Assembly: GCF_023238445.1 (NCBI RefSeq)
Contig: NZ_CP096658.1
Span: forward strand, 2,294,001-2,358,000
DNA length: 64,000 nucleotides
Source: Halorussus gelatinilyticus
Lineage (GTDB): Archaea > Halobacteriota > Halobacteria > Halobacteriales > Haladaptataceae
Direction of reading: 5' to 3'
Of this stretch, positions 1 through 64,000 are shown in pieces (position 1 is the stretch's first letter; each line of letters starts with the position of its first letter). The notes beneath the pieces were generated by a model. That model ran no database searches. It was given only the letters and a program-made list of their open reading frames with translations, and was not told the DNA's origin. Both the position numbers and the translations under genes were made by a program.

Positions 1-313
1 AGATCTGCCACATCGGCGACCGGGTCGCACCGAACAGTTTGCGGTGGAGTTGCTGGACGAACCGATGGAGCACGTTGAACACGAGCATGATGGCGAGGAC
101 CCCGGCGGCGAAGTAGACGGTCCGGGCCGCGCCTTCGAGGCCGAGTTGCGAACTGCCCCAGAAGATTACGCCGCCGGTGGCGACGACCGTCGGGAGACAG
201 ACGGCCGCGCAGGCGACGGCGTAGATTGCTAACGCGGCGAACTCTCGGCCGTAGTGCACGGAGCGCTCTCGTAGGCGACGCGCGGCCGCCGTGGTCTTCT
301 CGGCGAATGACAT
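1..313 (-). CDS. Two-helix membrane protein, partial (cut by window edge)
   Basis: An open frame of 104 codons runs from ATG at 313 to the window edge without a stop. The N-terminus is a short basic segment (MSFAEKTTAAARRLRERS) followed by two hydrophobic stretches, about residues 25-50 and 62-82, separated by a short Gly-rich loop, then a basic segment entering the edge. This is a small integral membrane protein or the start of a longer one. I do not recognise a family. The opposing reading frame on the plus strand is a shadow. The next gene (549) is divergent, with 235 bases of intergenic DNA between them. Confidence 0.6.
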   Translation of the reverse strand, partial: MSFAEKTTAAARRLRERSVHYGREFAALAIYAVACAAVCLPTVVATGGVIFWGSSQLGLEGAARTVYFAAGVLAIMLVFNVLHRFVQQLHRKLFGATRSPMWQI

Positions 314-548
314 TCCGACGGTACTTCCGGGGCGACTGACATAATAGTTCGGGTCTCGTTAGCAGGGTGAGGGGTTCGGCACGTCGTCGGTCCGCCGACA
401 CCGACGCCGACCGAGGTGACCACCTGACACGTGGCCGAAAGCCACGAAAACGCGTTCGTAACATGACTATAGATTGCTAAAAGGAATCTACAGTGATGTC
501 CATCCCCGAACCGACGCGACTTTTCGGACTCGCGCCCAACGCCCGAGC
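314..548. other. Divergent intergenic region
   Basis: Region between two divergent genes. A TATA-like ACTATAGATTG lies near 466-476, about 75 bases before the 549 start. No convincing gene is seen here; short frames on both strands lack haloarchaeal codon bias. Confidence 0.4.
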
Positions 549-1334
549 ATGGACGCACTGGGCGACCTCGTGACCCGCGAGCGGCGGAGCGACGACAGCG
601 CCCTCCTCGCGCCGCGCGAGAACCGGCGCTACGACTACCACCGGTTCTGCACGACCGCGTGGAAGACCGGCAACTTCTGGCGGCGGCGCGGCGTTCACGC
701 CGACGCCGCCGTCGCGGTCGCTGACGACCCCGAACCGGAGGCCGTCTTCTCGTTTCTCGGCGCGGCCCTGCTCGGCGCGACGACGCGGTTCGGCCTGCCC
801 GACGCCGCGGACGCCGCCGACCTCGACGCCCGCGTCGTCGTCGCTCGCTCAGACGAAATCGGCGACTACGAGGTCCCGCCGGGATGCCAGCGCGTCGGCT
901 ACGGCGGGCCGCCCGACGACCCCGCGATAGCGCACTTCGAGCGCGACGTGTGGAGCGAGAACCCCGCGTTCCCCGAGACGCCCGTCGAGAGCGAGGCGGT
1001 CGCGCTCGTCGCTCGCGACGAGCGCGATGAACGCGACGAGGCGAGGAACGCGGGGACCGACGCGGCCGACGGCCGCCGCGAGTTCTCGCACGCCGACCTC
1101 CTCGTGGCGGCGCGCGATATGGCCGACGACTGGAATCTCGCTACGGGCGACGCGGTGGCGGTCCGGGCACCGCTCGCTCGCCCCGGCACGGTCGTCGCGG
1201 GCGTGGTCGCGCCCCTGCTCGCGGGCGCGGCGGTGCTGTTCCCCGACGACGAGGCGACGGGCGACTTCGCGGTCGCCGAGGGCGACGCGCCCGAGGAGAC
1301 GGTCGTCCGACCGGCCGACGTTCGGATAAACTAA
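549..1334 (+). CDS. Degenerate acyl-CoA synthetase-like (ANL superfamily) protein
   Basis: The protein has 261 residues from ATG 549; an upstream in-frame ATG at 474 lies before the likely promoter. The N-terminal part resembles the start of AMP-forming acyl-CoA synthetases (a 'YDYHRFCTTAWKTGNFWRRRGV' type segment, then a 'VFSFLGAALLGATTRFG' substrate-entry segment). Near residues 185-235 there is a stretch like the post-P-loop 'hut-and-hall' region of the same family. The ATP-binding signature (S-S-G-T-T-G-x-P-K-G) and the whole C-terminal lid with its catalytic lysine are absent. It is therefore probably not a ligase and may be a binding or regulatory relative. It sits 24 bases before an aldo/keto reductase on the same strand, so the two may share a transcript. 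Family assignment is by pattern recognition only. Confidence 0.6.
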   Translation: MDALGDLVTRERRSDDSALLAPRENRRYDYHRFCTTAWKTGNFWRRRGVHADAAVAVADDPEPEAVFSFLGAALLGATTRFGLPDAADAADLDARVVVARSDEIGDYEVPPGCQRVGYGGPPDDPAIAHFERDVWSENPAFPETPVESEAVALVARDERDERDEARNAGTDAADGRREFSHADLLVAARDMADDWNLATGDAVAVRAPLARPGTVVAGVVAPLLAGAAVLFPDDEATGDFAVAEGDAPEETVVRPADVRIN

Positions 1335-1358
1335 CTGTCCCGGCGCGAACCGGACCGT

Positions 1359-2138
1359 ATGAGCGACGACCCGCTGGCAGTGACGCCGAGGCTCGGACTC
1401 GGGACGATGGGTATCGACGACGCCGACCGCATCGCGGCGGCGATAGAGACGGGGTATCGCCACCTCGACACCGCCCAGATATACGACAACGAGGCGGTCG
1501 TGGGCCGGGGCGTCGAGCGCGCGTCGGTCGAGCGGGCGGACCTCTCGCTGGCGACGAAGGTCTGGGCCGACAGCCTCGCGCCCGAGGACGTGGCGGCCAG
1601 CACGCGCGAGAGCCTCGACAGACTCGGCGTCGACTACGTCGATCTGCTCTACGTCCACCGGCCCATCGACACCTACGACCCCGAGGCGACCCTGCCGGCG
1701 TTCGACCGCCTGCGCGACGAGGGCCGGGTCCGCGCCGTGGGCGTGAGTAACTTCGACGCCGAGCAGGTGGCCGAAGCCCGCGATATTCTGGACGCGCCGC
1801 TCGCGGCGAATCAGGTCGAGATGCATCCCCTCTACCAGCAGGAGACCCTCCTCGCCGACGCCCGACGCAACGGCTACGCGCTCGTCGCGTATTCGCCGCT
1901 CGCGCAGGGCGAGGTGTTCGATCTCCCCGAACTGGAGTCGGTCGCCGAGAAGCACGACGCGACGCCAGCGCAGGTCAGTCTGGCGTGGCTCGCGGGCAAG
2001 GACCCCGTCGTCCCGATTCCGCGGTCGGCGAGCGACGACCACCTCCGGGAGAACCTCGCCGCGCTCGACCTCGAACTCGACGCCGACGACGTGGCCGCCA
2101 TCGAGTCGATAGACCGCGAGAAGAAGCTGTTCGAGTGA
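1359..2138 (+). CDS. Aldo/keto reductase
   Basis: NAD(P)H-dependent oxidoreductase of the aldo/keto reductase superfamily, 259 residues, which is close to the length of prokaryotic 2,5-diketo-gluconate reductase-type members. The catalytic tetrad is visible: Asp37 and Tyr42 (HLDTAQIYDNE), Lys67 (ATKVW) and His100 (LLYVHRP). The C-terminal cofactor segment 'VPIPRSASDDHLRENL' is typical for binding the 2'-phosphate of NADPH. The TIM-barrel order of motifs is complete. The physiological substrate cannot be read from sequence. It follows the ANL-like gene by 24 bases on the same strand. Confidence 0.93.
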   Translation: MSDDPLAVTPRLGLGTMGIDDADRIAAAIETGYRHLDTAQIYDNEAVVGRGVERASVERADLSLATKVWADSLAPEDVAASTRESLDRLGVDYVDLLYVHRPIDTYDPEATLPAFDRLRDEGRVRAVGVSNFDAEQVAEARDILDAPLAANQVEMHPLYQQETLLADARRNGYALVAYSPLAQGEVFDLPELESVAEKHDATPAQVSLAWLAGKDPVVPIPRSASDDHLRENLAALDLELDADDVAAIESIDREKKLFE

Positions 2139-2181
2139 GCTAACAGAAAACTTACTACTCCGGCCCCGCGACCGCTATCGG

Positions 2182-2619
2182 ATGACCGACTCGACGTTCT
2201 GGAAGGGACTCGCGCTCTGGTTCGCCGGCTTCGGCCTCCTCGCGCTGTTCGGTGGCGCGGTCGTGGGCGTCGCGTTTCTCGGATTCGGACAGACTCCCGA
2301 AGCGACCGACGACCTGCGCGTCTCGAATGGTGACGATGAGCGCCACAGCGTCCGAATTAAGGCGATTCCTTCGAACGCGTCTACGCCCGGCGACTCGACG
2401 GACTCCGACGCGTTCGCCGAGGAAGTAGCGTCGCTCGGACCGAACGAGTCGGTCGCGTGGTCGAACGCGACCGCGGCGGGCGAGGAGTACCGACTCGTCG
2501 TGACCGTGGACGACCGCGAACCGAAATCGTTCGCGGTCACGGGACCGGACGACCTGTGTACGACCGGGGTGAGGGTCGAAGCGAACGCGACGGTCGAAGT
2601 CGTCGCGTCCTGCGCCTGA
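2182..2619 (+). CDS. Membrane-anchored extracellular hypothetical protein
   Basis: The protein has 145 residues with one N-terminal hydrophobic helix (about residues 9-35, Gly/Ala/Leu-rich) and a hydrophilic acidic remainder rich in Asn-x-Ser/Thr sequons. It contains two cysteines, Cys126 in 'DDLCTTG' and a penultimate Cys144, which could form a disulfide. The layout suggests a signal-anchored domain facing the outside of the cell. A TATA-like element lies about 30 bases upstream. No family recognised. Confidence 0.75.
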   Translation: MTDSTFWKGLALWFAGFGLLALFGGAVVGVAFLGFGQTPEATDDLRVSNGDDERHSVRIKAIPSNASTPGDSTDSDAFAEEVASLGPNESVAWSNATAAGEEYRLVVTVDDREPKSFAVTGPDDLCTTGVRVEANATVEVVASCA

Positions 2620-2664
2620 GTCGGAGAGAAAACGATTTTACCGCGGCCGGGTGTCTGTCGGATT

Positions 2665-3267
2665 ATGCCCGGCGTAGCTTTCTGCCACGGTGAGCGCACC
2701 GCCCTCTACACCGTCGAGCGCGACGACGCGGCGTTCTACCAGCGCGGACGTAACCACCCCGCGGTCCGCGGTCCGCTCGGGTTGGCCGACCCGACGAACC
2801 TCGCGCAGGCCGAGGAGACCGTCGAGGACTGGGTGGAGCGCGACGACAGCGCCAATCTGCTCGTCTGTCTGCCTCCGGAGGAGACGGACGGCGAGACGCC
2901 GGAACTGACCGGCGACGGTGACGCGCCCCAGACGAGCGACGCCGAACCGACTCCCATCGGAACCGTGAACGCGTGGGAACTCGACCAACCCCGCGGACAG
3001 GTCTCCTACTGGCTCCTGCCGGCGTACCACGGCGAGGGGTACGCGACCGAGGCGATGACGCTGTTCCTCGACCACCTCTTCGACTCGCGGGCGGTCCGGG
3101 GCGTCGAGGCGCACGTGTTCGCTCACAACGACCCCTCCCAGACCCTGCTGGAGCGACTCGGATTCGCGCTCGAAGGGAAACTCCGGCAGAACAACTTCGT
3201 CGAAGGCGAGTACCGCGACGAGTACGTTTACGGGCTTTTGCGCGACGAGTGGGTCGAAGAGCGGTGA
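2665..3267 (+). CDS. GNAT family N-acetyltransferase (RimJ/RimL-like)
   Basis: Acetyl-CoA dependent N-acetyltransferase of 200 residues. The acetyl-CoA pyrophosphate-binding motif A is seen as 'YHGEGYATEA' (residues 121-130), preceded by the beta-4 strand 'GQVSYWLLPA'. Motif B follows as 'NDPSQTLLERLGF' (155-167). The C-terminal 'EGKLRQNNFVEGEYRDEYVYGLLRDEW' pattern is typical of the GNAT_3 (RimJ/RimL) type, which acetylates ribosomal proteins or small amines. An acidic insert at about residues 70-97, probably a surface loop, is longer than in bacterial relatives. A TATA-like TTTTACC lies about 28 bases upstream. It converges with the acyl-CoA synthetase gene, with 7 bases between the stops. 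Confidence 0.9.
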   Translation: MPGVAFCHGERTALYTVERDDAAFYQRGRNHPAVRGPLGLADPTNLAQAEETVEDWVERDDSANLLVCLPPEETDGETPELTGDGDAPQTSDAEPTPIGTVNAWELDQPRGQVSYWLLPAYHGEGYATEAMTLFLDHLFDSRAVRGVEAHVFAHNDPSQTLLERLGFALEGKLRQNNFVEGEYRDEYVYGLLRDEWVEER

Positions 3268-3274
3268 GTCGGCG

Positions 3275-5278
3275 CTACTTCGCGTCTTCCAGTTCGTCCA
3301 GCGCCTCGGGGTTCTCGATGGAGGACATGTCCCCGAGGTCCTCGCCGGTGTAGGTCGCCTCGATGGCCCGTCGGATGATTTTCCCGCTCTGGGTCTTCGG
3401 GAACTCGTCCACGAACAGCACCTCGCGGGGCTTGAACGGCTTGCCGAGTTCTTCGCCGACCTGCTCGCGCAGTTCCTCGCGGAGCGCGTCGCCCACCTCG
3501 AAGCCGTCTTCGAGGATGACGTAGGCGACCACGGCCTGCCCGGTGGTGTCGTCCGGAACTCCGACCGCGGCGGCCTGATTCACGGCGTCGTGGTCGAGGA
3601 GCGCGCCCTCGACTTCGGCCGGGCCGACCTTTCGGCCCGCCACGTTGATGGCGTCGTCGGCGCGACCGTGGAGGAACCAGAAGCCGTCCTCGTCCTTCTG
3701 GGCCCAGTCGCCGTGGTCCCACAGCGGCGGGTCCTCGAAGGTGGACCAGTACTCCTCCAGATAGCGCTCGTCGCCCGACCAGAGGCTCTTGGTCATCGAG
3801 GGACACGAGTCCCGAGCCACGAGGAACCCGCGCTCGTGGGTGTCGGCGATGGACTCGCCCTGCGAGTTCACGATGTCGATGTCCATGCCGAGTCCCGGCC
3901 CGCCGAGCGTACAGGGCTTGAGCGACTGGATGGGCATCGGCATCAGGAAACAGCCCATGATTTCGGTGCCGCCCGAGATGTTGATGATTGGGGCGCTGCT
4001 CCCGCCGACCTTCTCGTAGAACCACTGCCAGCTCTCGGGGTCCCACGGTTCGCCGGTCGAACCGAGCAGTCGAAGGCTGGAGAGGTCGTGTTTCTCGACG
4101 TACTCGTCGCCGTACTTCCGGAGCGCGCGAATCGCGGTCGGCGAGATGCCGAACGTCGAGATGCCGTGGCGGTCTATCATCTCCCAGAAGCGGTCGGGTT
4201 CGGGGTGGTCGGGCGCGCCCTCGTACATGAAGACGGTGCCGCCGAACGCGTGGTTGCCGATGAGCGTCCACGGTCCCATCATCCACCCGATGTCCGAGAC
4301 CCAGAAGAAGCGGTCCTCGGGCTTGTGGTCGAAGCCGAAGTAGATCTCTTTCGCCGCCTGCATCAGCGCGCCGGCGTGGGTGTGGACGATGCCCTTCGGT
4401 TTCCCGGTCGTGCCCGACGAGTACAGCAGCATCGACTCGTCGTTCGAGTCCATCGACGCGGTGTCGTACTCGTCCGATTGGGTCTCGACGGCCTCGTCCC
4501 ACCACTCGTCGCGGTCGTCGTGCCACGGGACGTCGGACTCCGTGCTACCGAACCGGTCGTAGACGATGGTGTGTTCGACGTGGCCGGCCTGCTCGATGGC
4601 CTCGTCGGCGGTGTCCTTGAGGAACACCTCGTCGCCCCGGCGGTAGAAGCCGTCGGCGGTGAACAGCACTTCGCACTCGGGGTCTTCGATGCGGGTCGCG
4701 GTAGCGTCCACGCCGAACCCGGAGAAGATGGGCACCGCGATGGCTCCGACCTTGAACGCGCCGTAGAGGATGGAGACGACTTCCGGGACCATCGGCATGT
4801 AGAGACCCACGGAGTCGCCCGCCTCGACGCCGCGCGCTTCGAGCGCGTTGGCGACCTTGTTCGACTGGCGGGCGAGTTCGTGGTAGGTAATCTCCCTGAC
4901 CTCACCGTCCTCGCCCTCCCAGATGGTGGCGACCTTGTTGCGGGTCTCGCTGTCGGGGGACGCGTGGCGGTCCACGACGTTGTGCGCGACGTTCAACTCG
5001 CCCCCGTCGTACCACTTCGAGAACTGGGGGCCCTCGCTGTCGTCCCGAATCGCGTCGTAGTCCTCGTAGAAGTCGATGCCGAGGTACTCGACCAGTTCGT
5101 CCCAGAACCACTCGACGCCCGACTCCTCGACGCCCTCCACCTCCGAGGTCGTCCGTTCTATCAACTCGTCGTAGTCCTCGATGCCGTACTCCTGCATGAA
5201 CTGGTAGACGTTGGTCGATTCCACGAACTCGTCGCGGGGTTCGTGGACGACCTCGTCCACGTCTTCGAGCGTATCCAT
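3275..5278 (-). CDS. AMP-dependent acyl/acetyl-CoA synthetase
   Basis: ATP + carboxylate + CoA ligase of the ANL superfamily, 667 residues, full length. The adenylation P-loop 'SSGTTGKPKG' is at 288-297; the 'GRADDAINVAGRKVGPAEVE' hinge and lid and the C-terminal catalytic lysine (Lys633 in 'KTQSGKII') are all present. The N-terminal extension 'ESTNVYQFMQEYGIEDYDELIERT' and 'FWDELVEYLGIDF' matches the acetoacetyl/acetyl-CoA synthetase-like branch common in haloarchaea. Substrate is probably a short or medium acyl chain and cannot be resolved. A 15-base perfect palindrome lies about 45 bases upstream of the start (see separate entry). Confidence 0.92.
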   Translation of the reverse strand: MDTLEDVDEVVHEPRDEFVESTNVYQFMQEYGIEDYDELIERTTSEVEGVEESGVEWFWDELVEYLGIDFYEDYDAIRDDSEGPQFSKWYDGGELNVAHNVVDRHASPDSETRNKVATIWEGEDGEVREITYHELARQSNKVANALEARGVEAGDSVGLYMPMVPEVVSILYGAFKVGAIAVPIFSGFGVDATATRIEDPECEVLFTADGFYRRGDEVFLKDTADEAIEQAGHVEHTIVYDRFGSTESDVPWHDDRDEWWDEAVETQSDEYDTASMDSNDESMLLYSSGTTGKPKGIVHTHAGALMQAAKEIYFGFDHKPEDRFFWVSDIGWMMGPWTLIGNHAFGGTVFMYEGAPDHPEPDRFWEMIDRHGISTFGISPTAIRALRKYGDEYVEKHDLSSLRLLGSTGEPWDPESWQWFYEKVGGSSAPIINISGGTEIMGCFLMPMPIQSLKPCTLGGPGLGMDIDIVNSQGESIADTHERGFLVARDSCPSMTKSLWSGDERYLEEYWSTFEDPPLWDHGDWAQKDEDGFWFLHGRADDAINVAGRKVGPAEVEGALLDHDAVNQAAAVGVPDDTTGQAVVAYVILEDGFEVGDALREELREQVGEELGKPFKPREVLFVDEFPKTQSGKIIRRAIEATYTGEDLGDMSSIENPEALDELEDAK

Positions 5279-5320
5279 CCTCGTAGTCCTCCGTACGGCA
5301 AATGTTGCGGGGACCTACCA

Positions 5321-5335
5321 AGTAAGTTGCTTACT
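5321..5335. promoter_or_regulatory. Palindrome upstream of acyl-CoA synthetase, possible operator
   Basis: AGTAAGTTGCTTACT is a perfect inverted repeat with 6-base arms and a 3-base centre. It lies 43 bases before the start codon of the acyl-CoA synthetase, in the position expected for a promoter or operator. No experimental basis. Confidence 0.35.
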
Positions 5336-5367
5336 CGCGGCAGCGCCGGCCAACCGCTCGCGCCGAG

Positions 5368-6267
5368 TCACCCGTACCGGGTCGCTCGCACCGGGTCACA
5401 CCTGCCGGGTCGCTCGTGCCGGGGCAGAAACTCGCCGAGCGCGGACGCGACCGCCTCGGCGTCTTCGACCTCGGTGGCGTCCCGGCGAACGTCGCGCAGG
5501 CCCCACGCCGACCACCCCGCCCGCCGGACCACGATTGCTTCGTCGGTCACGTCGTAGCTCTCGAAGGTCTTCCACGGGACCAGTCGCTTGTGGACCGGAC
5601 TCCCGGTGACGAGTCCCGCCGACGAGACGCGAAGTTCGCGCTCGTTCAGACTCCCGTAGAACCCCGCCGCTATCGGGAAGAGTATCTGGAACAGCGACTG
5701 GAGCAGGTCAGCGTGTAGCAGTATCCCCGCGACGAAGCCCGCGGCGCTGACCACGAGCATGCTTCCGGCGGCCCACTTCCCGAGCGTCCGGTCTCGCTCC
5801 GGAGCACGTGCGCTGAACGCCACAATCGGCGGGGAGTCCGCCAGCAGCGCCTTCGCGTGACGGTTGTGCGACGCCGTGACGAGACCGATGCCGGCGGCGA
5901 GTCCGGCCAGCGCGCCGACCAATGCGAGTCCCGCGACCGAACCGGGCGGAGACCCGCCGAGAAGCGCGTCCCACGCGAGCAGCGACGCGAGGTAGCCCAG
6001 CGGCGGGACCACCGCGGCCCAGACCCACCGCGTCGCGCCGAGTCGGACCGCCACGGTCTCGCGGCGACCGACACGTCCGACGACGCCCGCGACGAGCGTC
6101 AGGCTTCCGAGTAGCGCGACGAACAGCGCGCCGGGGTCGGTCGTCCACGCGAGCGCGACGCCGATTGCGACGGCCGGGGCCGCGACCGCGGCGGCGTAGA
6201 GACCGACGACGAGGCCGAAGAAGCCGTCCGTGTCGTCGGCCGACGCGGTGCCAGCGAGTTCCGTCAT
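5368..6267 (-). CDS. Multi-pass membrane protein with C-terminal PH-like domain
   Basis: The protein has 299 residues from ATG 6267; the frame extends far upstream but overlaps another gene there, so this start is chosen. About six hydrophobic segments occupy residues 15-195 ('FFGLVVGLYAAAVAAPAVAIG', 'LFVALLGSLTLVAGVVG' and others). The last ~95 residues are soluble and follow the bacterial-PH-like pattern: 'NERELRVSSAGLVTG', then 'LVPWKTFESYDVTDEAIVVRR' and a C-terminal helix. It lies directly downstream of the CPBP protease gene (47 bases), same strand, so co-transcription is plausible. Function unknown. Confidence 0.75.
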   Translation of the reverse strand: MTELAGTASADDTDGFFGLVVGLYAAAVAAPAVAIGVALAWTTDPGALFVALLGSLTLVAGVVGRVGRRETVAVRLGATRWVWAAVVPPLGYLASLLAWDALLGGSPPGSVAGLALVGALAGLAAGIGLVTASHNRHAKALLADSPPIVAFSARAPERDRTLGKWAAGSMLVVSAAGFVAGILLHADLLQSLFQILFPIAAGFYGSLNERELRVSSAGLVTGSPVHKRLVPWKTFESYDVTDEAIVVRRAGWSAWGLRDVRRDATEVEDAEAVASALGEFLPRHERPGRCDPVRATRYG

Positions 6268-6314
6268 GGTTACTCGTCTGACCTGTTTTCCGTCTCGGAG
6301 CAAAAGCGTTCCCG

Positions 6315-7295
6315 TCAGGTCCACTCGATGTCCAGTCCCTCGTGGACGCCGAACTCGAGCGCGTTGACGAGGTAGTGAGCGACCACCACGACCAGCAGGC
6401 TCTCGGTCAGCACGAACGCGGCGGCCAGCGCGAACCCCAGCAGGCCCGTCACTGCGACGCCGCCGGGTCCCTGCGCGCCGTGGCCGATGGCGAACGCGAC
6501 GGTCGAGAACACGGCTAAGAGCCACGGCGAGACGCCGAACCCGGCCGCGAACGCGCCGACGAGCGCCGCCCGGAAGAGCAACTCCTCGAACCCCGCGATG
6601 ACGGGAAGGACGACCCCGAGCAGGACGACCCATCCGCGGAGCGTGTCGGGCGCGAGCGACTCGCGCAGGCCCTCGGAGTACTCGACGCCGGTGGCGTCGA
6701 GGACGACCGACGAGAGTTCGTTGGCGGCGTAGAGCGCCAGACCGAGGACGACGCCGACGCCGACCGCCGGCGCGCCGACGCTCCACGGGTCGCCCGACGC
6801 GACGCCGAGCGCGACCGGCGGCACGTCGGCCAACCACGCCGCGCCGACGATGGCCGCGCCGAACACGCCCTGACTCAGCGCGACGTTCACCAGCAGCGCG
6901 CCCGTCGAGAACTCGAGTTCCCCGTCCTCGTAGCGGTCGCGCGCTCGCCGGGCGTCGGTCTCCGCCTCGTTCTCGCCCCACGGCGAGTCGTCGTCGCTCG
7001 TCCCGTCGTTCCACGAGTCGTCGTCGCTCACCTCGCCGAGAACGTCGGCGGTGCGTCGCTCGGCCCGCGTCCGGCCGGTGTCGCGGTGTCGCTCGACGCG
7101 GGCCGCGCCGGTCGCGGGAACCCCTGACTGGGACTCGGGAGTCTCGCCGCGCGACTCCGCGTCGGCGCTCTCGCCGTCCTCCCCGGTCTCCTCCCCCTCG
7201 AACATCGCTTGGGAGGCCCGCGCGAGGACGATGAGCAGTCCGAGGACGAGCATCGTCACCGCGGCGAAAGACGGGTACTTCGGCGCTGGCGGCAT
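6315..7295 (-). CDS. CPBP (CAAX/Abi-type) intramembrane metalloprotease
   Basis: Intramembrane protease family protein of 326 residues. The glutamate-arginine motif EELLFR is at 237-242, the FxxxH motif (FAIGH) at 268-272, and the third motif H-x-x-x-N (HYLVN) at 307-311; these are the metal and catalytic residues of the family. One N-terminal transmembrane helix is followed by an unusually long, low-complexity acidic linker (about residues 35-105) before the membrane core. Family roles include CAAX-like processing or immunity to peptides; the substrate is unknown here. Start is ATG 7295. Confidence 0.88.
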   Translation of the reverse strand: MPPAPKYPSFAAVTMLVLGLLIVLARASQAMFEGEETGEDGESADAESRGETPESQSGVPATGAARVERHRDTGRTRAERRTADVLGEVSDDDSWNDGTSDDDSPWGENEAETDARRARDRYEDGELEFSTGALLVNVALSQGVFGAAIVGAAWLADVPPVALGVASGDPWSVGAPAVGVGVVLGLALYAANELSSVVLDATGVEYSEGLRESLAPDTLRGWVVLLGVVLPVIAGFEELLFRAALVGAFAAGFGVSPWLLAVFSTVAFAIGHGAQGPGGVAVTGLLGFALAAAFVLTESLLVVVVAHYLVNALEFGVHEGLDIEWT

Positions 7296-7390
7296 CGCTA
7301 TCGAGTAGGCACCCCGTCGTCAAAAACCTCGGCCCGCGAGCGCGACGGGAGTGCGCGGGTCGCCACGTCGGCCTGCGAGGGCGGCCGACG

Positions 7391-7957
7391 TTACTCGGAC
7401 GCCGCCGCGAACGTCTCGACGAGTTCGTCCGTGAACGCCGCGAGGTCGTCGGGCTTGCGACTCGTCACGACTCGGTCGTCGGCGACGACCTCCTCGTCCA
7501 CCCACTCGCCGCCCGCGTTCCGCACGTCGGTCCGAAGGCTCGGGTAGGAGGTCAGCGTCCGGCCTTCGACCGCCTCGGCTTCGACCAGCACCCACGGGCC
7601 GTGACAGATGCTGGCGACCGGTCCGTCGTCCGCGAGGTGGTCTCGGACCAACGCCACCGCCTCGTCGTCCGCGCGGAGGGTGTCCGCGCCAACGGTGCCG
7701 CCGGGGACGACGAGCGCGTCGTAGTCGTCGGCCGAGACGTCCGCGAACGTCGCGTCCACCTCGTGGGACTCGGACCATTCGAGGTCGTCGTCCACCGTCC
7801 TCGCCTCGCCGGAGTCGCTACTCAGGACTTCGACGTCGGCCCCCGCCTCGGCGAGGGCCCGGTTCGATTCGGAAAACTCGACTTCCTCCGTTCCTTCCTG
7901 AGCCACGAAGACGCCGACTGTCAGTCCGTCGAGCGGTCGCTGGTCGGTGTCGCTCAT
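7391..7957 (-). CDS. DJ-1/PfpI family protein
   Basis: Class I glutamine amidotransferase-like protein of 188 residues. The nucleophile elbow 'ASICHGPW' places Cys118 with His119, and an acidic residue in the N-terminal 'QEGTEEVEF' segment is positioned as in PfpI/YhbO-type members. A 'DALVVPGG' strand precedes it (80-87). Family members act as deglycases, chaperones or proteases in stress protection; which applies here is unknown. Its stop lies 95 bases before the start of the CPBP protease gene, same strand. Confidence 0.92.
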   Translation of the reverse strand: MSDTDQRPLDGLTVGVFVAQEGTEEVEFSESNRALAEAGADVEVLSSDSGEARTVDDDLEWSESHEVDATFADVSADDYDALVVPGGTVGADTLRADDEAVALVRDHLADDGPVASICHGPWVLVEAEAVEGRTLTSYPSLRTDVRNAGGEWVDEEVVADDRVVTSRKPDDLAAFTDELVETFAAASE

Positions 7958-8030
7958 TCGAATCGAACTCGGGGACGGACGCGGAAAAGCCGACGGGCCG
8001 AGTCGTCGCCGGGCGAGGGGACGCCGGGAT

Positions 8031-9203
8031 TCAGAAACTGTTCTTTATCTTCTCGAAGAAGCCCTCCTCGACGCTGACCTCCTCGCCGCCCGCCTCGGCG
8101 AACTGTTCGAGGGCCTCCTTCTGCTCGTCGTTCAGGCTCTCGGGCGTGACGACCTGCACCTGCACGTAGAGGTCACCCTGTCCGCGCCGCCGCAGGCGGG
8201 GCATCCCCTTGCCCTGCAAGCGGAACGTCTCGCCGCTCTGGGTGCCCGCGGGCACGTCCATCTCGACGCTGCCGTCGAGGGTCGGAATCTCGACGGTGTC
8301 GCCGAACGTCGCCTGCGGGAACGAGATGGGTTCCTGCCTGCGGAGGTCGTCGCCGTCGCGCTCGAAGTCGGGGTGGTCCTCGATTTCGACCTCGATGAGG
8401 AGGTCGCCGTTGGGACCGCCGTTCGGGCCGGGCGCGCCCTCGCCCTCCATCTGGAGGCTCTGGCCCGACTGGATGCCCGCCGGGACTTCCACGGAGAGGG
8501 TAGCCTCCTTGCGGACCGTGCCGTCGCCGCCGCAGGTCGAACACGTCTCGGCGTAGATTTCGCCCTCGCCGCCGCACTGCCGACAGGTCTGGGTCTGCTG
8601 GACCCGGCCGAGCGGCGTCTGCTGGACCTGCGTGACCTGCCCGCGGCCGTTGCACTCCTGACACGTGTGGGAGTCGGTTCCCGGCGGGTGCCCCTCGCCG
8701 TCGCAGTCCTCACAGCGCTCGGGCCGGCGGACGCTGACCTGCTTCTGGACGCCCTCGTAGGCGTCTTCGAGGTCGATGGTCAGTCGCGTCCGGAGGTCTT
8801 GGCCCTTCTGGGGCCGGTTGGACTGGCGGCCGCCCGACCCGCCGCCGAAGAACTGCTCGAAGATGTCGCCCATGCCCCCGCCCATTCCGCCTTGGCCGCC
8901 CATCCCGCCGCCGAAGGGACCGCCGCCCATGCCGCCGCGACCGCCGCCCGACCCGCCGTCGAAGCCGCCGCGCTTCTCGGCCTGCTCGAAGCGGTCGTGG
9001 CCCATCTGGTCGTACGCCTGGCGCTTCTCGTCGTCGGTTAGCACTTCCTTGGCCTTCTTTACCTTCTTGAACTTCTCCTCGGCGTTCGGGTCGTCGCTCA
9101 CGTCGGGGTGATACTCCGTCGCCTTCTCGCGGTAAGCGTCCTTGATCTCGTCTTCGTCGGCGTCCCTGCTCACGCCGAGTACGTCGTAGAAGTCCTCGCT
9201 CAT
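8031..9203 (-). CDS. dnaJ: Chaperone protein DnaJ (Hsp40)
   Basis: Co-chaperone that stimulates DnaK ATPase and delivers substrates; 390 residues, full length. J-domain with HPD at 32-34; a Gly/Phe and Gly/Met-rich linker at about 78-125; four zinc-binding CxxCxGxG repeats (Cys164/167, 181/184, 207/210, 221/224); C-terminal substrate-binding domain to about 355; then a short tail ending 'EGFFEKIKNSF'. It lies downstream of dnaK on the same strand but 648 bases away, so it probably has its own promoter. Confidence 0.98.
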   Translation of the reverse strand: MSEDFYDVLGVSRDADEDEIKDAYREKATEYHPDVSDDPNAEEKFKKVKKAKEVLTDDEKRQAYDQMGHDRFEQAEKRGGFDGGSGGGRGGMGGGPFGGGMGGQGGMGGGMGDIFEQFFGGGSGGRQSNRPQKGQDLRTRLTIDLEDAYEGVQKQVSVRRPERCEDCDGEGHPPGTDSHTCQECNGRGQVTQVQQTPLGRVQQTQTCRQCGGEGEIYAETCSTCGGDGTVRKEATLSVEVPAGIQSGQSLQMEGEGAPGPNGGPNGDLLIEVEIEDHPDFERDGDDLRRQEPISFPQATFGDTVEIPTLDGSVEMDVPAGTQSGETFRLQGKGMPRLRRRGQGDLYVQVQVVTPESLNDEQKEALEQFAEAGGEEVSVEEGFFEKIKNSF

Positions 9204-9397
9204 TCGTTATCCGCGTATAATCGACTGGGCTACTTGAAGGGAACGGGTTTCTACGAACTCACCGCGAAGCGACCAGTCGGCGAGCGTCGCGGTTCCACGT
9301 CGGACCTCGCATTCGTCTACTCGACCGAGGAACACCCAGAGATAGATAAAATTTGTCTTCCTTCAGATTGAAAGTATGCGTGGGTGATAGACAATTA

Positions 9398-9606
9398 ATG
9401 TCAAACGACTCACCGTCACGCTCGTACTCGCACTGTGCCTCGTCACTGCTGGCAGTGGCGGCGTCTCCGCCGCTGACGCCGGTACTGACGACTGCATGCC
9501 CGCGCAGGGCACTTCGGTCACTACGCAGTCCGACGTGGGAACGCAAGGCTGTACTGCACCCATCTGCGGAAGTTGGTGTTACGACTCGGTCGCCACCGAA
9601 CCGTAG
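9398..9606 (+). pseudogene. Broken gene for a small secreted Cys-containing peptide
   Basis: Reading from base 9400 gives a textbook secretory signal: Lys-Arg, then 'LTVTLVLALCLVTAG', then an 'GVSA' cleavage site. A short mature part of about 45 residues follows with four cysteines (in DDCM, QGCT, PICG, SWCY) and a TAG stop at 9604-9606. No start codon exists in this frame: an in-frame TAG sits at 9388-9390 and the first codon after it that could be the N-terminus reads GTC. An ATG at 9398-9400 is out of register; removing the two bases TC at 9401-9402 would restore ATG AAA CGA. This looks like a recent 2-base insertion that silenced a secreted peptide gene, or a sequencing error. Family unknown. 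Confidence 0.55.
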
Positions 9607-9851
9607 TCGCGCGATACAGAACGCTTTTTCGTACGTCCGGTAGCGTCGTCCAGTCCCGCAGAATTGGCCCGAGTACAGCCGAAACCGACCCAATAGCGGA
9701 ACGACCGTCCGGGTCGCCGAAATCCTCCCGGACGCTCTCGATACCACGAGCTATCTGGTTTTTACGGAACGCCGTCCATGCCGCCGTCGCCCGCTGGTCG
9801 GAAAAAAGTTCAATCCGAAAACGATTCCAGAAGAGCAGACGACTCTCGTCG
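9607..9851. other. Intergenic region between dnaK 3' end and secreted-peptide remnant
   Basis: No gene with a start codon is seen. The minus strand carries an uninterrupted start-less frame (about 9521-9860) with only moderate G/C bias at third positions; it overlaps the peptide remnant on the other strand and is not called. Confidence 0.4.
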
Positions 9852-11771
9852 CTACTCCTCGTCGTCTACGTCCTCGAAGTCGGCGTCCACGTACTCGTCG
9901 TCTTCGCCGCCTGCACCGCCAGGTCCGGCCTGCCCGCCCATGCCGCCGGGTCCGGCACCTGCCGCACCGCCGGGGCCTGCGCCGCCCGGTCCCGCACCGG
10001 CACCTGCACCGCCTGCACCGGCTTGGGCCTGCTGCTGGTACATTTGCTTGCCGATCTCCTGTAGCGCGTCGCTCAGGCTCTCGGTCGCGTCTTCGAGGTC
10101 CTCCTTCGTGGCGTCCTCGTCGCCGAGGACGTCGCGGACGTTCTCGATTTCGGCTTCGATGTCGGCTTCGAGGTCGTCGTCCACGTTCTCCTCGTTCTCT
10201 TCGAGGAGGGTCTCGGCGCGTTGGATGGCGCTCTCGGCCTCGTTGCGGGCCTCGATGCGCTCGCGGCGCTGCTGGTCTTCCTCTTGGTGCTTCTCGGCTT
10301 CCTCCTGCATCTCCTCGATCTGCTCGTCGGAGAGGCCAGCACCGCCCTCGATGGTGATCTCCTCGGAGTTACCCGAGCCTTGGTCCTCGGCCGTGACGTT
10401 GACGATACCGTTCTCGTCGATGTTGAACCCGACCTCGATTTGGGGCGTTCCGGCCGGCGCGGGCGGGATGCCCGTCAGCTGGAACTCGCCGAGCAGTTCG
10501 TTCTCTTCGGCGATTTCGCGCTCGCCCTGGAAGACGCGGACCTGCACGGAGGTCTGGTTGTCCGCGGCCGTGGTGAACACCTTCGACTCCTCGGTCGGGA
10601 TGGTGGTGTTCTTGTCGATGAGTCGCTCGAAGAGACCGCCCTTGACTTCGATACCGAGCGAGAGCGGCGTCACGTCGAGCAGAACGATGTCGTCCACGTC
10701 GCCCGACAGAACGCCGCCCTGAATCGCCGCGCCCAGCGAGACGGCCTCGTCGGGGTTGACGTTCTTCTTCGGCTCTTGGCCGGTCATCTCCTCGACCTTC
10801 TCCTGGACTTGGGGCATCCGGGTCGAACCGCCGACCAGAATCACTTCGTCGATGTCGGACTTGGAGTAGTCCGCGTCTTCGAGCGCCTGCTCGGTCGGGC
10901 CGACGGTGCGCTCGATGAGGTCGGAGGTGAGGCTCTCGAACTTCGCGCGGGTGATGCTCTGTTCGAGGTGGACCGGTCCCTCGTCGGTCGCGGTGATGAA
11001 CGGGAGGTTGACGTCGGTCTCCTTCCGCGAGGAGAGTTCGATCTTGGCCTCTTCGGCCGCGTCCTTCAGGCGCTGGAGGGCCTGTCGGTCCTCGCGGAGG
11101 TCGATGTTGTGGTCGTTCTCGAACTCGTCGGCGAGGTAGTCGATGATTGCTTCGTCCCAGTCGTCACCGCCGAGGTCGTTGTCGCCGTTCGTGGCGACGA
11201 CCTCGTAGACGCCCCCGCCCAGGTCGAGGATGGAGACGTCGAAGGTGCCACCGCCGAGGTCGTAGACGAGGACGGTCTGGTCGGACTCGTCGTCCAGTCC
11301 GTACGCCATCGACGCGGCAGTCGGCTCGTTGACGATGCGCTCGACCTCGAAGCCGGCGATTTCGCCGGCGTCCTTGGTCGCCTGGCGCTGCTTGTCGTTG
11401 AAGTAGGCGGGGACCGTGATGACCGCCTTCTCCACGTCGTCGCCGAGGTACTCCTCGGCGTCGCGCTTGATTTTCTGAAGAATCATCGCCGAAATCTGCT
11501 CGGGCGTGTACTCCTCGCCGTCGATTTCGACGGTGTAGTCCTCCTCGCCCATGTGGCGCTTGATGGACTGAATCGTGCGCTCGGGGTTCTGGACCGCCTG
11601 GTTCTTGGCGGGTTTCCCGACGAGACGCTCGCCGTCGTCGAAGGCGACGACCGAGGGCGTGGTTCGCTCGCCCTCGCTGTTGACGATAATCTCCGGGTCG
11701 CCGCCCTCCATGACCGCGAACGCGCTGTTCGTGGTACCGAGGTCGATGCCCAGAATCTTGTTGCTCGCCAT
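9852..11771 (-). CDS. dnaK: Molecular chaperone DnaK (Hsp70)
   Basis: ATP-driven protein-folding chaperone, 639 residues, full length. Seen: N-terminal phosphate-1 motif 'GIDLGTTNS', '[12 protein letters not shown]' phosphate-2, '[11 protein letters not shown]' adenosine motif, the interdomain linker '[13 protein letters not shown]', substrate-binding beta domain, helical lid, and a Gly/Ala/Met-rich tail followed by an acidic end '[11 protein letters not shown]'. The gene order grpE - dnaK - dnaJ is that of the haloarchaeal Hsp70 cluster. A strong TATA box about 125 bases upstream suggests a long leader or a regulated heat-shock promoter. Confidence 0.99.
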
Positions 11772-11891
11772 CTTGTTCGATACGTTGCGGGTTCTTCCGT
11801 TTAAGCCTTGCTAGTCTCGGCGTACGGCTTCACAGCCGCAACTCGCCGCCCTCTCGCGGTTTCGAATCTTCCCTGTGCCCGTGAATGACAT

Positions 11892-11903
11892 ACTTATATA
11901 TCG
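11892..11903 (-). promoter_or_regulatory. TATA box of dnaK
   Basis: On the minus strand the sequence reads CGATATATAAGT, an almost perfect archaeal TATA box with purine-rich flanks, inside the 192-base grpE-dnaK gap. A start site about 25 bases downstream would leave a leader of roughly 95 bases before dnaK. It implies that dnaK can be transcribed independently of grpE. Confidence 0.65.
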
Positions 11904-11963
11904 GACCGCAATTCTACTCGTCGGCGAGAACGGTGATTCGAAGGCCGGTGGCTCGCGGGTCGG

Positions 11964-12620
11964 TCACTCCCCGTTACCGCCGTCGCTGACCGTCACCTGC
12001 GCGGCCCGGAGGACCTTCTCGCCCATCTCGTAGCCGGGTTGGTAGACGTCGGCGACGGTGCCCTCCGGCTGGTCGCTCTCGACCTGCATCATCACCTCGT
12101 GGCGCTGGGGGTCGGTCTCGGTGCCGGGTTCGGGCGCTATCTCTTCGACGTTCTCGTCGTCGAACACGCGGTCGAGTTCCTTCAGCGTCATCTCGACCCC
12201 CTCCTTCAGGCTCTCGACGTTCTCGTGGTCGTCCTCGACGGCGCGTTTGAGATTGTCGCGCACGTCCAGCAGGTTCTCCACGAGGTCCTCGGTCGCGCGG
12301 TCTTTCATCTGCTCTTGGCGCTTCTTCGCTCGCTTCTTGTAGTTCTGGAAGTCCGCGCGGTTGCGCTTGAGTTTGGATTCGAGGTCGTCGGCGCGCTCCT
12401 CGGCCCCCCGCTTGTCGGCTTCGAGTTGGGCGAGGTGGCCTTCGAGGTCGGTGGCGAGTTCGGCGTCCTGCGCGGCGACCTCTGCGACGAGTTGCGTGCT
12501 GTCCGGGCCGAGGTGGTCGGTCTCGGCCCGTTCGTCGCCTTCCTCGGCGTCCGCGTCCTGAGTAGCCTCGGTCTCCTCGGCGTCCTCTCGCACCTGCTCG
12601 GTGGCTTCCTCGTCGGTCAT
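11964..12620 (-). CDS. grpE: Nucleotide exchange factor GrpE
   Basis: ADP/ATP exchange factor for DnaK, 218 residues. An acidic disordered N-terminus (Glu/Asp/Thr-rich, residues 1-45) is followed by a long coiled coil (about 50-125, 'LVAEVAAQDAELATDLEGHLAQLEADK' style heptads). The beta domain follows, with the family hallmark 'RHEVMMQVESDQPEGTVADVYQPGYEMGEKVLRAAQVTVSDG'-like end. The start is ATG 12620 (MTDEEATEQ); ATG 12629 in the same frame would add three residues. It lies 192 bases upstream of dnaK. Confidence 0.97.
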   Translation of the reverse strand: MTDEEATEQVREDAEETEATQDADAEEGDERAETDHLGPDSTQLVAEVAAQDAELATDLEGHLAQLEADKRGAEERADDLESKLKRNRADFQNYKKRAKKRQEQMKDRATEDLVENLLDVRDNLKRAVEDDHENVESLKEGVEMTLKELDRVFDDENVEEIAPEPGTETDPQRHEVMMQVESDQPEGTVADVYQPGYEMGEKVLRAAQVTVSDGGNGE

Positions 12621-12697
12621 ACGAGACACAAACGGTTGGGCGCGTTTAAGGATTCAGAAACCGGACCGGGGACGGAGTTCGTCGGTCGAACTGCGGG

Positions 12698-13156
12698 TCA
12701 GGACTCCATCACGCCCCGCCGCTCGAACGCCGCCCGAATCTCCTCGCTCACGCCCAACTCCGCCAACTCGTCGGCGACGTCTATCTCCGCGAACATCTCC
12801 CCGCCTTTCGGCGTCTTCTTCAGGTTGTTCACGTGGTAGAGGTACGACAGGCGGAGCAACCAGATTGCCTGCTCCACGCCGTCGTCGTCCTTCACGTAAC
12901 GCGTCGTCCACCCCGACTCCGGGACGACGTGATGTTCCTCGGTCTTGCCCTCCTCGACGAGGGCGTCGCGCAGGCGCTTGGTGAACGGCACGTCCACGAT
13001 ACCCCAGCGGTGGACGTGCCCCACCTCGCGCGGCCCGAGCGTGAACTCCCGACCCTCGAACCGGTGTTCGTTGGTGTTGACGTGGGGCCACGCGGCGACT
13101 TCCTCGATGATTCGGTCCACGAGTCGCGCCGCCCGACGCTTGTCTTGGTCCCCCAT
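12698..13156 (-). CDS. DUF5519 (luciferase-like domain) family protein
   Basis: A 152-residue soluble protein. The middle part has the DUF5519 pattern: 'EFTLGPREVGHVHRWGIVDVPF', then 'VVPESGWTTRYVKDDDGVEQAIWLLRLSYLY'. Halophilic members of this family are small and uncharacterised despite the luciferase name. It ends 78 bases upstream of grpE on the same strand. Family call is from memory of the motif, function unknown. Confidence 0.7.
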   Translation of the reverse strand: MGDQDKRRAARLVDRIIEEVAAWPHVNTNEHRFEGREFTLGPREVGHVHRWGIVDVPFTKRLRDALVEEGKTEEHHVVPESGWTTRYVKDDDGVEQAIWLLRLSYLYHVNNLKKTPKGGEMFAEIDVADELAELGVSEEIRAAFERRGVMES

Positions 13157-13274
13157 AGTCCTATCAGAGCAACGCCGTCTGGAAACTTAATCTACCTGCC
13201 CGACTCTCGTGGAACGTAGGCGTGGCGTATCTTCTCCGCGAGACGTCGAACCGACCGCCGACCGACGGCAAGCC

Positions 13275-13282
13275 GTTTATGT
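13275..13282 (+). promoter_or_regulatory. TATA-like box fixing the XPB start
   Basis: GTTTATGT lies 27-34 bases before the GTG at 13309, the spacing expected for a leaderless haloarchaeal mRNA. This favours GTG 13309 over the upstream in-frame ATGs at 13222 and 13279, which would lie at or before the promoter. Confidence 0.5.
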
Positions 13283-13308
13283 CCCGCCGGCACCGAGAGG
13301 CGACCAAC

Positions 13309-14646
13309 GTGGCCGACGCGACGCTGACCTTCGAGGAAGGGACCGTCCGCGTAGAGAGCGACGCCGACCTCCCGCACGCCGAGACCGACGCGCGCTCGAA
13401 GACCCAGCGAGCGCCCGGTTTCCGGTACGCCGCGCTCCGCGAGGCGCTGGACCGGCGGGGAATCGACTACGAGGATTCGGTCCTCGACGCGCCCGACCTG
13501 CCCGACGTGGTCTCGACCTACGAACTCCGCGAGTACCAGCGCGACGCGCTCGCGGCGTGGGACGACGCGGGGCGGCGGGGCGTCCTCGAACTCCCGACCG
13601 GGAGCGGGAAGACCGTCATCGGGCTGAAAGCCATCGAGGAGTTGCAGACCGCGACGCTCGTCGTCGTGCCGACAATCGACCTGCTGGAGCAGTGGCGCGG
13701 CGAGTTGGAGTCGGAGTTCGGCGTCCCCGTCGGGCAGTTGGGCGGCGGCGAGCAGACCGTCGAGGCCATCACCGTCTCGACCTACGACTCGGCGTACCTC
13801 CGGGCCGACGAGTTGGGCGACCGGTTCGGACTCGCCGTCTTCGACGAGGTCCACCACCTCGGCGGCGAGGGCTACCGCGACATCGCGCGACTGCTCGCCG
13901 CGCCCGCTCGGATGGGCCTGACCGCGACGTTCGAGCGCCCGGACGGCGCACACGAGGTCGTCGCCCAACTCGTCGGCGAACGCGTCTACGCCATCGACCC
14001 CGACGAACTCGCGGGCGACCACCTCGCGCCCTACGACATCAAGCGCCTCGAAGTCGAGTTGACGCCCGCGGAGCGCGAGCGCTACGAGGAAGCCAACGAG
14101 GTGTTCACCGACTACCTCGCGACCTCGAACATCCGGATGCAGAGCGGGAGCGACTACCGGGAACTCGTCAAGCGCTCCGGGTCGGACCCCCGAGCGCGCG
14201 AGGCCCTGCTCGCCAAACAGCGCGCCCGCGAGGTGATGATGAACAGCGAAGGGAAGGTCGAGGCGCTCGAATCCGTCCTCGCGGACCACCGCGACGACCG
14301 GGTCATCGTCTTCACCGCGCACAACGACCTCGTGTATCGCCTCTCGGAGCGATTTCTCCTCCCGGCCATCACCCACCAGACCGGCGCGGCCGAGCGGCGC
14401 GAAATTCTGGGCAGGTTCCGCGACGGCGACTACTCGCGCATCGTCACCTCGAACGTGCTGGACGAGGGCGTGGACGTCCCCGACGCGAACGTCGCGGTCG
14501 TCCTCTCGGGGAGCGGGAGCGAGCGCGAGTTCACCCAGCGCCTCGGTCGCATCCTCCGACCGACCGAGGACGACCGGCCGGCCCTCCTGTACGAGGTCGT
14601 CAGCGCCGAGACCGCAGAAGAGCGCGTGGCGGAGCGACGGCGGTAA
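13309..14646 (+). CDS. xpb: XPB/Rad25-family DNA repair helicase
   Basis: Superfamily 2 DNA helicase of 445 residues, ATP-dependent 3'-5' unwinding in nucleotide excision repair-like processes. Walker A 'LPTGSGKT' (Lys101); the DEAD-box variant 'DEVHH' (179-183), typical of XPB; motif III 'GLTATFERPDG'; motif VI 'QRLGRILRP'. A short N-terminal damage-recognition-like domain (residues 1-75) precedes the helicase core. The start is GTG 13309, chosen from the TATA box position. The Bax1 nuclease, its usual partner, is encoded on the same strand at 15141, separated here by an opposing lipoprotein gene. Confidence 0.93.
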   Translation: MADATLTFEEGTVRVESDADLPHAETDARSKTQRAPGFRYAALREALDRRGIDYEDSVLDAPDLPDVVSTYELREYQRDALAAWDDAGRRGVLELPTGSGKTVIGLKAIEELQTATLVVVPTIDLLEQWRGELESEFGVPVGQLGGGEQTVEAITVSTYDSAYLRADELGDRFGLAVFDEVHHLGGEGYRDIARLLAAPARMGLTATFERPDGAHEVVAQLVGERVYAIDPDELAGDHLAPYDIKRLEVELTPAERERYEEANEVFTDYLATSNIRMQSGSDYRELVKRSGSDPRAREALLAKQRAREVMMNSEGKVEALESVLADHRDDRVIVFTAHNDLVYRLSERFLLPAITHQTGAAERREILGRFRDGDYSRIVTSNVLDEGVDVPDANVAVVLSGSGSEREFTQRLGRILRPTEDDRPALLYEVVSAETAEERVAERRR

Positions 14647-14649
14647 GCG

Positions 14650-15063
14650 CTACTCGTCCAAGTCCCGAATGTCCGAGTTGATGGAGCCTTTGCGCACGAA
14701 CTGGTCGTAGGTGAACTCGAACTCGACGGTGACGGTCTCCGTCTCGCCAGCGGCGACCGTCACCGGGACCTTCTCGCGGGTCGCGTCGGTGGCGGCGGTC
14801 CCGTCGTCGGCGGTCTCGTTGCCCGAGGCGGACTCGGCCGCGGTGACGGTCAGGTAGAGGGTGCCCGACCCCTTCGCGTCGCCCGAATTCTCGACCGTGG
14901 CCTCCACGACCAGCGCGCCGGACTCGCCCTCGCGGATGTTGGTCTTCACTACCTTCAGCGCGGGTCGGGGTTCGTCGCCGCCGCCCGCGCATCCGGCGAG
15001 GAGGGAGAGACCGCCGGTCGCGCCGACGAGCGCACCGTTTCGTACCATCTCGCGCCTTCGCAT
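14650..15063 (-). CDS. Putative lipoprotein
   Basis: A 137-residue exported protein. The N-terminus 'MRRREMVRNG' with a hydrophobic Gly/Ala/Leu segment and lipobox LAGC (Cys25) indicates a lipid-anchored, probably Tat-exported protein, as is common in haloarchaea. The remainder resembles a small immunoglobulin-like/FxLYD domain: 'VEATVENSGDAKGSGTLYLTVTA' and 'VPVTVAAGETETVTVEFEF'. It converges with xpb, the two stop codons being three bases apart, and separates xpb from bax1. Function unknown. Confidence 0.85.
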   Translation of the reverse strand: MRRREMVRNGALVGATGGLSLLAGCAGGGDEPRPALKVVKTNIREGESGALVVEATVENSGDAKGSGTLYLTVTAAESASGNETADDGTAATDATREKVPVTVAAGETETVTVEFEFTYDQFVRKGSINSDIRDLDE

Positions 15064-15140
15064 ACGCGGGAGTCCGAGGCCACCGGAATGAGTCTTCTGT
15101 TGTCCGACCGTTTTTGTACGCCCCGGCCCTCTCTCCCGGT

Positions 15141-16688
15141 ATGCTCACCAAGGACCTGCTTCGCGTCTCCAGAGCCGGCGGGGGCTACGCGCCCCGGTTC
15201 GCCGGGCGGGAACACCGGCCGCTGGCCGCGCGGGTCCTCGGCACGTTTCAGGGCCACGTCGGCGAACCCAGAAGCGACCTCGATTCGGCGCTCGCGGACC
15301 TCGAAGGCGAGGCCGACCACTTCAAGCTGGTCCGTGGGTTCGCCAAACTCCTCGACCGCGAGGCGGTCTTCGAGACCCGCGCTCCGGTCCCGCCCGAGCG
15401 CGCCCGCCGGACCGCTTTCGAGGCCGCCGAGCAGGTCGGCGTCGTCTCCGAAGCCGAACGCGACGAGGCACTCGGGCGCGCCGGCGACCGCCTCGCCGCC
15501 GACCCCGACGACGTCGCCGGCTCGCTGTACGCCGACTTGGACGAGCGACAGGTCCTCGCGGCGTTCGAGGCGCGCTGGGACCCCGACCAACTGCTCGCGC
15601 AGTACAACCTGTCGCTGGCCCAGACCGCGCTGTTCGACGCGACCGAACTCCGGGTCCGCACCTCCGACCCGAAGGCGCTCGTCTCGGCGGTCAAGCGCCT
15701 GCGCCTGATGTACGAGATTCGGAAGGAAGGCGACGGAGACGGGAACGGCGGACGCGAAACGGCCCTCTCCGAGCGCGAGGTCGTCGTCACGGGTCCCGAC
15801 GCGCTCTTCCGCTCGACGCGGCGCTACGGCACCCGGTTCGCGCGCTTGCTCCGGACCGTCGCCAAGGCCGACTCGTGGACGCTCTCGGCGACCATCGACG
15901 ACCACGGCACCGAACGCACGCTCTCGCTGTCGGACGCCGACCCGGTTCGCGTGCCGGGCGTCGAACCGGTCGCGGACGTGACCTTCGACAGCGGCGTCGA
16001 GGCCGACTTCGCCGCCAGATTCGAGTCGCTGGACTCCGACTGGGAGCTGACGCGCGAACCCGAACCGCTCGAAACCGGCGCGCGGGTGATGATTCCGGAC
16101 TTCGCGTTCGACTACCGCCACGCCGACTTCCGGGTCTTCTTCGAGGTCATGGGGTTCTGGACGCCCGAGTACGTCGAGAAGAAGCTCTCGCAGCTCGAAA
16201 CCGTCGAGGACGTGGAGATGGTGGTCGCGGTGGACGAGAGCCTCGGCGTCGGCGAGGAGATCGCCGCCCGCGACCACCGCGCGATTCCGTACTCCGGGAC
16301 GATTCGGCTCAAGGACGTGCGCGACGCACTCCGGCGTTACGAGGACGAGTTGGTCGCCGAGAACGCCGCGGACCTGCCCGACGAACTCGCCCCGGCGGCC
16401 GACGCGATTTCGCTCGCCGCGCTCGCCGACGAGCGCGGCGTCAGCGAGGACGCCATCGAGGAGAAATCGTTCCCGGACCACGAACTCGTCGGGCGGACGC
16501 TCGTCCGGCCCGCCGTCTTGGACGCGCTCCGCGAGGAAATCGAGGCCGGGATGACGTTCTCGGCGGCCGAGGACGCGCTGGCGAGTCGCGGCATCGAGGA
16601 CGCGAGCGCGGTCCTCTCGGAACTGGGGTTCGCCGTCGAGTGGGAGGGGCTGAGCGGCGGCACCGTGCGGGAGAAAGAGAGCGCGTAG
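15141..16688 (+). CDS. bax1: Bax1-type nuclease (DUF790 family)
   Basis: A 515-residue protein of the DUF790 family, known in archaea as Bax1, a structure-specific nuclease that binds XPB. Start 'MLTKDLLRVSRAGGGYAPRF' is characteristic. The C-terminal half holds the PD-(D/E)XK-like segment 'MIPDFAFDYRHADFRVFFEVMGFWTPEYVEKKL', where Asp, Glu and Lys are placed as in restriction-endonuclease folds. ATG 15141 is preferred over ATG 15114 because a T-rich TATA-like element GTTTTTGTAC (15109-15118) lies about 25 bases upstream. It works with the helicase encoded at 13309-14646. Confidence 0.92.
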   Translation: MLTKDLLRVSRAGGGYAPRFAGREHRPLAARVLGTFQGHVGEPRSDLDSALADLEGEADHFKLVRGFAKLLDREAVFETRAPVPPERARRTAFEAAEQVGVVSEAERDEALGRAGDRLAADPDDVAGSLYADLDERQVLAAFEARWDPDQLLAQYNLSLAQTALFDATELRVRTSDPKALVSAVKRLRLMYEIRKEGDGDGNGGRETALSEREVVVTGPDALFRSTRRYGTRFARLLRTVAKADSWTLSATIDDHGTERTLSLSDADPVRVPGVEPVADVTFDSGVEADFAARFESLDSDWELTREPEPLETGARVMIPDFAFDYRHADFRVFFEVMGFWTPEYVEKKLSQLETVEDVEMVVAVDESLGVGEEIAARDHRAIPYSGTIRLKDVRDALRRYEDELVAENAADLPDELAPAADAISLAALADERGVSEDAIEEKSFPDHELVGRTLVRPAVLDALREEIEAGMTFSAAEDALASRGIEDASAVLSELGFAVEWEGLSGGTVREKESA

Positions 16689-16715
16689 TGCGAATCGAGC
16701 GACGGGGAAACCGGC

Positions 16716-17246
16716 TCAGAGGTCGCGCTGGCGACCCTTCGGCACCGGACTCTTGAGTTCGCCGTGGACGAACAGACCCACGCCGAGCGGTTCGAGTTCG
16801 CCGGCGAGTTCGTGGGCGGCGACCAGATACCCCCAGTCGCCGTCCCAGTCGAGTTCCTGGTCCTCGCCGCTGACGAACCGCCGGGCCTGCTCGCGGGTGA
16901 GTTCCACGACGTTCTCGCTCGCCTCGCGGCCGAACCGCTGGACCGCGTTCGTCGTCGGCTTCCAGTGTTCTTGGCGCGTCCGGAGGAACTTCATCCCGAG
17001 GGCTTCGATGCGGATGGGCGAGGCGACGTCGCCGCGGAGAATCCAGATTTTGCCCTTGCCCTTCTCCCAGAAGGTGTACTCCTCGAAGCTCTCGGGCGGA
17101 ATTGCGAATCGCTGGTCCCACCAGTCCAGCACCTCCTCGCGGGTTGCGCGCCCCTCGACCTCCCGGTCGTCGGCCGTCGCCGGCAGGCGGTCGAACCGCT
17201 GGCCGTCGTTGGTCGGGGAGTCTCCCGTCCGTCCGTCGTCGCTCAT
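16716..17246 (-). CDS. PUA-like RNA-binding protein linked to RNA m5C methyltransferase
   Basis: A 176-residue protein whose start codon overlaps the stop of the NOL1/NOP2/sun methyltransferase gene (ATGA-type coupling), so the two are translated together. The sequence follows the pattern of the PUA-like domain found at the C-terminus of RsmF/Nop2-type methyltransferases: 'IWILRGDVASPIRIEALGMKFLRTRQEHWKPTTNAVQRFG' and 'VGLFVHGELKSPVPKGRQRDL'. In haloarchaea this domain is encoded as a separate small gene. It probably helps the methyltransferase bind tRNA or rRNA. The first 40 residues are a disordered acidic leader. Confidence 0.8.
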   Translation of the reverse strand: MSDDGRTGDSPTNDGQRFDRLPATADDREVEGRATREEVLDWWDQRFAIPPESFEEYTFWEKGKGKIWILRGDVASPIRIEALGMKFLRTRQEHWKPTTNAVQRFGREASENVVELTREQARRFVSGEDQELDWDGDWGYLVAAHELAGELEPLGVGLFVHGELKSPVPKGRQRDL

Positions 17247-18151
17247 CCCGTCACCTCCAGTTTCGCGCAGAAGAACCCGCCGGTGTCGTTGTGGTGGGGG
17301 TAGAACCGCTTCGCCTTCCGGACGCTCTCGTCGTAAGCCTCGCCCTCGAACTCGGTGACGCCGGGCCGCGAGTCGAGCGGGAAGTCGAACTCCACGAGTC
17401 GGCAGTCTTCGACGTCGAGCGCGTGGTCGAGGACCGCCTCGTTCTCCTCGGGCGCGAACGTGCAGGTCGAGTAGACCACGGTGCCGCCCTCCTTCGTCGC
17501 CTGAATCGCGCGCCGGAGGATGCCCTTCTGGACCCCGGCGACGCTCCGGACGTGGTCCATCGTCCAGTCGTCCAGCGCGGTCGGGTTCTTCCGGATGGTC
17601 CCCTCGCACGAGCAGGGAACGTCCACCAGCGCCTTGTCGAACGAATCGAAGTCGAAGGGCTTGAGCGAGAAGTTCCGCGAGTCGGTGTTCGTGACCGCGG
17701 CGTTGGTCACGCCCAGTCGCTCGGTGTTGAACCGCAACGCGGAGAGTCGCCCGAGGTTGTTGTCGTTGGCGACGACCAGCCCCGAATCGTCCATCAGCGC
17801 GGCGAGTTGGGTCGTCTTGCTCCCCGGCGCGGCGCAGGCGTCCCAGACGCGCTCGCCGGGTTCGGGCGCGAGGACTTCGGCGGGAATCGCCGAGACCTCT
17901 TCCTGCCCGTGAATCCAGCCGTGGTAGGACGCCCACGTACTGCCGGGGCTGTCCGTGTCCAACTCCAGCACGGTGTCGGACCACTCGCGGCCGGTCCAGT
18001 CGACGCCCTCCTCGTCCAGCGCCGCCGTCGCTCGCTCCGGGGTCGCCTTGATGGTGTTGACCCTGACGACCGACGGGAGCGGGCGCTGGCACGCGTCGAG
18101 GAAGGCGTCGAAGTCCTCGACCAGCGGTTCGTAGCGCTCCAGTTTCTCCAT
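17243..18151 (-). CDS. NOL1/NOP2/sun family RNA m5C methyltransferase
   Basis: S-adenosylmethionine-dependent tRNA/rRNA cytosine-5 methyltransferase, 302 residues from ATG 18151 (MEKLERYEPL). The frame is open further upstream to 18265 but would overlap the divergent gene. Seen: SAM motif I 'DACAAPGSKTTQLA', motif IV 'DVPCSCEGTIRKNP' with the release cysteine, and motif VI 'VYSTCTFAPEENE' with the catalytic cysteine. The N-terminal 'SVVRVNTIKA' strand is typical for the family. It is coupled to the downstream PUA-like gene. Confidence 0.95.
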   Translation of the reverse strand: MEKLERYEPLVEDFDAFLDACQRPLPSVVRVNTIKATPERATAALDEEGVDWTGREWSDTVLELDTDSPGSTWASYHGWIHGQEEVSAIPAEVLAPEPGERVWDACAAPGSKTTQLAALMDDSGLVVANDNNLGRLSALRFNTERLGVTNAAVTNTDSRNFSLKPFDFDSFDKALVDVPCSCEGTIRKNPTALDDWTMDHVRSVAGVQKGILRRAIQATKEGGTVVYSTCTFAPEENEAVLDHALDVEDCRLVEFDFPLDSRPGVTEFEGEAYDESVRKAKRFYPHHNDTGGFFCAKLEVTG

Positions 18152-18254
18152 TGGCGTGTCGTTGGCGCGAGCCGCGTTTGTGGGTTTCGGAAGGGAGCGC
18201 TCGAAGCGACGTTCCGTAGCGTAGCTTTTTGCCCCGGCGCGTCGTCTGAGTCCC

Positions 18255-19310
18255 GTGCCCGTCAACCCGAACTTCCTCGAACGACTCCTGCTGTTCGGTC
18301 TCGACCGCGCCCCGACTCCGATGCTCGACCTGTTCGGCGCCGCCGGGTTCGAGGCCGTCGCGCTGGCGTCGAAGCTGGGGGTCTTCGACGCGCTCGGCGA
18401 GCGAGAACTGACCCTGCAGGCTCTCGCCGACGAACTCGACGCCAGCGAGGCGGGACTGGCTCCCTTCCTCGCGTTCCTCGACGCCCAGCGGTACGTCGCC
18501 GAAGACGGCGGTCGCTACCGCAACACGACGATGACCCGGAAGTGGCTGGTCTCGGACTCCGAGACGAACGTCGCTCCGTGGCTGGTGTTCTGGGACGAAC
18601 TCGTCTTCCCGTTCTGGGACGAACACCTCGAAACGGTCGTCCGAGAGGGCGAACCGCCCCGGACTATCTACGAGTGGTTCGACGAGGAGCCGTCTCGGTG
18701 GGACCTCGCCCAGCGAGGGTTCCGGGCCGCCGCGAGCGTGCTGGTGGACGAGGTGAGTCGGAAGGTGGACGTGCCCCGCGGCGCGACTCGGCTCCTCGAC
18801 GTTGGCGGCGGCCACGGCCTGTACGCCGCCGACCTCTGCCGCCGCCGTCCCGGGCTCGAAGCCACCGTCTTCGACTACCCCGAGGCTCTGTCGGTCGCTC
18901 GGGCCGAAATCGCCGAGAGCGGCCTCGGCGACCGAATGCGCGTCAGAGGCGGCGACTACTGGAGCGACGACCTCGGCGACGGGTACGACATCGCGCTCGT
19001 CTTCAACGTCATCCACGCTAACGACCCCGCGGAGAACGTCCGCCTCTTCGAGCGGGTCGCGGACGCGCTCGCGCCCGGCGGTCGCATCGTCGTCCTCGAC
19101 CAACTGGAGGGGTCGGCGTCGATGCCGGTGAGTGCGGCCGGACTCCGCTTCGTCGGACTCACCTACCGAGTTACGCTCGACGCGGCGGTTCACCCCTACC
19201 GGTCGGTCGCCGACTGGCTAACGTCGGCCGGGTTCGAGCGCGTCGGTCGGACGCCGATTCGGCGGGCCAGTCCGGGGAACGCGCTCGTTCAAGCGACGAA
19301 GTCGGCCTAA
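18255..19310 (+). CDS. O-methyltransferase (SAM-dependent, winged-helix dimerisation domain)
   Basis: A 351-residue methyltransferase of the plant/bacterial small-molecule O-methyltransferase type. The N-terminal winged-helix dimerisation domain (residues 25-95, 'LASKLGVFDALGERELTLQALADELDA') is followed by the Rossmann domain with SAM motif I 'LLDVGGGHGLYA' and 'FNVIHANDPAENVRLFERVADALAPGGRIVVLD'. The start is GTG 18255; a TATA-like CTTTTTGC lies about 30 bases upstream. Substrate unknown. Divergent from the RNA methyltransferase gene. Confidence 0.9.
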   Translation: MPVNPNFLERLLLFGLDRAPTPMLDLFGAAGFEAVALASKLGVFDALGERELTLQALADELDASEAGLAPFLAFLDAQRYVAEDGGRYRNTTMTRKWLVSDSETNVAPWLVFWDELVFPFWDEHLETVVREGEPPRTIYEWFDEEPSRWDLAQRGFRAAASVLVDEVSRKVDVPRGATRLLDVGGGHGLYAADLCRRRPGLEATVFDYPEALSVARAEIAESGLGDRMRVRGGDYWSDDLGDGYDIALVFNVIHANDPAENVRLFERVADALAPGGRIVVLDQLEGSASMPVSAAGLRFVGLTYRVTLDAAVHPYRSVADWLTSAGFERVGRTPIRRASPGNALVQATKSA

Positions 19311-19356
19311 CGTCGCGGCCGTAGCCGTTACCCGTGTCTCTCCCGTCACCTGTCCT

Positions 19357-19635
19357 ATGGCGAACGCGAACGCACCCGACGACGTGGACTGGAACGACGC
19401 CGCGCGCATGGAACTCGAACCCGACGCCATCCACGAGAGCGAGGACGGCTACTACTTCGACTGCCCGGAGTGTGGCTCCCCGGCGACCATCGAGAACATC
19501 ATCGAGAAGGGCCGATGTAACGGCTACCTGAACGAGCAGATCGAGAGCGTCGGCTTCGACGTAGAGAACGTCTCCTGCTCGGCCCGACTCCAACTCGAAA
19601 TGGCGTACACGTCAGACCCCGAGTCAGAGACGTGA
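19357..19635 (+). CDS. Small zinc-ribbon-like protein
   Basis: A 92-residue acidic protein with a CPEC motif (in 'YYFDCPECGSPATIENIIEKG') and two later cysteines ('RCNG', 'VSCSAR') that could complete a zinc site. No signal peptide. It lies between the O-methyltransferase (46 bases upstream) and the PAC2 gene (51 bases downstream) on the same strand. Function unknown; such proteins often bind nucleic acids or partner proteins. Confidence 0.75.
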   Translation: MANANAPDDVDWNDAARMELEPDAIHESEDGYYFDCPECGSPATIENIIEKGRCNGYLNEQIESVGFDVENVSCSARLQLEMAYTSDPESET

Positions 19636-19686
19636 GGCTCCCCGCTGGCCCGGACCTTTATGCGCTCACTGGCGCATCTTTCTCAC

Positions 19687-20433
19687 ATGGCATCCGTCAC
19701 CGTCGTCGACGAGGACGTGTCGCTCGACCAACCGACCCTAATCGAGGGGCTGCCGGGCGTCGGACTGGTCGGCAAGATAGCGACCGACCATCTCGTGGAG
19801 ACGTTCGACATGACCTACTACGCCAGCATCGACTGCGAGGGGCTTCCCCGCATCTCGGTCTACGAGGAGTCGAGTCGGGACCTCCGCCCGCCGGTCCGCC
19901 TCTACGCCGACGAGGAGCGGGACCTCGTGGCGCTCCAGAGCGACGTGCCGGTCTCGGCCTCCGCCTCGTCGGACTTCGCCTCGTGCGTCGGCGACTGGCT
20001 CGCGGACCGCGACGCGACGGCCATCTACATGAGCGGGCTTCCACACCAGAAGGAGGCCGACGAGGTTCCGTCGCTGTACGGCGTTGCGACCGGCGACGCC
20101 GGCGACCGACTGGACGACCACGACATCGCCCTGCCGACCGAGCGCGGTGCAGTCAGCGGTCCCACGGGCGCGCTCCTGCACGAGTCGGGGGCGCGAGACC
20201 GCGACGCCTTCGGTCTCATCGTGGAGAGCGACCCGCAGTTCCCCGACCCGGAGGCCGCCCGCGTCCTCATCGAACACGGCATCTCCCCGTTGGCGGGCGT
20301 CGAACCGGACACCGACGACCTCGTGGAACACGCCGAGGAGATAAGCGAGCAGAAAGAGCAACTCGCCCAGCGCATGCAGGAGGCCGACACCGACGAGAGT
20401 TCGCAGGCGCAGTCGATTCGGATGTTCCAATGA
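19687..20433 (+). CDS. PAC2 family protein (proteasome assembly chaperone-like)
   Basis: A 248-residue protein of the PAC2 family, related to eukaryotic proteasome assembly chaperone 2. The N-terminal 'LIEGLPGVGLVGKIATDHLVE' is the family signature; 'VPVSASASSDFASCVGDWLADRDATAIYMSGLP' and 'GPTGALLHESGARDRDAFGLIVES' are further conserved blocks. The C-terminus is a predicted coiled coil ('HAEEISEQKEQLAQRMQEA'). ATG 19687 is chosen because CCTTTATGCG at 19653-19662 is a good TATA box about 27 bases upstream; an in-frame ATG lies inside that box. Confidence 0.92.
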   Translation: MASVTVVDEDVSLDQPTLIEGLPGVGLVGKIATDHLVETFDMTYYASIDCEGLPRISVYEESSRDLRPPVRLYADEERDLVALQSDVPVSASASSDFASCVGDWLADRDATAIYMSGLPHQKEADEVPSLYGVATGDAGDRLDDHDIALPTERGAVSGPTGALLHESGARDRDAFGLIVESDPQFPDPEAARVLIEHGISPLAGVEPDTDDLVEHAEEISEQKEQLAQRMQEADTDESSQAQSIRMFQ

Positions 20434-20492
20434 AACTTTTGTCGCGGTCGAAATCGCGCCTTCGGCGCGATTTCTTCCTGACAAAACTTTCG
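20431..20492. repeat. Nested hairpin after the PAC2 gene
   Basis: Two inverted repeats are nested: an inner perfect stem GAAATCGCGCC / GGCGCGATTTC around TTC (20449-20473), inside an outer pair GAAACTTTTGTC / GACAAAACTTTC with one mismatch. The outer part overlaps the PAC2 stop codon. It could act as a terminator, and it forms the hairpin half of a hairpin-plus-tail repeat (see 20493-20540). Confidence 0.6.
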
Positions 20493-20540
20493 TGAAAAAC
20501 GCGGCGGTCGTCCCTCCGGTCCTCCTTCGGTCCGTTCGCT
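20493..20540 (+). repeat. Left arm of 48-bp inverted repeat
   Basis: This 48-base segment beginning TGAAAAACGCGGCGGTCG matches the reverse complement of 21026-21073 at 46 of 48 positions. The two arms bracket a single 50-residue gene. Confidence 0.8.
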
Positions 20541-20646
20541 TCGCTCGCGATAGAACTGTGGTGTAAACCGTACCGCAGGAACTACTGGTGCGCTCGCTCC
20601 CTCCGGTCGCTCGCTGAGTACCGTGCAGGCGTAAGTTGTCTGTTCG

Positions 20647-20799
20647 CTACTCCGAGTCGGCGGCTTCTCGTAGCTCCTCGACGTGATTCTCGATTCGGCT
20701 GAGGGCGGCGTCGGCGTCCATGTAGCCCTTGTCGTACTCGTCGTACACCGTATCTGCTTCGCTCAGGAACTCCGAAACTGCGTCTTCGAGGTCACTCAT
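20647..20799 (-). CDS. Small acidic alpha-helical protein (50 residues)
   Basis: ATG 20799 to TAG 20647 encodes 50 residues starting MSDLEDAVSEFLSEADTVY. It is highly acidic, has normal haloarchaeal codon use and is predicted to be two helices. It has no neighbour within 200 bases on either side and is bracketed by the 48-bp inverted repeat. No family recognised. Confidence 0.65.
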   Translation of the reverse strand: MSDLEDAVSEFLSEADTVYDEYDKGYMDADAALSRIENHVEELREAADSE

Positions 20800-21025
20800 A
20801 CCCTACCAAAGGCGGAGCACCGAGAAAGGTGTGGTGAAATCGCGCCAGTTCGACGGTCCACACGTCCGCCAGCATCTACGCGAGCGGAGCGAGCGCAGTT
20901 CGCCATTGCAGTGTGGTCGCCGTTGCAGTGCGGTTTCCACCAGCAATTCGACCGCGAGCGAACGACCGGTAGCGCGGCGCTTTGCGCCGCGAACTGCGAG
21001 CGGCGAAGCCGTGAGCAAGGGAGCG

Positions 21026-21073
21026 AGCGAGCGGACCGAGGGAGGACCGGAGGGACGACCGCCGCGTTTTTCA
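21026..21073 (-). repeat. Right arm of 48-bp inverted repeat
   Basis: Reverse complement matches 20493-20540 at 46 of 48 bases. It is continuous with the hairpin downstream of the geranylgeranyl reductase gene through the shared stretch GCAAAACGTCGATGAAAAA. Confidence 0.8.
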
Positions 21074-21097
21074 TCGACGTTTTGCCAGCGAGGGAGG

Positions 21098-21118
21098 CCG
21101 AGCGCCCGTGGCGCTCGG
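21098..21118 (-). terminator. Hairpin downstream of geranylgeranyl reductase
   Basis: CCGAGCGCC-CGT-GGCGCTCGG is a perfect 9-bp stem with a 3-base loop, 28 bases beyond the stop codon of the minus-strand reductase gene. It is part of a hairpin element that recurs at 54768-54814. Confidence 0.5.
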
Positions 21119-21145
21119 TCGAGCGAGTGCAGCAAAAGGTCGTGG

Positions 21146-22516
21146 TTAGTATTTCGGGTCTGCGCCGGTCGTCTCGTAGATGTCCTCCATCAGCGAGTCG
21201 CGCTTGCGCTGCCACGGTTCCAGTCCCTGCGGGCGACTCGGGTACTTCTCGTAGTGGTCGATGAGGTCGTCGGCGAGGCTCTTGGTCTGGTAGAGGTCGT
21301 AGATGAGGTCCCAGTGGCCGAACGACTTGATGGCGGTCTGGACCTTGAGCCACCAGCCGACGTTCGCGCTACCGGAGTAGAGCGCCTCCGCGAGCTTCGT
21401 GGCGGGGAGCGCGCCCAGCAGGCCCATCAGGTCGTCCACGTCCACCGCGGTCGAGAAGATGTTGTACACGTCCAGTCCGGCGTAGCGCGCGCCGAAGTGG
21501 TCCATCACGCGCTGGTTGTACTCCCAGAGGTTCGCCTCGCTCACGTCGCCGTCCTCGATGGCGTCCATCGCGGCCTCCGCCGCGTACTTGCCGGCGTAGG
21601 CAGCCCCCGCGATGCCGCCGCCCGTGGTCGGGTTGACGTGGCCCGCGGCGTCGCCGACCGCCATGAAGCCCGGCGCGGTCGCCGAGTCGTAGGGGCGGCG
21701 AGTCGGGAGCGCCGCGCCGAGTTTGTCCTCGACCGTCGCGTTCTCGAACTCGGGTCGGGTCCGGAGGTCCCGCTTGAGGTCGTCCACGAGATGCATCGGC
21801 TCCTCGGTCATCTGGAAGCCGAGTCCGGCGTTGATTTCGGTGTCGGTCCGCGGGAAGTACCAGAGGTAGCCCGCCGCGCGCTCGGTCGGCTTGAAGACCA
21901 AGGCGTCGTCCCACGGCACCGGCTCCTCGACCTCCACGATTTCGCGGTAGGCCGAGCAAAACTGCGAGTAGGTGACGTTCGTGTCGAACGTCGGGTCTTG
22001 GAGGTCGGCCTTGTCCTGCAGAATCGACAGCGACCCCGCGGCGTCCACGACGACGTCGGCGTCGTAGCGCTGGATGTCGCCCTTCCGCTTGCCGCGGACG
22101 CCCGTGACGCGACCGTCCGAGCGCTGGGTCACGTCCTTGACCACGGTGTCGTAGTGGAACTCGACGCCCGCGTTCTCCGCGCCCTCGATGATGCGCCGGC
22201 CGTACTCCCAGCGGTCGATGACCGCCAACTCGCCGGGCACCGGGATTTCGAGGACCGTGTTCTCCTGCGGGATTTCGAACCGGCCGTGGTCCACGCCCGT
22301 GTTCGTGAAGGACGGCTCCAGTTGGGACTTCGGGATGGCCTCGGGGAAGGCGTCCGCGCCCTTCAGGGCGTCACCGCAGGCGATGTGTCCGGCTTCCTCC
22401 TCGTCTTTGCGCTCCACGACGACGACATCGTACCCTTCGCGCGCCGCGGTCGCAGCGGCGTAGCAACCCGCCGTTCCGGCCCCGACGACGACGATGTCGC
22501 ACTCGTGCGTAGTCAT
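21146..22516 (-). CDS. Geranylgeranyl reductase family FAD-dependent oxidoreductase
   Basis: FAD-dependent enzyme that saturates isoprenoid double bonds, 456 residues. The N-terminal dinucleotide fold is 'DIVVVGAGTAGCYAA' with 'VVVVERK' at the end of the second strand. The second FAD motif 'GFMAVGDAAGHVNPTTGGGIAGA' is typical of the geranylgeranyl reductase family. The C-terminal helical domain ('SLADDLIDHYEKYPSRPQGLEPWQRKRD') is intact. In archaea such enzymes reduce digeranylgeranyl lipids or related quinones. A 2Fe-2S ferredoxin gene is divergent from it, sharing a 141-base promoter region, and is a plausible electron donor. Confidence 0.93.
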   Translation of the reverse strand: MTTHECDIVVVGAGTAGCYAAATAAREGYDVVVVERKDEEEAGHIACGDALKGADAFPEAIPKSQLEPSFTNTGVDHGRFEIPQENTVLEIPVPGELAVIDRWEYGRRIIEGAENAGVEFHYDTVVKDVTQRSDGRVTGVRGKRKGDIQRYDADVVVDAAGSLSILQDKADLQDPTFDTNVTYSQFCSAYREIVEVEEPVPWDDALVFKPTERAAGYLWYFPRTDTEINAGLGFQMTEEPMHLVDDLKRDLRTRPEFENATVEDKLGAALPTRRPYDSATAPGFMAVGDAAGHVNPTTGGGIAGAAYAGKYAAEAAMDAIEDGDVSEANLWEYNQRVMDHFGARYAGLDVYNIFSTAVDVDDLMGLLGALPATKLAEALYSGSANVGWWLKVQTAIKSFGHWDLIYDLYQTKSLADDLIDHYEKYPSRPQGLEPWQRKRDSLMEDIYETTGADPKY

Positions 22517-22657
22517 GCCTTCGGCTACGTGACGGAGAGGGCAAAACTCTTTATGAGCGAATCGACATTCTGTCGCTTCGACGCCGACACTCTCGGCAAT
22601 CTACGGGGCGCGCCCCGGCAATAAAGAGTTTAGTGAGGGAGTTTCGTACCACGAAGC
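22517..22657. promoter_or_regulatory. Shared promoter region of reductase and ferredoxin
   Basis: Two back-to-back TATA-like elements are visible: CTCATAAAGAG on the minus strand (near 22546-22556) for the reductase and GCAATAAAGAGT (22619-22630) on the plus strand for the ferredoxin, each about 27-35 bases from its start codon. Confidence 0.5.
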
Positions 22658-22990
22658 ATGACCGAGTACACCGTCGAGTTCGTCGGCACGGGCGAGAGCA
22701 TCGAGGTCTCGGACAAGGAGACCATCCTCAGCAAGTGCATCGAGGAGGGCATCGCGCAGGAGTACTCCTGTCGCGTCGGGATGTGTCTGGCCTGCTCGGC
22801 CGAAATCGTGGAGGGCGACGTGACCCAGCCCGCGGCCCGCGGTCTCACCGACGAGGAGGCCGAGGAGTACGCGCTGACCTGCATGGCGCGGCCCGCAAGC
22901 GACCTGAAACTGGACCGCGGGAAGTACCCGTCGAGCATCGAGGACGACGTTTCGGCGGTGGAGGGCGAACCCGCCGCGGCCGACGACTGA
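22658..22990 (+). CDS. 2Fe-2S ferredoxin (plant-type)
   Basis: Electron carrier of 110 residues. The cluster ligands are Cys38, Cys43 and Cys46 (CxxxxCxxC in 'YSCRVGMCLACSAE') and Cys75 ('LTCMARP'), the plant-type arrangement. The protein is more compact than the abundant haloarchaeal ferredoxin, which carries an N-terminal acidic insertion. Acidic tail from residue 93. Divergent from the geranylgeranyl reductase gene. Confidence 0.95.
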   Translation: MTEYTVEFVGTGESIEVSDKETILSKCIEEGIAQEYSCRVGMCLACSAEIVEGDVTQPAARGLTDEEAEEYALTCMARPASDLKLDRGKYPSSIEDDVSAVEGEPAAADD

Positions 22991-23026
22991 CTCCCTTCGA
23001 GTTCAGGTTCGGTTTCGATTCGCCTC

Positions 23027-23839
23027 TTACTCCCGATTCTCCTCGAACCACTGGGCACCGTAGTCCACCGCGGCCCGCTGGGAGACCAGGTTCGCGTCCG
23101 CGGGGCCGACCGTTCCCTCCGTCACGGCCTCGGGGCAACCGTCCTCGAAGTCCCGGCCCACGTCCGCGAAGTCGTCGGCGTCGTACGAGAGGTGTTCGAG
23201 CGTGATTCGCTTCGGGTCGCCGTCGTCGCCGACGACGGTCGTTTCGTGGGTCGAAACCTCCTGCTCGCGGTCGGCGCGATGCTCCGCGAGGTGGAACGAG
23301 GTGTTGGTGTCGAACTCGGTTCCGAGCATCAGAATCGTTCCGTCGCGGTCGTAGACTTCCGCGAGCGGCGACTCCTCGCCGAGTCCGTTTGGGTAGCTGT
23401 GGTCGACGACGATGGCCTCGGCGTCCGCGCCCCACGCCGCGAAGGAGTAGGTCGGGTGGCGACTCCGGTGGACGTCGGGGTACGTACGGAAGCACTCCGG
23501 AATCGCGCCCACGTTCCACGTCGGCGTCACCGCGGGCCGGTAGGGCGGGCGCTCGGCCCGAATCGTGTCCTCCCAGTCGTCCGGGACCGGCGGGTTCTGC
23601 CAGCCCTCTGGGTCGCTGTACTGAGTCGAGTGGGTCGGCATCACGAGCGTCCCCTCGTGGGAGACGGCCTCCATCAGCGCGTCTACCACAGCGGGCGCAC
23701 CGCCGGTGACCCACCCGAGCGACGACAGCGACGAGTGGACCAGCAGGGTGTCGCCGGGCTCGACGCCGAGGTCGGCGAGGTCGGTTGCGATTCTGTCTGA
23801 CGTGACCGGTTCGTCGGTTCGGTCGATTCGTTCTTGCAT
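23027..23839 (-). CDS. AAC(3) family N-acetyltransferase
   Basis: A 270-residue member of the aminoglycoside 3-N-acetyltransferase (YokD/FrbF-like) fold family. Hallmarks: 'GVEPGDTLLVHSSLSSLGWVTGGAPAVVDALMEAVSHEGTLVMPTHS', 'SRHPTYSFAAWG' and 'LAEVYDRDGTILMLGTEFDTNTSFHLAE'. The family is wide and mostly not about drug resistance in environmental archaea. Start ATG 23839 (MQERIDRT) is chosen; the frame stays open upstream to 23932 without a better context. Confidence 0.9.
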   Translation of the reverse strand: MQERIDRTDEPVTSDRIATDLADLGVEPGDTLLVHSSLSSLGWVTGGAPAVVDALMEAVSHEGTLVMPTHSTQYSDPEGWQNPPVPDDWEDTIRAERPPYRPAVTPTWNVGAIPECFRTYPDVHRSRHPTYSFAAWGADAEAIVVDHSYPNGLGEESPLAEVYDRDGTILMLGTEFDTNTSFHLAEHRADREQEVSTHETTVVGDDGDPKRITLEHLSYDADDFADVGRDFEDGCPEAVTEGTVGPADANLVSQRAAVDYGAQWFEENRE

Positions 23840-23960
23840 GCTCGGGGTCCAAGCGGTCGTTTCGCAGTCGTTCACTCCGAGCAACCGGTCCGGTCGGTAA
23901 AGGTCTTGTCGAGGTGTGGGGTGTCGTTCCACGATTCCCGGACGGGACGACGGAGACCGT

Positions 23961-24554
23961 TCAGGGCGGGCGCTCCAGCGAGAATCGGTTCTCGGTCGTC
24001 GCGTAGAGACTGCCTGAGAGTCGCCCCACGGCGTCGAGTTTCTCCACGTCCATCTTTCCGTCCGTCGTCACGTCGTCGTCCAGATAGACCCACTCGACTT
24101 CCCCGAGGACCATCGTGGAGTCGCCCACGTCCACCACGTCGTAGCGCGAACACTCGAAGGCGACCGGAGACTCGGCGACGCGGGGCGGCGCGACGACCGA
24201 CGACTCGGCGCGCGTCACGTCGGCGTGGTCGAACTCGCTCTCGCCGGCGGGGAGAGTCGCGCTGGTCCGGTTCATCGCCTCGGCGACCGACTCGGTGACG
24301 ACGTTGACGACGAACTCGCCGGTCTCGCTGATATTTCGGGGCGTGTCCTTCAGACCGCCGGGCGCGCCGCCGTCGTCCACGGGCGCGAACATCACGACCG
24401 GCGGGTCCACCGCGACGACGTTGAAGAAGCTGTAGGGCGCGAGGTTGTCCACTCCCTCGGGGTTAGTCGTGCTGACCCACGCGATGGGTCGGGGCACGAT
24501 CGCGCCCGCCAGCGTCCGGTAAAGCGAGGACTCCTCGTCGGGGTCGAGTTCCAT
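23961..24554 (-). CDS. Flavin reductase family protein
   Basis: A 197-residue FMN-binding split-barrel protein. Pattern: 'RTLAGAIVPRPIAWVSTTNPEGVDNLAPYSFFNVVAVDPPVVMF', then 'DTPRNISETGEFVVNVVTE' and 'VLGEVEWVYLDDDV'. This matches the flavin reductase/HpaC-like domain used by two-component monooxygenases and by standalone FMN proteins. No partner monooxygenase is adjacent. Confidence 0.92.
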   Translation of the reverse strand: MELDPDEESSLYRTLAGAIVPRPIAWVSTTNPEGVDNLAPYSFFNVVAVDPPVVMFAPVDDGGAPGGLKDTPRNISETGEFVVNVVTESVAEAMNRTSATLPAGESEFDHADVTRAESSVVAPPRVAESPVAFECSRYDVVDVGDSTMVLGEVEWVYLDDDVTTDGKMDVEKLDAVGRLSGSLYATTENRFSLERPP

Positions 24555-24885
24555 ACCGAGAGATGGGAGTTGGCCGTGGAATGGTTTGCGCTTCCGGCGA
24601 GCGAGGCCCCGGAACTCGACTTGCGTGCGCTCGGTGACTCAAGCTACCGGCAAAGGCTCTGCGACCCAACCCACCAGCAAATGCTCGGCCACGCAGACGA
24701 CTCGTCTGGGTGGACTGAAAGGGGCCGACCGCTCGACTGTGCCCGGACGACGGAAGCACCGCAGGCCGAAGGCCGAGGAGCGCACCGAGTCCCGGCCATC
24801 GAGCGGTCGGGGGCTTTCTACCTCGCCGTCCCGTCCGGTGGCGTTCGGCCATAGACACCGTTCATTGCAGATTCGGCCCTATTTC
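24555..24885. other. Intergenic region
   Basis: A 331-base gap between two minus-strand genes. Apart from the structured element at 24711-24820 I see no gene; open frames here lack starts or plausible composition. Confidence 0.5.
24711..24820 (+). ncRNA. Candidate structured RNA / conserved intergenic element
   Basis: A 110-base segment bounded by complementary arms: GAAAGGGGCCGACCGCTCGA (24717-24736) pairs with TCGAGCGGTCGGGGGCTTTC (24799-24818) except for two inner positions. The loop contains a further hairpin GGCC-GAA-GGCC (24764-24774) and complementary GCCCGGAC / GTCCCGGC-like segments (24741-24748; 24789-24796). The framing motifs TGGACTGAAAGGGG and GGGGGCTTT recall an element I have seen often in haloarchaeal intergenic DNA. 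Transcription and function are not shown by the sequence. Confidence 0.4.
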
Positions 24886-26157
24886 TCAATCCATCTCCGC
24901 GACCGCGCAGTTGTTCGGCCCGAGTTCCACCTCGAAGGCCGACTCGTCGTCCAGCGATTCTCGACCCAGATTCGCCGCGATGATCTCCTCGTAGTTGGCG
25001 GGCCGCGGCGGGAGCGAGTCCAGTACGCGCTCGACGAACGCTCCCCGCTCGTCGGGAATTCGGAGTCGGTCGCGCACCGCGTCGAGTCGCGCGGTGAAGG
25101 TGTCGTTCTCGCCGGGGTTCGGCGCACTGTCGGGCGTCCGGTGGCCGGGCGCGACCAGCGTCTCGTCGGGGAGCGCGAGCAGTCGCTCGGTCAGCGTGTC
25201 GTAGAGGGTGCCCGCGAGGTCGCGGGCACCCTCGTCGCCGCGTTCGAGGTCCGGGCGGCCGAACCCGTCCGCGAAGAGCGCGTCGCCCGAGAAGAGGACG
25301 CCCTCGTCGCGGGCGGACTCGCTTTCGAGGGACGCAGACGCGTCGCCGAGGGAGGCAGACGCGCCGCCGAGTCGGAGCGCGCTCAGTTCGGTCGTGTGAC
25401 CCGGCGCGTGGAGTGCGGTCAGGGTCGCCTCGCCGACGCGAATCTCGCCGCCGTCGTCGAGCAGTCGCGGGTCGAGACCGTCGTCTGCGAGACCGCGCTC
25501 GGTCGCGCCGGCGGGCAGGACCGCCTGCGCGCCCGCGTCGTCGGCGAGTCGGCGCACGCCCGAGACGTGGTCGGCGTGGACGTGTGTGTCGATGGCATAG
25601 GTCAGTTCCGCGCCGAGTTGCTCGGCGTCGGCGACGTAGCGGTCGGCGAACGCGCGCAGGGGGTCGATGACCGTCGCCTCGTCGCCGGAGACGACCAGAT
25701 ACGCGAGACAACCGCTCGCCGGCCGGTCGTACTGGCGGACGGTCGGGTCGGCACCCAACCCGGCGGAAACCGGGACCTCGCGCGCGACGTAGACCCGCGC
25801 CCAGCCCGCCATCCCCGAATCGAGGTTTCGGGCGTCGATGCCCTCCTCGCGCAGGAGTTCGGCGACGGTCGCGCTGACCTCGCCGCGGGGACAGACCGTC
25901 ACGACCGGCCCCCGGAGGTCGAGGTCCGCGACGAGTTCGCCGACCTCGCCGCGCGCCTTCGCCGCCGCGAACTCGGCGTACGTGACCTGCGTCGCGTCCA
26001 CGCTCTCGCCGGTGATGCGCCACGCCTCGACCTCGTCGCGGTTGCGCACGTCGAGGAGGTGGACCGCCTCGCCGCGCCGGATTCGCTCGTGGAGGTCGTC
26101 GGGCGACAGCGAGGCGGAACCCGTGTTCTCGGCGGTGGATCGCTCGTCGTCGGTCAT
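24886..26157 (-). CDS. Rhodanese plus metallo-beta-lactamase fold protein
   Basis: A fusion of 423 residues. The N-terminal rhodanese domain (about 15-125) carries the sulfur-accepting cysteine Cys89 in 'VVTVCPRGEVS'. The C-terminal metallo-beta-lactamase domain (about 135-400) has the metal site 'THVHADHVSG' (H192, H194, D196, H197), later histidines in 'LHAPGHTTE' and 'VAPGHRTPD', and 'LFSGDALFADGFGRPDL' typical of persulfide dioxygenase-like enzymes. It probably handles sulfane sulfur or persulfides. ATG 26157 (MTDDERST) is chosen; the frame extends upstream into the divergent promoter region. Confidence 0.93.
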   Translation of the reverse strand: MTDDERSTAENTGSASLSPDDLHERIRRGEAVHLLDVRNRDEVEAWRITGESVDATQVTYAEFAAAKARGEVGELVADLDLRGPVVTVCPRGEVSATVAELLREEGIDARNLDSGMAGWARVYVAREVPVSAGLGADPTVRQYDRPASGCLAYLVVSGDEATVIDPLRAFADRYVADAEQLGAELTYAIDTHVHADHVSGVRRLADDAGAQAVLPAGATERGLADDGLDPRLLDDGGEIRVGEATLTALHAPGHTTELSALRLGGASASLGDASASLESESARDEGVLFSGDALFADGFGRPDLERGDEGARDLAGTLYDTLTERLLALPDETLVAPGHRTPDSAPNPGENDTFTARLDAVRDRLRIPDERGAFVERVLDSLPPRPANYEEIIAANLGRESLDDESAFEVELGPNNCAVAEMD

Positions 26158-26341
26158 GGGAGAAGCTACGCCTCGCGGGGGGAAAACGGTGTGGTGGACG
26201 AGCGGGACGCCCACCGTGCCGGAAAGGGAAGCAATCAGGAACCAATCGGGAACACCGTCGAGAGCAACGCAGAATCACCCGAAATCCGTCCAAAGCGACT
26301 CCCCACAAACCTTCAAGCGCGACGACGCCGAACGCGAACGC

Positions 26342-27034
26342 ATGGACGCCGACGCCTTCCCGGACGCGATTCGAGACGCCAAGGCGACCGAACTCGACCG
26401 CCTCGGCTCCCAGCAGGCGCTCGTCGCGCTGACAGACGCCGACCTCGACGCCGAGCGGGTCCTCCGGGCCGCCGCCTGGAGCGAACGCACCGCCAGCGAG
26501 ACGTTCGCGGCGTGGGCCGAATCCGCGGGCGACGCGGGCGGGACCGACGCCACAGGGGTCTTCGCCGCGCTGGCCGACGAGGAGCGCGGCCACTACGACC
26601 GCGTGGTGGCGCAACTCGACCGCGAGTCTGACTCCGCCGACGAGTCCGATTTCGCCGACGAGTTCGACCTGGCCGACGAATCCGAGTCCGGCGAAGTGGA
26701 CCCGATGCACGAGTACCTGCGGGACCTCGACACCACCGTCGAGCGCGCGGCGGGACTGGTCGGCCGGTCGCTCGCCGGCGACCGCACCCAGTTGCAGGTC
26801 GTGAACTTCTTCGTCAACGAGGCCGACGAGCGACTGGCCGACCTCTTCCGAGACCTGCGCTCGGACACGCAGGCGGGCGTCGAGACCGGCGCGGACCTGC
26901 TAGCGAGTCACTGCGAGGGCGAGGACGACTGGGAGCGCGCGACGGAGGTCGCCGAGCGGACCGTCCAAATCGCCTACGACGACTACGCCGAGACGTTGGA
27001 GGGGATGGGGCTGGACCCGAAGCCGATTTGTTGA
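26342..27034 (+). CDS. Rubrerythrin-like ferritin-fold protein
   Basis: A 230-residue helical protein starting MDADAFPDAIRDAK. Glu/His-containing helices ('AWSERTASETFAAWAE', 'ALADEERGHYDRVV') resemble the di-iron four-helix bundle of the rubrerythrin/ferritin-like family; the pair 'EERGHY' is a typical iron-ligand motif. The acidic low-complexity stretch at about 97-118 ('SDSADESDFADEFDLADESES') is an insertion. The C-terminal half has helices of a second bundle ('FVNEADERLADLFRDLRSD'). No rubredoxin domain. Role in oxidative or iron stress is inferred from the family. Confidence 0.75.
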   Translation: MDADAFPDAIRDAKATELDRLGSQQALVALTDADLDAERVLRAAAWSERTASETFAAWAESAGDAGGTDATGVFAALADEERGHYDRVVAQLDRESDSADESDFADEFDLADESESGEVDPMHEYLRDLDTTVERAAGLVGRSLAGDRTQLQVVNFFVNEADERLADLFRDLRSDTQAGVETGADLLASHCEGEDDWERATEVAERTVQIAYDDYAETLEGMGLDPKPIC

Positions 27035-27131
27035 GGGTCCGGCCATCGCCGTAGCTTTCTCTCTTTTTAGAAACGTCGATTCCTAGCCGGTTCCCGCAAA
27101 CCTAACCGTCTGCACCCCCTACCCGGAACCA

Positions 27132-27671
27132 ATGACGACGAACAGCGCTACCCTCGGCGGTGGCTGTTTCTGGTGTACCGAAGCGGCGTTCAAGGAACTC
27201 GACGGCGTGACCGCGGTCACGTCGGGCTACGCTGGCGGGCACGTCGAAGACCCGACCTACGAGGCGGTCTGCTCGGGCGACACCGGCCACGCCGAAGTCG
27301 TGCAGGTCGAGTACGACTCCGAGGTCCTGAGCTACGAGGACGTGCTGAAGGTGTTCTTCACGGTCCACGACCCGACGCAACTCAACCGGCAGGGTCCCGA
27401 CGTGGGCACCCAGTACCGCTCGGCCATCTTCTACCACGACGACGACCAGCGCGAGGTCGCCGAGCGATTCATCGAGGAGTTGGAAGCCGAAGGAGCCTAC
27501 GACGAGGACGACATCGTGACCGAGGTCGAACCGCTCGAAACCTTCTACGAGGCCGAGGAGTACCACCAGGACTACTACGAGAAGAACCCCAACGACCAGT
27601 ACTGTTCGATTCAGGCCGAACCGAAGGTCCAGAAGGTCCGCGAGAAGTTCGGCGGCAAAATCGAGCAGTAG
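27132..27671 (+). CDS. msrA: Peptide-methionine (S)-S-oxide reductase MsrA
   Basis: Repairs oxidised methionine. A 179-residue protein with the N-terminal catalytic motif 'GGCFWCTEAAF' (Cys12 is the nucleophile, Cys15 next to it), 'VTSGYAGGHVEDPTYEAVCSG', and 'TQYRSAIFYHDDDQ'. The conserved 'EYHQDYYEKNP' near the C-terminus is intact. Length is normal for the family. No msrB next to it. Confidence 0.98.
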   Translation: MTTNSATLGGGCFWCTEAAFKELDGVTAVTSGYAGGHVEDPTYEAVCSGDTGHAEVVQVEYDSEVLSYEDVLKVFFTVHDPTQLNRQGPDVGTQYRSAIFYHDDDQREVAERFIEELEAEGAYDEDDIVTEVEPLETFYEAEEYHQDYYEKNPNDQYCSIQAEPKVQKVREKFGGKIEQ

Positions 27672-27754
27672 CGCTCGCAGTTGTCCTTCGCTACCAATCT
27701 CGAACTGCGCTCACCGAGTAGTCAGCGACGGTGTTCGCCGAGAAGGGGTCCCGT

Positions 27755-28079
27755 TCACCGCGACGTCGGCACCATCGTAACGTCCGTGTCGGGCCGGAGC
27801 GAGATGGAGGGCTTGAACTCGGTTTTCTCCAGCTTCGTCTCCAAGTTCCAGTTCCGGAGCATCGTCGCGAGTATCGCCTTCACCTCGAACTTCGCGAACC
27901 GGGAGGCGATACAGCGGCGCGGACCGCCGCCGAACGGGAAGTAGGCGAATCCCGGCGGGCCTTCCTCGAACTCGTCGGTCCAGTGCTCGGGGCGGTAGCT
28001 CAGCGGGTCGTCGTAGAACGTCGAGTCGCGGTGGATGGCCCACTGCTGGCAGGAGACGGTCGTCCCCTCGGGAATCGTT
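27755..28079 (-). pseudogene. Cytochrome P450, C-terminal fragment
   Basis: The minus strand encodes the last ~108 residues of a cytochrome P450, from the 'IPEGTTVSCQQWAIHRD' strand through the 'YRPEHW' region and the heme-binding loop 'FPFGGGPRRCIA' to a natural end 'DTDVTMVPTSR' and stop at 27755. Upstream, the P450 frame is lost at about 28079, exactly where an unrelated gene begins on the opposite strand (ATG 28082). The missing N-terminal part (about three quarters of the enzyme, with oxygen-binding I-helix and ExxR) is not elsewhere in the window. This is a deletion or rearrangement breakpoint. Confidence 0.88.
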
Positions 28080-28081
28080 GC

Positions 28082-28840
28082 ATGTCCGACCTCCTCCCGT
28101 TCCTCTTCGACCCGTCTCCCGAGTCGATTGCCGAGTACTACACGTTCGCCGCGGAGTACGTCGTCGGCGTGACCGATGGCATGAGCTTCGACCACGACGG
28201 CATCGAATCGACGGTCGAGCGCGCCAGCGACGCCCTCGCGTCGGAGAACCGGGAGGTCGAACCGGCGACGGCCCGGTCCATCGCATCGGTCCTGTTGGAC
28301 GACGCCGCGTGGTATCGCGCCTACGCCGAGTGGCGACCGCTCCCGACCGAACTCGCATTCAAGTTCCGGTTCTTCCCGCTGATTCGCGCGCTCCGCGACG
28401 CGGCCGAGTCGTACAGTCGCCGCATCGGGTCGTTCTCGCATCCGCCGTTCAGTCGCCCCGCGGACGTGACGGTGGCCGGGCGACCGGTCTCGACTTACAT
28501 CGACGACGCGCAGCGACAGTTCCTCCTCGGGGCCGCCATCCTGCAGACCGAGTGGTACGTGGACGCCGCGGACCACCACGGAGTCGCGGTCCCCGTCGGA
28601 CTGCTCGAACGCTCGACCGAGGAGTTCGCCGCGTACTTCGCCGGGGAGCGCGAGGAGTTCTCGCCGCAGGTCCGGACGTTCCAAGCCGAACTCCTCCGCG
28701 AGAGCGTCCGGTGGGTCACGCGGTTCGAGCGACGCTTCGGCCGCGCGTCGCTCCTCGACGCGGAGGGCATCAGCGACACGGCCGAGCAGAACATCGACCG
28801 GATGGAGACGTTTCTCGAACGCGAACTACGTGCGCAGTGA
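28082..28840 (+). CDS. Uncharacterised helical protein
   Basis: A 252-residue soluble, mostly helical protein from ATG 28082 (MSDLLPFLFDPSPES). No motif recognised. Blocks that may be conserved are 'SVLLDDAAWYRAYAEWRPLP', 'RRIGSFSHPPFSRPADVTVAGRPVS' and 'FLLGAAILQTEWYVDAADHHGVAVPVGLLE'. Codon use is normal. Its start lies only three bases from the end of the P450 remnant on the other strand, so its promoter must lie in former P450 sequence or it has been displaced from its own. No close gene shares its transcript. Confidence 0.7.
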   Translation: MSDLLPFLFDPSPESIAEYYTFAAEYVVGVTDGMSFDHDGIESTVERASDALASENREVEPATARSIASVLLDDAAWYRAYAEWRPLPTELAFKFRFFPLIRALRDAAESYSRRIGSFSHPPFSRPADVTVAGRPVSTYIDDAQRQFLLGAAILQTEWYVDAADHHGVAVPVGLLERSTEEFAAYFAGEREEFSPQVRTFQAELLRESVRWVTRFERRFGRASLLDAEGISDTAEQNIDRMETFLERELRAQ

Positions 28841-28973
28841 CCGAGGCGTTGTCAGTCGAAATCGGTGACGGGCGAAATGTAACGGGGGCATCCGAACCGT
28901 GGCCCCAATCATAATAGGGGCAGCGTATTACTCGCTTTCTCTCGTATTCAGGGGTAAGTGGTTGATTCGACCC

Positions 28974-29249
28974 ATGAGTACGGAGAGAACTGGCGATTCA
29001 CCTCGGTCACTGACGCGAGTCTTAGCCGAGAAAATCGCCCAACGAAACGGCTACGACGGTGACTGTTCCGAGTTCTGCCTGTACGAGGAAACGGACGCCG
29101 AAGCGCTCGAAGCCTTCGTGGAACGCACCGATGGTCCCCTGACGACCGAGGTTCGTCTATTCGAGACGGTCGTCACGATTCGGAAGAACCGTGATGGAGA
29201 GACCACCGTGTCGGTCGAACCGGTAAACGAACCGGTAGCGTGCGACTGA
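28974..29249 (+). CDS. HalOD1 output-domain protein
   Basis: A 91-residue protein (MSTERTGDSPRSLT start) with the pattern of the haloarchaeal HalOD1 domain: 'LTRVLAEKIAQRNGYDGD', then 'LYEETDAEALEAFVER' and a beta-strand pair. HalOD1 domains are stand-alone or fused to signalling proteins and are thought to be output modules. ATG 28974 is preferred over the upstream ATG-like start at 28899, whose extra N-terminus is hydrophobic and unlike the family. Confidence 0.75.
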   Translation: MSTERTGDSPRSLTRVLAEKIAQRNGYDGDCSEFCLYEETDAEALEAFVERTDGPLTTEVRLFETVVTIRKNRDGETTVSVEPVNEPVACD

Positions 29250-29460
29250 GGCGCGACTCCGGGAATAATACGATTGATGAGAGTTCACCGCGGGTTTAGC
29301 CCGTTCGAAGGTTCGTGACTCTTGGGACTCCAGTGCTGGCTCGTGCTTTGCAAAGAGTGAATCGCCCTCATCGACATCGGTCGCCTCCCGGAAAGCCTGT
29401 CCGAGGAGTCAGGGCAGGGAAATCAAATGGTCTCGAGTTCAGGGCCGGAGATAGAAAATA

Positions 29461-30291
29461 TCAGTCTTGTCGGTGGAAGATTATTAGAGAGAGTAGTAGA
29501 GCGATGAGTGTGGCTTCCAGACCGAAACCCGGCATCGAGCCGTCAGTCGAGCCTTGAGCGTCGCTTTTTTCTTGAACGTCCGGGTCTCGAGGGGCGTAGT
29601 CTTCCGAATCGATCATTCCATCACCATCACTGTCTTTAATTCCACCCTGGTTTGTTTGAATCGTAGTCGTTGGTGTGGCCATTGTAGTTCGAGTAGTGGT
29701 CCTAGTTGGCGTGGCGAACGTGGTTTGAGTAGTGCTAGTTTGGGTAGTGGTCGTCGTAGTCTGAGTAGTGGTCGTTGTGGTTCGAGTAGTGATCGGTGTA
29801 GGAGTAGCCAAGTCCCCGTCGTCTTCAATTACGATCTGCCAATCGTACGGGACGGTATCCTTTGCTGCTGCATCGCGTAACTTTATACAATGGGTGCCAG
29901 CCTCTTTCGCATATATTCTCCACGACGCCGTAACCCCGTGCTCGAATCCGCGAATACCCGGATTCATTAAATACGTATTTTCGCTATTGGAGGTAGCGTG
30001 TTCTATATTGTCAAAAATGACGGTATCGGGATTGTTTCCCCAACTTCCAATCTGCAAGTCCTTCTCACCGTCCGGCACATCGAATTCGAAGTAGGCTGTA
30101 TCACCTTTGTCCATAATCAAACGGAACATATCTGACTCTTGGTATGCGTCGATTGTTCCGCTGTGAGTCCCGCTTCCGATTATTCTCGCTGAATCGCATT
30201 CATCGGACCAGTCATCCGCTGCGACCGGTGTCGAAATCATACTGCTTACCAGAATAATTGCGACCACGCTAATCGTAACCTTACATCTCAT
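29461..30291 (-). CDS. Secreted surface protein with Thr-rich stalk and PGF-CTERM anchor
   Basis: A 276-residue exported protein. Signal peptide (residues 1-25, 'ISVVAIILVSSMISTPVAA'); a beta-rich ectodomain (26-160) with cysteines Cys33 and Cys134; a long Thr/Gln stalk (about 165-215) likely O-glycosylated; a calcium-loop-like 'DSDGDGMIDSED' (219-230); and a C-terminal PGF motif plus hydrophobic helix and basic end ('SMPGFGLEATLIALLLSLIIF'), the archaeosortase ArtA recognition signal. The gene is AT-rich compared with neighbours. A MITE is inserted 20 bases upstream of its start codon and probably separates it from its original promoter. Confidence 0.85.
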   Translation of the reverse strand: MRCKVTISVVAIILVSSMISTPVAADDWSDECDSARIIGSGTHSGTIDAYQESDMFRLIMDKGDTAYFEFDVPDGEKDLQIGSWGNNPDTVIFDNIEHATSNSENTYLMNPGIRGFEHGVTASWRIYAKEAGTHCIKLRDAAAKDTVPYDWQIVIEDDGDLATPTPITTRTTTTTTQTTTTTTQTSTTQTTFATPTRTTTRTTMATPTTTIQTNQGGIKDSDGDGMIDSEDYAPRDPDVQEKSDAQGSTDGSMPGFGLEATLIALLLSLIIFHRQD

Positions 30292-30311
30292 GTACGGAAG
30301 CAGATAGATAC

Positions 30312-30319
30312 AATATTAT
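30312..30319. repeat. Target site duplication, left copy
   Basis: AATATTAT directly precedes the MITE; the same eight bases follow it at 30552-30559. Confidence 0.85.
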
Positions 30320-30551
30320 GGCACTGTCTAGTTACGCAGTTCTCGGGCAAACAGGGAGTACAGCGGTTCTTCGGCCGTTGCTAGACGAAAGGGATTCTCA
30401 CAAGCGTGTTGAGGTGTTTGGTGAGAGCGGTGAATTCAGGTTGCTCATCGTTTCTGGCTCCTTCGTTCCATTGAACAGACACTGGTTTTCCAGGATTTGC
30501 GACTTACTCACCGGACCACTGTCTGCCGATTTCGCTTATCTAGACAGTGCC
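30320..30551. mobile_element. 232-bp MITE with IS6-type ends
   Basis: The element begins GGCACTGTCTAG (30320-30331) and ends CTAGACAGTGCC (30540-30551), a perfect 12-base terminal inverted repeat; homology of the ends continues imperfectly for about 20 bases. It is bracketed by an 8-base direct duplication AATATTAT. The 8-base duplication and the GGCACTGT ends are features of the IS6 family. No transposase is encoded; the 86-codon frame that spans it crosses both ends and the target sites and is not a gene. It must have been mobilised by a transposase elsewhere in the genome. Confidence 0.85.
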
Positions 30552-30559
30552 AATATTAT
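30552..30559. repeat. Target site duplication, right copy
   Basis: AATATTAT, identical to 30312-30319. Confidence 0.85.
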
Positions 30560-30702
30560 GGATTTCCCGTTTTCATAACAGGCCGCTAACTCGCTATGGA
30601 ATCTCTACAATTTAACGAAGCTCGTTCTATAGCGGACCAGAGGTGAAACTGGAGCATATAAACCTATCGACGGTCTGCGCTCGCCCACGGTCGATGATTC
30701 AG

Positions 30703-30712
30703 TTATATGCGG
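30703..30712 (+). promoter_or_regulatory. TATA box of the lipoprotein gene
   Basis: TTATATGCGG lies 27-36 bases before the ATG at 30739, consistent with a leaderless transcript for the lipoprotein/regulator/membrane protein cassette. Confidence 0.5.
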
Positions 30713-30738
30713 TTCTCGTTTGATACCCGAACTGCCGC

Positions 30739-31986
30739 ATGTCCCCCGACTATCGGCCCTCCAGTGACCGACCTCGACGCGAGTTCCTCACGAAGTGCGG
30801 AATCGGACTCGTGACGGCGCTCTCGACCGCGACTGCCGGCTGTACGTCCGACCTCCCGCCCCTCGGTTCCCAACAGCGCTACGGACGTGTCGCCGTCCCG
30901 CCTGCGGACGCCCCCGAGTACCGACAGTGGATACCGTCCCCCGCGACCCTCGACGCCCCGGTCGAGCAGTACTACTTCGGTGTCCTACGACCGAAGGATA
31001 TCCCCCTCGACGCCCCGGAACTGGTCGTCGCTCGCCGTGCGCACGCCAAAACTGACCTGGACTACTTCGGAATCGGCTTCGAGAACTACGACCGACTCGT
31101 CACGTCCAGCGTCGGAACGGTCGTCGAGGCGAACTTCGACCGCGCGACCGTCCGTCAGACGATCACCGACAGCGGCTACGAGCGGAGCGGCGAACATCGC
31201 GGCTACGCGGTGTTTAGTCGCTCGGACGTGCCGCGTCGCGTCGCAGTCGGTGATGGCGTCGTCGTCTGGACGAGCGAGTATCGACACGCCGCTCCGAACC
31301 TCGAAGCGCTCATCGACGCCGGCAAAGGCGAACGGCCTCGCTACCACGAGGAGAACGCCGCCGTCGAGCGACTCACGTCGAAAGCGGGAGGCAACGCGTA
31401 TCTCGGTGTCAGTACGGCGATTCGTGGCCCAGCGGACCGTCCCGTGATGCGCGCCGACGCGTTCCGATTCGACGACGACACCGCCTATCAGGTGATCCAC
31501 TATCTGTACGAGAAGACCAGGGTGCCGACGAAATCGGTGCTGAAGTCGGCGCTGAAGCGCGAGGAGTACAGGTTCGCCGACGAAGCCGACGGGTTCGACG
31601 TCCAGTTCGACGGCAGGCTGGCGACGGTCGAAACGCGAGTGCCGCTCCGCTCGACCGACCGACTCGACCCGGAGTACCAACTGCCCCAGGTGACGTGGGG
31701 AACGACCTACGACCGAGAAACCGAAAGCGTCACGATCCGACACGAGGCGGGCGAGTCAGTGCCTGCGGGCCGGCTCTTCTACGACGTAGACCGACCGTCT
31801 CGCCCCGGAAGAATCGACGAGCGGCAACTCTGGACCGGGACCGACACCGTCGCTGGCGGTGCAGAGACGACGATCGACCTGAACGGCCACCCGAACGCGA
31901 CCGACGTGAATCTCGTGTATTCGACCGGAGGCGTGAGCTTTCACGTCCTCTTCGGTCTCGATCTACGGGGTGACGCCGATGAGTGA
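30739..31986 (+). CDS. Tat-exported lipoprotein, uncharacterised
   Basis: A 415-residue protein. The N-terminus has a twin-arginine motif (RREFLTK, Arg13-Arg14), a hydrophobic stretch and lipobox ATAGC (Cys35). The mature part has no family I can name; it has an alpha/beta repeat-like first half ('YFGVLRPKDIPLDAPELVVARRAHAKTDLDYFGIGFENYDRLV') and a beta-rich C-terminus. It starts a tight three-gene cassette: the next gene overlaps its stop codon. Role unknown; surface-exposed. Confidence 0.85.
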   Translation: MSPDYRPSSDRPRREFLTKCGIGLVTALSTATAGCTSDLPPLGSQQRYGRVAVPPADAPEYRQWIPSPATLDAPVEQYYFGVLRPKDIPLDAPELVVARRAHAKTDLDYFGIGFENYDRLVTSSVGTVVEANFDRATVRQTITDSGYERSGEHRGYAVFSRSDVPRRVAVGDGVVVWTSEYRHAAPNLEALIDAGKGERPRYHEENAAVERLTSKAGGNAYLGVSTAIRGPADRPVMRADAFRFDDDTAYQVIHYLYEKTRVPTKSVLKSALKREEYRFADEADGFDVQFDGRLATVETRVPLRSTDRLDPEYQLPQVTWGTTYDRETESVTIRHEAGESVPAGRLFYDVDRPSRPGRIDERQLWTGTDTVAGGAETTIDLNGHPNATDVNLVYSTGGVSFHVLFGLDLRGDADE

Positions 31987-32437
31987 GAGTTCGGTTCGGT
32001 CGTCGCGGAGTGGCGGAAGGCGATTCGACGTCCCCGAGATGATCGAGTATGAAACCCGGAACCTATACACGGACTGGATGACACGTGAGAGTGACATGGC
32101 CGAGGTCGAGCTTGCGACCGTCGTCTCGCTACTGGACGACGAGCACGTACGGTCGATCCTGGTCGCGACGAGCGAGACCCCGCTGTCGGCCAACGAACTC
32201 AGCGAGCGCTGCGGTATCTCCACGTCGTCCATCTATCGGCGAATCGACCGACTGAGCGAGGCCGACCTCGTGGAGGAACAGACGCGGCCGCGGTCCGACG
32301 GCCATCACGAAACGGTGTACGTCTCCCGACTCGACCAGTTCGAACTCACGATACGTGACGGGGAACTGACGTGGAGTATCGACCGTCGGAGCGATGACGT
32401 CGCCGACCAACTCACCCAGATGTGGGGGCGGTTTTGA
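31979..32437 (+). CDS. Winged-helix transcriptional regulator
   Basis: A 152-residue DNA-binding protein of ArsR-like type. The helix-turn-helix spans about residues 48-95: 'VVSLLDDEHVRSILVATSETPLSANELSERCGISTSSIYRRIDRL', with the wing in 'LVEEQTRPRSDGHHETVYVS'. No cysteine metal site. ATG 31979 overlaps the lipoprotein stop by eight bases; GTG 31970 in the same frame is an alternative. It is also overlapped at its end by the next gene. The overlap suggests it controls this cassette. Confidence 0.88.
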   Translation: MSESSVRSSRSGGRRFDVPEMIEYETRNLYTDWMTRESDMAEVELATVVSLLDDEHVRSILVATSETPLSANELSERCGISTSSIYRRIDRLSEADLVEEQTRPRSDGHHETVYVSRLDQFELTIRDGELTWSIDRRSDDVADQLTQMWGRF

Positions 32438-32760
32438 TGCTCGGCATCACGTTCGGTTCGCCGACCGGCTTCCTCGCCGGCATCGCCGCGACGGGATCCG
32501 CGGTAATCGGGCTGTACATCGGCTATCAAGCGTATCGCGGGCTTCGACGGAACTCGGACCGGTCGATGCGCTGGCTCTCGATTGGAATGATTCTGCTGTT
32601 CGGGCTCACCTACCTGCTCGCAGTTGCCGGACAGGGACTCATCGCGTTCCGCGTCGTTCCGATTCGCCTTCAGAACGTGTTCCGTCTGCTCGTCAGAGTG
32701 ACCCAACTCGCGGGGCTTTCGTGTATCGCCTACTCCCTTCGGATTGCAACGAAGAGATAA
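32437..32760 (+). CDS. Three-helix membrane protein (DUF7521-like)
   Basis: A 107-residue integral membrane protein whose ATG overlaps the regulator stop (TGATG). Three hydrophobic helices: about 10-30, 48-70, 82-102. Short basic loops ('QAYRGLRRNSDRSMRW') place the loops inside. Haloarchaeal winged-helix genes are often followed by such small membrane proteins, described as DUF7521; that name is from memory. Probably a sensor or partner of the upstream regulator. Confidence 0.8.
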   Translation: MLGITFGSPTGFLAGIAATGSAVIGLYIGYQAYRGLRRNSDRSMRWLSIGMILLFGLTYLLAVAGQGLIAFRVVPIRLQNVFRLLVRVTQLAGLSCIAYSLRIATKR

Positions 32761-33542
32761 TCGGACCAGTTTCCGTGAGGTGGATATCGTTCGATTCTCC
32801 GAATTTCCGCCGCTAGAAGCTCTTAGCGTTCGCCATGGCCGTCGAAGGTCCGTTCCGCGTTGTCGGCGAGTCGCCAGACCCACTCGTCACTCATCGTCCG
32901 TCGCACTGTCGCCGAGATCGTGCTCGCCCTTCACTTCGTCGCTGGAACTGGTCCGGCCCTCTGGGCTGTCCAGTTCGCTGGCGAGCGTCGCCTTGAGGTC
33001 GGCGCGGTCGAAGTTTCGGATACCAGAATAGCCGTCGCTCGTGGTTGTTGAGCAGACGGGGTAGGTCAGACAGCGGGAACCACACGTGGAAACCACGCGG
33101 GCTGAAAGGACGCTGCCGACCGTGCCGTCTACGTATTCAATTCGTTCGTCGGTACAAAACACCTCCGGTACGCATATCGAGTACGGGTCGGCCGTTCGAG
33201 ACCGCTCTTTCACGAATTTCTTTGGTCGCTTACTGACACCCTGAGAGAAACGTGCGTATCGGTTTGAGAGTGAATGGGGCAAACGGCACGAAGAGGGTAA
33301 GGAGATGTAGTATCCGCGGGGATTCACCCTCGTTCTTGAACAGTAAGCCGTGAGATATACACCACGGGCTTATCGCTCAACTACCCAGAACACTAAGTTT
33401 CGGTGGTACGCGTGCAATTTCGTGCGACCCAGAATGACCGATTCGCGTATCCAACTTCGAGAAAATCGACTCGGTCGATTTACCGACCACTAACGGCTCT
33501 ACGGAGGAATTAAGATTGACCGTAGAACGGGTAATTTCGGGA
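32761..33542. other. Decayed AT-richer stretch before tRNA-Arg
   Basis: This 780-base stretch holds no clear complete gene. It includes a likely gene remnant on the minus strand (32887-33162), a small stem CACGTGG-AAA-CCACG (33080-33097) and a 13-base repeat copy at 33408-33420. Base composition is lower in GC than the surrounding core. Confidence 0.5.
32887..33162 (-). CDS. Possible gene remnant, function unknown
   Basis: A minus-strand frame from GTG 33162 to the stop at 32887 would encode 91 residues. Only the last ~40 codons ('DRADLKATLASELDSPEGR...DLGDSATDDE') show strong haloarchaeal codon bias and acidity; the first half does not. A second tiny frame (ATG 32894 to 32823, 23 residues, MSDEWVWRLADNAERTF) overlaps its stop. 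I read this as the tail of a real but degraded gene; it could also be a genuine small gene. Confidence 0.3.
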   Translation of the reverse strand: MFCTDERIEYVDGTVGSVLSARVVSTCGSRCLTYPVCSTTTSDGYSGIRNFDRADLKATLASELDSPEGRTSSSDEVKGEHDLGDSATDDE

Positions 33543-33617
33543 TGGGCGCTACAGGATTTGAACCCGTGGCAGCTTGGTCCGAAGCCAAGTACTCTGTCCA
33601 GACTGAGCTAAGCGCCC
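33543..33617 (-). tRNA. tRNA-Arg (anticodon TCG)
   Basis: Cloverleaf on the minus strand: acceptor GGGCGCT / AGCGCCC, D-arm GCTC/GAGT, anticodon stem CTTGG / CCAAG around loop CTTCGGA with anticodon TCG, T-arm ACGGG-TTCAAAT-CCTGT, discriminator A. The 3' CCA is not encoded (the following bases are TCC). It marks the downstream edge of the AT-rich accessory segment. Confidence 0.96.
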
Positions 33618-33688
33618 TTACCCAGTCGTAATGCTTCACCCGTTTTAAACACAGTGATTTCGACCGGCCGTGTGCTGGCGTACCGAAC

Positions 33689-33856
33689 TCAGTCGGCGAC
33701 GACGCCGTCCCAGTCGATGCGGTCGATGACGCAACTGTCGCAGTCGGGGCAGGTCTGGCGGTCGAGCGAGAACGTCGCGCCGCAGTCCTTGCACTCGTAG
33801 GTCTCGTCGGAATCGGCCTTCCGGACCACGCGTGCAATTTTCTGGGCGAGACTCAT
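33689..33856 (-). CDS. Small zinc-ribbon protein
   Basis: A 55-residue protein, MSLAQKIARVVRKADSDETY start, with two CxxC pairs ('YECKDCGATF' and 'TCPDCDSC') forming a zinc ribbon. Haloarchaeal genomes encode many such stand-alone zinc ribbons, some involved in regulation. It lies between tRNA-Arg and the GGGP-synthase-like gene. Its N-terminal coding region contains one copy of the 13-base repeat ACGCGTGCAATTT. Confidence 0.85.
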   Translation of the reverse strand: MSLAQKIARVVRKADSDETYECKDCGATFSLDRQTCPDCDSCVIDRIDWDGVVAD

Positions 33857-33990
33857 GCTGCTACGAACACCCGTTTCTACAAACTACGTTAAGACAGTTT
33901 TCATTCGCCGCGGAGAGACTCTGCGGGAGACGTTCTGATACGCCTTTTTTGGGGCTCTCTGAACGTCGGTAACTGGGGGCTTGAGCGTCG

Positions 33991-35307
33991 CTACGGTGGC
34001 AACGCCAGCGCGAGATGCGTCGCGACGGCTTCGTCGGCGCTCGGTCGCGACCCGTCCGTTCGGCGCGTGATGTGGTCGGAATCGGCCGGCTCGTCGGTGC
34101 CGAGGAGCGCCGCGAAATTGCGCCGGACGAGCGCGGCGTCGGTTTCGGCGAGAGCGTCGAACAGGTCGGCACCGAGCGCGCGCCGGAGGTCCGCGCGGAG
34201 ACTCCGGCCGGAGGCCGACCCTCTCTCGTCCCCGCTGGCCTCGCGGCGCGCACGCAGGCAGAGCCACGCTCGAACCGTCGCGGTCAGATACCGGCGGGCG
34301 AGTCGCTCGGGGTCGGGCGCGCCCGGAATCGTCGCGAGGTAGGCCGCCGCGTTCGAGTCCGCGACGGCGACGTTCTCGCCGACCCACTCGCGGACCGCCG
34401 CGGCGGACGCGTCCGGGTCGAGGGCGTCGGCCGCTCGCTGGCAGAGTTCCCGCTCCTCGTCGGCGACACGGTGGAAGGCGTCGCCGACGACCACGGTGTC
34501 CGCGCCGGCGTCGAGTATCGCTCGGGCGCGGTCTCTGGAGTCGATGCCGCCGCCGTACCAGAGTCGGGACCACGTCAGGCCGTCCGAGATGGCGTCGAGG
34601 GTCTCGACGGCCTCGTCGCCGCCGAAGGTGCCCGAGTACTCGAGGTAGAGGAGTTCGCTTTCGAGGTGGCGCTCGGCGGCCATCGCGCGCTGTTTGGCCT
34701 CCCGAGGCGCGAGCAGGTCCGACTCGGCGACGTTGGCCTCGCGCGCCGCGGCGCTGTCGGGGTTCTGGATGACGTAGGCCTCGAACACCGCGTCCGCGAG
34801 GAGCCACGAGGTGGCGAAGTCCGCGAGCGCGTCTTCGGCGAACGCGGGGAGCCACGGCAGTTTCTCGCGGAGCGTCTCGGGCACCATCTCCTCGCGGACG
34901 TACTCGGTGGCCTCACCCAACTGGCCGACCAGCGACTCGGAGTCGCCGTTCAGCACCTCCGGGATGGCCAGCAGGTCGGCCCGTGCGCGGGTCCGCGGGG
35001 TGACGTGGCGCGGGCCGCTCGGTTCGTGGAACACCGGGACCGAGGCGGGCGCGAGCAACTCGAAGGTCTCCTCGGTGTTGGTCGCGGTCACGTCGGCCGA
35101 CCCGCCGACCGAGACCGCGCTGGTGTGGCGGAGATAGAGAGGGTAGAGCAGCGGGAGTTTCTTGTCGTCCTCGGGGTCCACCTTGGTGACGTGGGTCCAG
35201 TCGGCCGGAACCGGGTTGGTATCGACCGGCAGGGCGGTCCGTGCGGCCAGCGAGGCCCCGCGGCCGAGGCGACCGAGCAGTCGCGCGATGCCGTCGAAAC
35301 TCGTCAT
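33991..35307 (-). CDS. GGGP synthase (PcrB) family protein with C-terminal extension
   Basis: A 438-residue protein. Residues 38-285 follow the geranylgeranylglyceryl phosphate synthase/PcrB TIM barrel: glycerol-phosphate motif 'HVTKVDPED' (39-47), 'LLAIPEVLNGDSESLVG', 'LLYLEYSGTFGG', and the phosphate loop 'YGGGIDSRDRARAILDAGADTVVVGD' (251-276). The family makes the first ether bond of archaeal lipids. Residues 286-438 are an extension, mostly helical, not found in typical 230-250 residue enzymes. ATG 35307 is chosen by a TATA-like CTATTTATC about 30 bases upstream. It may be a divergent paralogue rather than the housekeeping enzyme. Confidence 0.85.
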   Translation of the reverse strand: MTSFDGIARLLGRLGRGASLAARTALPVDTNPVPADWTHVTKVDPEDDKKLPLLYPLYLRHTSAVSVGGSADVTATNTEETFELLAPASVPVFHEPSGPRHVTPRTRARADLLAIPEVLNGDSESLVGQLGEATEYVREEMVPETLREKLPWLPAFAEDALADFATSWLLADAVFEAYVIQNPDSAAAREANVAESDLLAPREAKQRAMAAERHLESELLYLEYSGTFGGDEAVETLDAISDGLTWSRLWYGGGIDSRDRARAILDAGADTVVVGDAFHRVADEERELCQRAADALDPDASAAAVREWVGENVAVADSNAAAYLATIPGAPDPERLARRYLTATVRAWLCLRARREASGDERGSASGRSLRADLRRALGADLFDALAETDAALVRRNFAALLGTDEPADSDHITRRTDGSRPSADEAVATHLALALPP

Positions 35308-35436
35308 ACAGGCTACGACCCACCGAGAACGTGATAAATAGCTCGCTTCCGAGAGCGCGAGGAGGCCCGTCTCGCTATCTCCGGCCGACCGAGATAACAC
35401 AACCCTGAAATACCGCGGCGGGCGACTCTCGTCCAC

Positions 35437-36555
35437 ATGGGTAGCGTTCGGTCACGAATCCCGGCGACTGCGCGGGCGCTCGTTGGCCACCTCGCGGAGT
35501 CGCGGGACCCGCGAGTGGCGACGATGGTGCTGCTCCGCAACGAAGTGGAGTCCGAGATAGCGTCGATGACCGAACGCCTGTTTCTGAGCGTCGAGCGCGA
35601 CCTCCAGCGGGCGCGCGAGGCGGGCGAGTTAGAGTCCGTCCCCGGCGCGGCCGACGAGCAGGCGCGCTTCGACTACGACACGCGACTCGTGTTGCCCGCG
35701 ATGCTGGCGCTCGGCCGTATTCACGTCGAGGCGGGCGACGTCCCCCTCGTCCGACTCGGCCGCGAGGTGGACCACGGACTGGTCGCCCGCGGCCGCGAGA
35801 CGACTCGGAACGTGGTGCGCGCGCTGCTGGACGGCGACATGCGCGACGCCATCAACGACGACGAGTACGAGGACTTCGAGACGAACCTCCGGCCGCGAGA
35901 GCGCGTCGCCGAGTTGGCTCAAGCGAGCCTACAGGAGGGCGTCGAAGAGTGGTTCGAACGCGAGGAGACCCCCGAGGAAGTCCGCGCGGCCTACGAGCGC
36001 GCGGTCGAACTCTCCGAGCGCCACCAAGAGGAAGACGAGGCGTTCCGCGAGTTGCTCGACCGGTTCCACGAGTCGGCTCCGGACTCCGAGGAGCGCGCGG
36101 CCGCGGTCGAAGCCATCCGCGAGGAGTACAAGTTCGCCGACAGTGACGGGGCGGACCTGTTCGAGTCGGCGACCGACCTGCCGTACTTCGCCACCCAGTA
36201 CGCCCGCGTCGGCGTCCTCTACGAGGACATGCTCAACATGTACGAGGCCGACCTCGGGATGCCGTTGGGCGAGGGGTTCAAGCGCGCTATCGTCCTGATG
36301 GTCGTCGGCGCACAGATCGGTCTCGACGACACCGACGACTATCCGGAGGACCGAGGGACGCAACTGACGCCCGTCACCGCGGAACTGAACGTCGCCGACA
36401 GTCCGGACGTCGGCAGAGCGCGCGTCAGGAAAATTACGAACGCCTACCTCGACCGGGCCGACGAATGTGCCGACGACGGCGACCACCTCACGCGCATCGC
36501 CATCGAGTACATCCGTCAGCAGTCGCTCGACCGCATCGAGCGGTTGGAGAGTTGA
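35437..36555 (+). CDS. Uncharacterised helical protein with prenyl-synthase-like Asp-rich motif
   Basis: A 372-residue all-helical protein, divergent from the GGGP-synthase-family gene across 129 bases. The C-terminal part has 'AQIGLDDTDDYPEDRGTQLTPV' like segment (292-313), which resembles the second aspartate-rich motif (DDxxD with trailing acidic-Gly-Thr-Pro) of trans-polyprenyl synthases. No first DDxxD motif of the usual kind is evident; 'INDDEYEDFE' (139-148) is a weak candidate. I do not recognise the family. The link to isoprenoid metabolism is an inference from motif and neighbour. Confidence 0.75.
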   Translation: MGSVRSRIPATARALVGHLAESRDPRVATMVLLRNEVESEIASMTERLFLSVERDLQRAREAGELESVPGAADEQARFDYDTRLVLPAMLALGRIHVEAGDVPLVRLGREVDHGLVARGRETTRNVVRALLDGDMRDAINDDEYEDFETNLRPRERVAELAQASLQEGVEEWFEREETPEEVRAAYERAVELSERHQEEDEAFRELLDRFHESAPDSEERAAAVEAIREEYKFADSDGADLFESATDLPYFATQYARVGVLYEDMLNMYEADLGMPLGEGFKRAIVLMVVGAQIGLDDTDDYPEDRGTQLTPVTAELNVADSPDVGRARVRKITNAYLDRADECADDGDHLTRIAIEYIRQQSLDRIERLES

Positions 36556-36695
36556 TAGCCTATCGAGGCCTGTTCCACGATCGAGACAGTAATCAAAAAG
36601 AATATAAGCAGGAGAGAATATTTTACTGCCAGACGACGCCGGGACGGGACTGGCCGCGGCCCCGTCCCGATCCCGACTCTACCCGAGAAACTGCC

Positions 36696-37352
36696 ATGTA
36701 CGGATTGGGAGAGGTCTGTCCGGGGGTCGAGGTCGAACCGGGGACGAATCTCCTGGTGGCCGGGCCGCCGATGACGGGCAAACGAACTCTCGCTCTCGAG
36801 ATTCTCGCGCACGGTAACCGTCGCGGGGACGGCACTATCGTCGTCACGACGAAAGATGGCGGCGAGGAGGTGCGTGAGGACCTCCGTGAGAGACTCGGCC
36901 GCGACGAGAGTGCGCCAATCGGTATCGTGGATTGTGTTTCCAAGCAACAAGGCATGAACCCCGTGCAAAGCGAGGGCATCGCCTACGCCTCCTCGCCGAA
37001 GGATATGACCGGCATCGGGATTCAGCTCTCGGAGTTCCTGCAGGGGTTCTACAAGGACCAGGGCGTCCAGCGCAACCGCATCCTGCTCCACTCGCTCTCG
37101 ACGCTGTTGATGTACTCGAACCTCCAGACGGTGTTTCGGTTCCTCCACGTGTTCACGGGCCGGGTCCAGAGCGCCGACGCGCTGGGTATCTTCGTCATCG
37201 ACTCGACCGCCCACGACCGGCAGACGATGAGTACGCTCCAGCAGTTGTTCGACGGCCAAATCGAGGTCCGCAAGGGCGAGGACAGCCGGTCGGAACTCCG
37301 CGTGAAGGGCGTCGGCGAGAACACCGACTGGCGACCGGTTCCGGAGTTCTGA
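36696..37352 (+). CDS. RAD55/KaiC-like RecA-fold ATPase
   Basis: A 218-residue protein starting MYGLGEVCPGVEVEPGTNLLVAGPP. The P-loop is 'GPPMTGKRT' (23-31); a Walker B-like hydrophobic strand is 'ALGIFVIDSTAHDR'. It lacks the second KaiC domain. Stand-alone RAD55-type ATPases of this size are frequent in haloarchaea and often linked to signalling. AT-rich leader with a TATA-like GAATATAAG about 90 bases upstream. No operon partner. Confidence 0.85.
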   Translation: MYGLGEVCPGVEVEPGTNLLVAGPPMTGKRTLALEILAHGNRRGDGTIVVTTKDGGEEVREDLRERLGRDESAPIGIVDCVSKQQGMNPVQSEGIAYASSPKDMTGIGIQLSEFLQGFYKDQGVQRNRILLHSLSTLLMYSNLQTVFRFLHVFTGRVQSADALGIFVIDSTAHDRQTMSTLQQLFDGQIEVRKGEDSRSELRVKGVGENTDWRPVPEF

Positions 37353-37470
37353 GTCGGCTACTTTCGTGCGCTCACGACACGCGCTACTCGGCGTGCGCTG
37401 GCGCGACTCCGAAATTCCTGTTTTCTCCCCTACCTCAACCCTTTTGCACGCAGGCGGCGTCACGTCGGGT

Positions 37471-37881
37471 ATGCCCGTAGAGAGCGACGCCGAACTGCGC
37501 GAGATTCTCGGCATGACCCGCGTCGCGGTCGTCGGGTGTTCCTCGACGCCCGGCAAGGACGCCCACGAGATTCCGAAGTACCTGCTCGACAACGGCTACG
37601 AGGTGATTCCGGTCAACCCGACCGCCGACGAGATATTCGGGCGGACGGCCTACGACTCTCTCGCGGCGGTCGAAGCGGAGATAGACGTCGTGAACGTGTT
37701 CCGACCGAGCGACGAGGTGGAGGGCATCGTGGACGACGCGCTGGCCCGCGACGACGTGGCGGTCGTCTGGACGCAACTGAACATCGCCGACGACGAGGCC
37801 GCCGCGCGCGCCGAGGACGCGGGACTGCGCGTCGTACAGGACAAGTGCATCAAGGTCGAACACCAGCGGTTGGTGTCCTGA
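37471..37881 (+). CDS. CoA-binding domain protein (YccU-like)
   Basis: A 136-residue Rossmann-fold protein of the CoA_binding type: 'TRVAVVGCSSTPGKDAHEIPKYLLDNGYEVIPVNPTADEIFG', 'VDVVNVFRPSDEVEGIVDDAL' and 'VVQDKCIKVEH'. In bacteria these small proteins bind CoA or acyl-CoA and may regulate acetyl-CoA metabolism. ATG 37471 is chosen since a T-rich CCCTTTTGC lies about 30 bases upstream; the ATG at 37366 lies before it. Confidence 0.93.
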   Translation: MPVESDAELREILGMTRVAVVGCSSTPGKDAHEIPKYLLDNGYEVIPVNPTADEIFGRTAYDSLAAVEAEIDVVNVFRPSDEVEGIVDDALARDDVAVVWTQLNIADDEAAARAEDAGLRVVQDKCIKVEHQRLVS

Positions 37882-37902
37882 AAGAGCGGTCGGCGACTTC
37901 GC

Positions 37903-38097
37903 TCAGCGAAGTCGCCGAACCAATCGCAGGAACAGCGATACGGCGGTGCCGAGACCGGGCACGCGCGACGAGAGCGCCGCGGCCCCCACGAGCAGGAGGC
38001 CGCTCTTCTTGCGGCCGCGGGCGAACGCCATCGCGGCGTCCACCAGCGTCGAGACGATGCTGAGTTTGTTCATCGACTTGGATTTGAGATTCGCCAT
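37903..38097 (-). CDS. Small basic membrane-associated protein
   Basis: A 64-residue protein (MANLKSKSMNKLSIVSTL start) with an Ala/Leu/Val-rich segment (about 34-56) and basic ends ('FARGRKKSG', 'LRLVRRLR'). The minus-strand sequence TCTATTTACG lies about 26 bases upstream of ATG 38097, a suitable TATA box. Convergent with the CoA-binding gene. Function unknown. Confidence 0.65.
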   Translation of the reverse strand: MANLKSKSMNKLSIVSTLVDAAMAFARGRKKSGLLLVGAAALSSRVPGLGTAVSLFLRLVRRLR

Positions 38098-38224
38098 TGG
38101 ACGAGAGTCTACGACTTCCAGACGTAAATAGACCGCTCCGCCGCCGGTCCGAGGCGGACCGGCGGCGGAGCGACGAACTCGCCCCGACGGAGCCGTTTTG
38201 TCCGTCGAGCGCGTATCGCCGGTA

Positions 38225-38893
38225 ATGAGTACCGCCGACACCTCCACCGTCTTTCTCGACTTGGACGAGACCATCTGCGAGCATCCCCGTTCGACCGCCG
38301 ACCGGCTCGCCGACGCCTTCGACGCGGCGGGCGTCGAACCGTTCTTCGACGTGCCCGACTTCCGGCGACGGCTGGCGCGCGTGACCGCCGACTCCGCGGT
38401 CGAACTCCGCGAGAAATGCTTCGCGGGCATCGCCGACGAACTGGGCCGCGACCCCGCCGACGCGCTGGCGGTCGCCCGAGCCTACGAGGACCCCGACCCG
38501 ACCGAAGTCGAGTTCCTGCCCGGCGCGGAGGCGGCGCTCGACGCACTCGCGGCGGGCCACGACCTCGCTCTCGTGACCAACGGCGACCGCGAGACCCAGC
38601 GCGCGAAACTCGCTGCGCTCGGCATCGAAGACCGCTTCGCCGCGGCGACGTACGCGGGTTCGACCGGCGTCGTCAAGCCCGACCCCGACCCGTTCCACCG
38701 GACGCTCTCGGCGCTCGGTATCGAAGCGAGCGAGGCGGTCCACGTCGGCAACTCCCTGCGCTCGGACGTGGCTGGCGCGCAGGCCGCCGGGATGGAGGCG
38801 GTCTGGCTGGCGCGCGTCGAGGAGGACGCCGACTGCGTGCCGGAGTACCGCATCGACTCGATGCGCGACCTGCACGCGCCGCCGTGGGTGTAA
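38225..38893 (+). CDS. HAD family hydrolase
   Basis: A 222-residue phosphatase-like protein. Motif I 'FLDLDETICEH' (Asp12 nucleophile, Asp14), motif II 'LVTNGDRETQ', motif III lysine in 'VVKPDPDPFHR', motif IV 'VHVGNSLRSDVAGAQAAGM'. All catalytic positions are present. The substitution of the second motif-I aspartate position is conventional (DxD). Substrate is likely a small phosphorylated metabolite. ATG 38225 is preferred to 38198, because a TATA-like GTTTTGTC sits at about 38193-38200. Confidence 0.93.
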   Translation: MSTADTSTVFLDLDETICEHPRSTADRLADAFDAAGVEPFFDVPDFRRRLARVTADSAVELREKCFAGIADELGRDPADALAVARAYEDPDPTEVEFLPGAEAALDALAAGHDLALVTNGDRETQRAKLAALGIEDRFAAATYAGSTGVVKPDPDPFHRTLSALGIEASEAVHVGNSLRSDVAGAQAAGMEAVWLARVEEDADCVPEYRIDSMRDLHAPPWV

Positions 38894-38964
38894 ACAATCG
38901 AACACCCACTTCACGAAACGGAAAATAGTTCTCGAACGAATATTCGACCACTGCGTCCGTATCG

Positions 38965-39945
38965 CTATCCTTCCCACTCCTCGAACGAGCGGTAGATGCC
39001 CTTCGAGAGGTACCGCTCGCTGGAGTCGGGGAACACCGTCACCACCGAGTCGTGGGGCGCGTCGATTTCGCCGTCGCGGATGCGCTCGGCGACGTGCCGG
39101 GCCGCCGCGCTGGCCGCGCCGGAACTCGACGCGACGAGGTGGCCCTCCTCCGCGGCGAGACGCTTCAGTTCGTCGTGGGCGTGGCGGTCCGAGACCTGCA
39201 ACACCTCGTCCACGAGACTGGGGTCGAACAGTTCGTTCGTATCGAGGTCGTGCGTGCCGATGCCCTCGATTTTGTAGTCGGCTTCCTCCACGTCCTCGCC
39301 CTGCGTCTCCGAGTAGACCGACCCCTCGGGTTCGACCGCGGTGACGTGGACGTCGGGGTCCCGTTCGAGCGCGTACTCGGCGATACCCATCAGCGTGCCC
39401 GCGGTGCCACACCCCGCGACGACCGCGCCGACCTCGCCGTCCAGCGCCTCGAATATCTCCGGCCCGGTGGTCTCGTAGTGGGCCTCGACGTTGAGCGGGT
39501 TCGAGAACTGTTGTGGGACCACGGCGTTCTCCATCTCGTCGGCGAGCTGGTGCGCGCGGTCGATGGCCCCGCCCATTCCCTCGTCGGTGGGCGTGTTGAT
39601 GACCTCCGCGCCGAGGGCGTCCATCAGTTGCTGTTTCTCGACGCTGAACCGTTCGGGCACGACGAAGACCGCGTTCACGTCCAGTTGCCCCGCCGCGATG
39701 GCGAACCCGATGCCGGTGTTCCCGGCGGTCGGTTCGATGACGGTGCCGCCGGGTTCCAACTCGCCCCGCTCCAGCATCGCTTCGACCATGTACTTCCCGA
39801 TGCGGTCCTTGACGCTCGCGCCGGGGTTGAACGACTCGACCTTGGCGTACACCGGCACCTCGCTGGGCGACGCCTGTACCCGGACGAGCGGCGTCTCGCC
39901 GATCGTCTCCAAGACGGAATCGAGCGGCGTCTCGTGGGTCGTCAT
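38965..39945 (-). CDS. PLP-dependent cysteine synthase family protein
   Basis: A 326-residue fold-type II PLP enzyme (O-acetylserine sulfhydrylase/cystathionine beta-synthase type). The PLP lysine is Lys46 in 'FNPGASVKDR'; the substrate loop 'EPTAGNTGIG' (70-79) and the PLP phosphate loop 'GCGTAGTLMG' are present. No C-terminal CBS domains. It makes cysteine or cystathionine-type products; assignment within the family cannot be made from sequence alone. Confidence 0.92.
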   Translation of the reverse strand: MTTHETPLDSVLETIGETPLVRVQASPSEVPVYAKVESFNPGASVKDRIGKYMVEAMLERGELEPGGTVIEPTAGNTGIGFAIAAGQLDVNAVFVVPERFSVEKQQLMDALGAEVINTPTDEGMGGAIDRAHQLADEMENAVVPQQFSNPLNVEAHYETTGPEIFEALDGEVGAVVAGCGTAGTLMGIAEYALERDPDVHVTAVEPEGSVYSETQGEDVEEADYKIEGIGTHDLDTNELFDPSLVDEVLQVSDRHAHDELKRLAAEEGHLVASSSGAASAAARHVAERIRDGEIDAPHDSVVTVFPDSSERYLSKGIYRSFEEWEG

Positions 39946-40045
39946 TGGGTGGGCAAAAGTTGGGAAGGCGGTTAACCTTTTTTGTGTGGTCGTCGCGCCG
40001 CTCGTGAAATCCCCGCCCTCGCTCCCCTAGCGGTCGTTCCGGCGG

Positions 40046-40312
40046 CTACGCCTCGGCCGCCGTCTCGTCGTCGGACTCGACGGGGTCGGCCTCGATGCCG
40101 TCCACGTCGATGCCCTGCTCCTCGGCGAGCGCCTCCAGCAGCGCGCGCTGGTGGGCGTTCTCGCGCTCCAGTCGCTCGACGCGCTCGCTGGTCGAGTCCA
40201 GCGTCTCGCGCATCTCGGCGACCTGCTCGCGGAGGTCGTTGAGCTTGCTGTACAGCTTCTCGGCGGTGTCGGCGAGCTTCTGGACTTTCTTGGCCGTGCT
40301 TCCGAATCCCAT
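40046..40312 (-). CDS. Coiled-coil protein (DUF5798-like)
   Basis: An 88-residue protein, MGFGSTAKKVQKLADTAEKL start, almost entirely a coiled coil (residues 8-68, heptads in 'LNDLREQVAEMRETLDSTSERVERLERE') with an acidic tail. The opening 'GSTAKKVQKLADTAEKLYSKL' matches what I recall of the haloarchaeal DUF5798 family. Function unknown. It is divergent from the membrane protein at 40394. Confidence 0.8.
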   Translation of the reverse strand: MGFGSTAKKVQKLADTAEKLYSKLNDLREQVAEMRETLDSTSERVERLERENAHQRALLEALAEEQGIDVDGIEADPVESDDETAAEA

Positions 40313-40393
40313 GACGTACAGTCGTGTCGCCTGATACGTGACTTTTCCGACTCGACCGCTGGCCTTTTGCTCTCGCCACGAAAACCGTCGAAC

Positions 40394-40813
40394 ATGTCGC
40401 AGGAACGGTTGCCCGAGACGCCAGCGCCGACCGTCGGCGTCGTCGCCGCGCTCGCGGTTCTCGCCGCCGTCGTCGTACCGTACTTCCTCATCGACGCCAC
40501 CGCGGCCGGTGTCTACTACAGCCAACCGACGTTCGTGCCGGTCCACCTCGTCGTCGGCCTGTTCGCCACCGTCTCCATCGTCGTCTTCGCGGCCGGACGC
40601 AACGGCCGGACCGACCCGCCGACCGCGGCGGGCGCGGCGGTCGTCCTCGGCGGCTTCATGGCCCTGCTCGTCCTCTGGTGGGCCATCGCGGTCGGCGGTC
40701 TCGTCGGCAGTCTCACGACGAACGCGACGTTCGACTACCATCGCTGGTTGCTCTTCGCCGCGACGCTCGCGGTCGCGGCCAGCGGTGGCTGGTTCGCCAG
40801 CGAAGTGCTGTAG
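40394..40813 (+). CDS. Four-helix membrane protein
   Basis: A 139-residue integral membrane protein with four hydrophobic helices (about 14-34, 48-66, 77-102, 117-137). Short loops; one acidic-free 'YYSQPTFVPVHL' segment between helices 1 and 2. No motif recognised. TATA-like element about 30 bases upstream. Seen in haloarchaea as a conserved hypothetical protein. Confidence 0.8.
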   Translation: MSQERLPETPAPTVGVVAALAVLAAVVVPYFLIDATAAGVYYSQPTFVPVHLVVGLFATVSIVVFAAGRNGRTDPPTAAGAAVVLGGFMALLVLWWAIAVGGLVGSLTTNATFDYHRWLLFAATLAVAASGGWFASEVL

Positions 40814-40930
40814 CGCGCCGTCTCTCGTTCCCGGTTTCGGCCAGTAGCGACCCGTTACTCGGCCACAGGCCGTCTGTGAACGACTGTCAGCCGACGCATA
40901 ACAAAGGTTCGACGGCCGCTACGCCGTCTC

Positions 40931-41452
40931 GTGTCCGAGAACGACGCCGGCATCGACGCGTCTCCCGACGGCGGACGAATCGACGCGACCGGGAGCGCCG
41001 GACTTCCCGAAACTCCGGACGAGCAGGGCGGACTCGGCGACCTCGCCGACGACCCCGACGCCCGCGAGAAGTGGATGCTCCGGGACGACCAGTTCCTGTT
41101 GGAGGAGGACCGCGAGTACGTCCTCCGCGACGAGGGTCGGTCGTGGTGGGGCTACGTCTCGCCCGTCATCTTCGGCGCGGTCCTCGCGGTCATGGTCGGC
41201 GACGTCATCACGACCGGCGTCGGGATGGCGATGGGGTTGGAGGAGGCGAACCCGGTCGCCGCCGCGGTCATCGCAGAGGCGGGTCTCGGCGGACTCGTCC
41301 TGCTGAAGACGATGGCCGCGATGGTCCTCCTCTTGCTGCCGGGCATCACCAGCGACGCTCGTCAGACCTTCCGGGCCGGAAGCGCGGTCTACCTCCTCGT
41401 CGGCGTGGCCGTCGTCGTCGGCAACGCGTGGGCCATCCTCGCCGCCGCGTGA
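40931..41452 (+). CDS. Membrane protein, DUF5658-like
   Basis: A 173-residue protein from GTG 40931; TATA-like GCATAACAAA lies about 27 bases upstream. The first 75 residues are acidic and soluble, followed by three or four helices. The signature 'GDVITTGVGMAMGLEEANPVAAAVIAEAGLGGLVLLKTMA' (Asp-x-x-Thr-Thr ... Glu-x-Asn-Pro ... Lys) matches the DUF5658 membrane family. Function unknown. Confidence 0.8.
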   Translation: MSENDAGIDASPDGGRIDATGSAGLPETPDEQGGLGDLADDPDAREKWMLRDDQFLLEEDREYVLRDEGRSWWGYVSPVIFGAVLAVMVGDVITTGVGMAMGLEEANPVAAAVIAEAGLGGLVLLKTMAAMVLLLLPGITSDARQTFRAGSAVYLLVGVAVVVGNAWAILAAA

Positions 41453-41537
41453 TTCGGGCGACGGTTCGGACGACGGGCGGTCGATTGCCCCCGATGCGGC
41501 GGCGGGATACCTCCCCGTCGAGCGATTAGCGAAAAGC

Positions 41538-41545
41538 CCTTAAGT
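41538..41545 (+). promoter_or_regulatory. TATA box of SRP RNA
   Basis: CCTTAAGT within an AAAAGCCCTTAAGTCC context lies about 28 bases before the inferred 5' end of the 7S RNA. Confidence 0.5.
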
Positions 41546-41566
41546 CCGTGTCCGCTTACTTCGAGA

Positions 41567-41873
41567 TGGACTAGGTCGGGCAGTTAGGTCCTGCTCTCCA
41601 CCCGCACTATGGCCTTTAGCGGGGACCGAACCCCGGAGGCGTCCGGTCAGACCGTGCCGGGCCCCGGAAGCCGACTTCGAAGCCTCGTCCTGCGGGGACA
41701 GCGGTCTTCGGCGGGCACTCGCAGGAGTGCCGCAGTCGGAGTTAGCCGATGGTAATCCGTCAGGCGCGGAAGCGAGCAGCGGGCCATTGGACATCTGTCG
41801 CTCGTAGGGTTGCGGGGTGGAGGACGCGACCGGGATTCCCCGGCACGGAACGCCGGGCAAATTCGGGCGTCCA
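41567..41873 (+). ncRNA. ffs: Signal recognition particle (7S) RNA
   Basis: About 307 nt, the size of archaeal 7S RNA. The 5' domain (GTCGGGCAGTTAGGTCCTGCT) is followed by CTCCACCCGC, which pairs with GCGGGGTGGAG near the 3' end. The S-domain signature of helix 8, GGAAGCGAGCAGCG, is at about 41779-41792, and the helix 6 loop lies just before. Terminal TGGAC (41567-41571) pairs with GTCCA (41869-41873), giving helix 1 and the proposed ends. Exact termini may differ by a few bases. Confidence 0.9.
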
Positions 41874-42019
41874 CACTCATACTGTCGTTCCGACGCTACG
41901 CTCACCAGCGTTCGCTGAGTCGGACCGACGCGTTCTAATCGAGACGCTCTACCGAGAGAAGCGAGTGGGTCGTGGTTCCGTTTCGGATTCCGCGAGAGGG
42001 ACTCGGCGGCCGTCGGAGA

Positions 42020-43393
42020 CTACCCGACGAGCGACGACGCCGCGCTCGCGTTCGGTGCCCGTTCGTCGAGCGACGACGCGATGTGCGCCCAGTCGTCGAA
42101 GTCGCCCGGCGAGTTCGACCCGTCCGAGAAGTAGTAGTTACAGTCGCACGGGCCGAGTCGGTGGTAGTTCATCACGCTCGGATACTGCTTGGGTTTCATC
42201 GCGTAGGAGTCGATGCCGCGGTACTTGCCCGGATGCAGGCCGAGGTTGTGACCGAGTTCGTGCATCACCGTCTTCGCGACTCGGACTCGGCTCGGGCGGT
42301 CCTCGATTATCATCCCGTCGATGCCGATCGAGGTGAGGCCGACCCGGTTGCCCGCGCCGAAGTCGGGGATTTCCCGCACGAGGAGCGCGTGGTAGTAGCC
42401 GTACCCTCGCGTGTCGTACTCCGACCGATAGTAGGTGCGGGCGTAGTCCGCCAGCGACGTGTTGGGAGTCGGCGCGACCGGCGAGTCGCTGACGTTGACG
42501 TGGAGCGAGATGCCGCGCGACCCGTCGGGGTTCTCGACGGGGGCGTTCGCGAACGCTCGTTCGACTTTCTCCAGTTTCTCCTCCGGCACGGTAGTTCCTC
42601 GCATGTAGTCGAGCTCGAGGAACACGTCCTTGCGGAGGGGGTCGGTGGCCGACAGCACCGACCCGGCCCGGACTTCGATGCCGTCGCGGAACCGGTCGCC
42701 GTCGGTGTCCGAATCGTCGGGGGCCGTCCCGTACTCGTTGACCTCGGGGCCGTCGTCGAGGTTGTCGCCGTCGGTGTCGGCGACCATCGGGTCGGTCGCG
42801 CGGTCGTTCACTTCGGCACCGTCGGCCAGTCCGTCACTGTCCGTGTCGCTCTCGGTGGGACTCGTCGGACGCTGGTTCGCCTCGGCACCGTCGCCGAGTC
42901 CGTCCGCGTCGGTGTCGGCCTGCGCGGGGTTCGTACTCCGCGCAGTGACTTCCTCGCGGTCGGCCAAGCCGTCGCCGTCGGTGTCCGAATCGTCGGGGGC
43001 CGTCCCGTACTCGTTGACCTCGGGACCGTCGTCCAGACCGTCCGCGTCGGTGTCCGCGCCGACCGGATTCGTCTCGGCCGACAGTTCGACGCCGTCCGCG
43101 AGTCCGTCCCCGTCGGTGTCGGCGACCATCGGGTCAGTTCCCGCGGCGGCCTCGCGGCCGTCGTTCAAGTCGTCCGCGTCGGCGTCGGCGACCGTCGGGT
43201 CGGTCGCGCGGTCGTTCACTTCGACGCCGTCGGCGAGTCCGTCGCCGTCGGTGTCGGCGGCGGTCAAGTCGGTCGGTCCCAGCAGTTCGTCGGCCGTCGA
43301 GAGGCCGTCGCCGTCGCCGAGGTACGCCAGCGCGCCGGTGCTTACACCGGCGACTACGCATACCGCGGCGACCACCGCTACGGCGGACTTCAT
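42020..43393 (-). CDS. Secreted metzincin-type metalloprotease with thrombospondin-3 repeats
   Basis: A 457-residue exported protein. Signal peptide at 1-23 ('SAVAVVAAVCVVAGVSTGALA'). Residues 24-235 are about ten thrombospondin type 3-like calcium repeats (DxDxDGLxDG-E-V...), each 22-24 residues. The C-terminal catalytic domain has the zinc site 'HELGHNLGLH' (378-387, HExxHxxGxxH) and the Met-turn 'SVMNY' (about 409-413), so it is a metzincin. Cysteines 'GPCDCNYY' are near the end. It probably acts outside the cell. The repeats are also visible as DNA repeats. Confidence 0.92.
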   Translation of the reverse strand: MKSAVAVVAAVCVVAGVSTGALAYLGDGDGLSTADELLGPTDLTAADTDGDGLADGVEVNDRATDPTVADADADDLNDGREAAAGTDPMVADTDGDGLADGVELSAETNPVGADTDADGLDDGPEVNEYGTAPDDSDTDGDGLADREEVTARSTNPAQADTDADGLGDGAEANQRPTSPTESDTDSDGLADGAEVNDRATDPMVADTDGDNLDDGPEVNEYGTAPDDSDTDGDRFRDGIEVRAGSVLSATDPLRKDVFLELDYMRGTTVPEEKLEKVERAFANAPVENPDGSRGISLHVNVSDSPVAPTPNTSLADYARTYYRSEYDTRGYGYYHALLVREIPDFGAGNRVGLTSIGIDGMIIEDRPSRVRVAKTVMHELGHNLGLHPGKYRGIDSYAMKPKQYPSVMNYHRLGPCDCNYYFSDGSNSPGDFDDWAHIASSLDERAPNASAASSLVG

Positions 43394-43525
43394 CGCGGCG
43401 GACCACCGTGGTTCGGCGGGGAGGGCGCTTCGTTACCGGGAGTGTTGCTACTAACCGTTACTCGGGGGGGAGGATTCTCCAACCGCTCGCGTGCCATGCA
43501 AGTGGCAGCATCTCGAATCCACCAT

Positions 43526-43535
43526 TTATAGGTTG
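43526..43535 (-). promoter_or_regulatory. TATA-like box upstream of the metzincin gene
   Basis: On the minus strand the sequence reads CCTATAAATG, about 135 bases before the ATG at 43393, within the 285-base gap to the mscS gene. It is the best TATA box there; a leader of ~110 bases would result. Confidence 0.4.
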
Positions 43536-43678
43536 CCTTTCTCCCTTGAACGGGCGGGGCGTCGGCCGCTGTCGTTTTCGGCGCGCGACCGGTGTCGGCA
43601 TCGCCGTCACCGCCCGCCGACGCCGACGCTGTCGGTGTGCGGCCGCATCGCGGAGAAGTAGAACGGCGCAGGGTCGCC

Positions 43679-44566
43679 TCAGTCGTCGCCCGTCGCTTCG
43701 ACCATCCCCTCGACGTTCGTCAGTTCGAGGCCGCCTTCCAGCGTCCGGTTCGGATACGGGATGTCGATGCCCGCCGCGTCGAAGCGCTCCTTGACGGCGG
43801 TGACGTACTCGCCGCGGGTCTTCACGTAGTCACCGCGAGAGGGGTCGGAAATCCAGATTCGCGACTGGAGGCCTACCGAGGAGTCGCCGAGTTCCGTCAG
43901 TCGGACCGAGGGCGCGGGGTCGTCCATGATGTCGGGATGGGCCTCGGCCTCCTCGACGATGATTTCGGTCGCCTCGTCGATGTCGTCGTCGTAGCCGATG
44001 CCGAACAGGAATTTGAGGCGGAGTCGGTCGCCCTCAACGGGGTTCTTGATGACGCCGTCGGTCAGTTGGGAGTTGGGCACCGTCAGCAGTTCGTTGTCGA
44101 AGGTCCGGACGCGGGTCACGCGGAGGCCGATGTCCTCCACGACGCCGGAGTAACTGCCGCCGTCCCACTCGACCCAGTCGCCGATTTTGAACGGCTTGTC
44201 GGTGTAGATGAACACGCCAGCGACGAAGTTGGCGATGACGTCTTGCATGGCGAACCCGATAGCGAGCGTCGCCGCGGCCGCGATAGTCGCCAGCGCGGTC
44301 AGGAAGTTGCCGTAGTCGGCGAAGCCGAACGCCACCGTGACTGCGACGAACACGACGGCGAACTTCGTGAGTTTGACCAGCGGTTTCTTGGCGTGATTGT
44401 CGAGGTTGCGCCGGTCGAGAAACCGTCCGGCGAGCGGAATCACGGTCAGACGTCCGAGGACGTAGATGGCGACGAACGAGACGACGAAGTAGAGTGCCTT
44501 CGTGACGGCCAGCGCGTAGCCCGTGTCGCCGAGGAGACGCTCCAAGAAAGGTAGCGCCTCGACCAT
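43679..44566 (-). CDS. MscS-type mechanosensitive ion channel
   Basis: A 295-residue channel that opens on hypo-osmotic shock. Three N-terminal helices; the pore helix TM3 is 'FLTALATIAAAATLAIGFAMQDVIANFVAGVFIY'; the beta domain starts 'DKPFKIGDWVEWDGGSYSGVVEDIGLRVTRVRTFDNELLTVPNSQL', a clear MscS signature; the C-terminal domain continues to 'IDIPYPNRTLEGG'. Its start codon overlaps the stop of the YhbY gene, so the two are co-translated. Confidence 0.96.
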   Translation of the reverse strand: MVEALPFLERLLGDTGYALAVTKALYFVVSFVAIYVLGRLTVIPLAGRFLDRRNLDNHAKKPLVKLTKFAVVFVAVTVAFGFADYGNFLTALATIAAAATLAIGFAMQDVIANFVAGVFIYTDKPFKIGDWVEWDGGSYSGVVEDIGLRVTRVRTFDNELLTVPNSQLTDGVIKNPVEGDRLRLKFLFGIGYDDDIDEATEIIVEEAEAHPDIMDDPAPSVRLTELGDSSVGLQSRIWISDPSRGDYVKTRGEYVTAVKERFDAAGIDIPYPNRTLEGGLELTNVEGMVEATGDD

Positions 44567-44811
44567 CAGTGCAGCACCGCGGTGTTCCCGCGCGTCTCCA
44601 CGAGGTCGGCGTCGACTCGCTCGGCGAGTTCCTCGGCGAGTTCGTCGGTCGTGGTGCCGCCGCGGGCCGCCCGGAGGAACTTGACCTTCACGAGTTCGCG
44701 GTCGGCGAGTTGGTCGGCGAGTTCGTCGGTCACGGCGTCGATTCCGGACTTGCCGACCCAGACGGTCACGTCGAGGTCGTGGGCCTGCTTCCGGAGGTCT
44801 TCGTCGGTCAT
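44566..44811 (-). CDS. YhbY family RNA-binding protein (CRM domain)
   Basis: An 81-residue CRM-domain protein: 'LRKQAHDLDVTVWVGKSGIDAVTDELADQLADRELVKVKFLRAARGG', with the GxxG-like loop of the family at 'VGKSG'. In bacteria YhbY binds pre-50S ribosomes. The stop overlaps the mscS start by one base (TGATG). In many haloarchaea rnp4, yhbY and mscS are neighbours; here rnp4 lies 3.3 kb upstream, beyond the origin. Confidence 0.92.
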   Translation of the reverse strand: MTDEDLRKQAHDLDVTVWVGKSGIDAVTDELADQLADRELVKVKFLRAARGGTTTDELAEELAERVDADLVETRGNTAVLH

Positions 44812-44898
44812 GGTTGCGTTTGGGAAGCGAACCGCCTTAAAGGGCTTGCACCGGCACGGTCGGCGGGCTTTTGCCGCGCGTGGCCCAATCGCCGCTCG

Positions 44899-45798
44899 AT
44901 GAGAGCGACGCGTCTCGTGGACGACTATCTGTTCGGGTGGGTGCTGCTGGCGGTCGCGCTCGGGGTGGCGGTTCCCGAGATTGCCGTCGTCGCCCGGTTC
45001 TCGACCCCGATTCTCGCGGTCATGGTCGGCAGCGTCTCGCTGACGCTCTCGGCGTCGGGGTTCCTGTCGGTGGACCGGTCGGCGCTCGCCCGCATCCTCC
45101 TCGGCCACGCCGCCATGCCGGTGGTCGCGTTCGGCGTCGCCCGCGCCCTCGGTCTCTCGCCCGGTCTGACCGCGGGGTTCGTCCTGCTCGGTGCGGTCAC
45201 GCCCGAACTGGTGACGCCGACGATGACCGCGCTCGCGGACGGCGACATCGCGCTCGCCTCGACCGCGCTGGTCGTCATCGGCGTCGGAAGCACGCTGTTC
45301 ACGCCGCTGGCGGTCGCGGCGTTGCTCGGCGCGGGCCTCGAAATCGACGGCTGGCGCATCGCCGAGAGTCTGGCGGTCGCGGTCGTCGCTCCGATGGCAG
45401 TCGCGGTCGGCGCGCGGACGCGATGGACCGTCCGCGTCGGCCGGTACGACGAGTACTACACGACCGTCTCGGCGGTCATGGTGGTCGTCGTCATCGGCGG
45501 CGTCACCGCGGCGAACGCCGACCTGATTCGGGCCGAGACGGGGCTGCTCCTCTCGGTCGGGGTCGGTGCGCTCGCGGTCAACCTCGCGGGCTACGCGCTC
45601 GGATGGGTCGGTACGCGGTCGGCGGACGCTCCGGTTCGCGTCGCCGGCACCCTCTCGGTCGGGATGCGAGACTTCGCGGTCGCGGCGGCGCTCGTGACCG
45701 CGGCGGGGTTTCCCACGAGTGCGTCGCTCCCGGCCGTGCTGTTCGGTATCGTAGAAATGGCGACCAGCGCGTTTCTCGCGCGGCAATTCGCCGGGTAG
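44899..45798 (+). CDS. Bile acid:sodium symporter (BASS) family transporter
   Basis: A 299-residue membrane protein with about ten hydrophobic helices. The family pattern includes 'LLGHAAMPVVAFGVARALGLSPGLTAGFVLLGAVTPELVTPTMTALADGDIALA' and 'RVAGTLSVGMRDFAVAAALV', where bacterial homologues have the sodium-binding crossover. Length fits ASBT-NM-like proteins. Substrate unknown. ATG 44899 (MRATRLVDDYLF). It opposes the YhbY gene and lies in the segment between rnp4 and yhbY. Confidence 0.85.
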   Translation: MRATRLVDDYLFGWVLLAVALGVAVPEIAVVARFSTPILAVMVGSVSLTLSASGFLSVDRSALARILLGHAAMPVVAFGVARALGLSPGLTAGFVLLGAVTPELVTPTMTALADGDIALASTALVVIGVGSTLFTPLAVAALLGAGLEIDGWRIAESLAVAVVAPMAVAVGARTRWTVRVGRYDEYYTTVSAVMVVVVIGGVTAANADLIRAETGLLLSVGVGALAVNLAGYALGWVGTRSADAPVRVAGTLSVGMRDFAVAAALVTAAGFPTSASLPAVLFGIVEMATSAFLARQFAG

Positions 45799-45879
45799 TT
45801 TCGACAGGCGGCTTCGCCGGGTAGCTTCAGCGGATAGCTTCACCGGTGTCGTCGCGGCGGCCGAGAGAAACCGCTCGGC

Positions 45880-47364
45880 CTATCCGTCGGTCGAGAGTTG
45901 CGCGCGGACCACCGCCGTCACCTCGTCGCTCGACAGGTCGCCGAGCCGCGAGTCCTCGCCGAGCGTCTCCATGATGGTCTCGGGTTGCTCGTTGAACGTG
46001 AACTCGATGAACATCCCGGAGGAGGGACCGTGGCTCTTGCGCTCGGACTCCACGATGGAGTAGGTCGTCAGCTCCTTCATCTTGTTCACGTAGGTCTCTT
46101 GGTGGTACTGGTCGGCGTCGAGTGCGTCCGTGAGGAAGCGATAGACCTGATAACCGGTCGTGCTTCGAGCGGAGCTGTTCCCGGCCTCGTCGGCGACTGC
46201 GGCCGTGGCGTAGAGACAGAGCTTCTTCTGGGTGCTGATGCCGCGCGTCACTTCGAGGACGCGGTTGCGTTCGACCTTGTCCTGTGCTTTCCGGACGTGC
46301 TGTTCGCCCACTCTGTCGGCCCCCTCACGTTCCGCGAGGTCGCCCGCCACGCGCATCAGGTCGATGGCCTTCCGGGCGTCACCGTGGTTCTGCGCGGCGA
46401 ACGCGGCGGCGAGCGGAATCACGTCGTCCTGCAACACGTCGTCGTGGAAGGCGTCTTCCCGATGGCGGAGGATGGCACGCAGTTGGTTGGCGTCGTAGTC
46501 GTCGAAGTGAACGTCCTCGGGCGTGAACGAACTCAGCGCCCTGCTCCCGACCGATTCGAGCATCTTCGTGTCGTTCGTAATCGCGGCGATGGAGACCTGC
46601 GCGGTGATGTCGTTGCTCGACCCGGCGCGCGACAGTTGGTAGAGCAGTCGGGAGAAGGCGGGTTGGTCCTTGTCGCGCCGCCCGACGAGCATGTCGAGTT
46701 CGTCGAGGACGAAGACGACCGTATCGTAGTTCTCGTTGACCAGTCGGTAGAGTTCCCGCCACTTCTCCTTGGTCGAGACGCCGTGCTGTGGCACTTCGAC
46801 CGGGACGCCAGCTTCGTCGGCGACCTTCATGGCGAGTTCGTAGACTGCCGACCCGAGCGTCCCGATGTCTTGGCAGTTCATCTCGACGACGCCGAACCGA
46901 ATGCCCCGACTGTCGCAGAGCCGACCGATGTTCTCGCAGACCGCGTTGATGATGAGCGACTTCCCCGTTCCCGAGGGACCGTAGAGAAAGAGGTTCGGCG
47001 GGCGGTTGTCGCCGATGGCGACCCGGAGCATCTTCGTGACCTGCGTCAACTGCTCGTCCCGGCCGACGATGCGCTCCTCTTCGACCACCTCGTTCGGGTT
47101 GAGCAGCGACCGGTTCCGGATGAGTGACTGCTGTTCGTCGAAGTCCAGCAGCATCTCCTCGATGGACTTCGACCCCTTCTCTGCTTCGGCGTCGATTACT
47201 CGCTCGGCGGTGGTCGCGGCTCTCTTCTCGTCGGGGTCGGTGTCTTTCGTCGCGTCGGCGTCCGTCGCTGCCCCCTGCGAGTCGCTGGAGTGTGAACCGC
47301 TCTCGGCGTCGCGGAGAGAAGCGTCCCCCTCTTCGGTAGGTCCCACTGAGGCGTCAGAATCCAT
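45880..47364 (-). CDS. Orc1/Cdc6 family replication initiator
   Basis: A 494-residue AAA+ origin-binding protein. Disordered acidic N-terminus (1-75); Walker A 'LFLYGPSGTGKSLII'; Walker B 'VVFVLDELDMLVGRRD'; sensor 1 'SIAAITNDTKML'; 'DVHFDDYDANQLRAILRHREDAF' lid; C-terminal winged helix with 'LTTYSIVESERKSHGPSSGMFIEFTF', expected to bind the nearby recognition boxes. The gene starts 37 bases from the first box and reads away from the origin, the classic archaeal arrangement. Confidence 0.97.
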   Translation of the reverse strand: MDSDASVGPTEEGDASLRDAESGSHSSDSQGAATDADATKDTDPDEKRAATTAERVIDAEAEKGSKSIEEMLLDFDEQQSLIRNRSLLNPNEVVEEERIVGRDEQLTQVTKMLRVAIGDNRPPNLFLYGPSGTGKSLIINAVCENIGRLCDSRGIRFGVVEMNCQDIGTLGSAVYELAMKVADEAGVPVEVPQHGVSTKEKWRELYRLVNENYDTVVFVLDELDMLVGRRDKDQPAFSRLLYQLSRAGSSNDITAQVSIAAITNDTKMLESVGSRALSSFTPEDVHFDDYDANQLRAILRHREDAFHDDVLQDDVIPLAAAFAAQNHGDARKAIDLMRVAGDLAEREGADRVGEQHVRKAQDKVERNRVLEVTRGISTQKKLCLYATAAVADEAGNSSARSTTGYQVYRFLTDALDADQYHQETYVNKMKELTTYSIVESERKSHGPSSGMFIEFTFNEQPETIMETLGEDSRLGDLSSDEVTAVVRAQLSTDG

Positions 47365-47401
47365 GCTTCGGGCATCTCGTTCCTCGCATTAAACCTTGCC
47401 G

Positions 47402-47417
47402 TTATCGAAGTGTGTTC
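47402..47417 (+). repeat. Origin recognition box 1
   Basis: TTATCGAAGTGTGTTC, a diverged copy closest to the initiator gene. Confidence 0.7.
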
Positions 47418-47560
47418 ACCCCGCACGTTCGACTACGATACCGGATTCGGCGGTCTCCGCGCTCTTCGTTCGACATCTCGCGCGGTGCTGACGAAGTGTT
47501 CGATGCGGGAGGCGTGGTCGGTCGTCTCGACCGGGGGTCGAACGTTCGTTCGAGAGAGAC

Positions 47561-47592
47561 ACACCTCTATCGAAGTGTTCTGGGAGGGGTGG
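47561..47592 (+). repeat. Origin recognition box 2
   Basis: Contains ACACCTCTATCGAAGTGTTC followed by a G-rich run (GGGAGGGGTGG), the fullest match with its G-string. Confidence 0.85.
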
Positions 47593-47720
47593 AGGGGTGG
47601 GAGAGGTATCGTTCGCAGGGGGTTCGGAGATTCGCCGCCGGTATGTCGGTGAGGTCGCCGATTAGACGCACTCACGAGGTCTGTAGAACGGTACGTACAC
47701 CTCCTTACGCAGAACTCACA

Positions 47721-47750
47721 CCCACCCCTATCGAAGTGTTCGATGTGTTC
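47721..47750 (+). repeat. Origin recognition box 3
   Basis: Contains CCCCTATCGAAGTGTTCG, next to the unwinding-type tract. Confidence 0.8.
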
Positions 47751-47813
47751 TGTCTATCTAGCGAAGTCGAAAAGAAAGAGGGAGGAAAGAAACGAAAGGG
47801 AAGCAGAGTTTTG
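47751..47813. other. Purine-rich tract, candidate duplex unwinding element
   Basis: Between boxes 3 and 4 the plus strand reads almost only A and G (for example GTCGAAAAGAAAGAGGGAGG), the lowest-GC part of the origin. Confidence 0.55.
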
Positions 47814-47861
47814 ACCGACTTTCGCCGTCAGACGCTGACTGTCCACCTCAGGCTCGACACT

Positions 47862-47881
47862 GAAACACTTCGATAGAGGTG
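47862..47881 (-). repeat. Origin recognition box 4
   Basis: GAAACACTTCGATAGAGGTG on the plus strand, inverted relative to boxes 1-3. Confidence 0.82.
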
Positions 47882-47922
47882 CCCGTCCCTCGTCTTCGGC
47901 CGTTCGATACCCTCGCTCCGTT

Positions 47923-47944
47923 CGACACACTTCGATAGACGTGT
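47923..47944 (-). repeat. Origin recognition box 5
   Basis: Contains ACACACTTCGATAGACGTGT, inverted orientation. Confidence 0.78.
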
Positions 47945-48000
47945 CCACGAACCCGAGCAGTCGGAAGCGCGACTCGTCCACTGCTCACCGCCTACCGACC

Positions 48001-48020
48001 GAACACTTCGATAGAGGTGT
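48001..48020 (-). repeat. Origin recognition box 6
   Basis: GAACACTTCGATAGAGGTGT, the exact inverse of box 2 core. Confidence 0.85.
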
Positions 48021-48048
48021 GTAACTGAATCTCTCCCCAGTGCCGATT

Positions 48049-48068
48049 ACAAATCGATAGAGGTGTCT
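48049..48068 (-). repeat. Origin recognition box 7
   Basis: ACAAATCGATAGAGGTGTCT, a half-conserved copy, inverted, 21 bases from the rnp4 stop. Confidence 0.65.
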
Positions 48069-48089
48069 CCGCGCTGGTCCCGCAGACGG

Positions 48090-48365
48090 TCACTCGTAGG
48101 GGTACCGCGCCTGTTCGCCGCAGTCGCAGGTGACGACGACGTGGCCGTCCTGCAATCTGACGCGGGCGTTCTTCCCCGGTCGGAGGTAGACGTCGCAGAC
48201 GTCGCAGGTGAATCGCTTGAACTCCTTCGGGAGCGAAATTCGGTTGCGCTCGGCCAGTCTGCGCGCGAGGCGAACGTAATCTCTGGCGCGGTCGTCGTGA
48301 CACTCCGCGGCGGCGTCGCGGGCGAGCGAGGCGAGTCGCTCGATGCGCTCTTCGGCTATCGTCAT
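48090..48365 (-). CDS. rnp4: Ribonuclease P protein component 4 (Rpr2/Rpp21)
   Basis: A 91-residue protein subunit of RNase P. The N-terminal two-helix part ('RIERLASLARDAAAE', 'ARDYVRLARRLAERNRI') is followed by a zinc ribbon with Cys54, Cys57, Cys80 and Cys82 ('FTCDVCDVYLRPGKNARVR', 'VTCDCGEQARYPY'). This is the Rnp4 family pattern. ATG 48365 is chosen; an in-frame ATG at 48440 adds a Pro-rich piece unlike the family. The last two origin boxes lie just beyond its stop. Confidence 0.95.
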   Translation of the reverse strand: MTIAEERIERLASLARDAAAECHDDRARDYVRLARRLAERNRISLPKEFKRFTCDVCDVYLRPGKNARVRLQDGHVVVTCDCGEQARYPYE

Positions 48366-48737
48366 GAAGTATGGGAATGGGGGGTGGGGGGTTTCCGGGG
48401 CGAGACAGGACAAGGATAGAAGGTTCCTGTGTTGCCCCAAGGGGGTAATTCTCGGTACGACTAATATAGTTTTTGGTTTCTCCTTGTTGGAATCGACTAG
48501 ACCCTGACCCTTCCATCATTCGGCGCTCCGGCTCACGGAAACCTGCTTAGACGTAGCGAACTGACGCCTCCGCGTTCGAATCGTTCGGGGTCACGCCGTT
48601 CCGGTAGGGTTTTGTCGCGGCCGACGCATCGCTCGGACAGTGACACGGCCGTACAGTCCCGAAATTGGGTCTCTCGGTGCGAGAATCCGACGGCGAGGAG
48701 TTCGACCACGAGAGCGACGAGAGGATCGACTACGACG
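48366..48737. other. Intergenic region between rnp4 and glycosyltransferase
   Basis: A 372-base divergent region. A TATA-like ACTATATTAG on the minus strand (48461-48470) could drive rnp4 with a leader of ~75 bases. No gene seen. Confidence 0.4.
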
Positions 48738-49766
48738 ATGAAAGTGAGTCACTACTTCGAGTGGGAGGAGTACATCACGGGCGGGCACGCCCAGTCGGTG
48801 GACAACCAGCGCAAGATCATGGACCGACACGGCATCGAGTACACCGCCGAACCGACTCTCGACGCCGACCTACTTCACCTCAACAACATGGGGCCGAAGT
48901 CGCTATACTACGCCAAACGGGCGCAGCGCGCCGACGTTCCGGTCCTCGTCCACACCCACCAGACCGCCGAGGATTTCGAGGAGAGTTTCGCGTTCTCGAA
49001 CGTCCTCGCCAAGCCGATGAAGCCCTACCTGCGCTACGCCTACTCGTTGGCCGACCACCTCGTCTGTCCCTCCGAACACAACCGCCGCGTCATCGAGGAG
49101 TACGCCGACGCGCCCAAGACCGTCATCAGCAACGGGTTCGACCCCGAGAAGGTCGCGGGGTACGACGACGCGGACCTCCGCCAGACGTATCTGGACCGCT
49201 ACGACCTCGACCCGCCGGTCGTCTTCAACGTCGGCCACGTCATCAAGCGCAAGGGACTGGAGGCCTTCGTGGAGACCGCCCGCGCGATGCCGGACCTCGA
49301 TTTCGTCTGGTTCGGCTACCTCAACCCGGCGGGCGGGGAACTCGACCGCTTCCTCAAGAGCAGAGACACCAAGCGACTCGTCGAGAGCGCGCCCGACAAC
49401 TGCCAGTTCACGGGCTACGTCGAGGACATCGAAGGCGCGTTCGCCGCGGGCGACGCGTTCTTCTGGCCGAGCAAGAACGAGAACGAGGGCATCGCCCTGC
49501 TCGAAGCGATGTCCTGTGGCAAACCGCTGGTCATCCGCGACATCCCGACCTACGACTGGCTGGACGACGGTACCCACTGCCTCAAAGCCAGTAACGAGTC
49601 GGCCGACGCCGCGACGGCCGCCGACGAGTTCGCCGACGCGCTGGACCGACTGCGCGACCCCGACCTGCGCGAGGAGTTGGGAGCCAACGCCGCCGAGAAG
49701 AGCCGCGAGTTCGAACTCGACGCCGTCGGCGAGAACCTCGTGTCACTGTATCAACAGCTGGCGTGA
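48738..49766 (+). CDS. Glycosyltransferase family 4 protein
   Basis: A 342-residue GT-B fold glycosyltransferase starting MKVSHYFEWEEYITGGHAQSVDNQ. Donor-site signature: 'VISNGFDPEKVAG', 'PVVFNVGHVIKRKGLEAFVETARAMPDLDFVWFG', and 'FFWPSKNENEGIALLEAMSCGKPLVIRD' with the E-x7-E motif. Together with the next gene (87 bases downstream, same family) it resembles paired transferases that build diglycosyl lipids or surface glycans. Acceptor unknown. Confidence 0.9.
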   Translation: MKVSHYFEWEEYITGGHAQSVDNQRKIMDRHGIEYTAEPTLDADLLHLNNMGPKSLYYAKRAQRADVPVLVHTHQTAEDFEESFAFSNVLAKPMKPYLRYAYSLADHLVCPSEHNRRVIEEYADAPKTVISNGFDPEKVAGYDDADLRQTYLDRYDLDPPVVFNVGHVIKRKGLEAFVETARAMPDLDFVWFGYLNPAGGELDRFLKSRDTKRLVESAPDNCQFTGYVEDIEGAFAAGDAFFWPSKNENEGIALLEAMSCGKPLVIRDIPTYDWLDDGTHCLKASNESADAATAADEFADALDRLRDPDLREELGANAAEKSREFELDAVGENLVSLYQQLA

Positions 49767-49853
49767 CGGCTCGCTTTCGACGGCTCATCCCCGACGCTCG
49801 GCCGTGAGCGAACTTCAAAAGTACTTAACTACCGGTTACCAAAGTGGCCAACA

Positions 49854-50957
49854 ATGGAACAGGTCGCCGCGTTCACCGACACCTATCTGCCGACGGTCAA
49901 CGGCGTGACGTACACCATCGCGTCGTGGCGCGAGCGGTGGGAACGGGCGGGCGGCCGGATGGACGTGGTCTACCCCAACGCCGACGGCCACCGGCCGAAC
50001 GACGGCGAGCATCCCGTCGGGAGCCTCCCGTTGCCGTTCTACGACGGCTTCCACGTCGGCACGCCGAAGGTGCCGAAGGCGGTCCGAGACGCCGAGGTCG
50101 TCCACGCCCACACGCCGTTCAACATCGGCGTCGGCGGCCTGCGCCTCGCCCGGAAGAAGGACGTGCCGCTCGTGGCCTCCTATCACACCCCGACCAGCGA
50201 GTACGCCGAGTACATCTCGCCGACCGATTCCATCGCGTCGCTGGTCGGCCGGGTGTCCGAAGCCTACGAGCGGTGGTTCTACGGCCGGGCCGACGCGGTA
50301 CTCGCTCCCTCCGCGGCGACGCGCGACCACCTGAAGTCGGAGGTCGGCGTGGACACGCCCGTCGAAGTCGTGCCCAACGGCATCGACACCGAGCGGTTCC
50401 GGCCCGTCGAGACCGACGAGTTCCTCGCGCGCCACGACCTCCGGGGCGAGCGCCCCCTGATAGGCTACACCGGGCGACACGGCTACGAGAAGCGCCTCGC
50501 GGAACTCGTCGCGGCCGCGGCCGACATGGACGTGACGGTCGTCTTCGGTGGCGACGGTCCGGCCCGCGAGGACTTGGAGGAGCAAGCCGAAAAGCTCGGT
50601 GCCGACGCGCGGTTTCTCGGGTTCCTCGACCGCGAGGAGATGCCCGCGTTCTACAGCGCGCTCGACGTCTTCGCGTTCCCGAGTCCGGTCGAGACGCAGG
50701 GACTGGTCGCGCTAGAGGCCAACGCCTGCGGGACGCCCGTCGTGGGCGCGAACGCGGGCGCGCTGGCCGGCACCATCGACCACGGCGAGACCGGCTATCA
50801 CTACGAGAGCGGCGACATCGAGGACTTCTGCGACGCGATTCGCCGGACGCTGGACGAGCGCGACGACCTGCGCGAACGCTGTCTGGCCCGGCGCGACGAG
50901 GTGAGCGTCGAACACGCGGTCGATAAGTTGCAGGACGTGTACGACCGCATCCGATGA
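49854..50957 (+). CDS. Glycosyltransferase family 4 protein
   Basis: A 367-residue GT-B protein starting MEQVAAFTDTYLPTVNGVTYTI, the acceptor-site opening typical of diacylglycerol and mannosyl transferases. Donor motifs: 'VEVVPNGIDTERFRP', 'LIGYTGRHGYEKRL', 'FGGDGPAREDLEEQAE', and 'VFAFPSPVETQGLVALEANACGTPVVGAN' with the ExFG-like E-x7-E. A TATA-like TACTTAACT lies about 30 bases upstream of ATG 49854, so it can be transcribed on its own. Confidence 0.92.
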   Translation: MEQVAAFTDTYLPTVNGVTYTIASWRERWERAGGRMDVVYPNADGHRPNDGEHPVGSLPLPFYDGFHVGTPKVPKAVRDAEVVHAHTPFNIGVGGLRLARKKDVPLVASYHTPTSEYAEYISPTDSIASLVGRVSEAYERWFYGRADAVLAPSAATRDHLKSEVGVDTPVEVVPNGIDTERFRPVETDEFLARHDLRGERPLIGYTGRHGYEKRLAELVAAAADMDVTVVFGGDGPAREDLEEQAEKLGADARFLGFLDREEMPAFYSALDVFAFPSPVETQGLVALEANACGTPVVGANAGALAGTIDHGETGYHYESGDIEDFCDAIRRTLDERDDLRERCLARRDEVSVEHAVDKLQDVYDRIR

Positions 50958-50975
50958 CCGTCTTGCGCTGAAGTT

Positions 50976-51803
50976 CTACAGTTCGACGCGTTCCACGAGG
51001 TTGTTCTCGCCGTCGCGGATGTTGACCGCGACGATACGGATGTCGTCTTCGAGTCCCGAGTCGCGGAGTTTCGCCTTCAGCAGGTTGTCGATCTGATAGA
51101 CGCCCGCGGCGTTCAACATCTCTATTTCCACGAGGACGGGCACGGTGTCGCCCTGTCGCAGCGAGACGCGCTGGATGGCCTGACTGGAGACGGTGTCGAT
51201 GCCCCGGCCGCCCTTCTCGTAGGGCATGCGCGACCGGCCCTTCTCCATGTCGAGCGCGTCGGCGACGCGGACGACGCCCGCCTCGGTCGTCAGCGGGTCC
51301 TCCTCGGTGTGGTGACAGAGAATCGCGTGGAGGACCTCGCCCTTGACGCGGACGACCTCCTCGGTGTCGTAGAAGTCGAACTGGGGGAGGATGCGGTCCA
51401 GCAAGTCGGCGGCGAGCGGAATCGACCAGTAGGCGTGTTCGTCGCGGTGGACGACGTGACCGATGTCGTGGATGGTCGCCGCCAGCGCGACGATGACGCT
51501 CTCGTCGGCCTCGTCGAGGCCCTGTTCGGACGCGCCGTTGAACTCGATGCCGCCCTTCTTGAGCAGGTCGTACAGACCCAGCGCGCGGTTCCGGACGATG
51601 GAGATGTGCTTGCGCCCGTGGTCGTTGTACCCCTTCCGGACGACGGGGTTGACGTTCTGGGCGTCGAGGTAGGCCTGAATCTCGGGGTCATCGTGGACGA
51701 ACTCCAGCACCTCGTTGAGTCGCTCGTCGGGGAAGGCGTGGTCGGCGTCGGGGTCGTAGGTACGACTCTCGTCGTCCGCTTGTTCGGTCTCGGGTTCGCT
51801 CAT
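50976..51803 (-). CDS. HD domain phosphohydrolase
   Basis: A 275-residue protein with an HD-type metal site: 'NDHGRKHISIVRNRALGLYDLL' (first His) and 'ALAATIHDIGHVVHRDEHAYWS' (HD), then 'LHAILCHHTEED' and 'RVADALDMEKGRSR' (Asp). Members hydrolyse phosphate esters or nucleotides. The acidic N-terminus is haloarchaeal. The C-terminal ~70 residues are a separate beta-rich domain. Convergent with the glycosyltransferase, 18 bases between the stops. Confidence 0.9.
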   Translation of the reverse strand: MSEPETEQADDESRTYDPDADHAFPDERLNEVLEFVHDDPEIQAYLDAQNVNPVVRKGYNDHGRKHISIVRNRALGLYDLLKKGGIEFNGASEQGLDEADESVIVALAATIHDIGHVVHRDEHAYWSIPLAADLLDRILPQFDFYDTEEVVRVKGEVLHAILCHHTEEDPLTTEAGVVRVADALDMEKGRSRMPYEKGGRGIDTVSSQAIQRVSLRQGDTVPVLVEIEMLNAAGVYQIDNLLKAKLRDSGLEDDIRIVAVNIRDGENNLVERVEL

Positions 51804-52200
51804 ACCGGATAGTCGTGCCCGAGCCGAAAAAAGTCTCGGCTAAGCGAATTTCGGTCGGCGAACTACCAATCCCGAGTTCGGCTTCGAGCGTCCACGGGTG
51901 GGCGAATCGCCGCCGACAACGAGTCCCGTGAACCCCCGCCGACTGCAGAAACCCTCGCCGACTACAGAACGTGCTGCGCCTGCGCTCGCGCTCGCGCGGT
52001 TACGCACGAGCGCGAGCGCAGACGCACGCCGGAAGACAACTCTACTGCACCGTTCGACTCGCGTCTTCCGAGTCGTCGCTTCGCTACGTTCAGCGAGGTG
52101 TTGGACGGTTCGGGGCGCGGTTGCGGTGCAGTGCGAGGCGGTGGAGTCACCGTCTCCCGGCGACCGAACTTCGAGAACCCCCGCCGAGAGCGACCCGTGC
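51804..52200. other. Intergenic region with perfect hairpin
   Basis: A 397-base gap between two minus-strand genes. The only clear structure is a perfect 14-bp stem TGCGCTCGCGCTCG / CGAGCGCGAGCGCA (51981-51994; 52007-52020) with a 12-base loop. No gene seen. Confidence 0.6.
51981..52020. terminator. Strong hairpin downstream of the peroxiredoxin gene
   Basis: Perfect 14-bp stem with 12-base loop, about 180 bases past the peroxiredoxin stop and 180 bases before the HD gene start. Could be a terminator or a repeat; no T-run follows on the minus strand. Confidence 0.35.
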
Positions 52201-52665
52201 TTATTCGGCCGCCGCGTCCGCGACTTCCTCGTAGTCGGGCTCGACGCCGGGGTCGTCGCTGACCCACTTGTACGTGACTTCGCCGTCGCCGTCCACGACG
52301 AAGACGGCTCGCTTGGCGACGCCGTAGTACCCCATGTCCGCGAAGTCCATCTCGACGTCGTAGTCGTCGATAATCTCCTTGTTGGAGTCGCTGACGAGAC
52401 CGAAACTCAGGTCCTGCTGGTCGCGGAACTCGTTGAGCGAGAACGGTGCGTCCACGCTGACGCCGTAGACGGTCGCGTCCTCGAAGTCGTCCAAGTTCTC
52501 CTCGAACGTGGCCATCTCGGTGGTGCAGACCCCGGTGAACGCGCCGGGGAAGAACGCGAGGACGATGGGTGCCTCGTCCAAGTTCTCCGAGAGCGTGAAC
52601 TCCTCTACGTCGCCGTTTGCGAGCGGTGCAGCGAAATCCGGTGCGTCGTCTCCGATTTCGACCAT
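52201..52665 (-). CDS. 1-Cys peroxiredoxin (AhpC/TSA, BCP-like)
   Basis: Thiol peroxidase of 154 residues. The peroxidatic cysteine is Cys47 in 'FFPGAFTGVCTTEMATFEE'; it is the only cysteine in the protein, so there is no resolving cysteine and an external thiol must reduce it. The rest of the thioredoxin-like fold ('VYGVSVDAPFSLNEFRDQQ', 'AKRAVFVVDGDGEVTYKWVSDDPG') is complete. Protects against peroxide in the cytoplasm. Confidence 0.95.
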   Translation of the reverse strand: MVEIGDDAPDFAAPLANGDVEEFTLSENLDEAPIVLAFFPGAFTGVCTTEMATFEENLDDFEDATVYGVSVDAPFSLNEFRDQQDLSFGLVSDSNKEIIDDYDVEMDFADMGYYGVAKRAVFVVDGDGEVTYKWVSDDPGVEPDYEEVADAAAE

Positions 52666-52947
52666 GTGCGTCCGGGCGTAGGTGCGTCGGCGAAAAGACA
52701 GTTCCGAATCCCGCGACGGACGCCGAACGTGACACCACCTGTCGAGTCCGTGTCAGTCCGGTCGGTTTCTGCGAGAGGTCCGGCTGGCTCCGGAGTCGGA
52801 CGGCGTTCGCGCCGCGCACGCCGAGTTCCCGCCGAAACGGGACCTCGAATCGTATTTACCGGTCGCTACGGACGCGTTCGGCCGGTTCTCACCGTCGCAC
52901 AACGAGCAAAAAGCCTATAGTCCAGAATCAGTTATCCTCAGGTAGAG

Positions 52948-53217
52948 ATGGTACAGATGATTCCACTGTTCGGACCCGTGCCCGGCGGGATGGAGATGAT
53001 GGTCATCCTCCTCATCGCCGTCCTGCTGTTCGGCGCGAACAAGATTCCGAAGCTCGCCCGCTCGACCGGTGAAGCGATGGGCGAATTCAAGAAAGGGCGT
53101 CAAGAAGTCGAAGAAGAGCTCCAGGAGATGCAGGAAGGCACCACGGAATCGCTCAACACTGACAGCGAACCGGTGACCGAGACGGACACCAGCACCGGCG
53201 ACGCTGGCAGCGAATAA
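52948..53217 (+). CDS. tatA: Sec-independent protein translocase TatA
   Basis: A pore-forming subunit of the twin-arginine translocase, 89 residues. One N-terminal membrane helix ('MEMMVILLIAVLLFGANKIP') followed by the Phe-Gly hinge, an amphipathic helix ('KLARSTGEAMGEFKKGRQEVEEELQEM') and an acidic disordered tail. TATA-like GCCTATAGTC lies about 30 bases upstream. A tRNA follows directly. The window's Tat-type lipoproteins are possible clients. No tatC is nearby. Confidence 0.96.
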   Translation: MVQMIPLFGPVPGGMEMMVILLIAVLLFGANKIPKLARSTGEAMGEFKKGRQEVEEELQEMQEGTTESLNTDSEPVTETDTSTGDAGSE

Positions 53218-53232
53218 CTCACCTCTTTTGCG

Positions 53233-53306
53233 GGGCGTGTGGCCTAGTGGATTAGGGCAGGAGGTTCCTAACCTTCTGACCGCGGGTTCGAATCCCGTCA
53301 CGCCCG
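53233..53306 (+). tRNA. tRNA-Arg (anticodon CCT)
   Basis: Cloverleaf: acceptor GGGCGTG / CACGCCC, D-arm GCC..GGC, anticodon stem GGAGG / CCTTC (one G-U pair) around loop TTCCTAA with anticodon CCT, T-arm GCGGG-TTCGAAT-CCCGT, discriminator G. It reads AGG codons. Its 3' end is copied twice just downstream (see repeats). Confidence 0.96.
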
Positions 53307-53342
53307 CTCGACTTCGCTTCGCTCAGCCGAGCGGGCGTGACG
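53296..53342. repeat. Palindrome made from the tRNA-Arg 3' end
   Basis: CGTCACGCCCGCTCG (53296-53310, containing the tRNA 3' end) is repeated in inverted orientation as CGAGCGGGCGTGACG (53328-53342). A perfect 15-bp stem with a 17-base loop results. Confidence 0.85.
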
Positions 53343-53893
53343 TAGTTCGCAAACAAACGCGTTTGCTCACTCCCGTCACGCCCGTTCTCGTGGCGAGCAC
53401 CGCGAGACCGAAAACGAAGCGTGCGGGTACGAACCCTGCGAATCACAGCCCGGAACGGCGTTCGCGCCGCGCTATCGCTCCTCGCGCACGGTGGAATCCC
53501 CGTGACGAACGGCCTGCTCCTGCGACCGCAATGTTCCGCGATGACGACCGTACCGTTACGGGATTCTGCATCCTCGACAATGGAGAAACAAAAATAGTTG
53601 CTTGAAACAGAAGTAGTTGGTTTAGATATTGATTATTATATTCCTTCGCATTCGTATTCGGTCCGACAGTACGCAGTCTGCGCTCTCGCTCGACCGACTC
53701 GCGCGGAAACGACGCCCCGTGCGCCTGCGGCGGTCGGAATCGGAAGCCCCCGAACCACGACACCACGTCTCAGCGCTAGTTATCGAACCCTTCCGCGCCG
53801 TTCGGTCGTATGAATATACGGGTCAGCGTTACACCCGTAACCGCTCTACGAAGTAGTGATGACCGCGGCTCTCCAATCGACACAGGTGGTATC
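53307..53893. other. Gene-poor region after tRNA-Arg
   Basis: A 587-base stretch with the tRNA-tail repeats (53296-53384), the palindrome AAACGCGTTT (53355-53364) and an AT-rich part (about 53590-53660). No gene seen; frames lack composition bias. Confidence 0.5.
53371..53384 (+). repeat. Direct copy of tRNA-Arg 3' end
   Basis: TCCCGTCACGCCCG repeats 53293-53306 exactly, 78 bases downstream. Together with the inverted copy this resembles left-over attachment sites. Confidence 0.7.
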
Positions 53894-54184
53894 GTGATTT
53901 GGCAAGACCTCGTCTTCCTCGTCGGAAGCGTCTTCTCCATCGTCTTCCTCGCGCCGACGCTGACCGACCGCACAGCTCGCGTTCCGCTCGGGACGAGTCT
54001 GCCGTCGGCGGCGCTCGGCGTCGTCTACGGCGCGAGTTTCTACAGCATGGGCATGGCGTTCTCGGCGTCCGGGTCGTTCGTGACCGGCATCCTCTGGGCG
54101 GCCATCGCCGCGTTGCGCTCGCCGTCCGTGACCCTCGGTCTCTTCGACCGCGTTCCGGCGTTCGAGACGCTGCGTTCGGACTGA
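53894..54184 (+). CDS. Small three-helix membrane protein
   Basis: A 96-residue protein from GTG 53894 (reads M-IWQDLVFLVGSVFSIVFLAPT) with three hydrophobic helices (4-19, 33-50, 54-78). The start 'IWQDLVFLVGSVFSIVFLAPTL' is a pattern I recall from conserved haloarchaeal membrane proteins. The upstream ATG at 53810 would add 28 hydrophilic residues not seen in such proteins. Function unknown. Confidence 0.7.
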   Translation: MIWQDLVFLVGSVFSIVFLAPTLTDRTARVPLGTSLPSAALGVVYGASFYSMGMAFSASGSFVTGILWAAIAALRSPSVTLGLFDRVPAFETLRSD

Positions 54185-54594
54185 TTCCTCGCCGGTAGGG
54201 ATTGCTCTCGTCGCTATCGGGTGTTTCGCCGTTCGAAAAATGAATCTCGTTCTCCGCCGTTCGAAACGCGTCGAATCGTCGCCGACTACAGGAACGCGAA
54301 CTGGGTGTCGCGTCGGTGGACTCGACCGCGTTTCACGTCGGTTGCTGTGCGTCCGGTCCGCGTCTGAGAGACTACGTACATCGTAATTCTTCGAACGTGC
54401 CGGCCGAATATTAATCTACTCGGATAATCATACACATACACATGCGGGGGAGATTCTCACCCATCGAACGCGCGAAAACGCGGCTCTCGCGGCTTCGCTA
54501 CGGTTCCGTCGGGTAGTCATCGAAGCGGACACTCGTCGAGCGTCGAGTCCACCAGTTTCGGTAGCCTTCGACACGACGACTCCCGAACGGTTTC

Positions 54595-54621
54595 CGCGCG
54601 AGCGCCGGCGGCGCTCGCGCG
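54595..54621. repeat. Hairpin downstream of duplicated hpt tail
   Basis: CGCGCGAGCGCC-GGC-GGCGCTCGCGCG, a perfect 12-bp stem. Sister of the hairpin at 54768-54790. Confidence 0.6.
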
Positions 54622-54681
54622 CGAATCGTCGAAGAAAGAGAGTTCGATTACGAAACGCGAGGTTCGGCTCGGCGGACCGCT

Positions 54682-54749
54682 CTACCCGTCGCCGTGTTCG
54701 TCGGTGATGACGACTTCGCCGTCCTGCACGTCCACGTTGATGAGCGTCT
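54682..54749 (-). repeat. 68-base exact copy of the hpt 3' end
   Basis: Identical to 54825-54892, including the hpt stop codon, offset by 143 bases. It has no start and cannot be a gene by itself. Confidence 0.9.
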
Positions 54750-54767
54750 CGACGACGACCTTTTCCT

Positions 54768-54814
54768 GCGCGAGCGCCCTCGGCGCTCGCTTGCAAAACG
54801 TCGATGAAAAGGAG
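54768..54814 (+). repeat. Hairpin element (second copy of the reductase-terminator family)
   Basis: GCGCGAGCGCC-CTC-GGCGCTCGC followed by TTGCAAAACGTCGATGAAAA. The hairpin and following sequence match the element at 21065-21144 in reverse complement. It lies 10 bases past the hpt stop. Confidence 0.6.
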
Positions 54815-54824
54815 CTCAGTAACG

Positions 54825-55391
54825 CTACCCGTCGCCGTGTTCGTCGGTGATGACGACTTCGCCGTCCTGCACGTCCACGTTGATGAGCGTCTTCACGTCG
54901 TAGTCGGTGTCGTCCAGTTCGTTCGGTCCCTCCTTCTTGATGACCGCGACCACGTCGGCCACGTCCGCGCCGATGTGTTCGAGCGCTTCCGTGATGGCCT
55001 TCATCGTGCCGCCGGTGCTGAGAACGTCGTCCAGCAGCAGTACCCGGTCGCCCTCGTGGACGTTGTTGACGTACATCTCGTTCTCGCTGTAGCCCGTCTG
55101 CTGGGAGAGCGCGACCTCGCCCTCCAGTCCGTACTCGCGCTTGCGGATGACGACCAGCGGGATGTCGGTCATCAGCGAGACCGCGGTCGAGATGTGGATG
55201 CCCATCGCCGCGGGCGTGACGATCTTGTCCACGTCCTCCAGCTCCGCCTTTCGGATAATCTGGATGACTATTTCTCGGAGCAGTCCGGGTTCGAGAACCG
55301 GAATCCCGTCGCTGATGGGGTGGACGAAGTAGTGATAGCCGTCTTTCTCGATGATCGGCGCGTCGAGCAGAGACTGCTTCAGCTTATCCAT
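54825..55391 (-). CDS. hpt: Hypoxanthine/guanine phosphoribosyltransferase
   Basis: Purine salvage enzyme, 188 residues. The PRPP-binding motif is '[18 protein letters not shown]'; the N-terminal hood '[33 protein letters not shown]' and '[30 protein letters not shown]' match the archaeal HGPRTase-like family. ATG 55391 ([10 protein letters not shown]) is chosen; upstream in-frame residues are unlike the family. Its last 68 bases, with stop, are exactly duplicated 143 bases downstream. Confidence 0.95.
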
Positions 55392-55510
55392 GTCGGAGGT
55401 ACTCGACACGGCAATAAAAGGTGACGGTATATCGCGGCGCTGTGCGGGTGGTTCTCGATGTAGTGTAACTGAACTCACGCAATTCGCTCCCGACCCCGAT
55501 TTGAGAACTG

Positions 55511-55518
55511 TTAAGTCC
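55511..55518 (+). promoter_or_regulatory. TATA-like box of the Mrp operon
   Basis: TTAAGTCC lies 22-29 bases before the GTG at 55540, supporting that start for mrpA and a leaderless operon transcript. Confidence 0.5.
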
Positions 55519-55539
55519 GGTCCGAAGTCACTCTCGGAT

Positions 55540-57918
55540 GTGCAACCGACACCGGACCCGGCAGCGTCGGCGGTCCTCGCCGTCGTGTTCCTGCCGTTCG
55601 TAGCGGCCGCGCTGGTGCCGCTCGTCTACCGCGCGCTGGGCGAGCGCACCGCGTACTTCGCGGCCGCGGTCGCGCTGGCCTGCTTCGGACTCGTGGCCAG
55701 CCAGTACGGCACCCACGGCACCGTGAGTTTCCCGTGGATTCCCTCGCTCGGGGTCTCGGTGAGCTTCTACGTCGATGGCCTCTCGTTACTGATCGGCTTT
55801 CTGGCCAGCGGCGTCGGCGTGCTCATCCTGACCTACTCGGGCGGGTACATGCACGGCGAACCGGGCCAGCCGAAGTACTACGCGGCGCTGCTCGCGTTCA
55901 TGGGGTCGATGCTCGGCGTGGCGTTCGCCGCCGACCTCATCGCACTGTTCGTGTTCTGGGAACTGACCAGCCTCTCGTCGTTCATCCTCATCGGTCACTA
56001 CCAGCGCCAGAAGAGTTCGCAGTACGCCGCCCGCAAGTCGATGCTCATCACCGTCTCGGGCGGCCTGTTCATGCTCGTGGGATTCCTGTTGCTCCACGCG
56101 GTCACGGGCGAGTTCAGCATCGTCTACATGCTGGAGAACCCCGAACTCGTGCAGGAGGAACTCCGACAGGCCGGGCTGTTCCTGCCCGTCCTCGGTCTCA
56201 TCGGGGTCGGCGCGGCCGCCAAGTCCGCGCAGGTCCCGCTCCACATCTGGTTGCCGAACGCGATGGAGGCACCCACGCCGGTCTCGGCGTTCCTCCACTC
56301 GGCGACGATGGTCAAGGCGGGCGTCTACCTGCTCGGGCGCTTCCGACCCGTGCTGGTCAGCCACGAGTGGGAAGTCGCGTTCGCCGTCCTCGGGCTGACG
56401 ACGATGACCGTCGCCGCCATCCTCGCGGTCGGCGCGACCGACATCAAGGAACTGCTGGCGTACTCGACCGCCAGCCACCTCGGACTCATCGTCGCCGGGT
56501 TCGGTTTCGTCTCGGACCTCGGCGGCGAGACCGGCGCGTTCCACATCATCAACCACGCGACGTTCAAGGCCGCGCTGTTCCTCGTCGCGGGTATCATCGC
56601 GCACGAGGCCGGGACCCGGAAGATAGACAACTTGGGCGGGCTGAAAGACGACCTGCCCATCACCGCCGCAATCGCGGCCGTCGCGTCGCTCGGGATGGCC
56701 GGGGTGCCGCCGTTCAACGGCTTCTACTCGAAGGAACTCCTCTTCGAGGCGGCGTGGGAGACGGCGACGCACGCGGGCGGTCTCGCGTGGCTCTACCCCG
56801 TGGTGGCCGTCTTCGGGAGCGTCTTCACGTTCCTCTACTCCATCCGGTTCCTGATGCTGTTCTTCGGCGAGAAGCCCACGGGCCTCCACAAGGTCCACTC
56901 GCCGCCCAAAGCCATGCTCGCGCCGCCGCTCCTGCTCGGGATTCTGGCGGCGCTGGTCAGCGTCGGCGGCGTCCTCGGCACGTTCGGATTCCACTTCGAG
57001 CCGTTCGACCACTTCGTGACCGAGGTCTGGGCCAGCACGGTCGCGCCCGAGGCCGACCTCCACGGCGGCTTCAGCTACCACGTCCCGACCCACATCACGC
57101 CCGCGGTGGCGATGAGCGCGGTGACCATCGCCCTCGGCGCGGCCGCCTACCCGTTCTACGACCGGCTTCACCGCGGCGTGAACCGGATTACCGACGTGGA
57201 CCTCCTGCGCGCGAACTGGTACTACGATTCGACGGTCTTCGGCCTGAACGACTTCAGCGACACCGCCGCCGAGACCGTCCAGAACGGCCTTCTCCGGACC
57301 TACGCGACGTGGGCGATGGCCTCGGTCGCGGCGCTCGCGCTCGCCGGATACGCCGCATCGGGCGTCGCACTCCCGGATTTCACTGGGTTCGCCGTTACGG
57401 TCCCCATCGCGCTCGTACTGGGCGTCGCCATCGTCGGCGCGGTCGCGGTGTCGCTCGCGCCCTCGCACATCTCGGGCGTGCTGACCCTCTCGATTCTCGG
57501 GTTCATGGTCGCGGTGTTCTACGTTCTCGCGTCGGCCCCGGACCTCGCGCTGACCCAGTTAGTCGTCGAGACGCTCACGCTGGTCATCTTCCTGCTCGTC
57601 CTCGACAGACTCCCGGCGTTCTACGGGAACGCGGGCCGCGGGAAGATGCTTCGCGACGGCGTGCTGTCCGCGGTCGTCGGCGCGACGGTGTTCGTCACCG
57701 TGCTGGTCTCGACGGCCGCGTCGCCCGACGATTCCATCGCGAACTTCTTCACCGACCCCGCGGTGACGGTCGAGGAGGCGGGCGGCCACAACATCGTCAA
57801 CGTCATCCTCGTGGACTTCCGGGCGTTCGACACCATGGGCGAGATTTCGGTGGTCGCAATGGCCGCCCTCTCGGTGCTGACGCTGGTCGCCATGCGTGAA
57901 CGAGGTGAGACTCAATGA
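55540..57918 (+). CDS. mrpA: Na+/H+ antiporter subunit A (MrpA)
   Basis: Largest subunit of the multisubunit Mrp antiporter, 792 residues from GTG 55540. About 20 helices. The proton-channel core resembles NuoL: '[18 protein letters not shown]', '[30 protein letters not shown]', '[15 protein letters not shown]'. The C-terminal part carries the MrpB-like domain ('[45 protein letters not shown]') fused on, as in most MrpA. First of a seven-gene operon with overlapping stops and starts; ATGA overlap with mrpB. Confidence 0.96.
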
Positions 57919-58379
57919 GTACGGTCATCGCACGAACGGTCACGCGCACAGTCGTACCGATAATCCTCGTGACCGCCGTCGCCCTGCTGTTGCAGGGCCA
58001 CAACCTCCCCGGTGGCGGGTTCATCGGCGGGGTGTTGACCGTGACGGCGTTCGCGCTGATATACGTCATCTACGGGCTGGACTACCTCGAAGAGGAACTG
58101 CTCCACCAGAACCGCGAGACCATCATCGAGTCCATTCAGCACGGCATCGTCGGGAACTACCAGATAGCCTTCGGCGTCGGACTCGCGGTCGCCGCGGTCG
58201 CGGGACTGGTACCCATCCTGTTCGGGTCGAACTTCCTCTATCAGGACTTCTGGGTCCTCCACCATCTGCCCATCTACGGCGAACTGCACGTGGCGAGCGC
58301 ACTCGCGTTCGACCTCGGCGTCTACTTCGTCGTGGTCGGAGCGCTCCTGACCATCCTCGCGGTGGTGGGAAGCGAATGA
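57915..58379 (+). CDS. mrpB: Na+/H+ antiporter subunit B (MrpB)
   Basis: A 154-residue membrane protein with four helices and the family motif 'LLLQGHNLPGGGFIGGVLTVTAFALIYVIYG'. The conserved glycine-rich loop is complete. It overlaps mrpA and mrpC by ATGA junctions. Part of the antiporter membrane complex exchanging Na+ for H+. Confidence 0.95.
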   Translation: MSTVIARTVTRTVVPIILVTAVALLLQGHNLPGGGFIGGVLTVTAFALIYVIYGLDYLEEELLHQNRETIIESIQHGIVGNYQIAFGVGLAVAAVAGLVPILFGSNFLYQDFWVLHHLPIYGELHVASALAFDLGVYFVVVGALLTILAVVGSE

Positions 58380-58720
58380 CGCAGTTCGTCCTCGCGGGCG
58401 TGCTGGGCGTCCTGTTCGCGCTGGGGACGTTCCTCGTCCTGCGCCGCGACGTGGTCCGGGTCGTCTGGGGCGTCACCATAATCAGCCAGTCGGCGAACGT
58501 CTACCTCGTCACGATGGGCGGCCTCTCGGGGAGCGTCCCCATCCTCGGCGGGCACGGCGGCGGCCACGGTGCGGGCGTCACGGACCCGCTGGTGCAGGCG
58601 CTCGTGCTGACCGCCATCGTCATCGGCTTCGGCACGACCGCGTTCGCGCTCGTGCTGACCTACCGGGTGTACGAGGAACACGGCACTATCGACCTGCTGG
58701 AACTGGGTGAGAAAGCGTGA
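58376..58720 (+). CDS. mrpC: Na+/H+ antiporter subunit C (MrpC)
   Basis: A 114-residue NuoK-like subunit with three helices: 'QFVLAGVLGVLFALGTFLVLRRDVVRVVWGVTIISQSANVYLVTMGG' and 'DPLVQALVLTAIVIGFGTTAFALVLTYRVYEE'. The stop overlaps the GTG of mrpD (58717). An added loop 'GGHGGGHGAG' is Gly/His-rich. Confidence 0.95.
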   Translation: MTQFVLAGVLGVLFALGTFLVLRRDVVRVVWGVTIISQSANVYLVTMGGLSGSVPILGGHGGGHGAGVTDPLVQALVLTAIVIGFGTTAFALVLTYRVYEEHGTIDLLELGEKA

Positions 58721-60360
58721 GCGGGCAGTTCGTCATCGCGCCGCTCCTTGTCGCGCTCGTCACGGCGATAGCGACCCTGCTGACTCGACGGTTCGCTCGG
58801 ACGCAGATGACGCTGAGTCTGCTCGGCGGGGCGGGCTACGTCGGCGCGGTCGCGTGGCTGGTCTCGAAGGTGGACCCGCTGGGCGCGACGAACGTCTTCA
58901 GCTATCAGCTGTCCGGCTGGCAGGCCCCGTTCGGCATCACGCTGGTCGCCGACTCGCTGTCGGCGTTCATGCTGGCGTTCTCGTCGGTCGTCGCGCTCGC
59001 CGCGCTGGTGTTCTCGGCGGCGTACGTCGATACGTTCGGCCAGCGCGTCTCGTACCACCCGCTGTACCACTTCATGCTGGTCGGCGTCACGGGGTCGTTC
59101 CTCACGGGCGACATCTTCAACCTCTTCGTCTGGTTCGAGGTGATGCTGATGTCGAGCTACGTCCTCGTGGTGTTCTACAGCGGTCCGGAACACACTCGCG
59201 CGGCGCTCCAGTACGTCGTCTTGAATCTGGTCGGGAGCGCGGTCATGCTGTTGGCCATCGGCGGACTCTACTCGACCACCGGGACGCTCAACATGGCCGA
59301 CCTCTCGCGGCGCGTGGCGAACCCCGCCGCGTACGGCCTCGCGGACGGCGGCGTCGCCCCGGTCCTCGGCCTCTCGGCGCTCCTGTTCGCGGTGTTCGCG
59401 CTGAAGGCCGGTCTCGCGCCGTTCCAGTTCTGGGTGCCCGCGGCCTACCGCGCCGCGCCCGCCCCGGTCTCGGCGATGCTCGCGGGCGTCGTCAAGAAGG
59501 TCGGCGTCTACGCCATCATCCGGGTGTACTTCACGGTGTTCGGCGCGGCCGCGCTCGGAGACCTCTCGCTCCCCGGCCTGTCGGTCCCCGACGGCGGGAG
59601 CGCCCTGCTCGCGTTCTACGGGCCGATTCTGTTCCTGATGGCCGCCGCGAGCATCGTGGTCGGCGGTCTCGGCGCGGTCGGCCGCGACGACATCGACGGG
59701 CTGCTCGCGTACTCGTCCATCGGACAGGTCGGGTTCATCGTCCTGCCGCTGGCCATCGCCGCGACCGCGACCGACGAGTCGATTCGCGTGCTGGGCGTCT
59801 CCGCGGCGCTGGTGTACGCGCTGAACCACGGCTTCGCCAAGAGCCTGCTCTTCATGGCCAGCGGCGCGGTGTACGACGCGGTCGGCACCGAGCAGTTCCC
59901 CGACCTCGGCGGTCTCTCGGAGTCCGCGCCGTGGCTCTCGGGCGGCTTCTTCGTCGGCGCGCTGGCACTCATCGGCATCCCGCCGCTGTCGGGCTTCTTC
60001 GGGAAGATGCTGGTGTTCGACGCGGCGGGGCAGGCCCGCTCGACGATTGCCCTCGCGGTCGCGCTGTTCGGCGCGATACTCACCATCGCGTACTTCTCGC
60101 GGGCGTGGAACCGCGGCTTCTGGGGCGAACCGTCCCTGCTCGTCCAGCACGGCGAGACCAAGCTCACGCTGGTCGCCGTCGTGGTCGCGATGGCGCTCGC
60201 TATCGCGGTCCTCGGCGTCGGCTTCGACGTGGTGATGCAGGCCGCACAGGCCGGCGCGGAGGCCGCGCTCGACCGCCAAGAGTACGTCGATACCGTCCTC
60301 GGGGGCGGTAGCGGTGCCGAAAACGGCACAGCCGGCGGTGGCGGAGGTGGTCACTCGTGA
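58717..60360 (+). CDS. mrpD: Na+/H+ antiporter subunit D (MrpD)
   Basis: A 547-residue NuoM/N-like subunit with about 14 helices, GTG start. Motifs: 'LFVWFEVMLMSSYVLVVFYSGPE', 'KAGLAPFQFWVPAAYRAAPAPVSAMLAGVVKKVGVYAIIR', and 'LLAYSSIGQVGFIVLPLAIA'. These contain the lysine and glutamate residues of the proton path. The C-terminus is Gly-rich. Overlaps mrpC and mrpE. Confidence 0.96.
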   Translation: MSGQFVIAPLLVALVTAIATLLTRRFARTQMTLSLLGGAGYVGAVAWLVSKVDPLGATNVFSYQLSGWQAPFGITLVADSLSAFMLAFSSVVALAALVFSAAYVDTFGQRVSYHPLYHFMLVGVTGSFLTGDIFNLFVWFEVMLMSSYVLVVFYSGPEHTRAALQYVVLNLVGSAVMLLAIGGLYSTTGTLNMADLSRRVANPAAYGLADGGVAPVLGLSALLFAVFALKAGLAPFQFWVPAAYRAAPAPVSAMLAGVVKKVGVYAIIRVYFTVFGAAALGDLSLPGLSVPDGGSALLAFYGPILFLMAAASIVVGGLGAVGRDDIDGLLAYSSIGQVGFIVLPLAIAATATDESIRVLGVSAALVYALNHGFAKSLLFMASGAVYDAVGTEQFPDLGGLSESAPWLSGGFFVGALALIGIPPLSGFFGKMLVFDAAGQARSTIALAVALFGAILTIAYFSRAWNRGFWGEPSLLVQHGETKLTLVAVVVAMALAIAVLGVGFDVVMQAAQAGAEAALDRQEYVDTVLGGGSGAENGTAGGGGGGHS

Positions 60361-61013
60361 CGACCCGAAAGTGGCCGGTCGTCGGCGTCCTGCTGGCGGT
60401 GTTGTGGCTGTTCGTCCGCGGCGTGGCGCTCGACCCGGCCACGATTCTGGGCGAGTTCCTCATCGGTCTCGCCTTCGGTCTGCCGGTCGCGTTCGCCTTC
60501 CGGCGGTTCTACGCCGAGCGGACAGCGCTCGGCCGCCACTTCCGGGCGCTCCCCTACGCGGGGATCTACGTCGCGCTGTTCCTCAAGGAACTGCTGACCG
60601 CGAACGTGGACGTGGCCTACCGCGTCCTCGCGCCCAGCATGCCCCTCGAACCCGACGTGGTGGTCGTGCCGCTGCGAGTCGAGACCGACGCCGCCATCAC
60701 GACCATCGCCAACTCCATCACGCTGACCCCCGGCACACTCACCATGGATTACGACGACGAGACCAACACGCTGTACGTCCACGGCATCACCGGTCGGAAC
60801 CGAGAGGCGATCCTCGAACCCATCCGCGCGTGGGAGGACTACGCGCTGGTCATCTTCGACGAGGAGCGCAAGCCCGGCGACCCCGTACCGGAGGTCCCCG
60901 GCGTACCCCGCGTCGGCGAGCGCGCCGACGGCGGGCCGGAAGTGGATTCCGACGCCGGGTCGGACCGACCGGGCGACGACTCGGATGGAGGAGGTGAGTC
61001 CGATGGCGAGTGA
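60357..61013 (+). CDS. mrpE: Na+/H+ antiporter subunit E (MrpE)
   Basis: A 218-residue subunit, GTG start. Two to three N-terminal helices, then 'LFLKELLTANVDVAYRVLAPSMPLEPDVVVVPL' and 'TTIANSITLTPGTLTMDYDDETNTLYVHGI', the hallmark of MrpE. Residues beyond 170 form a long acidic disordered tail, an extension relative to bacterial MrpE (~160 residues). Confidence 0.94.
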   Translation: MTTRKWPVVGVLLAVLWLFVRGVALDPATILGEFLIGLAFGLPVAFAFRRFYAERTALGRHFRALPYAGIYVALFLKELLTANVDVAYRVLAPSMPLEPDVVVVPLRVETDAAITTIANSITLTPGTLTMDYDDETNTLYVHGITGRNREAILEPIRAWEDYALVIFDEERKPGDPVPEVPGVPRVGERADGGPEVDSDAGSDRPGDDSDGGGESDGE

Positions 61014-61290
61014 GGCCCCGCTCCTGCAACCGGTCGTGACGGGCGGGCTGATACTCGTGGCCGCGCTCACCCTGTTCGCGGGCTACCGGGTCATCAAGGG
61101 ACCGACGGTCCCCGACCGCGTGGTCGCGCTCGACACCATCGGCACGAACGTCGTCGCAATCGCGGCGCTGTTCGCGCTCGCCACCGGGGAGGGACTGTTC
61201 GTCACGGTGAGCCTCGTCCTGGCCATCATCGGGTTCATCAGCACCATCGCGGTCAGCCAGTACGTCGTCGAAGGAGACATCATCGAATAA
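61003..61290 (+). CDS. mrpF: Na+/H+ antiporter subunit F (MrpF)
   Basis: A 95-residue three-helix subunit from ATG 61003, overlapping the mrpE end by 11 bases. Family motif 'GYRVIKGPTVPDRVVALDTIGTNVVAIAALFAL' is complete, as is the final helix. Confidence 0.95.
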   Translation: MASEAPLLQPVVTGGLILVAALTLFAGYRVIKGPTVPDRVVALDTIGTNVVAIAALFALATGEGLFVTVSLVLAIIGFISTIAVSQYVVEGDIIE

Positions 61291-61292
61291 CC

Positions 61293-61637
61293 ATGAACGC
61301 GATTCACCAACTCGTCGTCGCGGCGCTCGTCGTCGTCGGGGGATTCTTCCTGCTGGTCGGCACGGTCGGCCTGATTCGGTTCCCCGACGTGTACAATCGG
61401 ATGCACGCCAGCAGCAAGGCGGCCACGCTCGGCACCTCCTCGATGCTGCTGGCGGTGTTCGTCTACTACGGTCCGGAGGGCGCGGGCCTGACCTCGCTGG
61501 TCGGCATCGTCTTCCTGTTCGTGACCGCTCCGACCGGCGCGCACCTCATCTCGCGGTCGGCCCAGAAGATGGGCGTGCCGTTCTACGGGCAGGAGGCCGA
61601 GTGGCCCGAAGAACCGGACGAGTCCCGGTCGGACTGA
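61293..61637 (+). CDS. mrpG: Na+/H+ antiporter subunit G (MrpG)
   Basis: A 114-residue three-helix subunit, last of the operon, two bases after mrpF. Motif 'VGTVGLIRFPDVYNRMHASSKAATLGTSSMLLAVFVYYG' is diagnostic of MrpG/PhaG. The C-terminus is acidic and soluble. Confidence 0.95.
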   Translation: MNAIHQLVVAALVVVGGFFLLVGTVGLIRFPDVYNRMHASSKAATLGTSSMLLAVFVYYGPEGAGLTSLVGIVFLFVTAPTGAHLISRSAQKMGVPFYGQEAEWPEEPDESRSD

Positions 61638-61715
61638 CAACTACTCGATCCGTATTGGAGTTCGCGTACTGTCGCTGTACTGAGTCTTAAGGGGGTTCGC
61701 GTACAATCGGTTCCC

Positions 61716-62141
61716 ATGTACGACCGCGTGCTTCTCCCGACCGACGGTTCCGAGGCGGCGGAAGCCGCCGCCGAGCACGCCTACAGCCACGCCGACCGAT
61801 ACGACGCTGAACTGCACGTACTCCACGTCGTTCCCGAGAACGAGAGTACTTCTATCGTCGGGCGCGGCAACGAGCGCCTCGACACGCTCGAAGCGCGCGG
61901 CCACGACGCCGTCACCCCACTGGTCGAGGACGCCACTACCCGTGACCTCTCCGTGACGAGCGCTATCGAAGTTGGCACTCCGTATCGGAAAATCCTCGCC
62001 TACGCTGACGACCACGACATCGACCTCATCGTCATGAGTACCCACGGTCGGTCGGGCGTCGGCCGAGTAGTTATGGGGAGCGTCACTGAACGCGTGATTC
62101 GCGTGGGCGAACTGCCCGTCGTCGCCGTGCAACGGTCGTAG
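61716..62141 (+). CDS. Universal stress protein (UspA family)
   Basis: A 141-residue nucleotide-binding protein. N-terminal 'YDRVLLPTDGSEAAEAAAEHAY' and the ATP-binding loop 'MSTHGRSGVGRVVMGSVTERVIR' (GxxGxxxxxxxxGS) are present. The TATA-like CTTAAGG lies about 30 bases upstream of ATG 61716. Base composition is slightly lower in GC than the Mrp operon. With the ClC gene it follows the Mrp operon on the same strand. Confidence 0.95.
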   Translation: MYDRVLLPTDGSEAAEAAAEHAYSHADRYDAELHVLHVVPENESTSIVGRGNERLDTLEARGHDAVTPLVEDATTRDLSVTSAIEVGTPYRKILAYADDHDIDLIVMSTHGRSGVGRVVMGSVTERVIRVGELPVVAVQRS

Positions 62142-62196
62142 CAACCTCGTCACGAGAACGTAAGGTATCTTCCGCTTGGCCAACTACGGCCGCGTA

Positions 62197-63477
62197 ATGG
62201 CCTCTGAAAGCGCCTCGGGGCAACTCTCTACCGTACTTCGATGGACCGACGAGCATCACCTCCATCACCAGATGCTCGTCGCTGCGCTACTCGGTATCTG
62301 CGTCGGCGTGGTCGCTACGACCTTCCGAGTCGTCTGGTTGGCACTCAAACACCAGCTCTGGACGACTCTCGACGGACTCGTCTGGCGGGTTATCGTCAGC
62401 ACGGCAGCGGGGATTTTCATCGGCGCAATCCTCTACGCGACGTTCTATCCGGGAGCGCTCTCGGCGCTCGTTCAACAGTTTCACCGCGAGGGCCGAGTCG
62501 AAATGGCCGAGAACGTACCGGTCATCCCGGTCGGTCTTATCGGATTGATCGCCGGACAAAACGCTGGCCCCGAAGGGGTGATGAGCATCGTCGGCGGTTC
62601 GTTTGGGTCGAAGTTCGCCGAGGTGTTCGAGTTCGATAATTCGGTGAAGCTCCTCACGCTCGCAGGGATGGGGGCCGGATTCGGCACGATTCTCGGAGCC
62701 CCGATCGGCGGGGCGCTCCTCTGGCTCGAACTGCCCCACAAGCGCGGACTGGAGTACTACGAAGCTATCGTCCCGACGTTTATCGCGAGTTTCGCGGGTT
62801 ACCTCACCGAAGTCCTGCTAGGCGGGATGGAACTCTTCCCGGCGTGGCGAGCGAGTTCGCTGATGCCGGTCGAACCGTGGCACTTGGCGGCTGCTATCGG
62901 AGTCGGTTTGATCTGCATTCCGTTCGGGTTCATCTACACGCACTCGTTCGCAGTTATCGGGCGTCTCTTCAACGAGTGGTCTCCGGCAGTGTACGTCCGC
63001 ACGACGCTGGCGGGCCTCGGTATCGGCGTCTTGGGATACGCGCTTCCCCTGACCTACTTCTACGGTGGCTCGAAGATGAACGTCCTCCTCTCGAACTCGT
63101 TTTCGTTGGAGGTCCTGCTGTTGACCCTCGCAGGGACCATGGTTGCAGCGGCGCTCACGATTCACGGGAACTGGCTCGGTGGACTCATCATTCCCCACAT
63201 GTTCATGGGAGCGCTAGTGGGCCAAGCGGCTGCACTCGTCGTGCCGGGCCTCCCGCCGATGTTCGGGATGTTGGCCGGGATGGCGGCGTTCAATTCGGTA
63301 GTGACGGCAACTCCCCTGTCGTCGGCGCTGATTGCGATTGCACTGACGAACGGTGCGAGCATCACGCCCGTATTTTTGGCCAGCTTGGTGGCGTTCGTCG
63401 GGAGTCCGAACGTCCAGTTTCTGGAGGTTGCGGCCCCGCGAAGCGAAGCACCGGCCTTCTACGCGAACGACGATTAG
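62197..63477 (+). CDS. ClC family chloride channel/antiporter
   Basis: A 426-residue membrane protein with about 10-11 helices from ATG 62197 (MASESASGQL). Family patterns: 'GLIAGQNAGPEGVMSIVGG' (equivalent of the GREGP loop), 'GMGAGFGTILGAPIGGALLWLELPHKRGLEYYEAIVPTFIAS', and 'IHGNWLGGLIIPHMFMGALVG' (equivalent of GGIFAP). The N-terminal GSGIP motif that holds the central chloride is not seen, so the ion selectivity may be altered. No C-terminal CBS domain. It follows the universal stress gene by 55 bases. Confidence 0.9.
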   Translation: MASESASGQLSTVLRWTDEHHLHHQMLVAALLGICVGVVATTFRVVWLALKHQLWTTLDGLVWRVIVSTAAGIFIGAILYATFYPGALSALVQQFHREGRVEMAENVPVIPVGLIGLIAGQNAGPEGVMSIVGGSFGSKFAEVFEFDNSVKLLTLAGMGAGFGTILGAPIGGALLWLELPHKRGLEYYEAIVPTFIASFAGYLTEVLLGGMELFPAWRASSLMPVEPWHLAAAIGVGLICIPFGFIYTHSFAVIGRLFNEWSPAVYVRTTLAGLGIGVLGYALPLTYFYGGSKMNVLLSNSFSLEVLLLTLAGTMVAAALTIHGNWLGGLIIPHMFMGALVGQAAALVVPGLPPMFGMLAGMAAFNSVVTATPLSSALIAIALTNGASITPVFLASLVAFVGSPNVQFLEVAAPRSEAPAFYANDD

Positions 63478-63611
63478 TACGGCGGTCCGAAGGTGCACCT
63501 ACTCGTCTGCTCGATTCACGCTCCGAACCGAGGACGAATGCAGGGACAGTCCTGAGAAAATTCGTGGTACAACGTCCGCTTATCCGGCGAGACCAGTGAA
63601 ACTCCGTCGCG

Positions 63612-64000
63612 CTACAGTTCGTCGGCCAACTGCTCGGCGACCTGCCACCCCAACTCGTCTTTCGTCCCCTCGTACTCGCGCGTGCTGTTCTCGCGGACGA
63701 ACAGCGTCCGGGTCCGGTCGTCGCCCATCACGCCGGCGTCGTTGGCGACCACGAACGAGAGGGCCGCCCGGCGGAGCGTCCCGCGGGCCGCGGCGACCAT
63801 CTCCTCGTCGTCGCCCGAGGTCTCGGCCTTGAACCCGACGATGGGGAGGTCACCGGCCTCGCGCACCCGGTCGATGAGTTTCGGCGTCGGCGTCAGGTCG
63901 AGCGTGAGGTCCTGTCCGGAGCGAATCTTCTCGTCCGCGGTCTCGACGGTGTAGTCCGAGACGGCCGCGGCCGAGACGAGCGCGTCGGCGGCCCCGCCCT
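63612..64000 (-). CDS. coaBC: Phosphopantothenoylcysteine synthetase/decarboxylase, C-terminal part
   Basis: The minus strand enters the window edge already in frame and ends at 63612. The ~129 visible residues are the CoaB (synthetase) domain: 'DALVSAAAVSDYTVE', 'EKIRSGQDLTLDLTPTPKLIDRVRE', 'IVGFKAETSGDDEEMVAAARG', 'FVVANDAGVMG'. This is the Dfp-type bifunctional enzyme of coenzyme A synthesis; the decarboxylase half lies outside. Confidence 0.93.
   Translation of the reverse strand, partial: GGAADALVSAAAVSDYTVETADEKIRSGQDLTLDLTPTPKLIDRVREAGDLPIVGFKAETSGDDEEMVAAARGTLRRAALSFVVANDAGVMGDDRTRTLFVRENSTREYEGTKDELGWQVAEQLADEL

Follow-up and report, generated by a model that had tools for sequence, protein, structure and literature searches.

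A long-form GGGP-synthase paralog and a linked helical protein of predicted isoprenoid-synthase fold suggest a further ether-lipid branch in some haloarchaea

The synthesis of archaeal membrane lipids, which is started by the enzyme GGGP synthase (GGGPS), is usually regarded as one known pathway. The locus described here raises the question of whether some haloarchaea possess a further branch of it. In the stretch of 64,000 nucleotides of Halorussus gelatinilyticus DNA that was analysed (the window), a long-form GGGPS paralog (gene A) stands divergent to an all-helical protein of unnamed family (gene B), and the same genome carries a second GGGPS, of canonical form, at G000:C1:2135248. A preliminary description of this DNA had proposed that the two proteins may form an undescribed branch of isoprenoid-ether synthesis. 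From computed results, namely the family and active site of A, the predicted fold and invariant motifs of B, and the linkage of A, B and geranylgeranyl reductase (GGR) genes, we infer such a branch and its chemistry.

Gene A, a PcrB-family member by Pfam, fold and orthologs, occupies positions 33991..35307 on the minus strand (438 aa plus stop), and gene B, whose isoprenoid-synthase-like fold is assigned from its model and Foldseek, lies at 35437..36555 on the plus strand (372 aa). They are separated by a divergent intergenic region of 129 bp (35308..35436), in which TATA-like boxes are found about 25-35 nt upstream of each start (TTTATC on the A side, GAAATAC/GATATAC on the B side); these boxes recur in most of the Halorussus loci examined and would constitute the promoters of both genes. 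The conserved ATG at 35307 is the start of the 438-aa A product; the GTG at 35436 taken as start in the list of open reading frames was rejected as being too far upstream. A tRNA-Arg gene (anticodon tcg, 33543-33617, minus strand) is located 374 bp past the end of A.

Gene A belongs to the GGGPS/PcrB family. It matches Pfam PcrB over residues 36-281 (5.5e-26, 91.9 bits, cut-off 23.9) and surpasses the cut-off of NCBIfam NF003199 (174 vs 169), and it fails the canonical haloarchaeal GGGPS model TIGR04147 (99 bits vs a cut-off of 300). Its fold matches include AfGGGPS (TMt 0.79) and PcrB from S. aureus and B. subtilis (0.74-0.79), with values of 0.74-0.80 for the two kinds of barrel overall; MoeO5 is also among the matches. 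The residues essential in AfGGGPS are D13, Y124, Y165 and E167 (PMC9385802); in AfGGGPS numbering, D13 is kept in 38/38 long-form A sequences and the other three in 37/38, with one gap, and K11, S169 and V214-G215 are likewise kept. The catalytic region of A itself (34639..34776, minus strand) holds Y178, Y221 and E223 in alignment with Y124, Y165 and E167, and the active site is intact. The preliminary description had seen here a PcrB barrel followed by an extension of about 150 residues, a reading that stands: the barrel ends near residue 283, and about 155 residues follow it (284-438; 33994..34458, minus strand). They are modelled as helices, with good order until about residue 350 and moderate conservation over 284-350, and the Pfam scan returned no family for this extension on its own. 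Furthermore, A possesses an N-terminal helix and a helical insertion of about 25 residues within the barrel.

Which prenyl chain would this enzyme use? W99 is the chain-length limiter of AfGGGPS, and B. subtilis PcrB, with Ala at the limiter position, uses C35 (PMC9385802). The position of W99 corresponds to codon 133 of A (Ala; 34909..34911, minus strand), and among the 38 aligned long-form sequences this column holds Gly in 29 and Ala in nine, with no Trp; the canonical haloarchaeal form is shifted in this column of the alignment, and its Trp was read by eye. As the limiting Trp is replaced by Gly/Ala, as it is in the C35-using PcrB, we infer from the alignment that long-form A would take a prenyl chain longer than C20. 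In the account of Peterhoff et al. (2014) given in PMC9385802, the limiter of haloarchaeal GGGPS is Trp in IaH1 and Leu in IaH2. The short haloarchaeal paralogs have Leu, Met or Phe in the limiter column, an agreement with the Leu reported for IaH2 that supports the alignment at this point. By its limiter, which is Gly/Ala in 38/38 instead of Leu, gene A is not IaH2. The short paralogs themselves (L025-L032 and others from scattered haloarchaea), which are apparently IaH2, share the helical insertion with long-form A and lack the extension; they occur mostly in genomes without B.

The nature of B is less easily approached. Neither Pfam nor NCBIfam has a family that it matches, and there is no meaningful match among PDB sequences; a PDB profile search with 63 relatives gave only noise, PF00348 was absent from the families listed in the Pfam scan of these relatives, and HHalign of the B profile against 17 prenyl synthases, in local, global and low-mact modes, found nothing (probability 0.4%). 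These profile-profile and PDB profile searches thus detected no sequence-level homology to prenyl synthases. No description of B was found in the literature searched, a body to which most subscription journals do not belong. Since the profile-profile comparison was empty, the case for B is built on fold, motif anatomy and context. Its AlphaFold model is confident (pLDDT 93.9, pTM 0.91) and almost wholly helical, in agreement with the all-helical protein of unnamed family first described. The structural comparison could have contradicted the proposed kinship, and it sided with it: the best 50 Foldseek matches in the PDB are all trans-prenyl-diphosphate synthases or their relatives (probability 0.93-1.00, with modest E-values of 3.6e-3 to 5.1e-2 and TM mostly 0.35-0.5, up to 0.51/0.57), headed by medium- and long-chain prenyl diphosphate synthases and with MoeN5 at rank 36. 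Moreover, an independent viral fold library placed two trans-prenyltransferases on top. The model thus predicts an all-helical isoprenoid-synthase fold for B. It is not assignable as a prenyl diphosphate synthase, as it lacks both profile membership and the IPP-site residues; even so, it may act in the manner of a class I prenyltransferase.

The motifs of B were paired with those of the synthases by reading two alignments and the limits of the helices, rather than from a computed structural superposition. Haloarchaeal prenyl synthases, when aligned, show their motifs in the sequence GGKR.RP, L..DD..D..(x)RRG, KT and AFQI.DDVLD. In B, Y-D-T-K/R-L-x-L-P precedes helix 83-98, and the end of helix 113-140 bears D132-G-D134-M-R-D137-A-I-N140-D141 (35830..35859, plus strand; family pattern A-L-x-D-G-D-M-R-D-A-x-N-D), a candidate first aspartate-rich motif that is one Asp short of the canonical DDxxD (GDMRD) and in which D132, G133, D134, D137, N140 and D141 are invariant in the 63 relatives. 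A candidate KT diphosphate-binding pair opens helix 251-273 (residues 252-253; 36190..36195, plus strand); it is Ala-Thr here and Lys-Thr in most relatives, within a wider (K)T-Q-Y. At the end of helix 279-305 stands D297-D298-x-D300-D301-xxx-D305 (36325..36351, plus strand), within residues 293-307, QIGLDDTDDYPEDRG, for which the family pattern is A-Q-x-W-L-D-D-x-D-D-x-x-x-D. The likeness of this stretch to the second aspartate-rich motif of polyprenyl synthases, noted at the outset, is in keeping with its location at the C-terminus of the matching helix, and it is not a chance motif, given that D297, D298, D301 and D305 are invariant in the 63 relatives and D300 is kept in 62/63. From the T to this second motif there are 44 residues in B vs 40 in the synthase L141. 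Altogether, the invariant motifs of B fall at the helix positions of the metal and diphosphate motifs of the synthases, with both acidic motifs at helix C-termini. In prenyl synthases, Arg residues hold the IPP. Of the IPP site, B keeps Lys/Arg 83, the Arg of LRP is Leu/Met and RRG is absent; the loss of these arginines favours an acceptor other than IPP.

The expectation that A and B would be paired across genomes was confirmed. In a sample of 146 genomes from the order Halobacteriales, long-form A is present in 22 and B accompanies it in 22/22; B is found without long A in seven further sampled genomes (genera g21 and g31). Counted by genus, the co-occurrence of B with long A is 7/7 vs 9/57 (Fisher 1.4e-7). 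Among 71 named haloarchaeal loci carrying B, A adjoins it in 43 (divergent in 19, co-directional with B ahead of A in 20, convergent in four) and is 3.7 kb away in a 44th; the arrangement of L065, L094 and L124-L126, whose reading frames were over-extended, was set by hand from start codons. That the two genes remain neighbours while their orientation varies points to a common function of A and B. The correlation between the A and B distance matrices is moderate (r = 0.65). A is missing from the neighbourhood of at least 18 B loci whose flanks are complete; together with the seven genomes with B and without long A, this indicates that B does not need A. Among 295 sampled genomes of the phylum, none outside Halobacteriales had B. 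An apparent B-A fusion in L132 (808 aa) was rejected because its frame crosses a run of N.

Beyond what had been observed at first, lipid-reductase genes are also linked to B. In about 35 loci a gene of the GGR superfamily is directly divergent from it. In loci of the Haloarcula/Halomicrobium/Salinibaculum type this neighbour is, by the curated haloarchaeal model NF041385, a digeranylgeranylglycerophospholipid reductase (over the cut-off in 4/4 scanned neighbours, 767-787 bits vs 700), and loci of the Halovenus/Halorhabdus type have a different GGR paralog in this place, which shares about 57% identity with the housekeeping enzyme. This second paralog, seen at L074:8498-9874 and in similar loci (Halovenus, Halorhabdus, Halapricum), is divergent to B and distinct from the near-universal gene, and could possibly be a reductase dedicated to the proposed lipid. 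That two different lipid reductases adjoin B suggests that it works on isoprenoid lipids even without A. Within the window, a gene of the housekeeping GGR family, near-universal in the sampled haloarchaea, is located 12 kb from A (21149..22516, minus strand); because of this wide occurrence, and because only certain Halorussus genomes have it close to A and B, its membership of the unit was rejected. A separate contig of one Halorussus relative encodes a third prenyl synthase of PF00348 (L160, G108:C3:85469-86083).

Taking these layers of evidence together, the chances seem about even that A and B catalyse two steps within a single isoprenoid glycerol-ether lipid route of some haloarchaea, with B as a class I prenyltransferase. 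In such a route A would join glycerol-1-phosphate to a prenyl diphosphate via an ether bond. B would be a metal-dependent enzyme whose two acidic motifs, presumably facing each other, would ionise an allylic diphosphate, and it would most likely pass the prenyl group not to IPP but to an acceptor lipid, namely the product of A or, where A is absent, that of the ordinary GGGPS; a GGR would afterwards saturate the chain. The chain length, the chemistry and acceptor of B and the order of the steps are thus deductions from the computed results. The pair probably makes or modifies a membrane lipid that nobody has described. If so, a lipid step would have been overlooked in common, culturable haloarchaea, and B would be a conserved, prenyl-synthase-fold partner of GGGPS that sequence searches miss and for which the Pfam and NCBIfam libraries used have no entry.

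Other readings of B must be weighed against this one. It could be a divergent prenyl diphosphate synthase that has retained IPP as a substrate and supplies A with a C25-C40 donor, a view for which its fold, with medium- and long-chain synthases as the top matches, the Gly/Ala limiter of A shared with the C35-transferring PcrB (PMC9385802), and Lys/Arg 83 before LP, which recalls the GK..R IPP site, all speak. Nevertheless, B has no counterpart of two features that never vary in the aligned haloarchaeal synthases, the Arg of LRP and the RR following the first motif, and B is also present without long A, so that we hold this reading to be rather doubtful. The same loss of IPP-binding residues, the common fold superfamily and the independence of B from A in some genomes would suit a class I terpene synthase or cyclase, or a phosphatase-like enzyme acting on prenyl diphosphates, regulated together with lipid genes yet without action on the product of A; that B has come to lie beside A repeatedly, in three orientations, and beside two distinct GGR genes, and that its second motif is DDxxD and not NSE/DTE, makes this unlikely.

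Non-catalytic small subunits of prenyl synthases that lack the Asp motifs have been described (PMC7839719), and B might likewise set the chain length as a silent partner of A or of a canonical synthase. A fold without sequence similarity, as in those small subunits (about 15% identity, PMC7839719), and an adjacent partner gene agree with such a role, but the acidic residues of B are invariant, and we regard it as improbable. Lastly, a second GGGPS, IaH2, is already known from haloarchaea whose lipids are C20-C25, in the account available through PMC9385802, so that A might be a mere extra GGGPS for these known lipids, with B as a helical protein unrelated to it that happens to be encoded next door. 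The IaH2-like short paralogs (Leu/Met/Phe, without extension) form a different group, mostly without B, and neither the A-B linkage nor the fold results for B would be expected; very little weight can be given to this explanation.

Compared with known systems, A shares the barrel fold and the catalytic residues of AfGGGPS and PcrB, and differs by its extension of about 155 residues, its N-terminal helix and its helical insertion; the limiter position is W99 in AfGGGPS, Ala in PcrB and Gly/Ala in long-form A. IaH1 and IaH2 are of the same family and hosts, and, as far as the account cited above describes them, the long form alone adds the Gly/Ala limiter, the extension and a B partner. B resembles the trans-isoprenyl diphosphate synthases (PF00348) in predicted fold and in the positions of the acidic motifs and KT, but has no detectable sequence similarity to them, no IPP-binding Arg and no RRG, and GDMRD replaces DDxxD. 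As to the reductases (NF041385/GGR), B has no direct GGR neighbour in Halorussus, unlike the roughly 35 loci named above.

The closest known arrangement is found in the moenomycin route of Streptomyces, where MoeO5, a PcrB-family barrel, makes ether-linked farnesyl-3-phosphoglycerate, and the ether-linked chain then receives a second prenyl group from MoeN5, an enzyme of trans-prenyl-synthase fold (PMC13096315, PMC7839719). There, too, a PcrB-family barrel is encoded with a trans-prenyl-fold enzyme, and this same pairing suggests by analogy a similar division of labour for A and B, in which B, by fold similarity and partner gene, may be likened to a MoeN5-type prenyltransferase. In a module of this kind, which we propose tentatively, A would make a long-chain prenylglyceryl phosphate, B would place another prenyl group on the chain or headgroup of this lipid, and a GGR would saturate the product; equally tentatively, this product would be an archaeal ether lipid, branched or extended, of a kind not yet described, and B the founder of an unnamed family. 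The likeness has its bounds, as MoeO5 and MoeN5 serve an antibiotic pathway of Streptomyces, whereas A and B are archaeal and have a lipid reductase as neighbour.
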